DNA of 52,683 nucleotides, taken from NCBI GenBank assembly GCA_015146655.1, contig VKHL01000179.1:1-52683 (forward strand). Direction: 5' to 3'. Positions within the stretch are counted from its first letter, which is position 1. The number at the start of each line of letters is the position of its first letter. Positions 1-52,683 of this stretch are shown in pieces. The DNA comes from Ochromonas danica (Eukaryota > Sar > Chrysophyceae > Chromulinales > Chromulinaceae). A program made the translations under genes and the position numbers. The notes under the pieces were generated by a model. It worked only from the letters and a program-made list of their open reading frames with translations. It made no database searches and was not told the origin of the DNA.

Positions 1-68
<68 letters not shown>

Positions 69-70
69 CA
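1..70. repeat. (ATT)n trinucleotide microsatellite
   Basis: An almost pure run of ATT units with two ATC variants near its end. It lies at the very edge of the window, so its true length is unknown. Confidence 0.97.
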
Positions 71-513
71 TTATTATCATTGACAAACAACAACACCTTC
101 TGCTACTATCGGCGAAGCACAATGTCTTCTATGAGCCACACTTTGTCATTATATTATTAGACTACCTCGTTATCATCACAGAAGAAGAAGAAGAAGGCTT
201 TGTTAGTCACTTCTGGCTGCTCACTTCTTCATTATATTGACTATTGCACACACGAGGCTTATGTGACAGCCGTCTCATGGAATACTGGGACAGTCTCATG
301 TGTAGATGATGCTGCATTGTTACAAGCACTGCAACCAATAAGTGATTGGTGGTGGAGAATCAAACAGTAGTAGTTATTCAAAGCAACTTCTCTGACGTCG
401 TAATATCTCACTGGTCCACCAGAGAAGGGTGAAATGGGACATGAGCACGTTACATTTTACTTCATCATCATGTCTACACAGAGAATTGGCACAAGTAAAC
501 TGTTAATGCACTT
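71..513. other. gene-free stretch left of the kinase-like gene
   Basis: No supported coding region is seen on either strand. It holds a short GAA-rich patch near 181-197 and otherwise ordinary sequence. The right part should contain the 3' UTR of the minus-strand kinase-like gene. Confidence 0.5.
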
Positions 514-2150
514 TCAAGACTTCATCTCTTCTTCCTCCTGATGTGGCGGGAAGATTTGATTGTAGAAGAAGAGGTCGTGATCACAAGAAAGAGGGCCACC
601 ACATTCAACCCCTGGGGCCCATTGAATCGCCCCATCTTTGTTGAGGAACGGAGGGTATCGAGCTGGATTATCGAGATCGTCAGTTCGACCAGAATGGTCA
701 AAGTCAACTATTCTAATGTCACCCACTGGACTGACCAAGATGTTGTTGGCTCGGAGATCGCCGTGTACGAACGATTTACTGCGGAGAAGATCTAATGCTC
801 TCTTGACATGTGAGCGAGCGTTCCGCTCAATGGACTCAGTAATGTTGGGATAAAATACATGAAGAGTTGGCCAACTAACATGCTCCATTACTACCATAAA
901 CCAACCACCTGGTAGCTTCTGGATGTGGAATAGTCGCGGGGCTAATCCCTCATCACTCAATGAGCGATGGGCACCCTCACAATATGTTTTCGTGAATTTG
1001 ACCACGAGATCACTTCCAATAGCATGTTCAGCACCTTCATCTGCTTTAGTGATCGTTACTGTATAAACCAATTTCTTTGATTGTGTCGGATTGGTTTTCT
1101 TGTCATATGGTTGGTATTCGAAATAGCATGTTTTCCCATTATTATCGGTAAAGGAGCGAACATAAGGATAGCCCAGCTGATTAATTTGTTTTGGGGGAAC
1201 CAAAACCCTTTCCATGTATTCGGCTTGCAACTTGGTCAATGCATTTTTCGTGGCTCTGAGAGCTCTTGCCACAGCCACCACCATATCTTGCTGATACCGC
1301 AGCACCATCATCTGCAGAAAGGGAGTGACAGGGTCACAAACATAATTACCATCACCCAAGTGAACGCCAACAGAAAATGATATATATGGGCCAACTACCG
1401 AACAAAGGATAGCTGGACAACAATATCGTCTGAGTAACTCCTCATTCGTTCTACTGCTACTTAAATAACCATAATGATACCACATACACTGTTCCGGAGC
1501 GCTGGCTTGTGTAGAGCCAAGTTCATTCTTAACTTGGCAGTTTAAAATCATGGCGCCGTCGTAGCGTAACATGGGCAAACGATAAACCACACTTCCATCT
1601 GTACAAGACGAATAGTTTCCTTTGAATTCGAATGAAATACGTTTATAGTTGAGGTCAGTAAAGTAGTCGCGAAAGAACATGTTCCAAACTTTAACTCTTT
1701 CTTCCTCTTTTCTGAAGGAGCCCATCATCCCGCCGCAGAGCTGATAGGCTTGCAAGTAGTCATCTTCTTCCAGAGCAACTGACTTAACTTCATCGAAGTA
1801 CTCACATATAATAGGAGTTGCCAAGGAGGAAGGGAACGAACTTATATCACTTAGGCCACGATGAAAATTAACGGGGGCAAGTTTACCCCCTCGCGAAAAA
1901 TGGCTGAGATTACCCCCAAATGTAGAGGGCGCGGGATTACCCAGAGTATTCATGAAGTTGGCCATTAGCTCTTGGTTGCTGAGAGAGACAGGAAGAGGAG
2001 CTGGGGATGGGACAACAAAGATTGAGATTGGGCAGGAGAGAGTGAGAGAAGTGACATAGAGAAAGAGAGGGAGAGAGATAGATAGAGACAGAGAGAGAGA
2101 GAGAGAGAGACAGAGAGAGAGACAGAGAGAGAGAGACAGAGAGAGAGACA

Positions 2151-2222
<72 letters not shown>

Positions 2223-2228
2223 GAGACA

Positions 2229-2300
<72 letters not shown>

Positions 2301-2306
2301 GAGACA

Positions 2307-2378
<72 letters not shown>

Positions 2379-2384
2379 GAGACA

Positions 2385-2456
<72 letters not shown>

Positions 2457-2480
2457 GAGAGAGACAGAGAGAGAGAGACA

Positions 2481-2514
<34 letters not shown>

Positions 2515-2746
2515 CCCAGGAGTTAAACAAAAAGCGAAAATCAAAGTGATCAACTGGTGGTTGTGTTGGCCTGTGACATGTCAATGAGTAGCCCTTGTAT
2601 CTCAGATAGTCTATTGTGTTGAGTTGAATTAAAGGTGTAGATATAGGCGTTGCACCAGTAAGCGGTAAAGTGGACGTGTATCGGTTCTCTTCAAATGGGT
2701 TAATGAGGGGTTTAGCTGATTCATAGCAAGATCCCAGCTGGAGCAT
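514..2746 (-). CDS. kinase-like protein with an upstream VKNE-type domain (CRN-like REase-kinase layout)
   Basis: The C-terminal half has the landmarks of a divergent protein kinase. There is a lysine strand (LVVKFTK), a hinge-like segment (MVVMEHV), an HGDLRANN catalytic loop in place of HRD, and VDFD in place of DFG. Upstream is a domain with YDGAMILNCQVKNELG and a hydrophobic CCPAILCSVVGPYISF stretch. From memory, this pairing matches a large family in basidiomycetes and other microbial eukaryotes that has been linked to the restriction-nuclease plus kinase type of Crinkler effectors; this is a family inference, not a demonstrated function. I place the start at the ATG at 2746, because this region is a copy of the TRAPPC9 start. 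The link between this first exon and the domain-bearing frame runs through a long (CT)n tract and is unresolved; an intron ending near 1980 is likely. Confidence 0.6.
2057..2513. repeat. GA/CT tract with a 78-bp higher-order repeat
   Basis: About 450 bp of almost pure GA, interrupted by C in a fixed pattern. The C positions come in triplets at 2137/2149/2163, 2215/2227/2241, 2293/2305/2319 and 2371/2383/2397, so each triplet recurs exactly 78 bp later. The next unit starts on time at 2449 and then drifts. On the sense strand of the kinase-like gene the tract is CT-rich and sits just upstream of a plausible acceptor, so it may be a giant polypyrimidine tract in an intron. Read as protein it gives only Ser-Leu repeats. 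Confidence 0.95.
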
Positions 2747-2770
2747 CTTGGGAGCTTCCACTTCTTGGAC
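2724..2770 (-). repeat. copy of the TRAPPC9 5' UTR and start codon region
   Basis: On the minus strand, 2770-2755 repeats a 16-nt string found at 47019-47034. After a short variable gap, 2748-2724 repeats a 25-nt string found at 47039-47063. The second block includes the ATG and the codons for MLQLGSCY. A shorter match, CAGCAACAA, lies just upstream in both places. The order and the position of the ATG are the same, so the start region of the kinase-like gene looks like a displaced copy of the TRAPPC9 first exon and leader. Confidence 0.9.
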
Positions 2771-3261
2771 TTGTTGCTGATAGCCTTGACGGGGGAGGAC
2801 AGCAAAGCTGCTCTGGAATCGCGTTACTCCGCCTCAGATCCCTTTGGCCTCGTCCTCATCCTCTTCTACTGAGACTACTGCTCTGTGCGCCATACAGTCT
2901 CTCTTCTTCTACCTCCTCCTCAAGGCTGTCGAAGTTAGGAGAAGAGGTCAAAGCCAGCTCAGAAGATGGACTTGAAGGAGGAGGTCAAAGAGGTGGTTTA
3001 CTAGTGTTTCTCCTTCTTCCTCAGACCAGGTCAGCAAATGACGAGCCCCAACTATTCTCACCATTAGACTACAATGTACAATCAGAAGAGCTGACGCGAA
3101 GCTAAAGCTAACCGTCTATGAGTATGATATAGACTAAACGAGTTACAGTAGACTAGCTCATGAGATGCTGCGGCTGACTGAGTAACCAACCAAATACACC
3201 AACTGAGTGATAGAAATAGTGAGAAGTTCATTTACAAGATATGCAAGAAGTGTTCAATCGT
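2771..3261. other. intergenic stretch, probable promoter of the kinase-like gene
   Basis: No coding region was recognised. It lies between the minus-strand kinase-like gene start and the 3' end of the small membrane-protein gene, so it should hold the promoter of the former and the 3' UTR of the latter. It contains CCTC/GGAG-rich patches but no element I can name. Confidence 0.5.
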
Positions 3262-3506
3262 TCACTTGGCGCTCTCCTCCATGGCTTTGATGACCGCCTC
3301 GGGCCTATCGCAACAACAACACAATTAGCTCCTTGACTCTTAATAAGAAGGAAAAGAGCAAGAGGAAGTTCTTCTTACTTGTGCATGTCAAACATGCTGG
3401 GTCCCTTTTTCTCCATTGGCGACTTGAGGCCAAAGAAAGACAAATAGGCGAAGGTCAGGACTGCAGAGGTCCCCAGGAAAACCTTGACTTTGTTAGTAGA
3501 TGACAT
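3262..3506 (-). CDS. small single-span membrane protein, 56 residues
   Basis: Two exons (3506-3379 and 3304-3262) join in phase across a 74-nt GT-AG intron, giving a 56-residue protein. It starts MSSTNKVKVF, has one hydrophobic segment at about residues 9-27, then a short lysine-rich stretch and an acidic helical end (KAMEESAK). The size and layout resemble small subunits or assembly factors of the mitochondrial inner membrane, but I do not recognise the family. An in-frame start upstream is possible but lacks a clear ATG. The gene is head-to-head with the TPR membrane-protein gene, with about 380 bp between the two starts. Confidence 0.6.
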
Positions 3507-3884
3507 TGGTGCCTTTCTGTTCCAGAGCAGACTGATCGAGGAGTGCAAGGTCTCACTAATTAGCAAGTCAAGTCAAGTCAAGTCAAGTCAAGTCAACCAC
3601 ATCCCCAGCAAGGTGAGGGCCAGAGACGACAAACACTTCCTGGACTTGGCAAACAACGCGATTTACTTACTTCGCGGCGAAACTCTCCAAAGTAGAGTTG
3701 AAAGTCGTAGTGTCTGCCTGCGTGGCAGGAGGCAGCAGCAGGCAGGCAGCAGGTACATCAATCATTGTGTCCTCTGTCTGGTCTGTCTCATCATCTCTTG
3801 ATCGGCCTCTCTCCCTTCGCGATCAAGGCCTCTGCTGCCATCCACTCTCTCAAGCAGTCTTGATCTTCTTTAATTCTCTTCAAT
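3507..3884. promoter_or_regulatory. divergent promoter region with a (TCAAG)n repeat
   Basis: This lies between two genes that start away from each other, so it should drive both. It contains about six AAGTC units at 3565-3596. No other supported element was seen. Confidence 0.45.
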
Positions 3885-6800
3885 ATGAAGATATTTCTTC
3901 ATATTCTCTTCACATTTATTGTCTGCATCCTGGCAGGAACAAGGCGAGCATACAGTCACGAGAAAGGCAGTCGAACAACTGCCTTGGCCCAGCCTTTTCT
4001 GCACAATCCTGACCAGGGAGTCGACACATTCAAGGCATCCATGGAAGAGGTAGGTTTCCTTCCCAGGGACAAAGAGAAATTAAATACACCCTCTCGATCC
4101 AACTGACACTCACTCACTCACTCACTCACTCACTCACTCACTCTCTCTGTTCTGTCTCTTTCTCTCTGCTCTCTCTCTGTGTGTCTCTCTATGTCTTTGT
4201 CTCTGTTTGGGTGGTACTGACAGGGTAATATCCAGGGAGTGGTAAACCTTCTTCAGAATCACATTAAACAGTGGAGCTTCATCGAAGCCCAGCTCTTGGA
4301 GCCTAATGTCAACCTGGGCATGGTAAGTGCTCGCTCGTCTCACTGTCTTATGTGATCACTCACCCTTTGCTTGCCTTGCCTGGCTGACCTCTCTTTAGCC
4401 CGAGATATTCATTCCATTGAAGCATCTCACTACCACACTACAGACCTTGGGAAGCATCTTCCTTATGAGAGATGAGCTGCAAGACGCAAAATCGTGTTTT
4501 GAGCGAGCTTGCCCTCTGATGGAGCTCTTACCAGCTTCGCTGGACGATGGGTTTCGAGCAGATAAACTAGAGGCAGGTCTTGTAGAGATTTACGATGATC
4601 ATGGGGAAGGGATTCAGACATCAACTCTTCAAAAGAAAGGTGGTTTCTTGGGCGAGGAGGAGCCCAACGGCAACTATGCGGCTAATTGCTTCTCGTTGCT
4701 GCGCAAAGTTTATCTCAAAATCTATGATAGCAAGCTCAAAAAGAAGGGGAAGGAAGCATTTGGTATTGCTCATTCTGCTCGACTACATCCCTCAGACAGT
4801 CCGTCGTCATCTGTCCTGCAGGAGCCATCCTCTTATGCCACGGGACAATCTGTTTGGGAGGAGCAACAACTGGAGGAGGACGAGGGAGATGAATACGAGG
4901 ATCATCTGAGTCAGCCCAATTCAGCCCCTTTCCGGTCTGCGTCTGTGGCAGAAGTGGCACCTGAGAAAGTCGACGAGGATGGAGGAGAGAATGTGGACAT
5001 TGAGGAAATGATCGAGCAGCTGCGCCTTCCCTTTCAACATCTCCGCTCTGAGCTTCTGTTTGTGCGACAAACTGGCAAGGACAACGAGGAATCAACTCGT
5101 GACGATAGTTACATAGATTCGACAGAGGATGTCAGAGTTCCATTTGAAAGACAAAACAGGCCAAACGAATGGGAGGGACTGCGCAATGCGCTTTTCCCTA
5201 CGCCTCATATTGCTACATCGCCTGTCTCGACTTCGTCTTCTCTTCTTGTCGACCAAGAATCACACGAAGACGAAGTCGTTCCGTTGCACCCCGGTGCCAG
5301 TGGTAGCGGCAACACGGGATCGAGTACATCAATCATCGCGACGGATTTGGAGATCATGCTGCGTAAGTTTGTCAAAGAGGACGCAAAGGGACGTCAAGAG
5401 CTTCTCCGACTAGCTGCCAAGTACTACGACAACCTCGACATTAACTTTCCTTATGTAAGTTGTCCACCGTGTTTCTTTTCTTACTGTCTTTTCGTTAATA
5501 TTGGAATGCTATTAGATGGACTATAGCGAGTATGCAGCGAACATGGATATTGGTATGGTATATCTGGATGTGATGGAAAGAGTCGTACGGGAAGGGTTTG
5601 ATTTTATCGGCCCAGAACTGGAGCGGTGGCAAGATTTGGGCCAGGCGCTGATTATGCGAAGTGCTCATCCATCCGGTACTGAAGAAGAGGAGGTGAAAAG
5701 CCCGGGTACCATTGGTCTGGGTATTGTATGGGAGCTTGACCCAATTACCGGCAAGAAGAAGGAATATACTGTGGAACTTGATGGATCCTACTTTGATGCT
5801 TTTACTCTGGCAGAACGTAACAGGCTTCTGGTGCTAAGTGCGTTTGATATTGCGGCTCATTTGCAGCCCACAGAGCAGTTTGACCTCTCGCTAGGATTCT
5901 CTCTGGGTATTTTAGATAATGATCGATCTCGTCAACGAGAGGCAACGGCGCTGGCTGGTGCTTTGGATGGTCTCTCAGTAATTGACAGAGCGCAAGGAAA
6001 GAGTGCTTCTGCTAAACGTCGCAGGGCTCCTGCCAGTAAGGTGGATAGGATCATGGCTGCGCTATACGAGGAACAAACGACGCCTGACTTGGGCGGCTTT
6101 TCCAGTTTGAGAGCAGCCGTCCCAACTCTCACCTTGGAGCATTGGACCACAAATATCTTCTTGTTCTTTTTGATTGCTACGGTGCTAGCTGTGGCTGCAG
6201 CTTCCTATGTTACAAGCAAGCGAAAAGTGATAAGTAGATTGCGTAGTCGGGGTGCCAAACGGTCTATCACCTCGTACGAACAATTATTGCATGCCATAAA
6301 CAAGTGCTTGGGTCAAAGTGGGGATGGTGATGAAGAGGAGAGTATAGCAGATTTGATGTCGAGCGTAATGCGTTCGGCGGTCAGCGCTTTGGCTGCTATT
6401 CCTGTTCAGCTATGGTCGCAGTTGAGACTTTCTGCCTCAGTTGGATTGCAAACTGCTACAATGACAGCATGTTCGTCTTCTTGTTCCTCTACTAATGTGG
6501 CCCAGACGGTCACATCGGGCGAGAAAGTTGACGTGGATTGGACTGCTCGGCTTCTGTCCCTGATTCCGATTTCTCGATCCTCAACTCGAAACGATTCGAA
6601 AGCCGACAATCCAAACACTACCTCACAGAGTTCTTCAGACAAGGCTCGGAATGCTGATATGGTAATGCTTGCTATGGAGTCTTGTGCGAGTATTGATGAA
6701 GGTGTTGAGAGTGCAGCTAGTTGCGTTTCTACAAATCTTATCAATTCGATTCATTCGCTAAGCTCAGATTCTGTTATGCAATCCTCGCTATCATGTAGTA

Positions 6801-8260
6801 TGTCTTCAAGTACTGGCGGTACAATGGGGTCTTTATCGTTCCCACAGCCTCTTTCTCCGCCCAAACCCCCTTCCTCGCCTCGAAGCACTCAACAGAAAAG
6901 AAATAAAGATCGTAAGGAACAGTCCTCACGCGCTGCCAATGCCAAGGATTCCTCAATTGTGAGGAAAAGCCAAGGAGGAGTTATTTCTGGAAAGGACAGG
7001 GAGAGGGAATCGACGTTGGCTGCAGCACCATCGGAAGGAGCTACTTTTCGACCTGGAGCAGCTTCTGAACAGGCAAACCACGAGTGGATATGGGATATCG
7101 CTGACGTGACTAAGGGTGCCGTGGAAGGAGATGATGAAGGGTGGGTGGAGGCAGGAGCAAAGCGCAAGGTTGCAAACCGGTTAAAACAGGCGCAAAGTTC
7201 TTCGGATAAAACGAAAGGCAAAATATCTGTTCAGAACGTTCCTTCATCTTCCTCGTCTTCTATTTCTGTCACGAGTGGCATTGTTTCGAAGGTTGCAGGT
7301 GGTTCCACAAACAAGAAAGGTAGTAATTCAGCCAGTGGATCAAGCAGCAGAAATAAAATACCTGCTGTCCATTCCGCTGAACAGCCAGTTTCTGTTTTGA
7401 TACCTCCAACTAGTTCTGTGAACGCGAGCGCTACTGCTAATACATCCACTCCCGCTACTTCTGGATCGGGATCTGGCCGTGCTGTGACTTTGAACTTGGA
7501 AGAGCGCTTGCTATCTACGGCTCGTACGAAGGTGACGACGGGACGTAGCCAATCCAATGGCTCATCTTCCCCTAACCGTCCTTCGTATAAGATTGCTGTG
7601 GCGAATAATACTTCTGGTGTGTCCTCAACGGTAACTAGCTCGGCCTCCTCAGTCTCTGTCCCTTCGCCTACCACCTTGCCAACATTGGCTGCATCTGAAG
7701 AGGATTTCTTTGCCCTGCCACCTGGCCTTGCCGTTACTTCTACAGCGCTGTCTTCTATTCCTGAGTGGATTGGTTCAACTTCTTCCAGTAATCCCTCGTT
7801 TTTGCCTCCGCCAGGATTGGAGGAGTCTAGCCAACAATCTTTGCTGTATCGTCTTGGTCTCGCAGCCCTTCCTTCATCACAAAATTGTGGCCAGCCTCCT
7901 GGATTGGGCCTGCCGCTTTCTTCTTCCATTTCTGGTGGACATGGTATCATTTCGACACCACTTTTGTCGTCTATGCCTTTCCTCGACGAAATCGAACAGG
8001 AGATGGAGAGAGACAATTTGCTGCAGGGAATTTTGGGAGACTTGCTGTCGCCTGCTTTGGACAACCACCACGATCAAGATGCGTCAAACAACAATGCTGC
8101 GAAACAGACCACTGCCTACTCTTCGCCGCCTGGGCAAATCTTCCCCTTTTCTGATTTATCTCCGTTGGCGCCCGTCTTTGAGCCCAACAAAGGTCTTTCC
8201 TACACTTCGCAAACAAACAACAACACGGAAGAGTGGGTATTGAATAATATGAATTTGTAG
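3885..8260 (+). CDS. TPR-type single-span membrane protein with PPGL-bearing cytosolic tail
   Basis: Four exons (3885-4049, 4224-4322, 4399-5454, 5516-8260) join in phase to give about 1354 residues. The first exon opens with a signal peptide (MKIFLHILFTFIVCILAG). Residues of about 40-450 form a helical, TPR-like region (for example LGSIFLMRDELQDAKSCFERA) followed by acidic linkers. A single hydrophobic span lies at about 652-672 (IFLFFLIATVLAVAAASYV) and is followed by basic residues, so the last 680 residues are predicted to be cytosolic. That tail is Ser/Thr-rich with one conserved-looking patch (EWIWDIADVTKG, then DEGWVEAGAKRK) and three PPGL motifs in the last 200 residues. PPG-hydrophobic motifs are known ligands of GYF domains (GIGYF family). 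The product is probably an ER or secretory-pathway protein; I do not recognise an ortholog. Confidence 0.8.
4107..4142. repeat. (CACT)n microsatellite inside intron 1 of the TPR gene
   Basis: Nine tandem CACT units followed by a CT-rich run, all within the 174-nt first intron. Confidence 0.95.
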
Positions 8261-8515
8261 AAACGATCCGCTGACATGAACCTTGAAATGTGGATGAATT
8301 TACGGCATCTCGGACTGTGAGCTCATCATTGACCGATGCTAATTGCCTATGAAACACTATAACCCTAACATGCTCTAAGAAGTTTAGAATAATAATAATG
8401 CATTTTCTTCGTCATTGAAGTACAGAAGGTGACTTTCAAGCCTTAGTTTTGGAGTTTTGTGGGAGTAGATCCACCAACGTGTACCTTACAAAATAGATCA
8501 AATAGATCATCCATC

Positions 8516-9417
8516 ATGGAGTCAGAGTCCGTCGTCATCAACGGTGATTTAGACCTTTTTGAGCTGTTCTGCTTTCCTGAATTGCCGGGAAGAGGTGAGT
8601 TAGCTATTTTAATTGTTAGCATGAAATTATGCTTTAACTGTGATCCACCTCTGCTGCAGAATTCGTTTTCGATGATGAAAACAGCCTAGCTTATGGCAAG
8701 CTGGAAGACGAGCAAGAGGAGGATGATCAAGACAGCCTCTCCAAAGACACAGATGCACTTCTGACAAAAGAAGAGCTGATTGAGGAGCGGCGCAAGAAAA
8801 AGCGCGCGCGTCGACGACTGCATTATCGCCGCACCCATCCCTTCAGCCGCATATTCAACAGTGACATCCGCAAGCAGTATCCAACAATGTGGGTCAATGT
8901 ATGGAATTCCGCAGACCCTGCTTTGTATGGGAGCTTTATCAGGCACTTCGCAAGCAAGAATATGATCAGTGGCAATGATTACGATCCAGCTGTTGAAAAG
9001 CAGATTGTGAAGCACCTTCCTTACGCTGGTAGGGATTCTTCTCTTGAACAAGCTATTCGTAACTATGCTTTCCAGTTCGCAGTGAGCACTGATGCTGTCT
9101 GTGAGGTGCGGGGCTGTCAGATAAGACGGTCTCGCCAGGCGAACGGCACTGATATTTACGTTCACATGCGTCTTTGTGGTACGAGGCTCTATGACTTAGT
9201 GTTTCCTTCGGACCCTACAACGAGCATCAACTTGTCTGATCTAAAACAGTATCGTGTTCTCTCGCCAAATCCTGTGGTGTTGGATTGCACGGGCTTTATG
9301 ATCTTCCACTTCGAGGAGACAAACAGCTATGTCGACAAGTACTGGTTTCGTTCTACTTATTTCACGCTCACTACTCTGAATGCCGAAGAATTACGAGCCA
9401 GAAGTTTAAAATCATAA
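8516..9417 (+). CDS. unknown tandem family, copy 1 (DLFELF / acidic / basic / conserved C-terminal domain)
   Basis: Two exons (8516-8594 and 8660-9417) join in phase across a 65-nt intron, giving 278 residues. Order along the protein: an N-terminal hydrophobic-acidic segment (DLDLFELFCFPEL), an acidic stretch (EDEQEEDDQD), a highly basic stretch (EERRKKKRARRRLHYRR) and a conserved domain of about 190 residues starting PFSRIFNSDIRKQYP. The basic stretch could be a nuclear-localisation or nucleic-acid-binding segment, and the N-terminal segment resembles an acidic activation motif; together these suggest a nuclear regulator. This is inference, and I do not recognise the family. Copy 1 is the most diverged C-terminally but shares a near-identical internal patch with copy 2. 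Confidence 0.75.
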
Positions 9418-10620
9418 TGATTTTCTTTTGTTTGGATCCCATGAAAGTGAAATCGCTGTTTGCATACATAATATTGTCAAAATCTGTGGTGTGGCTCTGT
9501 CTTGCGGACTGGACTGAGGAGCTGCTGATAATATGCATACTTGAGCGTCAGCCTTTTATAGTTCGCTGTGTTCAGAATGTCCCGCGTTATAGTCTAATGT
9601 CTTTTATCGTTTTTCCTGAACTTTGCAATGCGAAGCATCGCAAAGCTGTGTTTAACTAATCAATCTTAATTGGTCCCAGGATTAGTGTTGTCACTTTGTC
9701 CACACTTACGCATCCTTGTACTTCGAAATTGAAAACAGCGACATCAAAATTGCTTGGTTTGGTAAGTACACAAAACTACTGGACAAACAAAACAAGCTGG
9801 CAGCGTTCATGCTTCAACGCGAGTCAATTAACTTGCAAATTAAACTTCGCATTATCGATAAATCCTAACAATCCAAATCCACGATTTGGCCCCGATGAAT
9901 CAAGATGATCAGATGCACTCATTGCTGGCTATTCTTTAATCGAAATGATCACAAAAGGAATTCTCGACCAAATCATCCAGAAAGCATTGAAATCTAGAAC
10001 AGTCTCTGCCAAACATGAGCTTTCACATAATCTGTTGAGATAGCGGAGTCTACGCAGCTACACAATGGAGTATTTGTGTCATGTCTTCCGCGACAGTATC
10101 AACAGTGTCTTCTGCAACAGTATTCTGACGAGAGTATTCCGGGAATTGAAGAATGCTCAAGCGATCCTTATCATTTCTAAATCTAAAGTTGATGGGTATG
10201 ACTTCATTGAAAAAGGAATCGATAGTTCAGGTTTCTCAGCAGAACATCACCAATCAAATCCATATTTCATACAAATCTCTAAATTGCTTCGAATCCATGT
10301 TTAGTGCCAACAATACCGAATAGTACTCGTACTACGTAGTATATTGTAAGCTCCGCGCAGGACTATCAAGTCAAAGTGCCCAAGAAGCACAAAAAGCTTA
10401 TTGATGGGAGGACGTCACAGTTCAATGCCAACCTTTGTTGATAACTACCACAAATCCAAACTCATAACACGGAATGGGAAATTGAATGCGATGTGGTTCT
10501 GGATTCCACCCAGAGACAATGGATTCCACCGGAAAATAACGAACCCATTCATTCATTTCACTCATTATCCGATATCTGTCAGTCTGCAGCTCTCAGTCTA
10601 TTTATAACCCTGCCTAATCC
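9418..10620. other. intergenic stretch between family copies 1 and 2
   Basis: No supported gene. The ORFs here are short, have no coding character and no family similarity. The sequence is AT-rich. A TATTTATAA string at 10599-10607 lies only 14 nt before the copy 2 ATG, too close to be a classical TATA box for that start. Two copies of GGATTCCACC lie near 10500-10530. Confidence 0.5.
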
Positions 10621-11409
10621 ATGGAGCACATGGACATTTCCCTGCAATTAGATCTCTTCGAGTTGATCACCTTCCCACTCCTTTCAGAAGATGAAAAGAT
10701 TCTAGCCGATGGCAAGCTGGAAGACGAGCAAGAGGAGGATGATCAAGACAGCCTCTCCAAAGACACAGATGCACTTCTGACAAAAGAAGAGCTGATTGAG
10801 GAGCGGCGCAAGAAAAAGCGCGCGCGTCGACGACTGCATTATCGCCGCACCCATCCCTTCAGCCGCATTTTCAACAGTGACATCCGCAAGCAGTTTCCAA
10901 CGATGTGGACCAATGTGTGGAACTCTACAGACCCTGTGTTGTATGGGAGCTTTATCAGGCACTTCGCAAGCAAGTTCATGTTGGCTGGTAACAACTACGA
11001 GGACCCAACGACTGAGAAGCAGATTGTGCAGCAGCTTCCTTATGCCGTACGCGACTCATCGATCGAGAAGTCCATCTACAATTATGCTTTCCAGTGTGCT
11101 TCAGGCGATGATTTGCTCTGTCAGATGCTTGGTTGTGAGATCCGAAGGTCTCGTTATTCTGCGGGCACAGATATCTGTCTGCACCTGCGCATCAGCGGCA
11201 CACGACTCTATGAACTGAAGTTCCCTCTGGATAGAGAAGGAGACATCGACTTATCGAATCTGAATCAGTATCGTGTTCGATCAGCGAATCCGATGTTTAT
11301 GAGTTGCACGGGGCTGATGGTCTTCCACTTCGATGAAGCCAACAACTTCATGGACAAGTATTGGTTCTTTGTGTCCAATTTCTTGTTCCGTGCTGCCGAG
11401 ATTATTTAA
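10621..11409 (+). CDS. unknown tandem family, copy 2 (intronless)
   Basis: A single open frame of 262 residues with the same layout as copy 1: DLFELITFPLL, then the acidic stretch, the basic stretch and the C-terminal domain. Unlike copies 1, 3 and 4 it has no intron between the first segment and the acidic stretch. A TTTCAG string remains at the place where an acceptor would be. From the acidic stretch to KYWFF it is almost identical to copies 3 and 4, then it diverges, ending in FLFRAAEII. The first ATG was chosen; a second ATG nine bases later is equally possible. Confidence 0.75.
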   Translation: MEHMDISLQLDLFELITFPLLSEDEKILADGKLEDEQEEDDQDSLSKDTDALLTKEELIEERRKKKRARRRLHYRRTHPFSRIFNSDIRKQFPTMWTNVWNSTDPVLYGSFIRHFASKFMLAGNNYEDPTTEKQIVQQLPYAVRDSSIEKSIYNYAFQCASGDDLLCQMLGCEIRRSRYSAGTDICLHLRISGTRLYELKFPLDREGDIDLSNLNQYRVRSANPMFMSCTGLMVFHFDEANNFMDKYWFFVSNFLFRAAEII

Positions 11410-11681
11410 TGCGTGTGTGGTGCTATGGTTTTGCTGTGATATTGGGAGGTGAAATTTCTCATGCGTAGTTTCACGTTTCGTTGGTGTAGTGTGATGGGAT
11501 AGTATGTGGTGGTTCCTGTTTTCGTGCCAGATGTGGATATCCTTGTTGTTCGGTTCTACCGCATTTGTGCTGCCTAGGACGAACCACACCCGGTGACGGC
11601 TCGCTTGAATACGTGTTCTAAGTTGAGCAACAAAAGCTCGCAACTGTCGAGTGGGAATCTGGAGCGTTTCCGCGCCAATGC

Positions 11682-11925
11682 GATCTCCCCGCCAGCTGTC
11701 TTCCCATGATTTCGTGTCCAGCACTTTGCGCACATGAGCTAGGTACAGCTCTTTACCTTTTAGAAGCAACAAAAATTGGGGGGTTGGCTTCGCATATGAA
11801 GGATGCGAAACGATGAGACACGTTTGTCGTTCTACCTGCTGGATGGATAACCTGGTGCGAATGCTCGCCAGGTTGCTGAATTAGTTTGTTTTGTTTCTTT
11901 CTTTTGTTGTTCGCTATTCCAAGGC
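11682..11925. repeat. 3' flank of family copy 2, recurring at 14440-14760
   Basis: Strings such as CCATGATTTCGTGTCCAG, GAGCTAGGTACAGCTC and GTTGCTGAATTAGTTTG occur in the same order here and downstream of the truncated copy at 14237. Differences and small indels are scattered between them, so this is an older duplication than the 1.44-kb one. Confidence 0.85.
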
Positions 11926-12450
11926 TATATAGTTTTTGCCTATTCAAGGAAATGTACTTGGTGGTAATGCATATCTTGACACTTGTGCATATCTATTGAT
12001 TGTTTAAGTTGGTCTCTGTCTGAGCCTTGATTACATTGTTAGGTAAAGTAGATTTGAAGAAAGTCAAGCCTCAGACGAACTCTTGGATGGAAGTAATCGC
12101 TAATGCCAACAAGAATGAAACTATAGTGCTTGTGTAGTTTTTGAAGACATTCAACTGACTGAGTGTGAGTAATTGGTAGTTGTCTGGAAAGCGAATGAGA
12201 AGGGTGTCATTACTTGCTCAGAAACTAGAAAGTCGGCTAACTGTATATCAAGTCAACTGAGTCTAAGAGAGTCTGTGACGTTGAAGAGGGCGTAATGCCG
12301 CGCAGCATTGTATGTTAGGAATAGAGATTAGTTTCTCGATCAATCTGCTAAACTAGATCGACGACAGTCTAGTTGTTTGAGCAGCATTTGCCATCTTGTC
12401 CTGTTACTTCATGAGACAGCAGGATAGATTGCTAACAGCACACTAACCAA

Positions 12451-12733
12451 CACAAACTGGTTAGCCTTGTTTCTACAGTAGATAGTATTGCCTTGTCTTC
12501 ATGCTGCAGATCAACACCAGCTTTACATAACACAAAGCACTTTCATTTGAAAGACAAAAACTCCTTGATGAGGCTAAATCCAGCACTTCCTTGTCCTCAC
12601 TTTGTGCCGGTGTATCTCCTTCAATATATGGAAAAGACCGATTGGTTACTGCTTCCCCCAGTAGACAACATCTCACATAGTCCACCACAAATCACTAGAC
12701 CGTCTAAGTGGCAGTAAAGAATGGCGCTGGAAG
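12451..12733. repeat. 283-bp block repeated at 14761-15043 (first copy)
   Basis: It starts CACAAACTGGTTAGCCTTGT and ends ATGGCGCTGGAAG. The two copies look identical by eye and are 2310 bp apart. This copy lies just upstream of family copy 3. Confidence 0.93.
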
Positions 12734-12792
12734 TTCAGAAACTGCGATAAAGTGATTTATAAGTCGCATGAAGGGGTCGGACAGAGAGATTC

Positions 12793-14231
12793 GCATTCCC
12801 AAGCTGCTCTTCTAGTTGGACTTGTACAGCGATGGAGTCCATCATGGCCAATCAAAACGATCTCGACCTCTTTGATCTCTTCCACCTATCGGAATTTACA
12901 GACAGAGGTAAGGAAAGCATGAAGCATGACCTTCGCTCCGCACCCAATCTTTTACTTCCTGCTAACATAAAATTTCCTGTCAGAATATGAGCAGAAATGC
13001 CTTGAAAACGAGCAAGAGGAGGATGATCAAGACAGCCTCTCCAAAGACACAGATGTACTTTTGACAAAAGAAGAGCTGATTGAGGAGCGGCGCAAGAAAA
13101 AGCGCGCGCGTCGACGACTGCATTATCGCCGCACCCATCCCTTCAGCCGCATTTTCAACAGTGACATCCGCAAGCAGTTTCCAACGATGTGGACCAATGT
13201 GTGGAACTCTACAGACCCTGTGTTGTATGGGAGCTTTATCAGGCACTTCGCAAGCAAGTTCATGTTGGCTGGTAACAACTACGAGGACCCAACGACTGAG
13301 AAGCAGATTGTGCAGCAGCTTCCTTATGCCGTACGCGACTCATCGATCGAGAAGTCCATCTACAATTATGCTTTCCAGTGTGCTTCAGGCGATGATTTGC
13401 TCTGTCAGATGCTTGGTTGTGAGATCCGAAGGTCTCGTTATTCTGCGGGCACAGATATCTGTCTGCACCTGCGCATCAGCGGCACACGACTCTATGAACT
13501 GAAGTTCCCTCTGGATAGAGAAGGAGACATCGACTTATCGAATCTGAATCAGTATCGTGTTCGATCAGCGAATCCGATGTTTATGAGTTGCACGGGGCTG
13601 ATGGTCTTCCACTTCGATGAAGCCAACAACTTCATGGACAAGTATTGGTTCTTCTTCTCAACTTTCTCCTCCGTTCTTCTGAATCCTACAGAGATACTTT
13701 AAGATATAGTATGCTGGGGGACGAGGTTGACTTTCATTTTCATTCTTTGTTCAAATTTCGCAGTGCTCACTTGTATCGGATTTGCAGGAAGCGGACCGTA
13801 TTTTAGCGCCTATTCACCATGTCAGATTGTGAAGGCGGCAATAAACTTTTATATCAATGAGATGTTGAGCATTGCCGAATTATGTTCACCATCCGCTTGT
13901 CATTATTACGTCCTGGGTTGAATCCCAAGTATTGCACAGCCAGTTTCATGCGATGCAGAGTATTGTTAATTCTAATTCTATTAATTATAGAGCCTTTTGT
14001 TGTTTTGATTGTGTGAGCAAGTAGTGAATGCGTAAGTGATAAGGTAAACTTCAGTAATCAAACTAAATACTTAAATTAAATTCTCACACAAAGAGGATTT
14101 CATTCCAGGGAGCTGTTGGTGGCATTGCCACAAAGTAAACAATGCGCCTTACGCACGGCAATTGAGCAAGTATTATAAACATAGCGGTTACTTTGAGATG
14201 GAATCATCAAAACATCAAAGAAATACCAAGA
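12793..14231. repeat. 1.44-kb segmental duplication, unit A
   Basis: It covers family copy 3 with about 40 bp of 5' flank, its intron and about 530 bp of 3' flank. It matches 18502-19940 at a constant offset of 5709 bp. I noticed only two base differences, both within the last 25 bp. Identity extends through intron and intergenic DNA, so the duplication or conversion is recent. Confidence 0.95.
12832..13702 (+). CDS. unknown tandem family, copy 3
   Basis: Two exons (12832-12907 and 12984-13702) give 264 residues across a 76-nt intron in the same position and phase as in copy 1. Exon 1 encodes an N-terminal segment with DLDLFDLFHLSEF. Exon 2 encodes the acidic stretch, the basic stretch and the conserved C-terminal domain (RRTHPFSRIF, then TMWTNVWNSTDPVLY, then CEIRRSRYSAGTDICLHLR). 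Its protein is identical to that of copy 4. Function unknown. Confidence 0.78.
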
Positions 14232-14236
14232 TACAA

Positions 14237-14760
14237 TGTGCTTCAGGCGATGATTTGCTCTGTGAGATGTTTGGTTGTGAGATCCGAAGGTCTCGTTACT
14301 CTGCGGGCACAGATATCTGTCTGCACCTGCGCATCAGCGGCACACGACTCTATGAACTGAAGTTCCCTCTGGATAGAGAAGGAGACATCGACTTATCGAA
14401 TCTGAATCAGTATCGTGTTCCGTCAGCAGTTTCAGCTGCGATCTTCCAGCCAGCGATTTTCCCATGATTTCGTGTCCAGGACTTCGTGCACTCGAGCTAG
14501 GTACAGCTCGTTAATGCTATCCCTTAGAAGCAACAACAAGTTCGGGGTAGATAGCTTCGCAAATGAAAGATGCCAAAACGATCTAACAAAGTGGTGATCT
14601 ATTGATCGCTCTATCTGCGGAACCGAAGCACGCAAGGAAAGATGGAAGCACACATTTCGGTGCATCCTTGTATGAAAACAATGATGGGCAGGTGCGAATA
14701 CTCGCCTGGTTGCTGAATTAGTTTGTTTTGTTTCTCCTTTTTGTTTTCGCTATTCCAGCA
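14237..14760 (+). pseudogene. unknown tandem family, truncated and internally deleted copy
   Basis: 14237-14420 matches the C-terminal part of the family (copy 2 equivalent starts at 11095) with a few substitutions. It then jumps into the 3' flank type seen after copy 2 (from about 11685). It therefore lacks the 5' two thirds and has lost the end of the coding region. It abuts the end of duplication unit A, so it may have been cut at the duplication junction. Confidence 0.8.
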
Positions 14761-15043
14761 CACAAACTGGTTAGCCTTGTTTCTACAGTAGATAGTATTG
14801 CCTTGTCTTCATGCTGCAGATCAACACCAGCTTTACATAACACAAAGCACTTTCATTTGAAAGACAAAAACTCCTTGATGAGGCTAAATCCAGCACTTCC
14901 TTGTCCTCACTTTGTGCCGGTGTATCTCCTTCAATATATGGAAAAGACCGATTGGTTACTGCTTCCCCCAGTAGACAACATCTCACATAGTCCACCACAA
15001 ATCACTAGACCGTCTAAGTGGCAGTAAAGAATGGCGCTGGAAG
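14761..15043. repeat. 283-bp block, second copy
   Basis: Identical by eye to 12451-12733. In the first copy this block sits about 100 bp upstream of a complete family gene. Here the matching gene (copy 4) is displaced 3.5 kb to the right. Confidence 0.93.
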
Positions 15044-18000
15044 GTTAGGCATGAAAAACTGCTGACGGTTCTCTCGAAATTCGAGTTTTCCTGCTGAAAA
15101 AGTCCAAAAACTAAAGTTTCATCACGACAACAGATGTCTCCGTGATTGATTGAATTTAGTCTAGATATCTAACAGATATTTGCTAAGATTGATGTAAAAT
15201 CATCGGAAAAGCCAAGAATCTAGCTACACAACGAGGCCGAGAGGTCAAAACAGGGAAGAATCATTGGCAACAGGTGGTCCCTATCTGCAGGGGAGGATAA
15301 ATACCGTCGAACCTCCCTGAGCCTGTGGCTGGCACCTCTTTTGTGGACCTCAAACCTCAAAGGCAGTAAATGCTCTCGGAGAAGCACTATAACAGGTGGT
15401 CATGGACCTGCCGGTGAGCCACAACCACTTTCTGTGCTTTTCTGGTTGTCATTCTTGTGACTCTAATTTTTTGTGTCAGTCACTGGGCTATAATGGCGGC
15501 TTTGGCTGTCCGTCGTCTCAACCTTCAGGCTCACTGTCCAGTCGTGGTATCGAGGGGAAGAAAGACTTCTCGATGCTGTTTTTCTCGCAGATTTCCGGTG
15601 CTAATGATCTCAAAGATCTGCTCATGCTATGGGACGGACAGAGTTAATGGATTATTTCACCTCTGGTGATGAAGAGATGGAAGATGAGGAATGAGGAGGA
15701 GCAAAGGTTTTATCTGCTTTGACTTCTCCTCTGATGATTGATGCAAAGCAATTGCTGTTACTATCAGCACCATGCCCTCCCGACGTGGCTTTTCTTATCA
15801 GCGTGGAGCCTCCTACGCTCTGAAACTGTCGTCTTGCCTACTCGTGCCTTCATTATGGAGGCTGCCATCGAGCTTGAGGATCTTCACATTAGTCATGGCC
15901 TCGTGCACAATGTATGTGGCTTCGACCTTAGCCCATTGCATCGCGTACATGCTGGGTGGCATGAATTCGACTATCCCACCTTGCCAAACGATTGCTGTCA
16001 AGCTGGTCACTCTTGATTATTACACTCAGTCTGAACAATTCTACTCAATCTTACAGCAGCAGATCGTCAGAGCGGAAGTCCAGTGGTGATCAGAACCTCA
16101 AACGAGCCAAAACCTCAAACATCAACTGAAAACCAACGGTTTTTAACATTCTTCTTCAGAGTTTTCAAAGAGCAATTTCTTTGTTTTCCTGCGTTCTCAT
16201 ACAAAAAGACCATTATCATTGAATGCCTTTCAATAAGACGAATCGAATGATATATAATATGACAAGGTAATGTTCAACAGTGAATGAGCAATAGCTGAAA
16301 ATGTCGAATTCGTTGACAATTTCATGGCTCTGAATCTCTCATAGGTTTCCCTTTCTTCTCGTTCACCAACCTATGATCCCAAGCAACCAGCGCAGAAGAA
16401 CACAGGTAATAGACTAGATTCATGTCTAATCGAACGCAACTATGAAATTGATAGCTTCTTTGTTGGTGTTTTTAGTTGTTCTTAGATTTACTGAAATGGC
16501 TAGCTCACAAATTGAAGGGAATTTGGCAAACGAGCTGTCCCTTTTCATGCTGTGGTTTGTTTTTCATTAGGTAAGAAGTTGGGAACCAGCGTATCTGCAC
16601 CGCCTTGAGTCGTTTTGGCCTCTAAGCTTTGTTTCTTCCCAGTTGGTTCTTGTCCGCGATCATCTTGCCGTTCCTTCTTCAGTTGTTGGGTGTCAAGACC
16701 CCTCCTTGTTCATCAAGACTGCTCCTTGGTGACGGTGAACGTTTTGGGCTTTAAGGGCTGTCCTGTTGTCATTGGAGGGCTCGATGTTGATCACTCCCAA
16801 TATGTCATAGTCCTCCTCGGCGGCTTCCCCTTTCATTCTATACAAAGAGATTGCATCAGGTGAGCGACGATCTTCCAACGTGCTGAACTCATCTAATTGA
16901 AGTTAAATTTTGCTTTAAGGCATGGCCTGCGAAGAGCTGAGAAGATATTGACCAGCTTCAAGATGACCTTCCTTGGTGACTTTGGAGGTAAGCGTTTGTA
17001 GAACTGCTGCGATAAGTTTTAAGCCATAGATCAGTTTTAACTTAGTGTCACTTTTCACATGCTTGCTAGGGTCGAATAGTTCTAGCAGCGTTTTAGCGAT
17101 CTTTTCATTGTGGTAGGGCCTTCTGGGTCATCGATTGATGACAGGGCCTTCTTTGCCGATCTGAAGAAAGGACTCACGTCAAATGCTTGACAAATTGCGC
17201 TGTAGGATGTTGGGGTCTTTCCAAGATCGATTAACCACTCCAGAGTTGCTTTGCCACCCCTTCTTTCTGGAAAATCTCTATCTGTTTGGCCTCACCATCG
17301 CAATATACAAGGGCTCGCGTGTCACTTCCATGTAGACTCCAATAATCTCTAATAAAACAGAGTTTTGAAGATTAAATTGCATCTTGACCATCAGGATCCT
17401 TTTCTTACCTTACATTCATACATCTCCCTCATCTTGAACGCAAATGGTAACACAATAGTCCATTCATAACGCTCAGCGTCTCCATAGAGTGTGGCCATAT
17501 CATCTAAACTAGTTCCTCTGCAAAGACCTTGCACCTCACATGCATTGTACTCATTCTTCTTCAGCATATAATCACCGCTAACGAAGACAGGAGGAGCTGG
17601 AAAGCCGGCAGTACAATGAAAATGGTACAGCTTCATGGCATAGTCCAGTCCAGCTTCTTCCTCACAAATCGCACAGAACTCACATTTGCGAAGAGCAATT
17701 TGCTGACAAACTTGACCGAACATCTTTTTATGAATGTTAGACAAACCCTTCCTGTCGAAGAGAGGGGGAAGACAGCCTCTTTCGTGAAATTGATCGATTG
17801 TCGTTTCTTCCACTTCTCTGTTCTTTCTGTTCCATCCTCCCAAGGTGCCTTTCTTTTAACCCTGGACCTCACAAAACTGATCCATGGAAGAAATCCTACT
17901 GGTTTTGCACATCTGAACGATTCGCTTTTTGTTGTCTGATATCCTCTGAATCTAGTTCAGGCCACCGAAACGAGTGAGTCGGTCCAAGGGCTCCATGATG

Positions 18001-18455
18001 GAATTCAACCAAAACAATGCATCAATTCAGAAATTTCTTATTTTACAACAAAGATAAAGCAGATATTTAAGGAACTGCTTGAAACTTCGTGCAAATAATA
18101 GTCAAGGATCATAATGTGATTTGAGAGAATTTGATTTTGAAGCTTTTCTGGTTCTGTATGAGGTTTTGGTCACCACTAGAAGTGGATCGTCTCAAGAAAG
18201 ACAACTAATAGAGAATAGTGTGGTAAAGTTTTGTAGTTTAACAATTCTCTAAAGAATCTCCAACAGCAACCATCATTTACAACCTTCTGAACAACTTTTA
18301 ACAATCAATCTAGGCGCTTGCCCAAAAGCTGTACAGAGTAGATCTTGTAGACTGTAAGGGATTCCGACATTTCGGCCAAGTTTCGCCAATATTTCGCACG
18401 CCATACGCCACACTGTGTGCTCTGTTGCCGCTCTGCTGCGTACAGAGTACACCGG
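15044..18455. other. 3.4-kb block inserted between a duplicated 5' flank and family copy 4
   Basis: In the first duplication unit the end of the 283-bp block is followed directly by AGAAACTGCGATAA and then by the gene. In the second unit the same AGAAACTGCGATAA string appears only at about 18463, after 3.4 kb of unrelated DNA. I see no terminal inverted repeats, target-site duplication or LTRs. The left half (15044-16600) has no supported gene. The right half contains the protein-like remnants listed separately. Confidence 0.6.
16690..17880 (-). pseudogene. unidentified protein-like remnants, minus strand
   Basis: Several minus-strand stretches read like real protein but lie in different frames. 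The best is 17843-17391, with a Cys-rich patch (KCEFCAICEEEAG) and TLYGDAERYEWTIVLPFAFK, ending at a good GTAAGA donor. Others near 17190, 17050 and 16850 include TLEWLIDLGKTPTSYSA, HVKSDTKLKLIYGLKL and DYDILGVINIEPSND. The whole could be a multi-exon gene or a decayed one; decay seems more likely because the pieces do not link in phase with clean introns. I recognise no family and cannot tell host gene from mobile element. Confidence 0.4.
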
Positions 18456-18501
18456 AAACAAGAAACTGCGATAAGTATGGAGGGTTCGAGAGTTAACTCT
18501 G

Positions 18502-19940
18502 GCATTCCCAAGCTGCTCTTCTAGTTGGACTTGTACAGCGATGGAGTCCATCATGGCCAATCAAAACGATCTCGACCTCTTTGATCTCTTCCACCTATCG
18601 GAATTTACAGACAGAGGTAAGGAAAGCATGAAGCATGACCTTCGCTCCGCACCCAATCTTTTACTTCCTGCTAACATAAAATTTCCTGTCAGAATATGAG
18701 CAGAAATGCCTTGAAAACGAGCAAGAGGAGGATGATCAAGACAGCCTCTCCAAAGACACAGATGTACTTTTGACAAAAGAAGAGCTGATTGAGGAGCGGC
18801 GCAAGAAAAAGCGCGCGCGTCGACGACTGCATTATCGCCGCACCCATCCCTTCAGCCGCATTTTCAACAGTGACATCCGCAAGCAGTTTCCAACGATGTG
18901 GACCAATGTGTGGAACTCTACAGACCCTGTGTTGTATGGGAGCTTTATCAGGCACTTCGCAAGCAAGTTCATGTTGGCTGGTAACAACTACGAGGACCCA
19001 ACGACTGAGAAGCAGATTGTGCAGCAGCTTCCTTATGCCGTACGCGACTCATCGATCGAGAAGTCCATCTACAATTATGCTTTCCAGTGTGCTTCAGGCG
19101 ATGATTTGCTCTGTCAGATGCTTGGTTGTGAGATCCGAAGGTCTCGTTATTCTGCGGGCACAGATATCTGTCTGCACCTGCGCATCAGCGGCACACGACT
19201 CTATGAACTGAAGTTCCCTCTGGATAGAGAAGGAGACATCGACTTATCGAATCTGAATCAGTATCGTGTTCGATCAGCGAATCCGATGTTTATGAGTTGC
19301 ACGGGGCTGATGGTCTTCCACTTCGATGAAGCCAACAACTTCATGGACAAGTATTGGTTCTTCTTCTCAACTTTCTCCTCCGTTCTTCTGAATCCTACAG
19401 AGATACTTTAAGATATAGTATGCTGGGGGACGAGGTTGACTTTCATTTTCATTCTTTGTTCAAATTTCGCAGTGCTCACTTGTATCGGATTTGCAGGAAG
19501 CGGACCGTATTTTAGCGCCTATTCACCATGTCAGATTGTGAAGGCGGCAATAAACTTTTATATCAATGAGATGTTGAGCATTGCCGAATTATGTTCACCA
19601 TCCGCTTGTCATTATTACGTCCTGGGTTGAATCCCAAGTATTGCACAGCCAGTTTCATGCGATGCAGAGTATTGTTAATTCTAATTCTATTAATTATAGA
19701 GCCTTTTGTTGTTTTGATTGTGTGAGCAAGTAGTGAATGCGTAAGTGATAAGGTAAACTTCAGTAATCAAACTAAATACTTAAATTAAATTCTCACACAA
19801 AGAGGATTTCATTCCAGGGAGCTGTTGGTGGCATTGCCACAAAGTAAACAATGCGCCTTACGCACGGCAATTGAGCAAGTATTATAAACATAGCGGTTAC
19901 TTTGAGATGGAATCATCAAAGCATCAAAGATATACCAAGA
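18502..19940. repeat. 1.44-kb segmental duplication, unit B
   Basis: Second copy of the 12793-14231 unit, carrying family copy 4 with its intron and 3' flank. It ends only about 50 bp from the 3' end of the convergent MKP1-like gene. Confidence 0.95.
18541..19411 (+). CDS. unknown tandem family, copy 4
   Basis: Exons 18541-18616 and 18693-19411 encode 264 residues, identical to copy 3. Its 5' flank differs from that of copy 3 beyond about 40 bp upstream of the ATG, so the two identical proteins may be driven by different promoters. Function unknown; see copy 1 for domain layout. Confidence 0.78.
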
Positions 19941-19992
19941 CTCGAGAAATCATCAATCTATATACATCTTGCGGGACGCAACGAAGAGAACA

Positions 19993-22540
19993 CTAGCTTC
20001 CTTCGTAAAATGCATCCCAAAACGCTTGACTTTCCTCACCAGACCTGAAGAAAACAACAACACATCAGTCGAGAACATTGAGAGCATAATAGAAAATCTC
20101 ACATGTCAATGGTGACATCACTGCCAAGCAGGCTCGAGCCTACCAGTTGCGGACAGGCAACATCTCCGGGTCGAACACGTGCTGCCCACTTCAGCAGACG
20201 GGCGCAAAGCGGTCGTTGCTGGTCATCGAGCGCAATTTGCTGCTGCGCAAAGGGAAAAGAAAGACCTGCTCGCAGATGGTGGCGTCCATTGGATACAAGT
20301 AATAAAAATATTTCCTTCTCGTCCAAGTCATCGTCGTCGTAGACGCCAAGAGCAGACCACTCGAAGCAACTGCCACCTCCTGGCAAAGCTGTCTCTCGCG
20401 CTACGAAAAGCTTCGGTCGCACCAGATATGATGCCACATCAACAGGAGAGATCACGGAAGAAGACTGTTGAATTGACGTTGGTCGTATCTGTGTCCGAAG
20501 AGAAGAACGAGCGGTGCTGCTAGTGCTACCCTGAGAAAGGTCACTGGCTCGCTCTTCTAACACTACCGAAGGGGTGCTCGATAGGAGCGGCAAAAGCGGT
20601 AGAACACTGCGTTTAGGAGGAGAGGTATCGGCAGCACCCGAAAGGTGCGGTTGCGGCAAAGTGTTGATACGCGGCCCGGCTAAAGCACCACTTCCTCCAC
20701 CAAAGGGACGCCTCAAAGAACTATTGGAAGTCGGCGGGCTTATGGGGGCATGCGGAGTGAGCGAACCGGCATTATCATCAGTTGTAGATGCAACGGGACG
20801 AACTTGTGCATTTGCAAAGTCTGGAGTAATCGAACTATGAGCTGAAGGTCTGCTTCCCTTTGCAAGGTGTGGCGTGTTGCTTATATCGATATTGAAGGCT
20901 GAAGAAGAGGAAGGAGTGCCGATGGCAGCACTTGAGATAATTGAAGAAACGCGCTCCAAAATGTCTTGACCAGACACTGTCCGTTGAATCGAAATAGTGC
21001 CATTTGAGCTGCCCGCGGCTGTGAGAGGAATACTACTGCAATTTCCACTCTCAGGGAGTAGGATGGAGGCGACAGAGCGCGTCGACCTCATGGACTCGCC
21101 CTCCTGATCTGTTACTCCGCTCCATATGCTACTGGAGGTCGTGCGTGGCAGATGGGATTGGACAGGCGGCAGCGCAAGCAAGCCAGAGTGGGCATTGCTG
21201 CCCTGAGAAGATCGTCCAGTTTCACGCTGTCCCAAGTTGTTGAGGATTTTTGGAAGTGTGCCAGTCGCAGACTCCAAAGTCGCCAAAGCCTCTTCTGCAT
21301 AGCTTGCGGCCACAATTGGGGTGGAAGAGCATGGCGCGAGGTCGAAGTAGTCGTCAAATGCTGTGCATTCCTCAACTTCAGCTGCAGTATACGGCCGGTC
21401 AAGCAACAGAAAGGAGCGGAATAGATCGTCCTCGCTGCCCTGCAGGACCTTCAGGAGAGGAGCGGAAGCCGAGGCGAAGACTCGACGCATTTGTAGAGCC
21501 AGTCGCTCACCCAAAGCATAAGCTTCCTCGCTTGCGGCCTGCCCTCGCCAGAGAAAAAGGTAGTGCCGGCCATCGCGCACTCCGCGCAATACGAAGATCG
21601 CCTGCGGGTGGAGAAGGGAGAGCGCTGGCACCAACAGGCGGCGAGACTTCTGATGGCGACAGACCTTCAACACAGCTGTGCGCGGATCGTGTGCCCCATG
21701 GAATGCCAAACGAAATAGGAGATCGGCTTCTCGTGCCGCGCCATGGAAGATCTCTCCCAGCTCAACGAGGTTGCACGTGAAGGCAATGTTCGGAGAGCAG
21801 ATGCGGCGGCGCTCCTTGACGAAGTCATAGGCAGCCTTCCACTTCTCGGCGGCTGACCACATCCGATAAGCGATTGCGAGGGCACAGGACCTGGAGACAC
21901 CCTTCTCGCAGTGCATCAAGACTTTCTCTCCTCGATCCACGCCCTCTTGAACGAAATGAATGGCCTGGCAGACGAACCACGAGATGTCCTCCTGTCGACC
22001 ATCTAGCAGGTCAAGGCTGAGGTATGTCATGCCTGCGCATCCCTCGTGATAGTTGGGGGTGACGGACAGCGCACAGTTCAGAATGCGCGTGATCTCCTTC
22101 TCACGCAAGAGTTCCAAATTCTCCGCGACGCGCTGTCCGCCCACGAAGAGAAACTTCGTGATCTGGGAGCATTCATATTCACAATCCGACAGAGACTCGC
22201 GCCGCAACTGGCCTTCCGTGAACTGGAAGTCTGACGGCGGGAATGCGGTGGTGGTTGAGGAGGCGGAGGTCAAGGCCGCTGCGGCCGCAACAACAAGGGG
22301 ATCAGCCGCAGAACTGGCCGTGGAGACAGCCTCACTCTGCCCCTGTGTCTGTCTCTGCTCCTGCTTCTCCGCAGATGGAGCAGGAGAGACGGCAGCGGGT
22401 GGCTTCCTCTTGCGCGAAGACGGTCGGAAGCTGTTCTCCGAGGGCGGCGCGCTGGTGGGCGGGAAAGGCACCACGGACTGGAATTCTTTGGTTTTGCTGC
22501 CAGCAACTGCTTTGCCGTAAATTAACGCTGCATTTCCCAT
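19993..22540 (-). CDS. dual-specificity phosphatase with gelsolin-like segments, plant MKP1 type
   Basis: Two exons (22540-20103 and 20044-19993) give about 829 residues. Residues 125-270 are a dual-specificity phosphatase domain with the P-loop HCEKGVSRSC (Cys211, Arg217) and a general-acid candidate in LDLLDGRQ near residue 180. It is followed by a gelsolin-like segment (about 275-400: PQAIFVLRGVRDGRHYLFLWRG), a long Ser/Thr/Pro-rich linker, and a second gelsolin-like end (about 700-829). The short last exon supplies a typical end, ESQAFWDAFYEGS. This order is that of plant MKP1, which dephosphorylates stress MAP kinases, so the same role is inferred. The ATG at 22540 (MGNAALIYG) is the first in frame; Gly2 leaves weak room for myristoylation. 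The gene is convergent with family copy 4. Confidence 0.88.
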
Positions 22541-22876
22541 TATTTTCTACAGAGAGGAAAACCTAAAGAGCATTTTCAGACGGAAAGCAAATAGTCTGTC
22601 ACTTGTCTAGTCAGTACAAGTAGTCACTGTGATGGTTATGCTATGCGGTCGAACAGCCAGAGAGCGCAACAGCCTCGCCTCTTAAAACCATGAAAAAGGG
22701 AGTTTAAATTAACTTTTAGCAAAATGGCGGAACAGAAGAAGCGAAGACGGAGTTGGGTAGTGCCGAGCACTCCATGGATTCCATGGATTCCACCTTCCCC
22801 TTCATTGTCATCACAAATACTAGCAGGAACCTAGTCTACAGCTGTGAAGGCTCTGTACTGTAGACGCCAAGTCTCC
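22541..22876. promoter_or_regulatory. intergenic stretch upstream of the MKP1-like gene with TCCATGGATT repeats
   Basis: No coding region. It contains two tandem TCCATGGATT units at 22771-22790. It should hold the promoter of the MKP1-like gene and the 3' UTR of the methyltransferase-like gene. Confidence 0.45.
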
Positions 22877-23755
22877 TCAGGACGAGGATGGGGAGAGTAG
22901 ATGGAGGAAAGCTGGAGCGGCACACTGCAACGGAAGGCGTTCTTCACGAGGAATATCAGCCCAAACATCGCAATTGGCCTCTCCTTCATTGTCTTCCTCG
23001 CTGTTCACATTTCCTTCTCCTTCTACCTCACTATCGCCATCCTCCTCCTCCTCCTCCTCCTCACATAGAGTTACTGAGCGACCCGGGACAAATCGAGTGC
23101 GCTTCCACACTGAAAGGCAGTCTTTGGCAAAGGGAAAGGACAGAAGCGGCTTGACGAGGACGCAGTGGAAGGCCTCGAGCAGCGCCACTGGGAAAGATGA
23201 CGAGGAGGTGCGACCGAAAGGACGCTGCAGCCCTCCCGCCCAGGTCCCCGTCGTGACCAGCTCGCCCACATGGATGACGAACTCTCCGCGGAAGAGGTCG
23301 AGACTCTTCTCGGCCACGCAGTCACTGTCGTCGGGGTAGCACAGCAGCAAAGTGCGCTCCTCCACCTCCTCCTCTTGCCGCCTCAGAGATAGCACCTCAG
23401 GGCCTCCATCGAGAACCTCTGTCCACTTTCCACTCAAATCCTTCGCATACTTATCGTAGGCCTGCAGCTGGACGCCTCTGTCGCGCAGCAGCTTCGCCCA
23501 GTAGCCACGCCCCGCGGCCATTTCGACAAGCGGAGCAAAGTGCCCGATGATCCGCAGCGCTTGCTCGTCAGGTACAGCCCAAGCGAACTTCTTGATGAGT
23601 GGCTCGCCCAGAACCTCCAGGCGCACCCAGCCGCATGCTCTCTGCACCTCCTCCTCCGCTGCAAAGAAGTGATCCCATGTGGGCAGCGTCTTCTTCAATT
23701 GAGAAACCTCTTTGTGATAGATGATAGAAGAGGGCTTGCTGCTGCATCTGAGAGC
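22877..23755 (-). CDS. SAM-dependent methyltransferase-like protein
   Basis: The protein has a Rossmann-type motif I in LVEMAAGRGYWAKLLRDRGV, followed by an acidic end of strand two (QAYDKY) and a later LLCYPDD strand. A C-terminal acidic low-complexity loop precedes CDVWADIPREERLPL. This matches, from memory, a conserved family of small methyltransferase-like proteins in fungi and oomycetes with unknown substrate. The 5' end is unresolved: the open frame has no ATG before the motif, and upstream it runs to about 23755 before an in-frame stop. A further 5' exon is therefore likely. Confidence 0.7.
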   Translation of the reverse strand, partial: ALRCSSKPSSIIYHKEVSQLKKTLPTWDHFFAAEEEVQRACGWVRLEVLGEPLIKKFAWAVPDEQALRIIGHFAPLVEMAAGRGYWAKLLRDRGVQLQAYDKYAKDLSGKWTEVLDGGPEVLSLRRQEEEVEERTLLLCYPDDSDCVAEKSLDLFRGEFVIHVGELVTTGTWAGGLQRPFGRTSSSSFPVALLEAFHCVLVKPLLSFPFAKDCLSVWKRTRFVPGRSVTLCEEEEEEEDGDSEVEGEGNVNSEEDNEGEANCDVWADIPREERLPLQCAAPAFLHLLSPSSS

Positions 23756-23810
23756 CTTCGCAATGGCTTTTTAATCTTTGCCATGTCCAGAAGTTTGGCA
23801 ATCAGAGAAG

Positions 23811-24048
23811 TTCCATGGAGCATTCCATGGAATTGTTATCTCTTCCACCTTGAAGCTGCTGTAACGCCATTGAAGAATAACAGTAGAATAACAGTAGAAT
23901 AACAGTAGAATAACAGTACTATTGGCAATTGTCCGAATGTAGCAAACATAAATCAAGTGGGTAAACAAAGCATCAAAAGATAAGATAGCTTAGCTCTACG
24001 ACTAAACAAGCGTCATCTACCCGCCAAACAACAACTAAACTATTCGTC
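23811..24048. repeat. intergenic TTCCATGGA elements and 11-bp tandem repeat
   Basis: 23811-23834 carries two TTCCATGGA elements. 23877-23920 is four tandem units of AATAACAGTAG, the last with a base change. The rest, up to the end of the phosducin-like gene, shows no gene. Confidence 0.8.
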
Positions 24049-25132
24049 CTACCGCACCGTTGCCACGATACCGCCGAGAAGAGACTCCACATCTGCAGCA
24101 GTAAAGAAGTCGCCCAGTTGCACGGCCAAGCCTGCCGCCACTTCAACCACACAACCTGCGCGATAGACGGAAAGCACAGGCAGCGTAACGCGATCTACAG
24201 TCACGCCGTGCTCCGATGCCTGCCAGAACGTTGATGAGCGGAACGAGAGTCGAGCAATCAAAGCATGTATCGCTTACATGCATACGCAGAAACTTCCAGT
24301 GAGGGCGACGGACTGCCAAATCCTCGAGAATCCGATTCATACGAACACACGCCTGAGTCAACACATCGAGTGAGAAAGCGAGAGAGACCAGCAGGCAAAT
24401 GAGGTCTAACCAGAACAGAGGGCTCGAAGAGATGGATTATGACAAAGACGCGAGCATCTGCACACTCGACTTCTTCTTGGAAAGCTGAGGGCAGCAAATT
24501 GCGCAGCTGGCCAAAGGAGGGCAAGGCAGCCATGCAGCGCAACTCAGCCAAGCGCCGTTCTCGATAGCTGGATAAGAAATTCTCGTCATCCTCATCATCT
24601 AGTTCTTTGAGTTGAAGATGCCGTTGATTCTCTTCATCCTCTAGCTGTTGCTCTGTGGGCTGGCGGTGGCCACGAGCGATCCGATACAGCGCCTCTTCGC
24701 GCTCCGTCTGGCGGGCCTCTCTCTCAGCCTGTTCGAGTTGCTTGATTGCCTTGTGATCTGCAAGCACGCCTTTCACTCCCGTCTGATGGCCTGCCAGCCG
24801 ATCGTGCAGGATGCCTTGCTTGACGCTTTCAGGCAAAGCGCTCTCTCTCAAACGCTCCAACACATCCACGCTAACACGCGCGCGCGCGCACACACACACA
24901 CACACGCAACAAGTGACAAGTCAATGATGAGCCTGGATGACGCTGGGAAATGTACCGTAGATCCGTACTTCTCTTGGTGCGGAACACTCGACTCGTCAAC
25001 TTGTTCCTCCTCAGGCTCTTCCTTCTCTGCATCGCTATCATCATTGCTGGGTCGGCAATCCTCTGCCTCCTCTCGCCATGTACTGCGCTTGCCAGGAACA
25101 TTTCTTTGGAAAATGGTCTCTTCTATGTCCAT
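24049..25132 (-). CDS. phosducin-like protein (PhLP2/3 family)
   Basis: Four exons (25132-24969, 24870-24411, 24352-24278, 24219-24049) join in phase to give 289 residues. The N-terminal region is acidic and helical. It is followed by GVKGVLADHKAIKQLEQAEREA, which matches the conserved GPKGVIADY-type segment of phosducin-like proteins. Then come FLSSYRERRLAELR and a thioredoxin-fold domain (ARVFVIIHLFEPSVL, HWKFLRMHASE, LPVLSVYRAG). Members of this family are cofactors of the CCT chaperonin in folding actin, tubulin and related clients. The first intron contains a (GT)n/(GC)n run just before the acceptor. The ATG at 25132 starts MDIEETIFQRNVPG, as expected for the family. Confidence 0.88.
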
Positions 25133-25604
25133 ATTGCTTCGCACAGAATCATGACCTGTTGTGAAGAGAAGATTGAAACGGAAACCAACTCTCTGTTTGA
25201 GGAAATACACAAATCGAAACATGTTCCTGTGAACTTAACACAGTGAGACAGGATTGATGTGTTGCTTGGAAGTTGCAAATGTTCAGTACTGTACTCTGTA
25301 CTATGGTTGCTAACAGATGTCTGCACTCCAGTCGTTTGCTTGTGCTCCAACTCGTCCCGCACTACACAGTCAGCTAGCAAACCCAAATGGCATCGATGGT
25401 CAGCGTCAATTATGTTGCGAGAAGTGCGAGAAGCGATTGAATCAACGAAAAGTAGGTGAAAGACATGTAAGAATCGAACTGCAAGCATTCCTATCAGCAC
25501 CAAAAGGATCGAAAGACTGTATGAATACTCTAATAGCACATAGGATGTAGTTGTCAGTTTGAGTTAACTTAGTTGATGCTTGGCAGTGTTCAAGGAGGTA
25601 CATT
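25133..25604. other. intergenic stretch between the phosducin-like gene and the HUWE1-like gene
   Basis: No supported coding region and no trace of a HECT domain on the minus strand, which matters for the neighbouring gene. It should contain the promoter of the phosducin-like gene and the 3' UTR of the HUWE1-like gene. Confidence 0.55.
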
Positions 25605-28600
25605 TTATGGTTCCTTGGATTCCTGTAAATGCGCCGAGTCTTCTTCTTTGCTCTCACCCTCGTCGTAAAAGAGTCCACCATCACGTCCTTCGAACATGGC
25701 AAAGAAGGGTGAAAAGCTGCCTTCGAAGGGATATCCGAGATCGATGCGAGCAGTGGACGGTCTAGAAGGTGGTTCGCCACCAGATAAGGAACTCGCCATG
25801 GCATTTGAGGTGGTTGGCTTCCAAAGCCCGTTGGAAACCAGTAGATAGGCTTCGAGAGCATCAGCCAAGCCATCACCACGCAGCAAGAAGGGGTCTGCTG
25901 GGAGGATATCAGTGCCCCATCGCCGCTCAGAGACCAGCGGACCAAGTGCCGCACCTTTGCGTCGAAGAGCGGGCGAACGCACAGCCGCTTGAAGCAAAAG
26001 ATCTAGAGGGCTAAGGGTCGTTTGTGCAGAGCCACCGGGATCGCGCAGGCGCGAGACTAAACCAAAGAGACTTGCGGCTCCACTCCGCCGGTTCGATCCG
26101 CTCACTCCGCTGAGAGACAGGAGTGGGTGACTGGCAAGAGACACTCCAGACGAAGCGCTACTACCGGCCCCATCACCCCCTCTCCGTCGAGAGATAGACA
26201 GCGTGACCGCGCCAGTATTACCGTCCACGCGAGAAAAGGAAGCATTAATTCGCGCCATGGGCGCTTCTCCGTCCACAGGCATGATCGACGAGACAAGTTG
26301 CTCCAGGAAATGTTGTCCGGGTCCTCCCACAGCTCCTCCGCCGCCACCACTCACCATTTGCACACCTTCATTCCCTGTGACTACTCGCCGCGTGCCGAGC
26401 GCATCACCAATTATGGCTGTGGCGAAATTGCCAGGAGCAGAGGAAAATATATTGAGATTAGCAAAGGCTGGCTCGCCATGGGCACTACCAACCCTTCTCC
26501 GCCGCAGATTGTTGTCACCCGAGCTGTGTCCGCGCACCCGCACTCGGCCAGAAGATCCACCACCCAGATTGAGCATGGATCCCATGTCCATGTCCATTTC
26601 CGATGACAATCCATTGAAGAAAGACTGCGGAGCCGAGGCCGAGGCACTATCCTCTTCATCAAATCCTGCAAATCAATGGATCTTATTAAAACGCCATTGA
26701 AAGAATGAATAAAACATCCTCACCTGCTGAAGTTGCTCCAGGAAAGCGAATGAGCTCTTCTTCCTCATCCTCATCCTCTTCTTCCTCGTTCGCCACTAAT
26801 CAAGGTAGGATCAGTTAGCACGATTTTGCACATGAGGACTGAACACTTACTATCTTCCCACACATCATCTCCCTCTTCATCCTCTTCCTCAATCTGGTCG
26901 TCTCGGTCCTCTTCCCGCTCTCCATCAGCATTTTGCTCTTCTAAATGATCGGATGCAGAAACAATGCCTTGATCATTCTCCTCCTCCTCCTCCATGTCTT
27001 CTTCCTCCTCCTCATCTAATCAGAAAGCAAACATGATCCCAGTCAGCGTTAAGATGAGACCCAGCAGAAAACTAAATGTCTTACCCATTCCCAACTCCAA
27101 CTCTTCCGCTTCTTCCCGCTCCCCCTCTGAATCCTCTTGGTGAACATCCAAGTCCATATCATCGCGCTCTTCTTCGTCATCGTCATCGTCGTCTTCCTCT
27201 TGTTCTTCATCTCCATTGTCACTTTCATCGTGTTCTTCCATCTCTTCTTCTTCTTCGTGATAATCACCTTCTTCTTCCTCCTCTTCTTCGCTTCCTTCGC
27301 TTTCGCCAACACTGTCTTGACGATCTCTATGCAAACCTTCTTCGTCTTCCTCCATATCCCCCAGCACTCCATCATCAGCATAGATGTCCAAGCCTGATCG
27401 ATTACCTTCATCATCTTCATTCTCATCTTGATCCTCCTCACGATCGTAATCAGAGTCTACTATATCTAGCTCATGATGAGAGCGCGTACTATTGCGCTGA
27501 ACAGGCTGTGGCAATAAATGAGCATAGTCTCCCTCTTCGGTGGTGGCTGGTGGCACAGAAGGAACATTAGAGACGGTAGCAGCCACCACAGCAGCTGCGG
27601 TTGAAGAAGGTGCCGATGGCGACACCGCTGGAAGGCTATGGGCTGCAAGAACTGCACTCCCAGTTCTTGGCTCCACCGAAACAGATCCAGTTCCAGCTTG
27701 TGTGGACGTCGAGGGGCGCGAATTAACTGCTTGTACTTGCACACGCAAACTGCGGCGAGTGAGCACATCCAAGGCAGCGCATAGCGCGGAACGACAAACC
27801 GCTATGGCTGTTTCATACTCTGTATTACCGCCAAAACCTGGAAGAGGTAAAGCAGTAATAGTGGCTACTACACGGGGCACAGCACACAAGGAGGTGCATA
27901 GAAGATGATGTAGATCCGTGACCGGTAGAAGGAAAGTCTCTCTCGCCGCCCATTGTCTCGGAGGGTGTAAAAGCGAACAAAGAGTCTCCGCAAAGCAAGC
28001 CAGTCGACGCAGTTGAGAAAAGGATGGACCAGTAGCACCAGTCTCATTGTCCTCACCGTTGAGAGCTACCAATTCAGTACAACGCTGCAGATATGTCCCA
28101 AGGATATCTCTTCGCATCATTCCAGGTCGAGAACAAAGGGCGGCAAACAGGTAACACGCACGATCGAAAGCTGCAGTTCCCAGCACTGCACCCAAGAGAT
28201 CATCTTCTTCTCCCTCCTTTTCACCCTTTTCCTTCTCCTGCGAAGAGAGAGGACTATTTGCGAGCAAATTTGCATTCTTCTCGCGAGATGATAGCTCATA
28301 AGTAAGTGGCAATATTTCGTCAAGGAAAAGGTGCAGGAAGGAAGTACTGTTAGGAGTGACTCTCTTCTCCAGCATGTGTTCATTGTCACATTCCATAGGT
28401 GGAGATATTGTCAGAAGCCATTCTTCCGAACGCAGAGTTGGGATGGGCTGATTTGGATATTGGAGTCGCAAGGTTTGCAAAGCACGACCAGCGGTGGGTT
28501 GTGCGCTAACAAGATCGGCGAGCAAAAGTAATGAATCCGAGAGCCGCCAAGTTGAAAAGGTCGACAAAACCTCTTTCACTTTCACTTTGCTGTTTGCTTG

Positions 28601-31600
28601 CCCACTGACAGAAGAGCAAGCAGTGACGGCCAGAAGACTCCGCACAGCGATTTGCTGGACAATGATCCCCAACACTGAATGTAAAATCCCCCCTGAAGTA
28701 CCAACTTGCGGTGAAATGGAGGCGGTTGTTGTTTGGCTGCCACCCATTTGTCCACTGAGGCGAGGTCGCTTCATGCTGCGTGATACTGGAGAAGCGGTGG
28801 GATTGGAATGACTGCGAGATCGAACTTGCCCCACCTCCTGCTGATGCTGCGAACTCTCACCCTCTTCGGCAACGATCGGCAATGACGATTTCTCATTTTG
28901 TTGACTTGCTTGAGTTTGGGACAAAGGGGTCTTAAGGCGTAGCATGAGGACAGGTTGTTGAGTGTTGCCAGTGTTGCTGCGAAGTGAAGGCCGATCTACC
29001 TCGAAGTGAAACGTTGCTTGAAGCGCTTGAAGAAATAAAAGAGGATCTCTTTGAACAAGCGGCCTAACTCCTTCTAATAAAGCTCGAAAATCCATGCGCA
29101 AGTTTTCGCGACTGGTGGCGGTACCCGAAGAAGTACTGGAAGCCACACTGAGCCTGTGGAAAGCAAGACGCAAGGTGGTATTCATATGTGTAAGCACAGC
29201 GGAAGGCTCCTCGAGAGCACGTTGAAACAAACTACTCAGAAGTGGCAATAGCGCAGCCCTTGGAGTTTGGGTGAACGAGTTTTTCAACAGTAACGCAAAG
29301 TTGCTGGACGTAGCCGAGGTCGATGAGGCAAGAAAGTTTTGTCTCACTGCCTCCGAGGTGAGAAGGTGGTGAAGAAGGGCATATGTTGCATGCAACAGCT
29401 CTCCACCAGTTGCCTTTCCCACACGAAGTGATGGAGAAGAAAAGTTGCGCAAGATTCTAAGCGCGATATCAAGGGCTTGTAGGCGTTGCTTTTCGCTTAG
29501 GCAGCCGAGAAGGAAAGGAAGAGGTACATCTGCCATCTTCTCCTCGGTTTTGATTCCATCTTGTCCCATTGTCCACGGGTTTTTTTGACGTTCTTCTTCG
29601 GATAAATCCGCGGGGAGAAAAGTCTTTGCAATCTCATGTTTTAATTCAATTGATACTAGACCAGATGGCCAAGCTTGCAGTGCCTGTAAGTCATTGATAA
29701 ATGTTCTTTGATTCTCCGCATCGCGCAGAAAAGTCCGTAACCGCAGGGGACTGACGAATATTGGCTGACAAACTAGGGCAAGATAAAGCATGGATGCAGT
29801 GAGCCAATTGCAATCTCTATCTTCTAGATCCCAACAGCCAGCTGTACGTGACAGCAATAAGTCCAAAAGACTCTGCAGCCCCCGTTGCCAGCGCTCATCC
29901 ATTGCCAGGAGCAAGAAATGTAATTCAGCAGCCTGCACTTCAGGTCGATTAGATCCTGTGCGTAGAAGCGTGTTGTTTCCTTGTGATGGGATAGCACGAC
30001 TATGCAATAATAGAGCCAATGCCTGCAGGGGTCCAGCAAGCTGCTCCGCACGGGATTTTTCGCACAAGGAAAGCAGCCGAGCTTGCAGCCAACTCATAGG
30101 GACAAGGCGTAATGAGACATCCGAGAGTTGATACTTATCTAGCACACGAACCACGGCCTGCAGCATATACGACACGGACGATGAACATGACGCCTCGGAC
30201 CGATTATCGTCGATGCTACTTTCTTCCAACGAAGTGAGGGAAGTGTTACCTCCAATACTTGTCGTATCAGATGATCGCACACAGCAGTGGATAAAAAGCA
30301 GGGGCAAAAGTGGATAGAGACCAAGAAGGGCTTTTGCCACAAGATCTTTAACACGCCGCAGCTCCGTCTCAGTGCGGCGTGCCATTGCAGGCAGTTTAAA
30401 CAGAATAACAGCGGGAGTTGGCCCGGCTGCATCAACTGAAGAAGGTCCTGCGGGAGCATTAACCCCATCATTACTGGAGGAGCTAACAGTTATTTCAGCT
30501 CTATCTCGATTCGCTTCAGAAGAAGTGCCAGAACTGAAGCTGTTCCCATTATCATGATTTTGAACGTTTGGAGGAGCCGCTTCCGGAGCCGATGAGTTAT
30601 TGGTTCTATTGCTATTGCCATGAGTTGACTGCCTCTCCAACGTTTCGAGCATGAATGCATTTTCCAGAAGGAACTGTGCGAGTGCATTTGCATCATTGCT
30701 TCCAGAGAGGGTCATTGCGCGAACAATTAGGTTTCGCTCAAAGCCCATGTCTCGCAACAATGCTACCGTCGCTTCATTCACAACAAATTGCGAAGGTCCA
30801 GAAGAGCCCGAAGAAGGTACGGGTTGCGATTGAGATAATCCAGTGTTGGCAGTTACTACACCTGCACCATTAGAAGGCCCGTTAATCCCAGTTTCAGGTA
30901 TTGAGGAAGCACTACGCATCGCTTGTGCACGCTCACGAAGCATTACTGGGCGCTGCCGCATTACGGACAATAAATTGCCATCCATGGCTCCACCAGAAGT
31001 GGATGAAGTTGAAGGCGCAACAAGACGAATGGGTTGGCCTTTGGTGGCGTCTTGCAAAGCACGCATTGAGCACACCATCAAATCAACAAGACAGCGCTGG
31101 AGGTCCGCAGGCAATGAAGCGAGATCGCGATGCGCCCACAACAACGGCATGTATCGCGAAAGCAACAATAAATAGCGACGCCTCGTGTAGAATGGGTCAT
31201 AGAAAGTACCTTCTCCGTGAACTGGAGCAGAAGTGCAGAAATGTAATCCTCGCTCAAGAACACTGACTTGAGAAGATAGTGAAACAAAAAACAGTCTCAA
31301 GAAGTTTACGACCACTTCGAGATTTGCCCTTGCGAACTGCTGGCGCTCACGAAGAAGAGAGCGATATTTCAAGTAGCGAAGAATACAATCAAGAGGAGGA
31401 GAAGCTGCGTGTTGCGATATGAGAATACCATAGGCTTCGGCATCCCCCATCTCCTCGCCAATCAACTCCCAGCCAGGAGGGAACGTGACTTCCGCTTGAA
31501 ATCGAGCAAGCGCTGGGTTAGAAAGGGAAAGGGGGGAATAAAGGCAACCGCAAATAAGGACAGTACCCCACAGTAGCTCATGCCAAAAATTACTTTGGGC

Positions 31601-34600
31601 CTCAGCTCCATCCTCCTGAAGAAGCCTCAATAGCAGAATTATATTTATTTCAGACTCTCGACTGCCTCGCCGCTGCTGGAGAGAAGTGGCATCAAATAGT
31701 AGCGTCTGAAGAAGCTCCAAGGAGCGCAAGTAACGATAAAGTACATCGATCGAGCACTCGCAATAAGTAGGAAGATAGGCAGAAGGAAGCTCATCCATTT
31801 GGGCAAAGCACTTTACACCAAAGCCAGGAACTGATGAATCAATCGACATAAAGAAATAATGCGCAAGCTCTTGCTGAAGAGAGTCGCTTGCTATGCGGTC
31901 CAAACAAACTGAAGAGGCAGAGGAGGTGGAACACAGGCGGCCTACAAGATCAAGTACCTCCTCTTCGCTATTAAGAACTGACCCTGAGTTCTGATATGGT
32001 TTGCAAGAGAAAAACACAGGAGGCTGGCTCGGCAAAGTAGCGCTAAGGAGGCGTAGGAGTGGTAAAGTCATTTCGTTAGCAATAAAGCGCGCGTGCGCCC
32101 CTTCTGCGGTCCATCCATACGATCCAGCCAGCTCTCCTGGCAATGCAAACAACGCTTGCAATCCACCTGGAGGCGTCTGAGGCTTGGAGAGGAAGGCCTT
32201 GGTGAGAGTTTGAAGAACGAAAAGCTCAACAGTGTTGTACAGATGGAAACAAGCCAAAAAACCAGCACGTCGCACCGAGACACCAGCAACTTTCTCTAAC
32301 TCACTGCGCTTGCGCGGATCTTTGCGAACGAGGGTTAAAACAGCTTGAGCCTCCCTTTCCAGAGCCTCTGGAGTTTTGCGCTCTAGAGCTAGGACTAGAA
32401 CCTGAGGCTCAGGGGAAGAAGCGCTCTTATACACTGAGATCCAGCATCCATCTTCCAATTCATATTTCAGGCTATTTTGATTGTTGCTATTGTTTGCATT
32501 GACGGTATTACTTCCACCGTCTTTTTGGCTTGAAGTAGGTAGCAATGGACTGCCAAGACAGCGCGAAGTTGCTCGCAATAACTGACCTTTGTAGACACGG
32601 TAAACTTTACGAGCACTGTCTTCGGGGCCAGCACGTGCACTCACTTGGTCAGCGAGCACCATGAGAACATAAATGGGTTGCAAGGAAACAGGAGACGGGG
32701 TGGCCAATTCGACGGCTGAAGGCAGCAGATGTTCCAACACTCCCTCTCCCGTACTAGTCTGACTCGTTCGAGCAGTGTCCCTCAGGGATACCATCACATC
32801 AGAAGAGAGATCAAAAATATTTAATGGCGTCTTCAGCGTTAGAACAGCTTTAGCATTTGCAAGTTCTGCTTGAATAGGAATAAGCACATGGGTGATGATT
32901 TGCTCCAGAAGTTTCACAGCATCTGCAGCTCGTTCAACACTATCTACTGTTTGGAAGACTCGCTTATTAGCTGAGCTTGGGGAAGAAGTCCTCGCAAAGT
33001 GGGGAAGGCCCACGTCCGGACCAGCTACGATTAAGCCCCAGATTTCAAGGTTGGAGGCAAGTGCAGCACAAGCAGACAATAGATCTGCAAGCGCACGCAA
33101 CTGGGGTGGCATTGCTACTTCAACGGAATCCAGATGAGCAGGAAGGAGATTGTGCAATGGTTCGCGCGGAAGAGATTCTAGAAGACCTGCAAAAGGACTC
33201 TCATCAATGCTTTTATCGACACCATTTGCAGATCCCGTCTTGCAAATATAGTTGCATCGATAGTCGAAAGCTTTATCACGAAGATCTTTGAGTTGGCCGT
33301 TGAGATAGAGCAGAGACGCATCCCACAGAGAGTTTGGCGCAGACTCACAGATGTTGGTCAGAATATGGAGCAGTGCGGACTTGGCTGGTATATATCCCAA
33401 TGTATGAAGGGTCTGATCAGTCATGCAAGCAAGCGCAGCCAGAAGGCTACCTCGAGGCCCCAGCGTTCGCCGACTGAGACCTAATAACAAGTCCAACCCC
33501 CCACCTGCTTGCCACGCTGCGATGACTGGACCACGTACAAGTACACTCTCACAAAGACCAAGTACACACTCCAGCTGCCACAACAGACGAACATACTTGG
33601 CATGATCAATCCAAAAAAGTGGTTCTCGCTCATCTTGGCTTTCAGACAAGCCTACCGCCACACCTAAGTCAGCGTATACAGACCGCAATGCACCTAATAA
33701 ACCATCCACAACCGGTTGGATATACGCAGGAAAATGACGAACTATCTCCTCAAGAGCACTGCCAAGGTTTCCAACAAGATCACCATGCAGGCAAAGACGA
33801 CTATGTGGCAGGTAATAATCGGGATCTAACACAACCGAAGTGATAATCATGTGAAGGGCTTGGGATTGGAGGACGAACTGCAGGCCTGCCTCTGTGATCG
33901 AGAGCGCAGAGAGTAAATGCATATAACACAGAGAGAAATCGCTTTTCAGTAAAACCTTCGCTTGCAGGGGACGCAAAAGAAGACAGTCAAGTAATGCCAA
34001 TCCATGCGCCTCTTCTGCACAAAGCACGTAATTTACCATCGTTGGTGGCGCGGAGTCCCGTTGGAGGACTTCTACAAGCAAAGAGAGCGCGGAGATGAGA
34101 ACTGTGTGGCTGAACAGCTCATAAGCGGAGAAGATATTGTAGAAAAGCTCGAGAAACGTGCGAGAACGAAAGAGAACCTGCAAACCATTGTCAGCACTCT
34201 CGGGCCGGCCTTCTTGGATGTAAGACAGCATTAGCGAGAGCAGCTCTTCAATGTAGATATTCGTTTCACTTCCCACCAACTGATTGCTGTTGCGAGGAAA
34301 GGGTAGAGTGTGGATAGGCAAACTGTAGGAATCCGTCACACGATTAGTTTCGAAGAGCAAGCGATCGAAGACAACCTCCACACCGTTGAGCTCTCGAAAT
34401 ATAGTCGCAGCCCCACTGTGATGAATAAGGATGGTCTCGAGGAGTTCAGAAAGCGCACAGCCCGCGAAGACGACTGGAGCAGTTCGAAGAGGCACTCGCC
34501 GAACAACTTCCCCGCCATCAACTTCTTGCTTCTCTTTCGACTGGAGAGATATAAATTGCAATAAAATATCTACACATCCTCCATCAACAAGAGAAGGCAC

Positions 34601-36185
34601 CACAGAAACTGGAGAGTTTGACAAGCCAAGAAGAAACGCAGCAAGACTCTCAAGACAAAGTAATCCCAAGACCTCTTCTTCTTCTTCAACTGCTCCTGGC
34701 AGACTCTCTAGCACCAGAAGACGTTCCACATAGCCGCGCAACAAACCAGGAATGGACCCCAGGTACTGTCCTCGCTGCAATCCAAGAGCATGAAGAAGCC
34801 AAGGCTGTCGCAAAGATAAAGGTGGACCGAAATCTCTGGCCTCACTCAAGCCCTCCAATGCTGAGCACGCCAATCGATAGGTTGTGTAGCGCTCTTTGGA
34901 AGTGCCCACATATAAAGCTGAGCTCCGAACAGCATCAGCAGTCGCATACGGTGGATTGACAATGACTTCAACTAGTCCAGCCAGAACCATTACCCTTTCT
35001 TGGAGGAAGGATGAAAGCACGTGCTGATGAGGATAAGCATGCACAATCAATGCAAGAATTTGATGATAAACAGCCTGCGAGGAACCCATACTTCTCCAGT
35101 AATGCATGCGCAACTGCCACAATAATACGCGCAACTGCCAACCATTCCAGCCTTCAGGAGAGATGCGACGAAGTGCCCACAACTTATACAAGTCAGCTTG
35201 AATGTCCATAGCAGAAATAGAAAAGCTCTGAGCGTGTGTAGTCGGCGATGAGGAGGCGAAAAGCCAATTAATCGTTCCACTTCCTAACCCATCGGACTGA
35301 GCTAAAGAGTGGACAGGGCGTTCAATACAGATAAGCCCATCGTGGCTGGGATTAATTGCATGGAAATGGCAAAGGAGAGCATCGAAGAGAAGAGAGAACT
35401 GCTGCGCAGGCGGTTGCTTTTGCAGAGCAGTACTGTGCCGTTTAACAAAGTGTTCACTACGATGCGATTGAGGAGGTAGCGCCAACTCCACAAGGCAATC
35501 CAGCGAACAGCGAACAAGATTTTCATCGAATGCGTCTAGAAGACGGAGCAAGTGCTGTGTATGACGTGAAGTTAGCAGCCACCGAAAGTCAAGCGATGAG
35601 TAAGCACAATTCTCTCACCTCGCACGACTGATACGCATCCTTCCCGACGCACTTCGATAGGAGGGATTGGGTGAAGGCCAAGATGGAGAGGAGGCGGCTC
35701 TTGTCCAAGGCGTCATTGAGCTCATAGGACTCTGCCACAGGCTCAGGAATCCCATCAGCAGGTAGGAGCCAATATCGGCCGTACATGGAAAGGTAACGCT
35801 CCAAGAAAGAGTCCAGAATATTCAGAACTTTGGTCCAATCGCTCAGTTGAGTCTGAGAAGGAGAAGAGTGGGCAATGAGGGTGAGACAAGACATACAGGA
35901 ATGCCAAGCAAAAGAAAATCATGGCTTTTGAAGGCTGTGACGAGCGAATAAACTTACCATGTGGTGGAATGGCAGAGGAGTGAGGCGTTGTAGTTGGCTG
36001 AAGAACGCCGCCTCGTCCTCATTTTCCTTCGATACATTTATCAGACATGTGATCACCTCAAACTCAACATCTCCAGGGGAGGTTGAAAGCGGTTCATCAA
36101 TATCTTGTCCGGAAATTTTCATGACGAAATGGATTGGACGAGCATTGAGAGATTGATTGTCCAATTGGGCAGGACAGTGAGGCAT
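25605..36185 (-). CDS. giant HUWE1/UPL1/Tom1-type protein lacking the HECT domain
   Basis: Six exons (36185-35958, 35852-35619, 35554-27085, 27015-26851, 26795-26724, 26665-25605) give about 3409 residues. The N-terminus resembles UPL1/HUWE1 (armadillo-like DUF908 and DUF913 regions, for example WTKVLNILDSFLERYL and ESLAAFLLGLSNSPVSV). A UBA domain lies at about 1744-1786 (VALLRDMGFERNLIVRAM). Residues 2855-3050 are extremely acidic, as before the DUF4414-like region of HUWE1. The last exon has HPLLSLSG and SERRWGTDILPADPFLL, which resemble the segment following it. The frame then stops; no HECT domain or its catalytic Cys follows, and the next gene starts within 500 bp. The family's members are ubiquitin ligases, so this protein would need a partner for catalysis. 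The start at 36185 is the first in-frame ATG; 36122 is an alternative. Confidence 0.85.
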
Positions 36186-36417
36186 CCAAAAACGCGCTTG
36201 TCGGGCCTTGCCGAAACTCGACACTTTTGAGTTGTAAACTATAAAAGCGCGTTTTAAAATGAGAAGGAGGATGTGCAAGCCACACCAACCAATTGATTGA
36301 CAATTGCCGAAGCAGAAACTGTTTTTTGACAGCATTTTGTCCTGCGCGTTTCTCGTCTGTCTTGCTGTCATTCCATTGCGACGATTTGATTTGATTCGAT
36401 TTGATTCGATTTGGACG
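36186..36417. promoter_or_regulatory. bidirectional promoter, HUWE1-like / CPSF160
   Basis: The 232 bp between two divergent start codons must hold both promoters. A GATTTGATTC-type direct repeat lies at about 36383-36413, immediately before the CPSF160 ATG. Confidence 0.55.
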
Positions 36418-39400
36418 ATGGCGGAGGCTCCTTTCGCCTTTTATCGAGAGCTTGCTCCCTCCACGAGCCTGGTCTCAACATGCTACTTCAGATGCTTCAA
36501 TCGTTATCTTCGAGTCTATGAGGAGTATCTCTGCGCGCTGTCGACCGATGTCTTGTCCATTTACAAGGTCCCTCAGCCGGCAGTCCATACTAAGGCTCTG
36601 TCTTTGGTGTACTACGAGAGGATCCTTGGCCACGGAAAAGAAGTCAATGCGTTCCATCGGGGACGGGAGAGGAATGACTTCATTTTTCTTTCTGTGGATT
36701 TCGCTAAAGTCGTTTGCTTCGAGTTCCAGCCTGAAGAAGGTCGGATTCGATTGCTCTCCATGTGCAACATAGAGGAGGATGCAGTGGGTCTTGGTGCTGA
36801 GATTCGCTGCTTCACAAATGGCAAGCGAACCTTTCTGGGCAGTGCTGAGCGACCGCTTATCCGCGTGGGGCAGAGCTGCGGCCTGCTCTGTCTGGTGGCT
36901 TATGGAGAGTTTCTTTTCTTTGCTCCGATCAACTCAGATATTGATGAGTCGGACTCACCTGATGCATTGGGTATCGAGCGCTTCCTGTGCCATCCGGCCA
37001 CCCAGCTGGGCATCTGCGGGCCCATCCTGGACGCCGTGTTTGTCGAGCAGAAGAGCAATTGTTGCGATCATGACCTGTGCTTTCCAATTCTAGCTGTTTT
37101 GCATGAGGAAAAGCACGTGCCTGTGGGTCACCTTGGCAAGGTGCGTCACACATGCAGTCTGTCGCTATTTTGTGTCGATCCTCGTCGGCGCACTGTTTCT
37201 TTGCTCAATCGACAAAGCCAGCTGCCTCATGATTCTTTTGGTCTGTTAGCGCTGGGTGGACGACATGACGCGATCTGTCTGCTATCGAATAATGCGCTGC
37301 TTGTGGTGGTGGAGGAGCAGGTCTACGTTGTCCCGGTGAATGCTTTCGCGGCAGTGACAGTGAACGATGATTTCCATTTCTTGTCAGGCTTAAACAGCAA
37401 CGCGACGATTGAAAACGGAATGAATAGTCAAGGTGTGGAACTTGGTGGGTCTCAGTGGGTATCTCTTGCCCCGAACGTGAATGGCGACTCCATCGATCTC
37501 GTGGGCATTACCGCCTCAGGGGTTTTGCTTCAAGCATGCGTTTGCTTTGCGCTGCCTCAATTATCCTCCAGTATAATGGCGAGCGTGCAAGTCTTGGACT
37601 GTTTATCAGTCTCTTCGCCGACTGGATTGGTCTTCGGGCCCTGCAATCAGACGTTGCTGCTGTCCAGCCCTGAGCGGTCGATCCTCTTTTCTCTGCTTCG
37701 CGACACTGAAGATAAAGTGGAGGTTGATGAACAGCGGCATTTCTTAGACACTCTGCTTGGCGGATCATTCGAGGAAGCTTTGTTTCTGTCAAAGCGTACG
37801 CGGGTAGTTTCCATCCAAGAGAGCGAAGCCTTGCAAGTTACTTTCAAAGAAGACATAGCGCTTTATGAGGGATCAGGTGGGGGCAGGAAAGAGGTATTGC
37901 ATTTCAGTCGTTTGCAGTTGGAGCTGTTAGACTGTCTTGACAGTGTGACGAGAGTGCGGCAGGCGACGTTTCAGCGCAATGACGACCTCCTGCTACCACT
38001 TCTCAGTCGTTTGCGTCGAGCGCACCATGTGGACCAGCTTCAACGAGAAGGAGAGCAAGGAGAGTTCCATCGTTCTTTGCGTCATCTCTACTTCCCTTCC
38101 GATGAATTGCTAGTGGACGAACGAGAGGAAATGCTGGATGAAGAGGGCGCTATGGTCAGAAGGCTAACCACGCCTGCTTCCTATATTGTTGAACGTGAGG
38201 CACGAGATGCGCTGTGGCTCTGTCAGGGCAACGAGCTGACGAGAGCATTCCGTGGTCTCCCGTGCTGCAAAATTGCTTCCCGCAACTTTCCTGGAGCTTG
38301 CCGACTCACCACTTTGCCCCTTTTCCTCGATGGCGATACAGCGAAAGACCAGGAATCTTTTGGACTATTAGCACTGGGGTATGAAGGTCGAAGTCGCCTT
38401 GTTGGTTATCGCCTCCAAGGAGAGTGTGAGGAGATTGTCTTCCATGAGTTACAACTTGTAACACCCGCTGCCACTGTTCATTTGGGCATTTTCCTTTCTT
38501 CTTCCTCTCGTGTGGTTGTGCAAATTGTTTCATCAGGTGTTAGACTACTTTGTCTAAGTGGACTGTCTGAAGAGATTGATGTAGTACAAGAGCTAATGCT
38601 GGCTGACTTGAGACTGGTAAGTGGCGAGTCCGTGACGGAAGAAGGAGACACAGTAATACTCGGAGAGAGTGTTGCTGGCTCTGGAGAGGGGATGGGCTGG
38701 GTTGTCTTGGTTACGGCTCGGGGCGCTTTTATTATTCTCGTCTATCAGCAAAACGAACTGACGCTCTATGCAGCGTGGGCGACAAAGGCGAATCTGACGC
38801 GGTGCCTATTGGGCTGTGAGGGTTTCGTAACCAGCCAAGTTCTGCATGCATCTGTTTATAAAGGCCCCTTTCCTGTTCTCAGCGATCTTTCGACCTCTAC
38901 GGCAGCTCAACCAAAGGAGAGCAAGAAGAGAAAGGTGATAGATGATATGGTTGCCACCGAGGAGATAGCGCTCTATGGGGATGTGCTTAGTTCTTGTGGA
39001 AACATGTCAGAAGAGACGAGCGGGGCGGAAAAGAGCCAACAGCAATATCCAGCAGCCTCTTTTGAAAAACAAAACGATCGTGTTTGTATCGTCATTGCTG
39101 AGAGTGATGGGTTTTTGACTCTTTTGGGACTACCAGACAATTTTGCTGATGGAAATGGAAACTCCATGAAGCTGCTGCTACGCTCTAAGGCCTTTTCTTC
39201 ACAGTCTGATTGTGTTTCAATGGTGAGAGGGGGTAGTGAAGGTGATGATGAGCAGGTGAGGGATTACATTATTGAGGCCAAGCTACTGCAATTGAGAGGC
39301 AGCAGCGAGGAGGAAGAAGAAGAAGTATTGTTGGCACTTCAGTACGAGACAGGGGAACTGGCTGTTTATCAGGCAATTACTGCCTGCCACCATGGCCCTA

Positions 39401-41864
39401 TAGTTAGCTTTCACCGAAAACTGTCTCAGCTAATTCACGCCAAACGGCCGCTTGCCATAAGACGAGGCCGTGGAGTTGTGAGTGATGCCCCCCCAATTGC
39501 TTCATCACACGGCGACAATGAGAGCTATCTGTCTTCAGAAGACTATATATATCGTTTGCCCACCACTATGTCGGTTGCAAGCGGTTATTGTGGTAATAGC
39601 AGAGGCGAGCTTTTACTCATTTCGGGCACGACCCCTCAGGCATTAATTCTTTCTCGTGGCTATCCTGTCCTCGTGGCGCTGGATTTACCCGAGACGCCCT
39701 ATATTAATGCTGGCCACCACCTCCTCGCGGCTCTGCCTCTGCCATCTACTGCGCAAGGTGCTGTTCGCTGCTTGCTAACTTCTCTTTGGTTGGAATACGA
39801 TGATGTTGACGTTCTCCGCAACCCGGCTTTGCTAAAATTGAAAGTGCAGAAAGCTAGCACCCTAGAAGTCTATGCTGGATTGCCCATCTCCTTTGTAGTA
39901 CCCAGCACCGGCCTCGTTTTTCACAATTTGTCTGCGTCAGAAGATGTACATCGTTGGATAGAGGTGAACAAGACTCTCACGGACAGTCGTACAGAACAAG
40001 TTCTGCTCGCCCGCAAGACGTATCTTCTAGTTGCGTCCCACAAACGCTTCCACAACTTCCGCCCAGGTGTATTGGCAGAAGGTGAAGAAGAATCGGAGGA
40101 CGTGCAGGTTGAACGCTATTTTCCAGAGTTATCGTCATTCGCATTCCCTTCTTACTCAGCTGTCACTTCGTGCCATCCAATTGTTCCATTTCCACCTAAA
40201 GAAAGCAACGAGTATTTCTTGGCTCTGGTGCAGGAAGGCTGTGTTGTAGATCGATATGCATTACCGCCCCACGAGAAGATTGTGGACGCCATTGTCTTCT
40301 ATGCTACAGTGGAGCACTCCGTGCTTTCTACAGCCACTTCAACATTGCGACATTCTCGCGGACAGCCAACATCTGTGATGACGCAAAGCGAGCGACGCAT
40401 TTTGGTTGTTGCCTCTACTATGCAGGTGGATATCCGTGGTGAGGATACACAGGGTCTTGGTCGACTACTCCTGTTTGCTCTTGATTATGCACTTTTCGAA
40501 GACCAAAGCACTTCTCGTTCTACGGCCGAAAATGCAGAAATGAAATCAGAAAGCGGATTCGTTCCTACCGCCTCCGCCTCCTCTACAACCCCAGGAGTCG
40601 GAAATGGTAGCAATGGTAGCGGTGACGCATTTTTTGAATCGATTCAGCCAAAGCTAAAGCTCCTTTGGGCCGGTGCAGGCCCAGCCTCTGTCTTGCAACA
40701 GATGCCAGCTTTGCCACCGCCCACACATTCACAGCCTGTGAGTAGTGCAAGTCCGACACAGTACAGCAATTATCTTGTAGGAAGTGTTGGGCAGACGATT
40801 TACATCTATCGACTCAATAGTGATACGATGGAGTTAGATCAAGTGGCTTTCTACTTTGCTCAGCATTATGTTAGCTCTGTGCGCATTGTGAAGCACTATT
40901 TGGTGGTCACGGACGTTCTGCATAGTGTCCAGCTGCTGTACTTTCGCGAGGAAGACTTGTCGCTGCATTTAGTAGCAAAAGACTTCAATCGGAGAATCTG
41001 CAGAGAGGTTGACACTCTCATCGATGGCGATAAAGTCGCCTTTCTCACCAGCGATGTACATGGCGGCCTTCAGCTCTTCCAACATCAACCTAAGTAAGTG
41101 CTCTTGGAATCTGTCTTTTATTAATGATTGTTCTTTACGGACTCTGAACTTGTCACAGGAGATGGGAAAGTTTGGGTGGTAGTCGTCTAATTTGTCAATC
41201 TGAGTTTTCTGTTGGTGGACCTGGAGCAGTTTTGGCGTCACATGATCTACTTTATCCAGACCTTGTCCGACGCAAAGCTTCCCTTCCTCAGTCCACGCCT
41301 GGTGTTCCTCCGCCCCCTCCACCCCCGAAAGCTCGTCGGGGTTCTTCTTTTCTTCTTCAGACATTTGGTACGCGCTTATATAAGATGACCGTCCCTTTGA
41401 ATCCCCTGACGGCACAAGCTCGCCAGCAAGTGTTAGCTCTACCAGAGAAAAAATCTTGTGTCCTGGTTGCTGCGGGCCACGGCGCGCTTGGACTTGTGAT
41501 TCCTCTTGAAGAAAAGATGTATAAACGATTGGCTGTTCTGCAAGAGGTCTTGACACGCACAATTGCCACGGCATTTGGACTCAACCCAAAAGATTACCGC
41601 CGAAATCGTAAGTTTTTTCATGAGCAACAGTATGCTGAAGCGTTGAATCAATTGCAACAACACGTTGGAGCTCCAGGGCATGCCATGAATAACAGCTCGA
41701 GCTTTGGTCACAACAAGCAACCTGTATTGGACGGAGTTCTTTTGCAACGTTTCTTCATCTTGCGTCCTGGCCAGCAAGAAGCTTTGGCACGCGTATTGGG
41801 AGTGACTGCAGCTGTTTTGCGGGAAAATCTTTGGGAGATTGATTACCTTTCTTCTTTTTTCTAA
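36418..41864 (+). CDS. CPSF1: cleavage and polyadenylation specificity factor 160-kDa subunit (CPSF1/Cft1)
   Basis: Two exons (36418-41093 and 41159-41864) give about 1793 residues, longer than human CPSF1 (about 1440). The layout is that of the CPSF160/DDB1/SF3B3 three-beta-propeller family: an N-terminal propeller (YFRCFNRYLRVYEE, LSIYKV), a long middle region, and a C-terminal CPSF-A region. That region has YLVGSVGQTIYIYRLN, KHYLVVTDVLHSVQLLYF, LVAAGHGALGLVIPL and an end LDGVLLQRFF...LWEIDYLSSFF. The end matches the CPSF1 DGELLNRY-type tail rather than DDB1. CPSF160 scaffolds recognition of the AAUAAA signal in mRNA 3'-end formation. The intron phase joins cleanly (a split Lys codon). Extra length lies in acidic and Ser-rich insertions. 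Confidence 0.9.
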
Positions 41865-41995
41865 GTCCAAGGGTTAGAATTGTTAGTTTATATGTAATTG
41901 AAAAAGGACTTCCCACAAGAATTGACTTAGATATTATTGGCCGCTATTTTCGATTTTGCCGTTCGAACGACTGATGACAGCTAAGCCAGAAAGAA

Positions 41996-44900
41996 CTACA
42001 CATAAACACCGCCAAAGTCTTCCAAGAATGATCGCAACGCGTCGGGATCCAAGATGGACTCATCTGGTAAGGGTAGTGCAGTCAACACCTCTTGAACTCC
42101 TTGGGGATGTAAGACAAGGTAGGGCAGGTAGTAGTGAAGTACCATTTCATCCACTCCGTAGAGATTGATAGCGTTGGTACAGCCCGTTAAAATCAGCTGC
42201 AACACGAAGCGAATTTCATCATCAGCACTAAAAAGAGTGATTCCATGGTCTGAAGCATTGCATTGCTCAGTCACTTGCTTTTTTATTAAGTGAGCGAGGT
42301 GGGCGATCAAGCTTTTATGGAAAGTTCTTTCGCGAAGGAGGAGGAGTGCAAATTGCAAGGAGGCTTCAGCGGGGACCACAGGGGGTAATGGAGATCGCAC
42401 GCCACCGCCCTGTGATTGGACAGTTCTGGCAGCTGCCTGCACGCCCGATGAAGGATGAGATGAAAATGGAAGCACGTTAGTCGATGCGATGGTAGGGGTT
42501 AGAGCTATTTCTGGTTGGATGCAAATTTCTGAAGAAGCATTTGCAGGGGCAGTAGGCGGGCAGACAGCGCGAACCTCGTCTTTCTCTTCTATTGGTTCCT
42601 CGATGGGAGTAGAACGGTTCAATGTTGAAGAATGGGATGATTGTTGAATATGCTCAGGGGGCAAAACCACTTCGGAAGCACCTTCAGCCTTCTGCTCTCC
42701 CAGTGCCAAACGAGCATTCTGCCCCGTTAACTTCCATGCGAACGCTAGCCGAGCTGCTGCCTGAATAACATTAGCAAAGAATAACAAATAAGAAATGCAA
42801 AATGCCATTTCAAACTTGATAGTCTGAGTAAAAACTCACTTTGTGTATAGGTGAGCCTATAGGTTGAAAAAGCAAATGATTCTTCGCCACCTGCACGAGA
42901 TCGTCTTCAAATTTATCCAAATTGGGATATTTGCCCCGGTCTATTTTGACTCGCATTGTGGTAAAATCCATGGGTCTCTCACAAACAGCCAAATATTCGG
43001 GATTGGAAATCTTGAGAGAAAAAAGAAACACACGTGAGCAACTTGAAAGGAAACATTGAGGAGAAACTTACAGGCGCTGCGAAATGCTTTTCTTTGTCCA
43101 CAACTTCGTGGAAATATTTCCAACAACGTTTAAGTACTACTGTAAGAGTTCCTGGCGGGGATGACAGTTCTGCAACAGAAGGGATAGAGGGAAGGACCAA
43201 TTTCTCGAGTTCTTGCTCATTGGCACATTTGGCAGAGGAATAGAGCCCGCGCTCTGCAGCACGACGAAATACTGCCATAGCGATCTTCGTCTCTTCATCA
43301 AGACCATCATCTTCCTCCTGCTCCTGTTCCATTTGTTGATTCGCGGACTGTAAGACTGTTGCACTGAGATTAGCGTTTGTTGCATTGCACGAGTCCACAG
43401 AGAAAACAGGCGAAGGAGCCGGAGGCAACGGAGGAACGTTAGTGTCAACACGACTTTTCTTCGAAGAAGCCAAGGTTTCCACAGGTTCACCACCTTGAAT
43501 CACCGAAGGAGCCTTTCGCTTCTTAGTAGCACTTGCAGCCTTGGATTGGATAATTAGAAGAGTTTGACTAACCGCTGCTTTGAAGAAGATCCATTTTAGA
43601 AGGAAGCGCATCGCCATTCGGGAAAAAGGAGCGTGAAACGTATTAAACGTGAAGCAATTGTTGAAAATTAAGACGACGTCTGCATGGAAGTCATCGAGGC
43701 TGTGATAGGCTCTTTGGGTGGCCTTCTTGCGCATGACCGAGATGGCCATCTTGTTCTTTATCACAGAGCTGTAATCTGGGGCCTCACGATCAGAAACAAC
43801 CTGACTGAAAGTATGATCGTGATCAGCTTTAGCTAGAAAGTCACAACAGAGCAAATAAATGCCCTCCTGCCCAGAAGATAAACGCATTCGACCTTCCTCG
43901 GACTCGAGCAGCTTTACCAGAGCTATCTCGTTTCGCAGGGTTCTTGCGTAGCGTTCAGAGACTGGGATATTCTCCGCAGTATTGGATTGGTTGACTTTAA
44001 GATCAATGCAGATGTCCTTCCACAGCTGCTCCAGACAGTTTCCGTACTAGACAAACCAGAGTTTTGCTAATAGGGAAGCAGATACAAATTTTGAGATTCG
44101 TTAGCATAACATACCGTTTCAAAGGGTCGTTTCTTGTTGAACAGCCGACAATTGTCAAACATCAAAGTCACGTCATTGTTGAACTCAGCAACAGACTTGT
44201 AAATCCCAGCATCAATTTTCTTGCGCATGGTCGCGAGGTCTATGGGGCGCTTGACGACTTTGAAGTAATCGGAGAAATCTGGATCCACCTGAAACATCGC
44301 GAAATCTACTCGTTAATCAACAAGTCCACAAATTCCAAGTGTGGCTATTATCTGTACCGGCTCACGAAAAATCTCGGCCCCGTCTAGGTCGTAAAGGACT
44401 TGCCAAGCCTGCTTTATCCCATCTGGTCCCGCCAAGAATGCAGAAGGGAGCTTTTCTGCAGGAGGGACAGACGAAGGCGGCTGCGAGACGGCTGAAGTGG
44501 TAGGAGCTGAAGATTGAGAAGGAGGAGGAGCGCTGGAAAAGCTCTTCAGTCGCCGAAACGAATCGCTATCTTTCCACGCCAAGTAAATACGCTCTCCTTC
44601 CTATACCATTACCATTACTAAATCAGAACAGAAACCCAAAGCAAAAGTTACGGGTGATCGACGCGCACCTTAGTCTCAGGGGCGTCTTTTCCATGTTTGG
44701 TTTTGAGGTCACGCAGCATGAGTTTCAAATCTCGGTCGAAGTCCTCAAACCCTTTATATGTTCCTATCCTTATTCTCTCCTTAAGCACCATTATGTCGAT
44801 ATCTTTCGTAGACTGTGCAAAGATCTTTTTTGCATCAAGCTTGAAGATTGTCTTCCAAGCGTTGGCAAGTTCCTTCATCAGCTGCACACTCTCTTCACCT

Positions 44901-46729
44901 GAAGAGGGCGTCTCTTTCTGCGGTTGTTGATGCTGGCTTTGGGCTTGAGGAGGGGGTTGTGGCACAACAACCACTTTTGCCACTGTGGAAGGCTTCGATA
45001 CATTTGTCGCAGCAGATGGCATTGGCGAAGGCTTCGTCTCTTTCACTTTCGCAACCGTCTCTTTCGCTTTTCCAACAGCTGCCGCACCAGCTGTAGCATT
45101 GCTAGGAGAATTGAAGATTTTAGGCTTTTGCTTTGTATACTGAGCATATACTTTGTCCGCATGCAAGGCAAAGGGAGAGGCATCTCCATTAAAGACGTGA
45201 CAATTGCGCACCATGAGCTGTAGATCTCGCTCGAAGTCCTCTGACAGATTTTGTTAACCAAGCGGAAACTAAATCATCAAATTGGGTGAGCAAATACTTA
45301 CCAATAGAGCTATACACGCCTTTATCGGTCTTTTTCCTGATAGTGGAAAGGTCCATGGGGTGGCGGATGCGCGCAAAGTACCCTGGGGCAATGTCTTCGG
45401 TAACAGGCTGGTAGAAGAGACGCAGGGTGTCTGCTTTGAAGAGCACATCCAAAGCAGCCCGCAGAGACTATCACACAAAACACATGCCCAGAACACAGTT
45501 ATGACACTCTTCAAGAGGCAATCAGAATACGCTTCCTTCTATAGAAGACACGCCAACCTTCGCACTCGGCTTGGTCGAAATCACAGTCGCCTTGTCATTT
45601 GAGTTAGCTCCCGCAGATGATAGAGATGATTCATTCTTTTGGTTTTGAGCTAAGCTCTGTCGTTGATCGGCAGCCGCTTGAGCTACAATGAGACTCTTGA
45701 GAAGGGCATGCAATGAGGCGATTGCGGTTGCATCCACACGACCTTGCCGTTGACATCTCGCCACAAGGCTGGCCGCATCATGGAGCTTTTCAAAGGCTGC
45801 CATCTGTGAGTTGAATAGGCAAAGCGGTTGTCAGCAAACGAAGAAAACAAACGGGAAATAAGAATCACCTTGGAGCCAGTCTCTTGCAAGGCCAACAGGA
45901 CCTTTACCAGCAGGCAACCTGTATTTCCCTTACGCTCCACGCAAACTTGAACGCAATGCATGGCAAACGACTTGAAGAGACCTTCCGACTGCCCAATCAT
46001 CTCACAAATGGCAGTCACCACGGCTTCACTTCGCGGTTCTCCATGCACGAGATCGAAGCGAGGATCACGAAGAGCTTCGAAGAAGGACTCTCGATTCATC
46101 TCCCAAGCTTGTCTCCGAACAACCAGCGGGAGTTCCTACAGTAGGACAAGAGGATGCGAAGAGTTCGCCAGAGTCAACAACGCGACGAGGAGAATCAGAG
46201 AATGAGAGAATGAATGCTAATAGCAGTAATAATAGTAACACTAATAGTAGTAACACTGTACACCTAGTCTACTGTATTGTACTGTTTACTGTACCTGGAG
46301 CAGTCCTTTCTCGATCAGAAGCTTCAAATACTGAGGAGGAATATTGCTCAAGCGCTTAATGACCGAGAGCGGAATAATCTTGAGTTCCTTTAATGAGAGA
46401 AGAACCGCAGTTTCCTTCAGCAGCATTTGCAAGTGAGACTCGGGCAGGCGCATGACGACCAGCTCGATCTTCTCCTTGAGACTCTCAAAGAGACTCGTGT
46501 GCGCATCCAAATTACTAACCCCCAGAAAGGATAAAAACTGGAGCGCACAGTTGGAGGAGGCAAAGCCAAGAGAGAGCTCGCTCTGAAGTTTGTTGATCGC
46601 AGCCCAGGGGTCGGGCGAGGTGGCAAGAGACTTCTGAATCAGTCGCCGGCCCGGCTCATCCGTTCGCACTGCGTACTCTTTAAGTCGCTTGCTCAAACCG
46701 TTGCTTACCGCATCTAAATTGGAAGTCAT
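41996..46729 (-). CDS. NELF-B-like protein with five bromodomain-like modules replacing its middle
   Basis: Ten exons (46729-46295, 46135-45869, 45803-45558, 45467-45302, 45240-44669, 44600-44358, 44288-44115, 44046-43072, 43010-42840, 42760-41996) keep phase and give about 1337 residues. Residues 1-300 resemble NELF-B/COBRA1 (DPWAAINKLQSELS, LPESHLQMLLKETAVLL, ELPLVVRRQAWEMNRESFF, LHALLKSL). Five bromodomain-like modules follow: 317-415 (HPMDLSTIRKK, NCHVFN), 489-585 (degenerate), 615-720 (RPIDLATMRKK, NCRLFN), 763-860 (NCFTFN) and 995-1100 (RPMDFTTMRVK, with Gln where the acetyl-lysine-binding Asn should be). The end (about 1200-1310, SLIAHLAHLIKKQ, EIRFVLQLILTGC) aligns plausibly with the NELF-B C-terminus. 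NELF pauses RNA polymerase II, so the fusion would tie pausing to acetylated chromatin. The start at 46729 is the first in-frame ATG. Confidence 0.85.
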
Positions 46730-47040
46730 TGGTGAGTTCTTTTTTTCTTCCCAATAATCCGTCCAGAGAGAGTCCAAGTTTGATCATTTGTTGTTCCATG
46801 GAATGAACTGCCAAGTCTGGAGATTTGGATATCTGGATAGTTGGATGCAAACAAGCGACAAGCTGATCAGCTGTGAGAGCAGTTTGATCTGAATTAGTCT
46901 AACTTTAACTTAAAGTATACACTCAATTAGTCTAACTGTACAGTTGACTAGTTGACTAGTTGACTAATCTAATTGAACTGGTCTACTACAGTACAGCAGC
47001 AGCAACAAATACCGTGTAGTCCAAGAAGTGGAAGATTGAG
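46730..47040. promoter_or_regulatory. divergent promoter, NELF-B-like / TRAPPC9
   Basis: The 311 bp between two divergent ATGs. It holds a perfect TTCCATGGAA palindrome at 46794-46803, a triple AGTTGACT repeat near 46942-46965, and, just before the TRAPPC9 start, the leader sequence that is duplicated at 2755-2770. Confidence 0.6.
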
Positions 47041-50000
47041 ATGCTCCAGCTGGGATCTTGCTACGATGATCGCCGTCTGATCCAGGTGAGCTTATTATGA
47101 CAGCTCGACCCCCTTCTTCCGCCTTACGAGGAGGAATAAATGAAATTGCTCTTTCTTACAGTTTGTGTCTTGTTCTTGTTCTTGTTCTTGTTCTTCTTCT
47201 TCAGGTGGTAGTTACTCCATTGGGGACGAACTCCCTCTTCGGGGACCAGTTCTCCGTTGTCTCGAGCATCCGAGAGATCCCCTACTACGATCTCAATAAG
47301 CCCAAGGTCCCTTCTGCTTACCACAGCCCTTTCAAGTTCTTGAATTGGTCTGATGGGTCGCTATTGCTGGAGTACAAGCGCCTGGGCCAACTGACCGACC
47401 AGGACAACGAACTGGTTGATCTTCAAGTGAGCGAAACACTCACCCAACACGCTCTCAAGTGATTGCGCTTAATCCCTCATGACTGCACGATGATCTTGAC
47501 TTTAGAGCTCCAAGCGCATTCTGATGGTGATGGGGCTGATCAACTATCCCGAGATTGACCCTTCGCAGTGGCCCGTCCTCGAGAGAGATCTGAATCAGCT
47601 TGCTGAGTGAGTCACCCCTCCCGAGCCAAAGGACTGCACTTTTCCTTTTAACTATTATCATTATTATTATGGTTGTTTTAGGCAGTTTCCGCACGTCGTT
47701 TTGAAGCGCTTCTTGGTCTTCAACTTCAACTTCGACATCTCCTCCCCGCAAGAGACGCCACTGGCTGGAAGTGCAAGCGTCGTGCGGGATCCTGAGTCTC
47801 TTGTAATCTTCCCACCTGATGCGGCTTGCGAAGGCGGGAGCATGGTGACCGTTCATTATAAAGAGACGATCTGTAGAGCCGTCACGCAGATTATCTCCGC
47901 GTTTCAAAGTTCGATGGAGACACTGGAAGACGCGCGAATTCGTAACGTGCTGCCAGTGAGCCCCCTCTTGACAACCTTCCATGACGACAAGGAGGACCTC
48001 TTCTCCTTCAAAGAAAGCTCAGTCTCTCTCACTTCCTTCAAACAGGCTCGAAGAGGCGCTTATCGAAAGAGGCCAACAGGACGAATTCGGAAATGGATGG
48101 GCGATTTAGCTATGCAGGCATGCTCTCCACTTGATGCGATTGACTGCTATGTTCAAGCTATTGGCGAGTGCAGAGCTTTGCCTGATCCTCTGTGGTTGGC
48201 TGGGGCTCTGGATGGGTATGCAAGCGCTATTCTACTTCTGCGGGAGCTTTACCCCGCGCAGATTGAAGACGTTATTGGGAAAGATTTACGGACTGTGACT
48301 ATTGCGTTGTCTTCTCCAGGTTCAGAGGAAGCTGATTACGTGGTGGAAGCTGACAGAATTTTCTTGCTGGCTGAGGAGCGCATTATAGAAGCTATTAGTA
48401 TCTATTCTAGCAGCCCATATTGTCGGTTATTGGAGGTCTCGTCTTCTATGAGACTGGCAATGATTTTTGAAACAGCTAGACCTGCTTTCTATGACCAGCA
48501 GCAGAAGATGGTCCATTATACTCTGCGGGCTCTATCGGTGCCCGGCCTCTCAACTGTCCAGAGGCTTGATTGTATGATCGAAGGAGCCCTACTTTTTCAG
48601 CGCGCAGGGCTCCATCGCAAAGTGATTTTGCTACTTTATTTGGCAGCTGTGCAGACAGCAGAAATGGGAAACGTTGCTGCCGCCCAGTCATTGCTGCAAC
48701 AAACCTTCATGGATGCGCAACGCCCAGAGAATTTTTGGAATATCGTCCGAGTTTTGCTGCTGACTAATGCAGTGGTTTTCGCGCAAGATTCGCAAGATCG
48801 CGTTTCTTGTTCCAGGTACAGTTCTTTTGTTTGTCAAATGAAAGAGGCAGATTAATGCAAATGACTCCCTTTAGATTTGCAGGTCAATGCTTGTCGCTTT
48901 TGAGCCAAATCTCAGTAGCATGCGCTACATTTCAAGTGCAGACTAGCTTGTCCCGACGTGCCCTTGGTTTGGAGCGCTGCGCTGTCTCTTTGAATACGCT
49001 TTCCTCGTATCTACATCTGCAACAAATCGCGACACCTTCACCACTTGTTTCTACTCCTTTGACTGACGTGCCTCCTCGTAGAGCTAATGTGGCACCGACT
49101 GCTCCCGCAACTCATTCAGGGACTGGCGTGCTCACGGAAGAAGCCTTACGAAGACATACCTCTGTCGATCCAGTTCCTGGAGTCTCTTCTGTATCTTCTG
49201 CAAAAGGGTTGCCTTCTGGAGAAAGCGATAAAATGCGAGGCAGTGCTTCTCGATCCGTCGTTTCTTCCATGCCCGGTGAATCTTTGGCCAATCCAAACAA
49301 CATGGACAGCATTTCTGTCAGTGCTGCTTCGAGAAGAGGATTGGCACGTCCAGCGCTCCCATTACCAGGCAGTGTGAAAGGGATCGTTGGATGGGAAAGA
49401 GCCAGTGCCGCTGGGGATTTCTCTGGAGATTACCTTGCGTGGTCTCAACGCCTGGCACATCTTCTTGGCAATACAGGAGATTTTACAGAGGGGGGCAAAA
49501 CGACAAGCAAAGTTGCCACCTCCAAGGGAAGTGGACAGAGCAAGCAGATCGGTCGATTGACTGCTACAAATCGAGAGCGACTTCTGCGAAAGATTTTGAC
49601 CAAAGTTGACGCATCTCATTCTCCAGTATTCTCTAATTTCATTGCAAACACATTGGTAGCCAACCAACAAAGCAGCGCTCCTCCATCTTCTGGATTAGCT
49701 GGACAATCCAACATATCATCCTCTTCGCAGCAGTTGATTAATGCTGCAAATGATTTGCCGTCGCAGTTAATTCGTGAAGTGGACATCAATTATGTGTTGG
49801 ATTTACTGGAAGCTGCTTTTTCTATCACTCATCCTAACAGCGTCCGCTCCAGTACATTGGCCACCGTGCACACCCTTGGAGATTTATGGACGCGTCTATG
49901 CAGTAGCGTTGGAATGGATGACACTGCCGTGATCTTGCCAGTCCAATTGGTTCGTCTTGAAGCAAAGCGGGGTTCGAGCAATTCCACACCTATCGCTCTC

Positions 50001-52420
50001 CTAGACCTTCATGATCAATTTCTGACCATCGTTGACAGTTTGTCCAGCTCCGCAGGGGATATTAGCGACTTAGTGCAAAAGCGTACTACGCCGTTCTTTT
50101 ACGATCCTTTCGCCAAACTCGCCAAACGTAAAACGGCCCCATCAGGAGGAGGTGGAAAGTTTGATGACGGTGCAGCTGACAAAAATAGATTCTCTTGGAG
50201 TAGGTTTGGGGAGCATTCTATTCGGGTGACGCTGTTTAATCCCTTGCCAGTGCCTCTCGGAACAACGAGCATATCCCTTCTTCTTTCACTTGAGACGATG
50301 TCTAACTCCTTGTTCGCGTGGGAAGAGACATTTCCTATTGAGGTTGTTCTTCTTGCGGAGAAGAGTGTTTCTCTTGGGTTGTGCTTCTCTCTTCCTTTGT
50401 CAGATGGTGTTGGTTTCAACGAGAAAACAATGGAAAAGATCGAGGAAGTCTATCTTGTGATTAAAAGCGTGCGCATTTGCATGGGTCGCTTGTATCAGGT
50501 GCTTGAATTGAACGATAAAGGTGCTCCTGAGCAAGTGGAAACAAAGCTATCGCAGATAACAGCGCATTCTACTCAAAAGGGGGTGCACGTGGCTGTGGTG
50601 GAAGAAGCTTGCGAACATGAGCTGCATCTGTATACTTCTTGGGATGCTCTGGTTAATGCATCTTTCGAGAAAGCAAACACTGTTTCTTCTATGGAAGACA
50701 CTCCTGATCCTCCTATGGATGAAGTACGACAAAGCACGGTCGATCTTTATTCTGGCGAAGTCAGGGAAGAGAGAATAATTATCTGCACACCCGAATGTCC
50801 AAGTTTTATTTCAAAGGAAGTTCACTGGGATCACTGCATTCTACTTACCGAGAACTACGCTGCTGGAGGAATGAGCAACTTGCCAGCTAAAATGTCGTAC
50901 GCTCGCTCTAAGAAGTTCACAATACGCCCTTTTGAGACTTTACCCCAGCTGCAGAAAGGAGGCGACTCGAAAGAATGCCATTTATCGCTTTCATTGAATA
51001 ATAAGCAACAAGGTCTTTGTGTCTATGGTATTGAGTTTGATGAAGAACAGCTTCGATCTGCAGGGGTCCAATCACTGGATTTCGAAGTCTGGTCCTACAC
51101 TCTGCCAAAGCAATATGCTCAGTGTCTGCTCAATCGAAAGATTGCTCTTGATGCCTCGGAAAAATCCTATGAACGGTTTTATGAGTTCATGAAGCGACTA
51201 ACTGCCAGAGTTGTGAAGATCCGCATTTATATTAAATACCAGTCACTTTGTACGGCCACCAGCAAGGGGTTTATTCACCCCTGTGTTAATTCAAGTCTTG
51301 CAGGCTTTCACATGGAGGAAAAGTTGCGTGAACGAAGAGATCGAGTTCCATGCAGGGCCACAATCAACGAAGAAATGTGCGTTGGAAAGTATTCGTCAGT
51401 TTCTCGGATGACTACAGGATTAGACGAGCTGAAACTAGATTCGAATTGGGACGAAGGAGACGAAGACCATGGTCTTCATCCCGCAATTTCACAACTACGT
51501 TTCCTCGACCCCTTTCTCTATCAAAACTTACAGGTACGGCTCACAGCTTGAATGACGACTACCAGCATTCTGATGTTTCTTCCATAAACAACTCTTCTTA
51601 GATTCTCAACACTAACGACTTCGAGATATTTCTGAGTACTAACCTCAATAGTCTACGTGAAAAACGCCATTCCGAAGAGGGTGTATCATCGTTTCTAGTG
51701 ATGGAGACCCCCTCCGATGATTCAGTGTTAAATGTACCAATTCGATCGTATTCCTCTGTGTTGTTGCGGTACAGACGGATTTCCTCAGACTCAGTCACCT
51801 GCTTATACTGGGCATTTGTGGATTGCGGTAGGATTGATTGTCTGAGCAATGTTATCTGCAGCAATGTGATAGCTAACCGCATTCCTGTAGCGAGTGAATC
51901 GAGCTCTCTACGTTTAGGAAAACTGAGGTACAACCCCCCCGTATACACACCCGAGATTCCTCGTTGCGATATTTTCGTTGAAATCCATGTTCTTGGCAAG
52001 CTGAAATCGCCCAAAATTTGTGCCACATCATTACATCCGGAGGCACAAAGGATGAAAATGCCTTGCTTAATGCCCGTAATCGCTACGATTCATATCGAAT
52101 ACCCTGTATTGAGCAACTGTCAATCAGCGCTTGAGGTATTTGTCGGCGTGCAGCCCACTTCTCGTTTGCACAAGGATATAGAGAATAGCAGCAACGACAC
52201 GGTTGCAGTTATCTGTAGCGGCAAAACTCATACAATCGTGAGACCAGGTCCTGATGGTTATGTTCAACCCTTGACTGTGCGAATAGTCTTCTTGCGTGCT
52301 GGACAGTACGTTTTGTATCATCTTGTGCGCAGTGTTGTTGATACAGCGTTTGTTGGCGGTGACACTGGAAATAGAGCTCTCTACTATCCAACAAGCCCCG
52401 TTTTCTTCGATGCGTCATAA
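47041..52420 (+). CDS. TRAPPC9: TRAPP complex subunit 9 (TRAPPC9/Trs120)
   Basis: Six exons (47041-47085, 47205-47426, 47506-47606, 47682-48815, 48875-51533, 51602-52420) give about 1659 residues against about 1150-1290 in animals and yeast. The N-terminus carries family landmarks: VVVTPLGTNS, YKRLGQLTDQDNELVDLQ, ILMVMGLINYP and EQFPHVVLKRFLVFNF. A TPR-like segment follows (MQACSPLDAIDCYVQAIGECR, WLAGALDGYASAIL) and then beta-rich domains (HSIRVTLFNPLPVPL, CILLTENYAAGG, FIHPCVNSSLAGF). A Ser-rich insertion at about 540-700 accounts for extra length. TRAPPC9 belongs to TRAPPII, a Rab11-type exchange factor at the Golgi. Intron 1 ends in a CTTGTT repeat forming the polypyrimidine tract. The stop codon lies 75 nt from the first telomere tract. 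Confidence 0.92.
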
Positions 52421-52495
52421 CGCCCTAGGGTGTAGGTACCTGTATGTCCTAGTCGGTTTACCTGAGAAGGTTTTCCTAGTTTGCTGCCTACTGGA

Positions 52496-52521
52496 GGGTT
52501 AGGGTTAGGGTTAGGGTTAGA
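52496..52521. repeat. short interstitial telomere tract
   Basis: Four GGGTTA units, separated by about 75 bp of unique sequence from the terminal array. Confidence 0.95.
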
Positions 52522-52596
52522 CGTGTGATTTTGCGAGCGCTTCAGCCTTGAAGAAGAAGCACTTGAGACACACTACTCTCTGTAACTAACTTCTTC

Positions 52597-52683
52597 TTAG
52601 GTTAGGTTAGGGTTAGGGTTAGGGTTAGGGTTAGGGTTAGGGTTAGGGTTAGGGTTAGGGTTAGGGTTAGGGTTAGGGTTAGG
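52597..52683. repeat. terminal telomere array (TTAGGG)n
   Basis: It opens with two TTAGG units and then runs as perfect TTAGGG to the last base of the window. The G-rich strand runs 5'-3' toward the right end, the orientation of a right chromosome end. Confidence 0.97.

Follow-up and report, generated by a model that had tools for sequence, protein, structure and literature searches.

Does a single protein in a photosynthetic-gene-bearing protist join a subunit of the negative elongation factor NELF to an array of bromodomains? NELF-B contributes to keeping RNA polymerase II close to the starts of genes, and bromodomains read acetylated chromatin. The usual link between pausing and histone acetylation runs through separate proteins, such as BET proteins and P-TEFb, and human NELF-B is not known to carry a bromodomain. 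The question is raised by a gene on the minus strand of a 52,683-nucleotide stretch of the Ochromonas danica genome (contig VKHL01000179.1, positions 1 to 52,683; hereafter the window). Human NELF-B has 580 aa, whereas the protein encoded here has 1337 aa and five bromodomains.

The coding gene runs from 46729 to 41996 on the minus strand of the window (41996..46729). Its ten exons lie at 46729-46295, 46135-45869, 45803-45558, 45467-45302, 45240-44669, 44600-44358, 44288-44115, 44046-43072, 43010-42840 and 42760-41996, the last including the stop. Coding exons account for 4014 bases including the stop and the nine introns (61-159 bp each) for 720 bases, giving a genomic span of 4734 bases and, after splicing, 1337 aa. 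Both neighbours, a CPSF160-like gene with CPSF_A matches and a TRAPPC9-like gene, are on the plus strand. A check of identity showed that the EukProt protein gene10198-11285_t (P0001) agrees with the spliced product at all 1337 letters. The same 1337-aa protein also comes from a single 4316-base contig with the source label 'lgn'. This contig is shorter than the 4734-base span and its protein is uninterrupted; it therefore contains no introns. Known here by its length and protein product, it is what we read as an assembled cDNA, and all ten exons appear to sit together in one spliced molecule.

The first-pass annotation had described ten exons in phase and one transcript rather than two genes, and the splice structure, the intron-free contig and the identical protein support both points. 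If an erroneous gene model or a chimeric assembly had run two adjacent genes together, one feature of the locus would be accounted for: the border between NELF-B and bromodomains falls at intron 3 (90 bp; 45468..45557, minus strand), between the last NELF-B-similar exon and the first bromodomain exon, and the length of this intron is a multiple of three. Intron 3 carries in-frame stops, so its removal is required for the fusion. Such a joining is hardly credible, however, when every splice site is GT-AG, the reading frame is kept throughout and the whole 1337 aa come from one 4316-base contig, which could not be read from DNA that still held 720 intron bases.

Turning to the N-terminus, residues 32-165 (exons 1-2; 46076..46636, minus strand) match residues 17-159 of human NELF-B (8uhg_V) in a phmmer search of the PDB, with E 5.4e-9. 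Six of the ten distinct PDB sequences found up to E 1 are NELF-B (E 5.4e-9 to 7.1e-6); the remaining four are ribosomal uS14 with E above 0.5, and no other family falls below E 0.5. Using a profile of two NELF-B sequences only, insect and human, hhalign aligned residues 29-272 collinearly with NELF-B 16-290 (E 3.2e-9, 27% identity over 243 columns). Smith-Waterman comparison of residues 1-165 with the two NELF-B sequences gave scores of 151 and 145, each reached by 0/500 shuffles. Residues 165-316 are weak on their own, their scores being reached by 7/500 and 91/500 shuffles. From these alignments we regard the NELF-B part as secure over about residues 30-165 and its weak continuation to about 272 (residues 166-272, exons 2-3; 45690..46075, minus strand) as tentative. 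This N-terminal helical module is shared with animal NELF-B/COBRA1 (human, PDB 7ycx and 8uhg). An assignment of the first ~300 residues to NELF-B, as originally made, is thus generous: it stands for ~30-165 and is tentative for 166-272.

Might the N-terminus belong to another helical-repeat family that merely resembles NELF-B? The identity is only 27%, and the Pfam COBRA1 profile, with a cut-off of 22 bits, reaches no more than 18.0 on residues 1-287 and 14.9 when the whole protein is scanned. Yet the PDB match is to NELF-B with no competing family below E 0.5, no shuffle equals the score of residues 1-165, and an insect NELF-B query recovers exon 1 alone in the genome. We consider a different family very unlikely.

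Following the NELF-B module, a Pfam scan of the whole protein identified five bromodomain stretches with a joint E of 5.8e-79, in line with the five bromodomain-like modules first proposed for the middle of the protein. When modules were scanned singly, four of the five exceeded the Pfam cut-off (75.1, 76.1, 63.8 and 53.7 bits for modules 1, 3, 4 and 5), and module 2, at 21.2 bits, came just under the cut-off of 21.7. All five are on the minus strand. Bromodomain 1 covers residues 319-399 (exons 4-5; 45158..45461; PF00439 E 4.5e-21), and a degenerate bromodomain 2 covers residues 517-564 (exons 5-6; 44595..44806; Pfam E 2.9e-4). Bromodomain 3 occupies residues 625-698 (exons 6-7; 44124..44414; E 2.2e-21), bromodomain 4 residues 770-837 (exon 8; 43639..43842; E 1.5e-17) and bromodomain 5 residues 1019-1086 (exons 8-10; 42752..43095; E 2e-14). 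A KKRK stretch at residue 876 may act as a nuclear signal. All ten module pairs score above every one of 200 shuffles, which is as expected of bromodomains and silent on the origin of the array.

The asparagine of a bromodomain is its acetyl-lysine contact residue. We set its position by aligning the modules with a further three bromodomains, selected from the same genome, and found it in three of the five: N389 in module 1, N694 in module 3 and N836 in module 4. His554 stands at this position in module 2, from which most of the ZA loop is absent, and Gln1075 in module 5. Direct reading of acetyl-lysine by modules 1, 3 and 4 is therefore plausible on the strength of the retained residue. The two modules without asparagine, one of them missing most of its ZA loop, would also suit a lineage-specific domain gain of little consequence, in which a working NELF-B carries bromodomains that serve mainly as scaffold or weak binders. 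Against this reading stand the three modules with a retained asparagine, whose scores lie between 63.8 and 76.1 bits, and we think it unlikely.

The C-terminal segment (residues 1214-1337; 41999..42370, minus strand) is predicted with low confidence to be helical. Its model was predicted without relatives and has a mean pLDDT of 52.3, too poor for use, and no Pfam family exceeds its cut-off in the segment. By sequence, residues 1190-1337 found no NELF-B in the PDB up to E 5, and hhalign gave them a probability of 0.4% against the two-sequence NELF-B profile. Their Smith-Waterman scores were matched or beaten by 102/500 shuffles for insect NELF-B and 238/500 for human NELF-B, and residues 1085-1337 scored below the best shuffles with an HMM built from two NELF-B sequences. 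The first-pass annotation had seen the C-terminus of NELF-B here, and hence a NELF-B with its middle replaced and both ends kept. Neither description is supported by these four comparisons, which detect no NELF-B similarity at this end. A diverged NELF-B tail would be compatible with the negative results, the profile being of two sequences only. As judged from sequence, the plain architecture is a NELF-B N-terminal module, a bromodomain array and a tail of predicted helices.

How many NELF-B genes does this eukaryote have? We searched the genome (31.2 Mb, 337 contigs) with an insect NELF-B sequence that had been checked beforehand. One candidate passed the first look of the search, and the single match place was exon 1 of the fusion gene (E 1.7e-6). 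The whole fusion protein matched 10 places within its own gene and 11 elsewhere. Ten of the outside places overlap bromodomains and one covers linker residues 880-1015; none matches residues 1-300. Within the reach of these searches, the organism has no NELF-B gene other than the fusion gene. The Pfam COBRA1 profile had no match anywhere in the genome, the fusion gene itself included, and neither did Pfam NELF-A_N. Because the COBRA1 search misses a gene known to be present, the absence of NELF-A cannot be concluded.

Relatives of the fusion were sought among proteins and in the literature. The fusion protein itself was the only match both among 5654 scored candidates of 735-2340 aa and among the 7997 candidates of about 601-1911 aa with most words in common, the latter range being set by a query length chosen to exclude an ordinary NELF-B of ~580 aa. 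Among the 7994 candidates of 279-887 aa with most words in common, a range that takes in ordinary NELF-B lengths, nothing matched at E <= 1. Since the protein searches recovered no ordinary NELF-B, they give no ground for calling the fusion unique. Judged by its listings, the literature on NELF-B/COBRA1, bromodomains and protists yielded no description of a NELF-B/bromodomain fusion, and we found no literature joining negative elongation factor with stramenopiles. What we call new here is a NELF-B with an added bromodomain array, as read from its sequence; NELF-B itself is known.

As for animal NELF-B, the genome holds a gene for the partner NELF-C/D (G000:C154). Our own splicing of this gene, made without transcript support, gives 865 aa. 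It has a TH1 match (E 8.8e-14, profile positions 12-221 of 579) and an N-terminal WW domain (E 6.9e-9) in the same 1914-base exon. Searched against the PDB up to E 0.01, this main exon matched 13 sequences: seven NELF-C/D (E 2.3e-4 to 0.001) and six WW proteins, the best of them of Prp40 type. The genome also contains an Spt5-NGN match and a p300-like protein in which KAT11 is accompanied by TAZ, bromodomain and PHD.

PMC11482795 presents NELF-B and NELF-C/D as a widespread core, with strong evidence for NELF-E limited to animals. Experiments in mammalian cells, as given in PMC10591015, indicate which parts of NELFB meet its partners: a protein lacking residues 1 to 78 no longer retains NELFA or NELFC, one lacking the last 60 no longer retains NELFE, and mutant MT194 loses NELF-C binding. 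Going by the mutant name alone, we place MT194 near residue 194, near 22 residues within human NELF-B 158-196 that have no partner in the Ochromonas danica protein. The C-terminal half of mammalian NELF-B is needed for NELF-E binding, according to PMC10591015, and its counterpart is unrecognisable in the fusion protein. By analogy, the fusion gene would keep the part that meets NELF-C/D, with no recognisable NELF-E-binding part.

In the reading that we prefer, and for which we see the balance as even, the fusion protein would serve as B subunit in a minimal NELF made of B and C/D, in direct contact with acetylated chromatin. The kept N-terminal helical module, the part that binds NELF-C in mammals, would dock on NELF-C/D to form the complex. 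Bromodomains 1, 3 and 4 would recognise acetylated lysines, either of nucleosomes close to promoters or of elongation factors, and these contacts would recruit NELF to acetylated starts and so keep Pol II there. Further contacts, with peptides that are rich in proline or come from the polymerase tail, may be made by the WW domain of NELF-C/D. Counted against this proposal are the COBRA1 score below cut-off, the empty COBRA1 search of the genome, the weakness of residues 165-316, the 22-residue gap, the two modules without asparagine and the failure of the protein searches to return a relative of like architecture. PMC10591015 further describes a role of NELFB outside pausing, and notes that both NELFB and NELFC occur in single-celled groups for which pausing is not documented; a pausing role here therefore cannot be assumed, and any effect on pausing would be a further step. 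If true, pausing and acetylation would be directly linked, outside animals, by a single chain that is both NELF subunit and bromodomain carrier. Such a subunit would also show how regulatory modules can be added to a core complex in the absence of NELF-E.

The relatives of the array bring in a different origin. In PDB searches with modules 1 and 3, polybromo-1 ranked top, its score being summed over its own bromodomains, and TAF1 and BRD4 came next. Polybromo-1 (PBRM1, of SWI/SNF) likewise has a bromodomain array, and a chromatin protein with several bromodomains, used much as polybromo is, may have captured the N-terminal module of NELF-B and no longer take part in a pausing complex. Bromodomains do account for the greater share of what can be recognised in the protein, polybromo-1 is the best PDB match of the two modules searched of five, and the C-terminal NELF-B half is unrecognisable. 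PBRM1, however, carries BAH and HMG domains, whereas the Pfam scan of the whole fusion protein, which lists four families at E 1 or better, shows no BAH, HMG or ET domain among them; the fusion has a NELF-B module instead. Capture would also leave NELF-C/D, which is kept, partnerless, the fusion gene being the only NELF-B-like locus found. We hold capture to be rather improbable, though a serious contender.

Comparison with the other two relatives separates the fusion from them as well. BRD4, which ranks high in the PDB searches with modules 1 and 3, is a BET protein whose bromodomains are linked to elongation control, and the ET domain defines BET; in contrast to BET proteins, the fusion is without an ET domain in the Pfam scan. 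That domain occurs at two places in the genome, outside the fusion gene. The double bromodomain of TAF1 (TFIID), a high-scoring relative of module 1, shows bromodomains within the general Pol II machinery. The factor of which TAF1 is part acts in initiation, and the similarity of TAF1 to the fusion protein is seen in the bromodomains only.

The minimal-NELF reading can be taken a step further. Core NELF might be a chromatin reader in this lineage, with the bromodomains of NELF-B and the WW domain of NELF-C/D directly reading nucleosome acetylation and the polymerase tail, replacing animal-specific subunits such as NELF-E. We lean towards doubting this extension, while finding it possible.

Across the genome, an exon-wise count gave 28 bromodomain matches, of which the fusion gene contributes four. 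Chlorophyll-binding proteins gave 47 matches, and the genome looks like that of an alga, perhaps an ochrophyte. For one of these, the best PDB matches were the seven long LHCI chains of 9vfj, with scores summed over repeats, followed by XLH12 and VCPI-1, which we take to be a xanthophyte and a Nannochloropsis protein, respectively.

Within the 1337-aa NELF-B protein, the whole-protein scan placed Pfam DUF7877 over bromodomain 1 (window 45209-45371, minus strand; 44.5 bits versus a cut-off of 27); the DUF7877 and bromodomain profiles may be related. We found three Pfam bromodomain stretches in a 1636-aa frame at L027:3953-8863, another numbered stretch of the genome; a genome-wide bromodomain search gave four matches in this frame and a fifth immediately ahead of it. 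A 2315-aa frame at L025:1048-7995 carries a bromodomain, two PHD stretches, FYRN and FYRC, a set of domains like that of MLL.

The NELF-C/D of this genome bears an N-terminal WW domain, with one exon holding both WW and TH1 (L024, contig G000:C154, from 15154). We know of no WW domain in animal NELF-C/D.

Elsewhere in the window, a 2864-aa frame with DUF913 (27020-35614) is presumably HUWE1-like, and the frame at 20099-22546 contains a dual-specificity phosphatase domain. Four chlorophyll-binding matches of equal score, spaced 2407 bases apart on a further contig (G000:C224:8673-16382), form a tandem array.
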